Assembly (NCBI GenBank): GCA_016928495.1
Contig: JAFGKQ010000013.1
Coordinates: 1 to 7,424, forward strand
Reading direction: 5' to 3'
DNA: 7,424 nucleotides
From: Candidatus Fermentibacterales bacterium
GTDB taxonomy: Bacteria; Fermentibacterota; Fermentibacteria; Fermentibacterales; JAFGKQ01
In this document: positions 1-7,424 of the stretch, in pieces
Layout of the letters: every line of letters begins with the position of its first letter
How positions within the stretch are numbered: the first letter of the stretch is position 1
Position numbers and translations under genes: made by a program
The notes under the pieces: generated by a model
What the model saw: only the letters and a program-made list of their open reading frames with translations
Told to the model about the DNA's origin: nothing
Database searches by the model: none

Positions 1-448
1 CCAGGTCGGCAACGAAGGGAAGCCTCGAGATGGCGCGAAGCCACTCCGCAACGAGCTCCGGATCGTAGGGCTCGCCCGGCTCGATGTCCAGGTACCTGGT
101 CAGGGTCCGGGGTCTGGTCGTCTCGATGCCCTCGACCGTCACCTCCTCCAGGTTCGCGTGTCTTCCGGCGACGACCCGGGCGGAGAGCGTGTCCGTAGCC
201 GACAGGTAGCAGAACACCGAAGCGAATGGATAGCCCATCGTCAGGTACCACTCGAGGATCGCCTCCTGCAGATCGAGGACCAGAGAGTCCTCGAGAACAG
301 GCAGTGCATCCGGAATGCCCTGCTCGCCCCGATCGGGCAGCGGCGGCCCACCCTCCAGGAGCAGCGCGTACTCCGCCTCCGAAGCGACCTGACCGGACAG
401 AAGCAGCAGGGTCAGGGCCGCGGACGCCAGTCCCGGGATTCCGCCCAT
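1..448 (-). CDS. Omp85/TpsB-superfamily outer-membrane protein, N-terminal part (POTRA region), 3' end outside window
   Basis: The frame starts at ATG (448-446), shares one base with the stop of the barrel gene (TGATG), and runs off the left edge after 149 complete codons. Residues 1-23 look like a signal peptide (MGGIPGLASAALTLLLLSG, then Q-V-A-S). A spacer of about 35 residues follows. Residues 58-100 resemble the second half of a POTRA domain: a helix, then 'LTMGYPFASV' (the usual 'Y...GYp.a.v'). Residues 100-149 start another POTRA: strand 'LEEVTVEGIE', 'LTRYLDIEPGEPYDPELV', then a helix ending in 'ISRLPFVADL'. In known families (BamA, TamA, TpsB/FhaC) POTRA domains sit in the periplasm in front of a 16-strand barrel that inserts or exports proteins; the barrel here would lie beyond the window. 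Only a weak ribosome-binding sequence (GAG, 6 nt upstream) is present, so translation is probably coupled to the barrel gene. Which Omp85 subfamily it belongs to cannot be told. Confidence 0.78.
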   Translation of the reverse strand, partial: MGGIPGLASAALTLLLLSGQVASEAEYALLLEGGPPLPDRGEQGIPDALPVLEDSLVLDLQEAILEWYLTMGYPFASVFCYLSATDTLSARVVAGRHANLEEVTVEGIETTRPRTLTRYLDIEPGEPYDPELVAEWLRAISRLPFVADL

Positions 449-3400
449 CAGAAGCTCAGGGTCCCGGTGAGGCCACCGTTGTGCGTCCAGTCCGAGCCGG
501 CCAGTTGCCTTCCGCTGTAGAACGCGCTGATCTCCAGGCCCGATCCCATGCGCCTTCCAACGCGGAGATAGGGTCGGAGGGACAGCCCGGCGTCAGCCAG
601 GTCGAAAAACCATGCCGGCAGGTCATTCGACCCGGTCCCGGAAACGATGTAGGACAACCCGAACTGCCCGTTGAAGCTCCAGCCTCCGCCCCTCAGGAGG
701 CCATGCGGCATCAGCTCGTACATGTCCGCGGCCAGATCGAGCCCATCGTCCCGTCTGGTCTCCCAGCCGAGCAGGCTCCCTAGCTCGAGCGATCCGTCCG
801 GCAGGTACGACGGGTCCAGCTCGAGGCGCACTCCCCTGAGGTCCCTGGGCTCGTAGAAGTCCTCGGTCTCCCTCGAGACCGCAGCAGACGCCTCGAGCCT
901 CAGCGTGGGGGCAGGACGTGCCACCGGCCCGACCTCGAGTCTCCAACCCTGCCGGTAGCGTCTGCCTGCGCCGGCATAGGCCGCGGTCTCGAACCAGATC
1001 TCGGCCCTTCCACCGAGTCTCCTCAGCAGGCCCTCGTTCCACTGGACCCAGGGGGACAGGCTCACCGACCTGCTCGCAGTGCCCGATTCCCGGTTCCTCA
1101 GGGCGTCGAGGAGCAGGAGCGTCCGCAGGCGCCCCGAATCCCCGCTGTTGGCAAGCCCTATTCCGGCATCGACGCCGGACGAGCTGCTGAGGTTCGCAGA
1201 AAGGTTGAGATCCAGGCTGGCCTGGACCACAAGGTCGCCCTCCTCGCCGCTGGCGTAGTACTTCTCGTAATCTCCGTCGGGATCGGGGTACCAGGTTCCC
1301 GTGCCCTCGTCGTAGCTGTAGTCTCCCTCGCCTTCCCCAACGTACCTGTAACGGACCTCTATCTCCCTGGCCAGCACTCCGGACCCGCTGTAGATCATCT
1401 GAGCCCAGCCGAGACTACCGCTCGTCGAGCACCGCACGGAGATGGCGTCAGCCGAGACGGAGCCACCACCCGGGTAGAAGCTCTCCGAGTGCTCGAAGCT
1501 GGCGGAGCCGGCTCCTACTCCCTGGGCAGAGGCCGAAGCCTCCATTGCCGCCCTGAGGGTCCTCTCGGGCCTGGGCTGTCCGTCTCCGCTTCTGCCGTCA
1601 GTCTCGAGCTCGATGCTGAGATCGCCCGCCAGCCCGCGTCCGGAGGATGATGACAACCCCACGCCGGCCACCGAGACGTAGCCCTCGAGGCTATCTGCCC
1701 AGGCGTCCCTCTGAAGCGTGAAGGAAGCGCGCGGCGTCAGCCTTCCCAGGCAGTAGTCGACTGCTGCGGCGCCCCTGGTTCTACTGCCGGCGGCCATGCT
1801 CATGGTCTCGGACCTCTCGTTGATGCTTCCGAGAAGCCGCAGGCCGGCCGGTCCCGGACTGAGCTCGAGGCTTGTCCTCGCCCTCGAGAGCCTTCCGCCC
1901 GAGGATAGCGATCTCCAGCCGGCAGAGCCTGTCAGGAATCTGCTGACGATCGCTGCCTCGGCGATGTCGTCCGCGGAGGAGTAACCGGCGGGAAGGGCCC
2001 AGGAGGCCAGCGAGCTATCCGCCTCCAGTCTGCCGGGCGATCTGAAGCCGTCCGTCCCTATCTGCAGCACGGCAGAGACGACCGGCCCGGAATCACCGAA
2101 AGGGGTGAGACGGGCGCTGGAGCGAACGCAGGTGCCCGACCTGGTAGTGATGTCGCTGGCCAGGATGTTGTCGCTCCTTCGCGAGACCGCGGCCTCCGTC
2201 TCCAGATTGAGAGCGCCCGCGTCCAGGCCCAGCAGGAAGGCTGCCGCTTCGTGGCTCTCGGGAAGGGCGAGGTAGCGTCTCGGGAGATGGGTCCCCTGCT
2301 CCTCGCCGGCCCAGGAGTATCCGCCCGTGAACGAGTCGTAGACGTAGTCCCCGGGAGCCTCCGGCGGTCTGCTGAAGAAGACCCTCCAGGAGCCGTTGCC
2401 CGGCCCCACGTAGAGGAAGTGCCCGAGGCTGTCCAGATCGTAGGATCCCTCGCCATCGCCGACGAGCTCCCCTCCGAAGACGTAGGCGCTGTCGCTCTCG
2501 CCCCCGGCAGCCTCGAGTGCCTGCAGAGCCTCCTCATCCAGAGAGAAGCCGATCGGGTCTCCGGTGTCATCGCTCTCGGAGAGACCGGCGGCGCCGATCC
2601 GCAGGCCTTCCCCGGCGTTCCAGCAGACATCGCCGGTGAAAAGGTCCCTCCTGTAGCCATCCGTCTGTCTGGCGAAGTAGGCCTCGACCCTCTGCTCTCG
2701 CCTTATCAGCCTCGCCGGGGTAAAGGTTATCGCGCCGGCCGAGTAGTCCATCGTGTAGTCCCTCGTTACGCCCCTGCTCAGCAGGGCCCCGTCGAGGTAC
2801 ACGATCTCGCTTCCCGGGGCGATCCCGCCGCTGGGCACCAGGTCGTAGGGACCCTGAACGCCCTCCGACGTGTGGAAGACCGCGCTTCCGGTGCGGTCGC
2901 CAGCGATAGCGTAGCCCCCGGATAGCCCCATGGCGCCGGTCTCGAGTCCGGCTTCGATCCCGGAGACCTCCCTGTCCCAGCTCAGAGGCGCGGGGCCATC
3001 CCTGGACCAGTCCATGTCGCCCAGACGGGCGTGATAGTCGGGACCGTACAGCCCGAGCGAAACCCGGTCCAGCTCGCTGAGGAGCTCGGAGGAGCCGGAA
3101 CCGAGAGGCAGGTTCTCGTCCGTCAGCTCGCCGGAGACCCTGACGTCCGGGGCGAGGTTGCCGCTAATGGAGAGCCTGAGGGCCTGGTCGAGGCCCCCAT
3201 CGTCCCCGAGCGAGATGCCGAGCCTCTTCTGGCCGGAGATGTAGAGGCCCGGTGGACCCTGCTCGCTCCCGGAGAACCCGAGTGGCAGGATCGAGTCCAG
3301 GTCGACCGGCTCGGTCTCGAGCGGCCGCAGGTCGAGCCTCCTGAAGGACGCCACGCTGAGGGGAGCCCGATCGAAGACGAAGGTGACCAGAGTGCCATTC

Positions 3401-3594
3401 TCCGCTGCCTCGGGAAGGACCAGCCCCAGCCTCGATCCCCTGGCCTCGACGAGAACGCCGACGGTGTCCTCACCGATCACCGCCATGGCAGTGCCGGGAA
3501 CCACCCAGATGGAATCCGGCAGGCTGCAGAACCCCGAGCCATCGCTCGGCCACTCCAGGCTGAATCCGAGCAGCAGAGGCACAAGAAGGCTCAC
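448..3594 (-). CDS. Large outer-membrane beta-barrel-type protein (1048 aa), SprA-reminiscent motifs, function unknown
   Basis: The chosen start is GTG at 3594, which overlaps the previous stop as GTGA and begins a signal-like segment (MSLLVPLLLGFSLEW). The frame stays open to an ATG at 3966, but that extension of 124 residues is Arg/Gly/Pro-rich and lies entirely over the upstream gene, so it is a shadow. Residues 22-105 form a small beta-rich domain. Residues 116-195 carry 'LYISGQKRLGISLG', 'LDQALRLSISGNLAPDV', 'SGELTDENLPL', 'ELDRVSLGLYGP' and 'ARLGDMDW'. Residues 257-308 carry 'GIAPGSEIVYLDGALLSRG', 'DYTMDYSAGAITFTPARLI' and 'VEAYFAR'. From about 450 on, alternating polar/aromatic strands with Ser/Gly-rich turns continue to a terminal Phe (TGTLSF), as in barrels inserted by BamA. 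I associate these motifs with large, unnamed outer-membrane proteins of FCB-type bacteria; the 'DY..DY..G.itF' unit also recalls SprA/Sov, which is roughly 2400 residues. There is no plug or TonB box that I can see. The signal for outer-membrane location is good; the function is unknown. Confidence 0.82.
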   Translation of the reverse strand: MSLLVPLLLGFSLEWPSDGSGFCSLPDSIWVVPGTAMAVIGEDTVGVLVEARGSRLGLVLPEAAENGTLVTFVFDRAPLSVASFRRLDLRPLETEPVDLDSILPLGFSGSEQGPPGLYISGQKRLGISLGDDGGLDQALRLSISGNLAPDVRVSGELTDENLPLGSGSSELLSELDRVSLGLYGPDYHARLGDMDWSRDGPAPLSWDREVSGIEAGLETGAMGLSGGYAIAGDRTGSAVFHTSEGVQGPYDLVPSGGIAPGSEIVYLDGALLSRGVTRDYTMDYSAGAITFTPARLIRREQRVEAYFARQTDGYRRDLFTGDVCWNAGEGLRIGAAGLSESDDTGDPIGFSLDEEALQALEAAGGESDSAYVFGGELVGDGEGSYDLDSLGHFLYVGPGNGSWRVFFSRPPEAPGDYVYDSFTGGYSWAGEEQGTHLPRRYLALPESHEAAAFLLGLDAGALNLETEAAVSRRSDNILASDITTRSGTCVRSSARLTPFGDSGPVVSAVLQIGTDGFRSPGRLEADSSLASWALPAGYSSADDIAEAAIVSRFLTGSAGWRSLSSGGRLSRARTSLELSPGPAGLRLLGSINERSETMSMAAGSRTRGAAAVDYCLGRLTPRASFTLQRDAWADSLEGYVSVAGVGLSSSSGRGLAGDLSIELETDGRSGDGQPRPERTLRAAMEASASAQGVGAGSASFEHSESFYPGGGSVSADAISVRCSTSGSLGWAQMIYSGSGVLAREIEVRYRYVGEGEGDYSYDEGTGTWYPDPDGDYEKYYASGEEGDLVVQASLDLNLSANLSSSSGVDAGIGLANSGDSGRLRTLLLLDALRNRESGTASRSVSLSPWVQWNEGLLRRLGGRAEIWFETAAYAGAGRRYRQGWRLEVGPVARPAPTLRLEASAAVSRETEDFYEPRDLRGVRLELDPSYLPDGSLELGSLLGWETRRDDGLDLAADMYELMPHGLLRGGGWSFNGQFGLSYIVSGTGSNDLPAWFFDLADAGLSLRPYLRVGRRMGSGLEISAFYSGRQLAGSDWTHNGGLTGTLSF
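1255..1344 (-). repeat. Protein-level repeat copy 3: 'VGEGEGDYSYDEGTG' motif
   Basis: This encodes residues 751-780, reading 'YVGEGEGDYSYDEGTGTWY' and then 'PDPDGDYEKYY'. It is the fullest copy, joining the V-G-x-G-E-G start seen in copy 1 to the G-D-Y-x-Y-D-x-x-T-G core seen in copy 2. It sits between barrel-like strands ('LAREIEVRYR' before, 'GDLVVQASLDLNLSANL' after), so it is probably a long acidic loop; the many Asp and Glu could bind Ca2+ (inference). Confidence 0.55.
2299..2352 (-). repeat. Protein-level repeat copy 2: 'GDYVYDxxTGxY' motif
   Basis: This encodes residues 415-432, 'GDYVYDSFTGGYSWAGEE', only 11 residues after the end of copy 1 (which ends at residue 403). The G-D-Y-x-Y-D-x-x-T-G-x-Y/W pattern is shared with the copy near residue 757. 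It lacks the leading V-G-x-G-E-G, so it is a partial match. Confidence 0.45.
2386..2466 (-). repeat. Protein-level repeat copy 1: 'VGxGEGxYxxD' motif
   Basis: This encodes residues 377-403 of the barrel protein: 'LVGDGEGSYDLDSLGHF' followed by 'LYVGPGNGSW'. It matches the copy at residues 751-780 ('YVGEGEGDYSYDEGTGTWY') in the pattern V-G-x-G-E-G-x-Y-x-x-D-x-x-G, six to eight residues before a second Gly/Pro-rich turn. The DNA itself is not obviously repeated; the similarity is in the protein. Confidence 0.55.
2671..2853 (-). other. Conserved 'G...lDG..L.rG..DYt.DY..G.itFt' module in the barrel protein
   Basis: This segment encodes residues 248-308 of the 1048-residue protein. Key positions are Gly-Pro-Tyr at 248-250, 'GSEIVYLDGALLSRG' at 261-275, Asp-Tyr at 279-280, Asp-Tyr at 283-284, Gly287, 'ITFT' at 289-292, and the strand 'QRVEAYFAR' at 301-309. 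The spacing of two Asp-Tyr pairs followed by Gly and a Thr/Phe strand is the part I recognise best from large FCB outer-membrane proteins and SprA-like proteins. It is most likely an extracellular or periplasmic beta-sandwich between the N-terminal domain and the barrel. The family resemblance is from memory, not a search. Confidence 0.5.
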
Positions 3595-4352
3595 GGCAGC
3601 ACCGTCAGAGAGTTGCCGGCGCCGCAGACGGCCGCGATTCGGCCCGATGGAGACACCGCAACTCCGCTGAGCCCGCTGATGCCAGTGCCCACGAGCGAGT
3701 CCTGCGGCAGGAAGAGGAGCTGCGACTCCTCCCCTTCGAGCAGGAGGACGAAGCCGCGGGCCCAGGACGCTGCGTCTACCGCCCCGCCCGAGTGGACCTT
3801 CTCCGGAGGCTCCCCCGGAGAGAACAGCCACGCGGCGCCATCGCAGCAGGCCAGCCCGGAGCCCCTCCAGCAGGCGAGCCTGCCGATCCGGCAGGGCTCC
3901 AGGTCGACAAGCCCGAAGTCGGGAAGCTCCGCGTCCACGACCATCCCCTGATCCGCGAGCAGGCACCAGAGCCCGATCCCCTGAAGAGCGATCGCGGTCG
4001 GCCTGCCATCGAGAGGGATCTCCTCCAGGAGCCCCCCCTCAGAGTCGTATCGCAGGATTCTGTCTCCAACGGGATCCGAGACGTAGTATCCGCCTCCGGG
4101 GATCCTGGCCATGCCTCCGGGGACCGGGACCTCCATCAGGTCGGCCGAGCCCGTCATCTCTCCCTCGGAGACGATCACGAGATGCGGAAGATTGGCGCAG
4201 AGAAGAAAGAGCCTCTCTTCATCCGGCGACCAGCAGACATCGACGATCGGAGAGCCCGCCTCGAAGATGGGCGCAGGGGGCCCGCCGGGCGCAAGGGCGG
4301 CACTCAGGAGCAGGCTAGCGAACCAGAGCGATCTTGCCTGTCCCGGCCGCAT
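3591..4352 (-). CDS. Small exported NHL/WD-type beta-propeller-like protein, cysteine-rich
   Basis: This gives 253 residues from ATG at 4352. I chose that start because it begins a typical signal peptide (MRPGQARSLWFASLLLSAAL, then A-P-G-G). The frame stays open upstream, but only as a Ser/Arg/Thr-rich shadow of the peptidase gene. Propeller-like units are visible: 'PIVDVCWSPDEERLFLLCAN' (35-54, like a TolB/WD strand pair), 'GGGYYVSDPVGDRILRYDSE' (86-105, NHL-like), 'ARGFVLLLEGEESQLLFLP' (198-216) and 'SGVAVSPSGRIAAVCGAGN' (229-247). About five blades would fit. Eight cysteines lie at 40, 52, 130, 154, 161, 169, 170 and 243, which is many for so small a protein and would suit disulfides in the periplasm or outside. 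No catalytic motif, lipobox or sorting tail is seen. It overlaps the peptidase gene by 38 nt and ends inside the GTGA that starts the barrel gene, so its role is probably tied to one of them. The function is unknown. Confidence 0.75.
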   Translation of the reverse strand: MRPGQARSLWFASLLLSAALAPGGPPAPIFEAGSPIVDVCWSPDEERLFLLCANLPHLVIVSEGEMTGSADLMEVPVPGGMARIPGGGYYVSDPVGDRILRYDSEGGLLEEIPLDGRPTAIALQGIGLWCLLADQGMVVDAELPDFGLVDLEPCRIGRLACWRGSGLACCDGAAWLFSPGEPPEKVHSGGAVDAASWARGFVLLLEGEESQLLFLPQDSLVGTGISGLSGVAVSPSGRIAAVCGAGNSLTVLP

Positions 4353-6015
4353 TTCCCTGCGTGAGGCGGAAGAAGTAGACCCCGGTGCTGAGGCTCTCCG
4401 CTCCGGAGTACTCGAGAAGCGCCTGCCCGGCCTGAACCGTCCCGAAATCGACCGTATGGACGTGACTTCCCTCCAGATCGAACAACGCGAGCTGAACGGG
4501 CCCGCCGTTCGACTCGAACTCGAAGAAGACGGAACCGAGGCTGGGGTTGGGATAGACGAGGATCTGGTCGTCGGAGCCGGCCTGCAGGGCATCGTCGGCA
4601 GCGACCTCGAGCATGAGGCCGAAATCCGAGTTGGCGAAGAGCAGCATGTCGCAGGAGTCGGGCATGGCGGCAGCGAGCTGCATGCCTGTCCCGGTCTGCA
4701 GCCGCTCCACCGCGACCGACCCGTCCGGGCCCCGCGAGACCCTGTAGGCCGAGAGCTCGCCGAGCCCCTCGGCGCTCGCCCTGAGGCTTCCCTCCCCGGT
4801 AGAGGGCAGCAGACCGTAGTAGTCTCCGGTCCTGGGCAGGATCTCGTGCTGCCTGTGGATGGCCGGCAGGCTGTCCACGAGCAGGGAGTAGTCGAGGCCA
4901 CGGCGCCCCCCCTGTCCCATGGGATCGAAGTCGGCGATCCTGAAGGACTCGTAGCCGTAGAGGCCGCCGCAGACGTCCGGGTCGTCCACCCAGTTCGCGA
5001 CCAGCCAGTCCTCGAGGATCGAGTCCAGATCCACGGAGCCGCCGATTGCCGATTCGATGGAGCGCTGGAGCCCTTCCAGGCCCCTCTCCCCGGAATGCAG
5101 GCTGTTCCAGAGAAACCGGCTCCCTCCGTAGTTCTCGTAGATGTAGGCGAAGAACAGGTAGCCCGCGCCGTAGCCGGCGACGTAGCGGTAGTCGTCTTCG
5201 TAGCTCGTCCAGCCAAGAGGGCTCACTCCGCCGACCTCCAGGAAGGTGGCCACCTGCTCGACCTTGTAGCCGCACACGAACGGACCGGATTGCGCCTGGT
5301 TCTCGATGACCCAGAGCTCCTCGCCGCTGAAGGGCCTGATGCCCCACTGGATCAGATGCACCAGCTCGTGAGCGGAGACGTAGATCGCGTCATCCAGGTC
5401 CGCCGGATCGCAGTCTATGTACAGCATCTCGACCTCGTTCGAGTGACCGCCGTAGATGAACCTGGCCTCGTAGTCGGTGAACTGGTTGTAAGGCGAGAAG
5501 TAACCGAGGATCGTCAGGTTGCTCTGGACCGGGTCCCTTATGTCCAGGACCAGGAAGTAGACCCTCGGGTCGCCGTCGATCTCGTCGGGAATGGCTCCGA
5601 ACGTCGCCTCGTCCACTCCTACGATACCTCCGCTGTCAGCAGGCGTGGACTGCTCCAGAGCGAGGGCGAGGGCGTCAACGTCTTCCTGGTCGAAGCTGGT
5701 GTTCCATACGTAGTCCTCGACGAATACATAGGTCCTCTCGCCAACGTGCCTGCACGTGGCGGAGAGCAGGTAGAATGTGCCGTAGACCGGGTCGTCGGAG
5801 AAGTCCTGCGCCCAGAAGCTCACGCGATCGCCCACCTGGTGCCCCCCGGCTGTGGCGAGCGGTCCGCTCGGCTGAATGGCAGGATCGTGCCTTGACGTGA
5901 TCTCCATTACCCTGGGGTCCAGGAAGGTCCCGTCGATCGGCAGTCTGGCGGAGGTGGCCGCAGCTGGGAGAAGGAGCATTGCGACGAGGCCCGCCGCCCG
6001 GATGCGCAGCGCCAT
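4315..6015 (-). CDS. Secreted HExxH (gluzincin-type) metallopeptidase, M30/hyicolysin-like, with C-terminal sorting tail
   Basis: This gives 566 residues from ATG at 6015, one base after the previous stop, with GAGG 7 nt upstream. A signal peptide covers about residues 1-23 (MALRIRAAGLVAMLLLPAAA). Residues 60-160 form an N-terminal domain ('VGDRVSFWAQDF', 'RVYFLVLDIRD') like that preceding M30-type catalytic domains. Residues 170-175 (LGYFSP) and 193-203 (NEVEMLYIDCD) lead to the zinc motif 'AHELVHLIQW': H216, E217 and H220. E238 in 'EELWVIENQAQ', 18 residues after H220, is the probable third zinc ligand. The helical region after it ('GAGYLFFAYIYENYGGSRFL', 'LEDWLVANWVDD') also fits the family. 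Residues 486-566 are a PNP-type sorting tail. The protein should hydrolyse peptides outside the cell or on its surface. The oddity is that E238 is followed by Asn-Gln-Ala-Gln, where the family usually has Gly-Leu-Ala-Glu. Peptidase identity is well supported; the exact family assignment less so. Confidence 0.85.
   Translation of the reverse strand: MALRIRAAGLVAMLLLPAAATSARLPIDGTFLDPRVMEITSRHDPAIQPSGPLATAGGHQVGDRVSFWAQDFSDDPVYGTFYLLSATCRHVGERTYVFVEDYVWNTSFDQEDVDALALALEQSTPADSGGIVGVDEATFGAIPDEIDGDPRVYFLVLDIRDPVQSNLTILGYFSPYNQFTDYEARFIYGGHSNEVEMLYIDCDPADLDDAIYVSAHELVHLIQWGIRPFSGEELWVIENQAQSGPFVCGYKVEQVATFLEVGGVSPLGWTSYEDDYRYVAGYGAGYLFFAYIYENYGGSRFLWNSLHSGERGLEGLQRSIESAIGGSVDLDSILEDWLVANWVDDPDVCGGLYGYESFRIADFDPMGQGGRRGLDYSLLVDSLPAIHRQHEILPRTGDYYGLLPSTGEGSLRASAEGLGELSAYRVSRGPDGSVAVERLQTGTGMQLAAAMPDSCDMLLFANSDFGLMLEVAADDALQAGSDDQILVYPNPSLGSVFFEFESNGGPVQLALFDLEGSHVHTVDFGTVQAGQALLEYSGAESLSTGVYFFRLTQGNAAGTGKIALVR
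4318..4560 (-). other. C-terminal type A-like sorting domain (T9SS / FlgD-like fold) of the metallopeptidase
   Basis: This encodes residues 486-566: 'LVYPNPSLGSVFFEF', then 'VQLALFDLEGSHVHTVDFG', 'AGQALLEYSG', 'LSTGVYFFRLTQG' and a final 'GTGKIALVR'. The order (PNP turn, 'v.l.lFD..G..v', 'l.tGvYf.rl..g', a terminal K-x-x-x-x-R strand) is that of type IX secretion sorting domains and the related FlgD-like Ig fold. In Bacteroidota such tails direct proteins through the SprA translocon to the surface. Confidence 0.8.
4355..4358 (-). promoter_or_regulatory. Weak, closely spaced ribosome-binding site of the small propeller gene
   Basis: AGGG on the minus strand lies only 2 nt before the ATG at 4352, too close for a good site. 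Translation of this gene may depend largely on coupling to the peptidase gene that covers it. The start is chosen on the signal peptide rather than on this site. Confidence 0.3.
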
Positions 6016-6016
6016 C

Positions 6017-6706
6017 TCAGAACCTCGTCCCCACCATTATGCGGACGGAGGACATGTCGTAGCAGTCCGGGAAATCGATGGAAGCGTAGAGACTCGCCCT
6101 TCTGTCATCCAGCAGGGCTGCGTCGATGGCACTGATGGCGCGGTTGACCAGCGCGAAGGCAGCTATGTACAGGCTCCGCCTGAACCAGAGCCTGCTCACC
6201 CTGTAGAGGTCCCTGAACTCGAGCATGGCAGACTCGGACGACCAGCTCCACGAATCCGCACCGTATCTGGCGTGTGACTCGTAGTATTCGCGCTGCCTGT
6301 CCGGGTCGTCCGGGTAGTAGTACCTCGCCAGCCGCCTCACGTAGTCGTTGTACTCGTCGCTCGACATGAAGTCACCGATGTCCTCGAGGAAATCGTGGGG
6401 CCTGCCTCTCACGGACAGCCCGGCCTCCTCCAGGGCCAGCGAAACGTAGTCGTCCCTGTTGAAGCTGCCTTCGAGGTAGGAGAGGCCAACGCCGGCCCAG
6501 GTCGCGATCTCGAGGCCAAGGAAGACGTTGCCGAGACCTCCGTGCCCCAGGTGGTGCTGACCCCAGCCCGGGAGAGCCACTGACCTGAGAACCGCGCCCC
6601 TGTTGGACACCGCCAGGGCCGCACAGGGAAGCACCAGCGCGAGCACCAGGATCAGAGGGATCAGGGACGTGCCGGCGGATCTCCTCTCAGTCGACCACTG
6701 CGGCAT
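6017..6706 (-). CDS. Exported DUF5683-like protein, function unknown
   Basis: This gives 229 residues from ATG at 6706, with GGAG 7 nt upstream; the start lies within the last codons of the previous gene (20-nt overlap). A hydrophobic segment at 14-32 ('SLIPLILVLALVLPCAALA') is a signal peptide. The Cys at 28 follows Pro, so it is not a good lipobox. 'LRSVALPGWGQHHLGHGGLG' (40-59) matches the 'RS...PGwGQ.y.g....g' start that I know from DUF5683 proteins. It is followed by a hydrophobic stretch (60-77) and, near the end, 'YRVSRLWFRRSLYIAAFALV' (168-187) plus 'ISAIDAALL', like that family's second hydrophobic hairpin ending in 'DA'. Between them, residues 83-165 form a charged, Tyr-rich insert that is longer than I would expect. 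The C-terminus ends in Arg-Phe. DUF5683 proteins are common in FCB genomes and uncharacterised. It is likely an envelope protein; its partner could be any of the neighbours. Confidence 0.75.
   Translation of the reverse strand: MPQWSTERRSAGTSLIPLILVLALVLPCAALAVSNRGAVLRSVALPGWGQHHLGHGGLGNVFLGLEIATWAGVGLSYLEGSFNRDDYVSLALEEAGLSVRGRPHDFLEDIGDFMSSDEYNDYVRRLARYYYPDDPDRQREYYESHARYGADSWSWSSESAMLEFRDLYRVSRLWFRRSLYIAAFALVNRAISAIDAALLDDRRASLYASIDFPDCYDMSSVRIMVGTRF
6023..6026 (-). promoter_or_regulatory. Ribosome-binding site of the metallopeptidase gene
   Basis: GAGG on the minus strand, 7 nt before the ATG at 6015, formed by the last codons of the DUF5683-like gene (Gly-Thr-Arg-Phe). The good spacing supports the start at 6015. 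Confidence 0.55.
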
Positions 6707-7424
6707 GGAATAGCTCCGTTCCTCTGCCCGAGGAGTTCTCGATCTCCAGGGTCACGAAGTAGACACCGGAGGCAAGGTCGGAGGCGTCCCACCCGACCTC
6801 ACAGGGCAGGCCACCGGCCGCTGCGCCCTGGCTCTCGCTCACCAGCTCCCCGGCCATGTTGAACGCCCTGATCTCATAACCGCAGTCCGCCACCGGGATG
6901 AACCGGATGGTCGCCGATCCGTCGAGGACCGGATTGGGATAGACGAAGAAGCTGCCATCCTCCAGAAAGCAGGATCCGCCGGACTGACCGGGGAGAGGAG
7001 GCAGGTCCTCGGGCCACCAGCAGTTCTCCAGCCCGGTTGCCAGCCAGGTCGCCCAGCCGCCCGGTGGGCTGGCGCTGGTTCTCCAGCCGCAAACGAACCC
7101 TGACGGATCGCAGGCGAACAGCTCGAGCTGGCCGTCGCCCTCGAGGTCCACGAGCAGCGGAGACCCGGCCGGATCGTCGCCCACTGACAGCGGGAATCCC
7201 GGAACCAGGTCGCCATCGCCGTTCCAGAGCATGATCCTCCCATCCCGGAGGAAGCACAGAGCCAGGCCCGGCCCACCGGAGGCGCGATTGCCGGGCTCGA
7301 ATCCTCCGGATAGCAGGGTGTCGCACTCGACGAGCCTCGGCCAGTCGGTCAGCACAGCTCCCGAAGCCTCGATCGCTGCGGCGCCCCCGTCCGTCTCGAG
7401 AAGGATCTCGAGGTATCCGTCCTC
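6687..7424 (-). CDS. Secreted FG-GAP/VCBS-like propeller protein with C-terminal sorting tail, 5' end outside window
   Basis: The frame is open from the right edge, giving 245 residues. A GTG at 7355 could be read as a start, but the residues before it ('EDGYLEILLETDGGAAAIEA') continue the same repeat, so the gene almost certainly begins outside. Repeat units: 'DGYLEILLETDGG...VLTDWP' (2-29), and 'DGRIMLWNGDGDLVPGFPLS' (61-80) followed by 'GSPLLVDLEGDGQLELFACD' (87-106) and 'GFVCGW'. These follow the pattern 'G.v.vWn.dG..v.GfPl...... sPl..Dl.gDG..E' of FG-GAP/VCBS propellers, which often bind Ca2+ through the D-x-x-G-D-G loop and serve in adhesion or binding. Residues 160-245 form a sorting tail. 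No catalytic domain is visible in this part; one might lie upstream. This is the first gene of the visible cluster. Confidence 0.8.
   Translation of the reverse strand, partial: EDGYLEILLETDGGAAAIEASGAVLTDWPRLVECDTLLSGGFEPGNRASGGPGLALCFLRDGRIMLWNGDGDLVPGFPLSVGDDPAGSPLLVDLEGDGQLELFACDPSGFVCGWRTSASPPGGWATWLATGLENCWWPEDLPPLPGQSGGSCFLEDGSFFVYPNPVLDGSATIRFIPVADCGYEIRAFNMAGELVSESQGAAAGGLPCEVGWDASDLASGVYFVTLEIENSSGRGTELFHAAVVD
6690..6947 (-). other. C-terminal type A-like sorting domain of the propeller protein
   Basis: This encodes residues 160-245: 'FVYPNPVLDGSATIRF', then 'YEIRAFNMAGELVSES', 'CEVGWDASDLASGVYFVTLE' and an end 'TELFHAAVVD'. It has the same plan as the tail of the metallopeptidase two genes downstream (PNP turn, 'i.aFNm.Gelv', 'LasGVYfv'). 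However, the last strand lacks the usual Lys and terminal Arg, so it is a divergent version. It contains two Cys (181, 208), which could pair. Confidence 0.72.
6714..6717 (-). promoter_or_regulatory. Ribosome-binding site of the DUF5683-like gene
   Basis: GGAG on the minus strand, 7 nt before the ATG at 6706 and inside the coding region of the previous gene. It supports this start despite the 20-nt overlap. Confidence 0.6.

Follow-up and report, generated by a model that had tools for sequence, protein, structure and literature searches.

Almost all that is known of the type IX secretion system (T9SS) comes from Bacteroidota, the phylum of the described surface-attachment complex PorU-PorV-PorQ-PorZ. 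The translocon of this system, SprA, is a barrel of 36 strands (PMC10994853), and the Bacteroidota BAM complex, with its subunits BamG, H, M and P, co-purified no T9SS components (PMC12611786). Open-licence papers on T9SS in Fermentibacterota and related candidate phyla gave no account of an operon such as the one described here. The complete operon is of eight genes, porU, porV, an M6-like gene, a DUF5683-like gene, a gene for an HExxH protein, and genes for a propeller, a giant barrel and an Omp85 protein. The stretch of DNA that we analysed, hereafter the window, is one entire contig of 7,424 bases (G000:C318) from a genome that is 81% complete in 337 contigs, and the operon is cut at both ends of it.

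The window holds six genes, g1 to g6, which the first-pass annotation had taken for a compact envelope operon. Open reading frames and sequence bear out that all six lie on the same strand (minus) with the tight junctions it described, which from g1 to g6 are a 20-nt overlap, a 1-nt gap, a 38-nt overlap, a 4-nt overlap (GTGA) and a 1-nt overlap. Its statement that the products are exported fits g2, g3, g4 and g6, whose N-termini look like signal peptides (judged by eye); the N-terminus of g5 is short and weak. Inside the window there is one promoter-like site where shuffling predicts 0.4, and one terminator-like site where it predicts 2.2.

The first three genes encode cargo-like and DUF5683-like proteins. 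g1 (6687–7424, minus strand, open at its 5’ end) encodes 245 residues from the C-terminal part of a secreted M6-like protein that has FG-GAP repeats together with a T9SS sorting domain of type A (28 bits against Por_Secre_tail, Pfam cut-off 27; TIGR04183 25.6 bits, cut-off 23). Its C-terminal match to the NCBIfam model NF052323 reached 71.9 bits and stayed below the cut-off of 600 because only part of the protein is present; one complete relative scored 332 bits. The HExxH motif of this M6-like family is gone from the copy in this genome and kept in the nine relatives compared. g2 (6017–6706, minus strand) encodes a 229-aa exported protein that is weakly DUF5683-like; its position is conserved, relatives have one or two copies there, identity within the order is 51–66%, and a relative in another phylum matched DUF5683 at E 4e-4, below the cut-off. 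The 566-aa product of g3 (4315–6015, minus strand) has an HELVH zinc-protease-like motif, and the corresponding HExxH motif is present in all 25 orthologues; it scored only 14 bits against the MXAN_6640 metalloprotease model NF045524 (cut-off 140). It also has a type A sorting domain (TIGR04183 29.4 bits, above the cut-off of 23), so that the sorting tails reported at first pass are found above the TIGR04183 cut-off in both g1 and g3.

The missing front of the operon lies on another contig of the same genome, C208, whose end carries, in order, a PorU-like gene, porV and the front of the M6-like gene. The first two are outside the window. The PorU-like C25 protein (C208 4843–8691, 1282 aa) scored 187 bits against PF01364 and has intact Gly-His-Gly (GHG) and Ser-Cys-Ser (SCS) catalytic sites. 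We class it as PorU-like by its C25 domain with catalytic His and Cys and by the adjoining porV, 41 nt downstream; its match to NF033707 extends over nearly the entire model and, at 289 bits, is below the cut-off of 420. PorV (C208 8733–9767, 344 aa) scored 241 bits against NF033709 (PorV_fam; cut-off 90) and 179 bits against the PorV equivalog NF033710, below its cut-off of 250. The N-terminal part of the M6-like protein (C208 9784–11388, first 535 aa) is cut by the contig end and covers positions 41–547 of the family profile, where g1 covers positions 863–1042. At the other end of the operon, the remainder of the Omp85 gene sits at the very start of contig C79 (G000:C79:4-921) and is 50% identical to an orthologue. 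No sequence overlap was found between the end of C208 and the end of the window, so we infer the contiguity of the eight genes in this genome from the relatives, in which the genes are contiguous. The operon thus has PorU and PorV upstream of the six-gene cluster seen at first pass; a search of the same genome for porU and porV, proposed at that stage, recovered both directly before the M6-like gene on C208. With these two genes upstream, the operon looks like a known T9SS attachment module plus new parts.

We compared gene order by tblastn of the six window proteins against the contigs of relatives. The order g1-g2-g3-g4-g5-g6 on one strand was unchanged in every Fermentibacterota locus that is long enough, with PorV and PorU upstream of g1 in those that extend far enough. 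The short, variable g4 fell below the tblastn threshold in several of these loci, where an open reading frame of the right size was present wherever this was checked. Median spacings across the Fermentibacterota loci were -1, -1, -11, -4 and -1 nt, with g4 and g5 overlapping by 4 nt in 16 of 18 loci, and the loci read in detail have an opposite-strand gene immediately 3’ of the Omp85 gene. Conservation of both order and spacing indicates a genuine and deeply conserved unit with ties to type IX secretion, and we reject chance packing of the cluster.

Part of this arrangement recurs in other phyla. In a second phylum (that of genome G050), 21 loci were scanned with profiles built here. The barrel gene is followed by the Omp85 gene in all 21, and M6-like and/or DUF5683-like genes, usually with PorV, lie upstream in 18 of the 19 loci that are informative on that side (the exception is L167). 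Nearly all of these neighbourhoods read PorV, M6-like, two DUF5683-like genes, propeller, barrel and Omp85. The HExxH gene is absent, so g3 at this place is specific to Fermentibacterota; judged from these sequences, the linkage of g1, g2 and g4–g6 is old, whereas g3 was added in Fermentibacterota. A third phylum (that of genome G048) has the barrel gene followed by the Omp85 gene in 10 of 13 loci, and the barrel gene is preceded by a gene of the size of g4 (recognized by profile in four, by position in others). Here the triad of propeller, barrel and Omp85 mostly neighbours glgA-like genes, with no por genes nearby, so it is separable from the latter, and a role confined to T9SS is not required by the linkage. 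The first-pass annotation had also suggested that, if the cluster were no unit, relatives should have the upstream genes freely swapped around the barrel. No such swapping was seen in Fermentibacterota, and in the second phylum the upstream genes are kept, although g3 is missing.

The outer members of the triad are readily placed. g4 (3591–4352, minus strand) encodes 253 residues that, on its AlphaFold model (pLDDT 84.6, pTM 0.82), form a six-bladed NHL-type beta-propeller; NHL domains and Pizza6 matched the model at Z of about 25–26 over about 225 residues. The window protein is below the PF01436 cut-off and its orthologues are above it, with up to 100 bits in another phylum; most second-phylum orthologues also have a lipobox-like site (partly judged by eye). 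g6 (2–448, minus strand, open at its 3’ end at the contig end) encodes the N-terminal 149 residues of a protein of the Omp85 family, about 440 aa long in full. In agreement with the first-pass annotation, its POTRA match (PF07244, 26.6 bits, cut-off 21.3, E 1e-5) places it in the Omp85 superfamily. Because g6 is truncated in the window, the Omp85 barrel domain and motif were identified through orthologues. Those of two other phyla scored 65.6 and 40.8 bits against PF01103 (cut-off 24), a Fermentibacterota orthologue scored 16.1 bits, below that cut-off, and the (V/L)RG(F/Y) motif (LRGY or VRGY) was present in five of five checked. Full-length orthologues scored 62–146 bits against the BamA model TIGR03303, below its cut-off of 297. 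Distances in the barrel and Omp85 trees agree with a Spearman coefficient of 0.92 overall and 0.79–0.97 within phyla, a value confounded by shared species history; the agreement is as expected for co-inherited genes, and shared species history alone would give much of it.

The central member, g5 (448–3594, minus strand, GTG start), encodes a 1048-aa predicted giant outer-membrane beta-barrel with no Pfam match. The large barrel proposed at first pass is backed by an AlphaFold model of moderate quality (18 sequences; pLDDT 66, pTM 0.46) that places about 38 strands between residue 117 and the C-terminus. Foldseek matched this model to SlpA, SprA (E 2.5e-6 to 5e-5) and TonB-dependent transporters; in a second structural comparison (VIA-align) many unrelated large barrels ranked alike and none was decisive. 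Searching PDB sequences with the barrel profile yielded a chance match only, and a close-sequence scan of genome contigs with the barrel alone gave no match. A 16-row barrel alignment was too diverse for patterns, and a closer alignment worked. Relatives of g5 are about 1030–1180 aa long; those with names come from Candidatus Fermentibacteria, Candidatus Aegiribacteria, candidate division Hyd24-12 and Candidatus Sabulitectum, and the genomes with close relatives belong to the same taxonomic order as that of the window, which places the source of the window in Fermentibacterota. Of 42 Fermentibacterota genomes, 38 carry the family. In three further phyla it is present in about 108 of 132, 39 of 39 and about 14 of 17 genomes, counts that leave out genomes whose sole match is the SprA segment described below. 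It is absent from four genomes of one further SprA-positive phylum. The family occurs in about 200 of the searched genomes, and those members that were scanned matched no Pfam model and reached no NCBIfam cut-off.

Is g5 simply SprA? We reject this. Against TIGR04189 (SprA) it scored 20.1–22.6 bits, over positions 601–684 only and below the cut-off of 200, and at 1048 aa it falls short of the roughly 1900–2400 aa expected of SprA; the true SprA proteins of the group have 1860–2180 aa. A separate SprA is present: the same-genome search for sprA suggested at first pass found it outside the operon, on C152, with its C-terminus probably on C193. SprA is present in nearly all relatives, many barrel-carrying genomes also give a separate SprA-sized match, and one genome that is 98% complete (G001) has the operon and no clear SprA match. 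For GldM (TIGR03517) no match was obtained in 60 genomes or in the controls, which is not proof of absence. Profile comparison (hhalign) of g5 with SprA of its own and related phyla found a single segment in common, 82 columns long (probability 94%, P 1e-7); on the profile alignment it corresponds to about residues 690–790 of the SprA of Flavobacterium johnsoniae. g5 thus belongs to an undescribed family with one SprA-like segment.

We hypothesize, with about even confidence, that the operon serves T9SS surface attachment and is extended by a triad of outer-membrane proteins, conserved and so far undescribed, whose Omp85 member inserts or holds the giant barrel. The tailed M6-like and HExxH type A proteins would be co-produced surface substrates or accessory enzymes. 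Cargo would leave the cell via the separately encoded SprA and be carried by PorV, and PorU would trim or attach it. g6, the Omp85 paralogue, may be a dedicated insertase or scaffold for g5, with the NHL propeller g4 as a periplasmic or membrane-attached partner of both, and the finished barrel may serve as an outer-membrane platform for a late step of T9SS, such as cargo release or anchoring. While the operon, its conservation, its families and its folds were computed here, we infer from linkage the action of the Omp85 protein on the barrel, the cooperation of the barrel with PorU and PorV, and the step concerned. Counting against this reading are the por-free triad of the third phylum, the lack of the barrel in at least one SprA-positive phylum (four genomes), genome G001 with its operon and no clear SprA match, the moderate quality of the barrel model and the missing GldM matches. 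More tentatively, and with rather less than even confidence, we suggest that the triad is an undescribed multi-phylum outer-membrane machine, either a second large protein-conducting pore or a dedicated assembly and anchoring platform for the PorU/PorV branch.

Chief among the alternatives is a general role at the outer membrane, in which Omp85 and propeller, in function comparable to BamA with BamB, assemble the barrel for a housekeeping envelope task outside T9SS and are merely co-transcribed with porU-porV in two phyla. We consider this rather unlikely but to be taken seriously: the third phylum has the triad apart from the por genes, orthologues of g4 are NHL propellers of which most in the second phylum have a lipobox-like site, and the barrel is near-universal in four phyla. 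Against it speak the SprA-like segment in the barrel and the strong linkage to PorV and the M6-like protein, which recurs in two phyla. It appears improbable that the barrel forms a second translocon of the SprA type, reserved for the operon's own tailed proteins and aided by Omp85 in assembly or transport. The barrel is very large, its strand count comes close to the 36 of SprA, it shares a segment with SprA, and SprA structures are among its Foldseek matches; however, it reaches 20–23 bits against a TIGR04189 cut-off of 200, other large barrels score as well as SprA in whole-barrel comparison, and a true SprA is in the genome. Furthermore, the genome has 14 C25 matches over cut-off and many tailed proteins encoded elsewhere, so its T9SS cargo is not confined to the operon. 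With SprA encoded elsewhere and the barrel below cut-off, the operon cannot be read simply as cargo with a dedicated channel; of the dedicated secretion or display module proposed at first pass, the conserved T9SS-linked unit stands, and the separate SprA, the low barrel score and the separable triad weigh against the rest. That unrelated envelope genes were packed together in a genome with few promoters, the plainer reading offered at first pass, is very improbable: separate functions can be imagined for several members, but the same order, tight spacing and 1–4-nt overlaps are conserved through one order, and the arrangement continues into a second phylum.

The cluster points to an unstudied piece of outer-membrane machinery, kept together in several phyla. 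By linking PorU and PorV with an unannotated giant barrel and an Omp85 of its own, the deeply conserved operon offers a candidate set both for missing late-step components of T9SS and for how cells insert a barrel of more than 30 strands.

Compared with described systems, the operon comes closest to the T9SS attachment complex of Bacteroidota. Both place a PorU-type C25 protease with a type A tail beside a PorV-family carrier, the type A tailed products of the operon fit the same theme, and the second-phylum PorV has an N-terminal propeller region with a weak match to PorZ. In contrast, PorU and PorV here are below the equivalog cut-offs of the Bacteroidota models, and the operon runs on into the triad of propeller, undescribed giant barrel and Omp85 paralogue. 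Like SprA/Sov, g5 is a very large outer-membrane barrel, and a homologous segment of about 80 residues is common to both, but g5 is half as long, has no family-level match and is encoded besides a true SprA. The BAM complex, with BamA and the BamB propeller, likewise combines an Omp85 protein having POTRA and the LRGY motif with a beta-propeller protein, whereas g6 is a second, shorter Omp85 below the BamA cut-off, its propeller is a six-bladed NHL protein and its partner is a fixed giant barrel; the Bacteroidota subunits BamG, H, M and P are different proteins from those found here. In TamA/TamL, FhaC/ShlB and other dedicated Omp85 systems an Omp85 paralogue is also genetically tied to a client or partner gene. 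However, g6 has no family-level match to these (about 11.6 bits for NF047950 and NF052279), and it is paired with a giant barrel rather than with a passenger or autotransporter. That PorU, PorV and tailed proteins go together is already familiar from T9SS attachment; the novelty lies in the propeller, giant barrel and Omp85 that are constantly added to them.

The M6-like protein of the window's own genome, whose N-terminal part is encoded on another contig (L129:9784-11388, contig C208), lacks the zinc motif. At the position where nine compared relatives carry HEFGH, it reads VYELCRQLGL, and this loss suggests a recently inactivated enzyme that has been retained in the operon. In Candidatus Sabulitectum silens JCC-6, several operon genes are interrupted by frameshifts and stops (loci L078 and L037), which most likely reflects a problem of assembly quality.

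The own genome (2.3 Mb) gave 14 Peptidase_C25 matches above the cut-off, on contigs C57, C136, C170, C71, C88, C45, C75, C93 and others, a rich complement of gingipain-type proteases.

The translocon SprA is encoded apart from the por operon in Fermentibacterota (loci L038, L099, L100 and L103), where it lies between a divergent LptF/G-permease-like pair on one side and pilus-type ATPase-like genes on the other, these neighbours being named by eye from their N-termini. In G001 (L049), a 98%-complete Fermentibacterota genome that carries the operon, the SprA model TIGR04189 gave no more than a weak match (E 1.4e-4), so this genome perhaps lacks SprA or its assembly does not include the gene. 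A search for the motor protein GldM, run without a positive control, returned zero matches in 60 relative genomes, where SprA, PorU and PorV are present; the motor may be very divergent, or these systems may use a different energy source.

In the second phylum with a similar operon, that of G050, PorV is long (~860-1050 aa) and carries an N-terminal propeller region at L163, L165, L170, L171, L174, L175 and L178. The single long PorV scanned (L165:32-2638) gave a weak PorZ match (NF052228, E 9e-7). It looks like a fusion of a PorZ-type protein with PorV, both parts of the known T9SS attachment complex.
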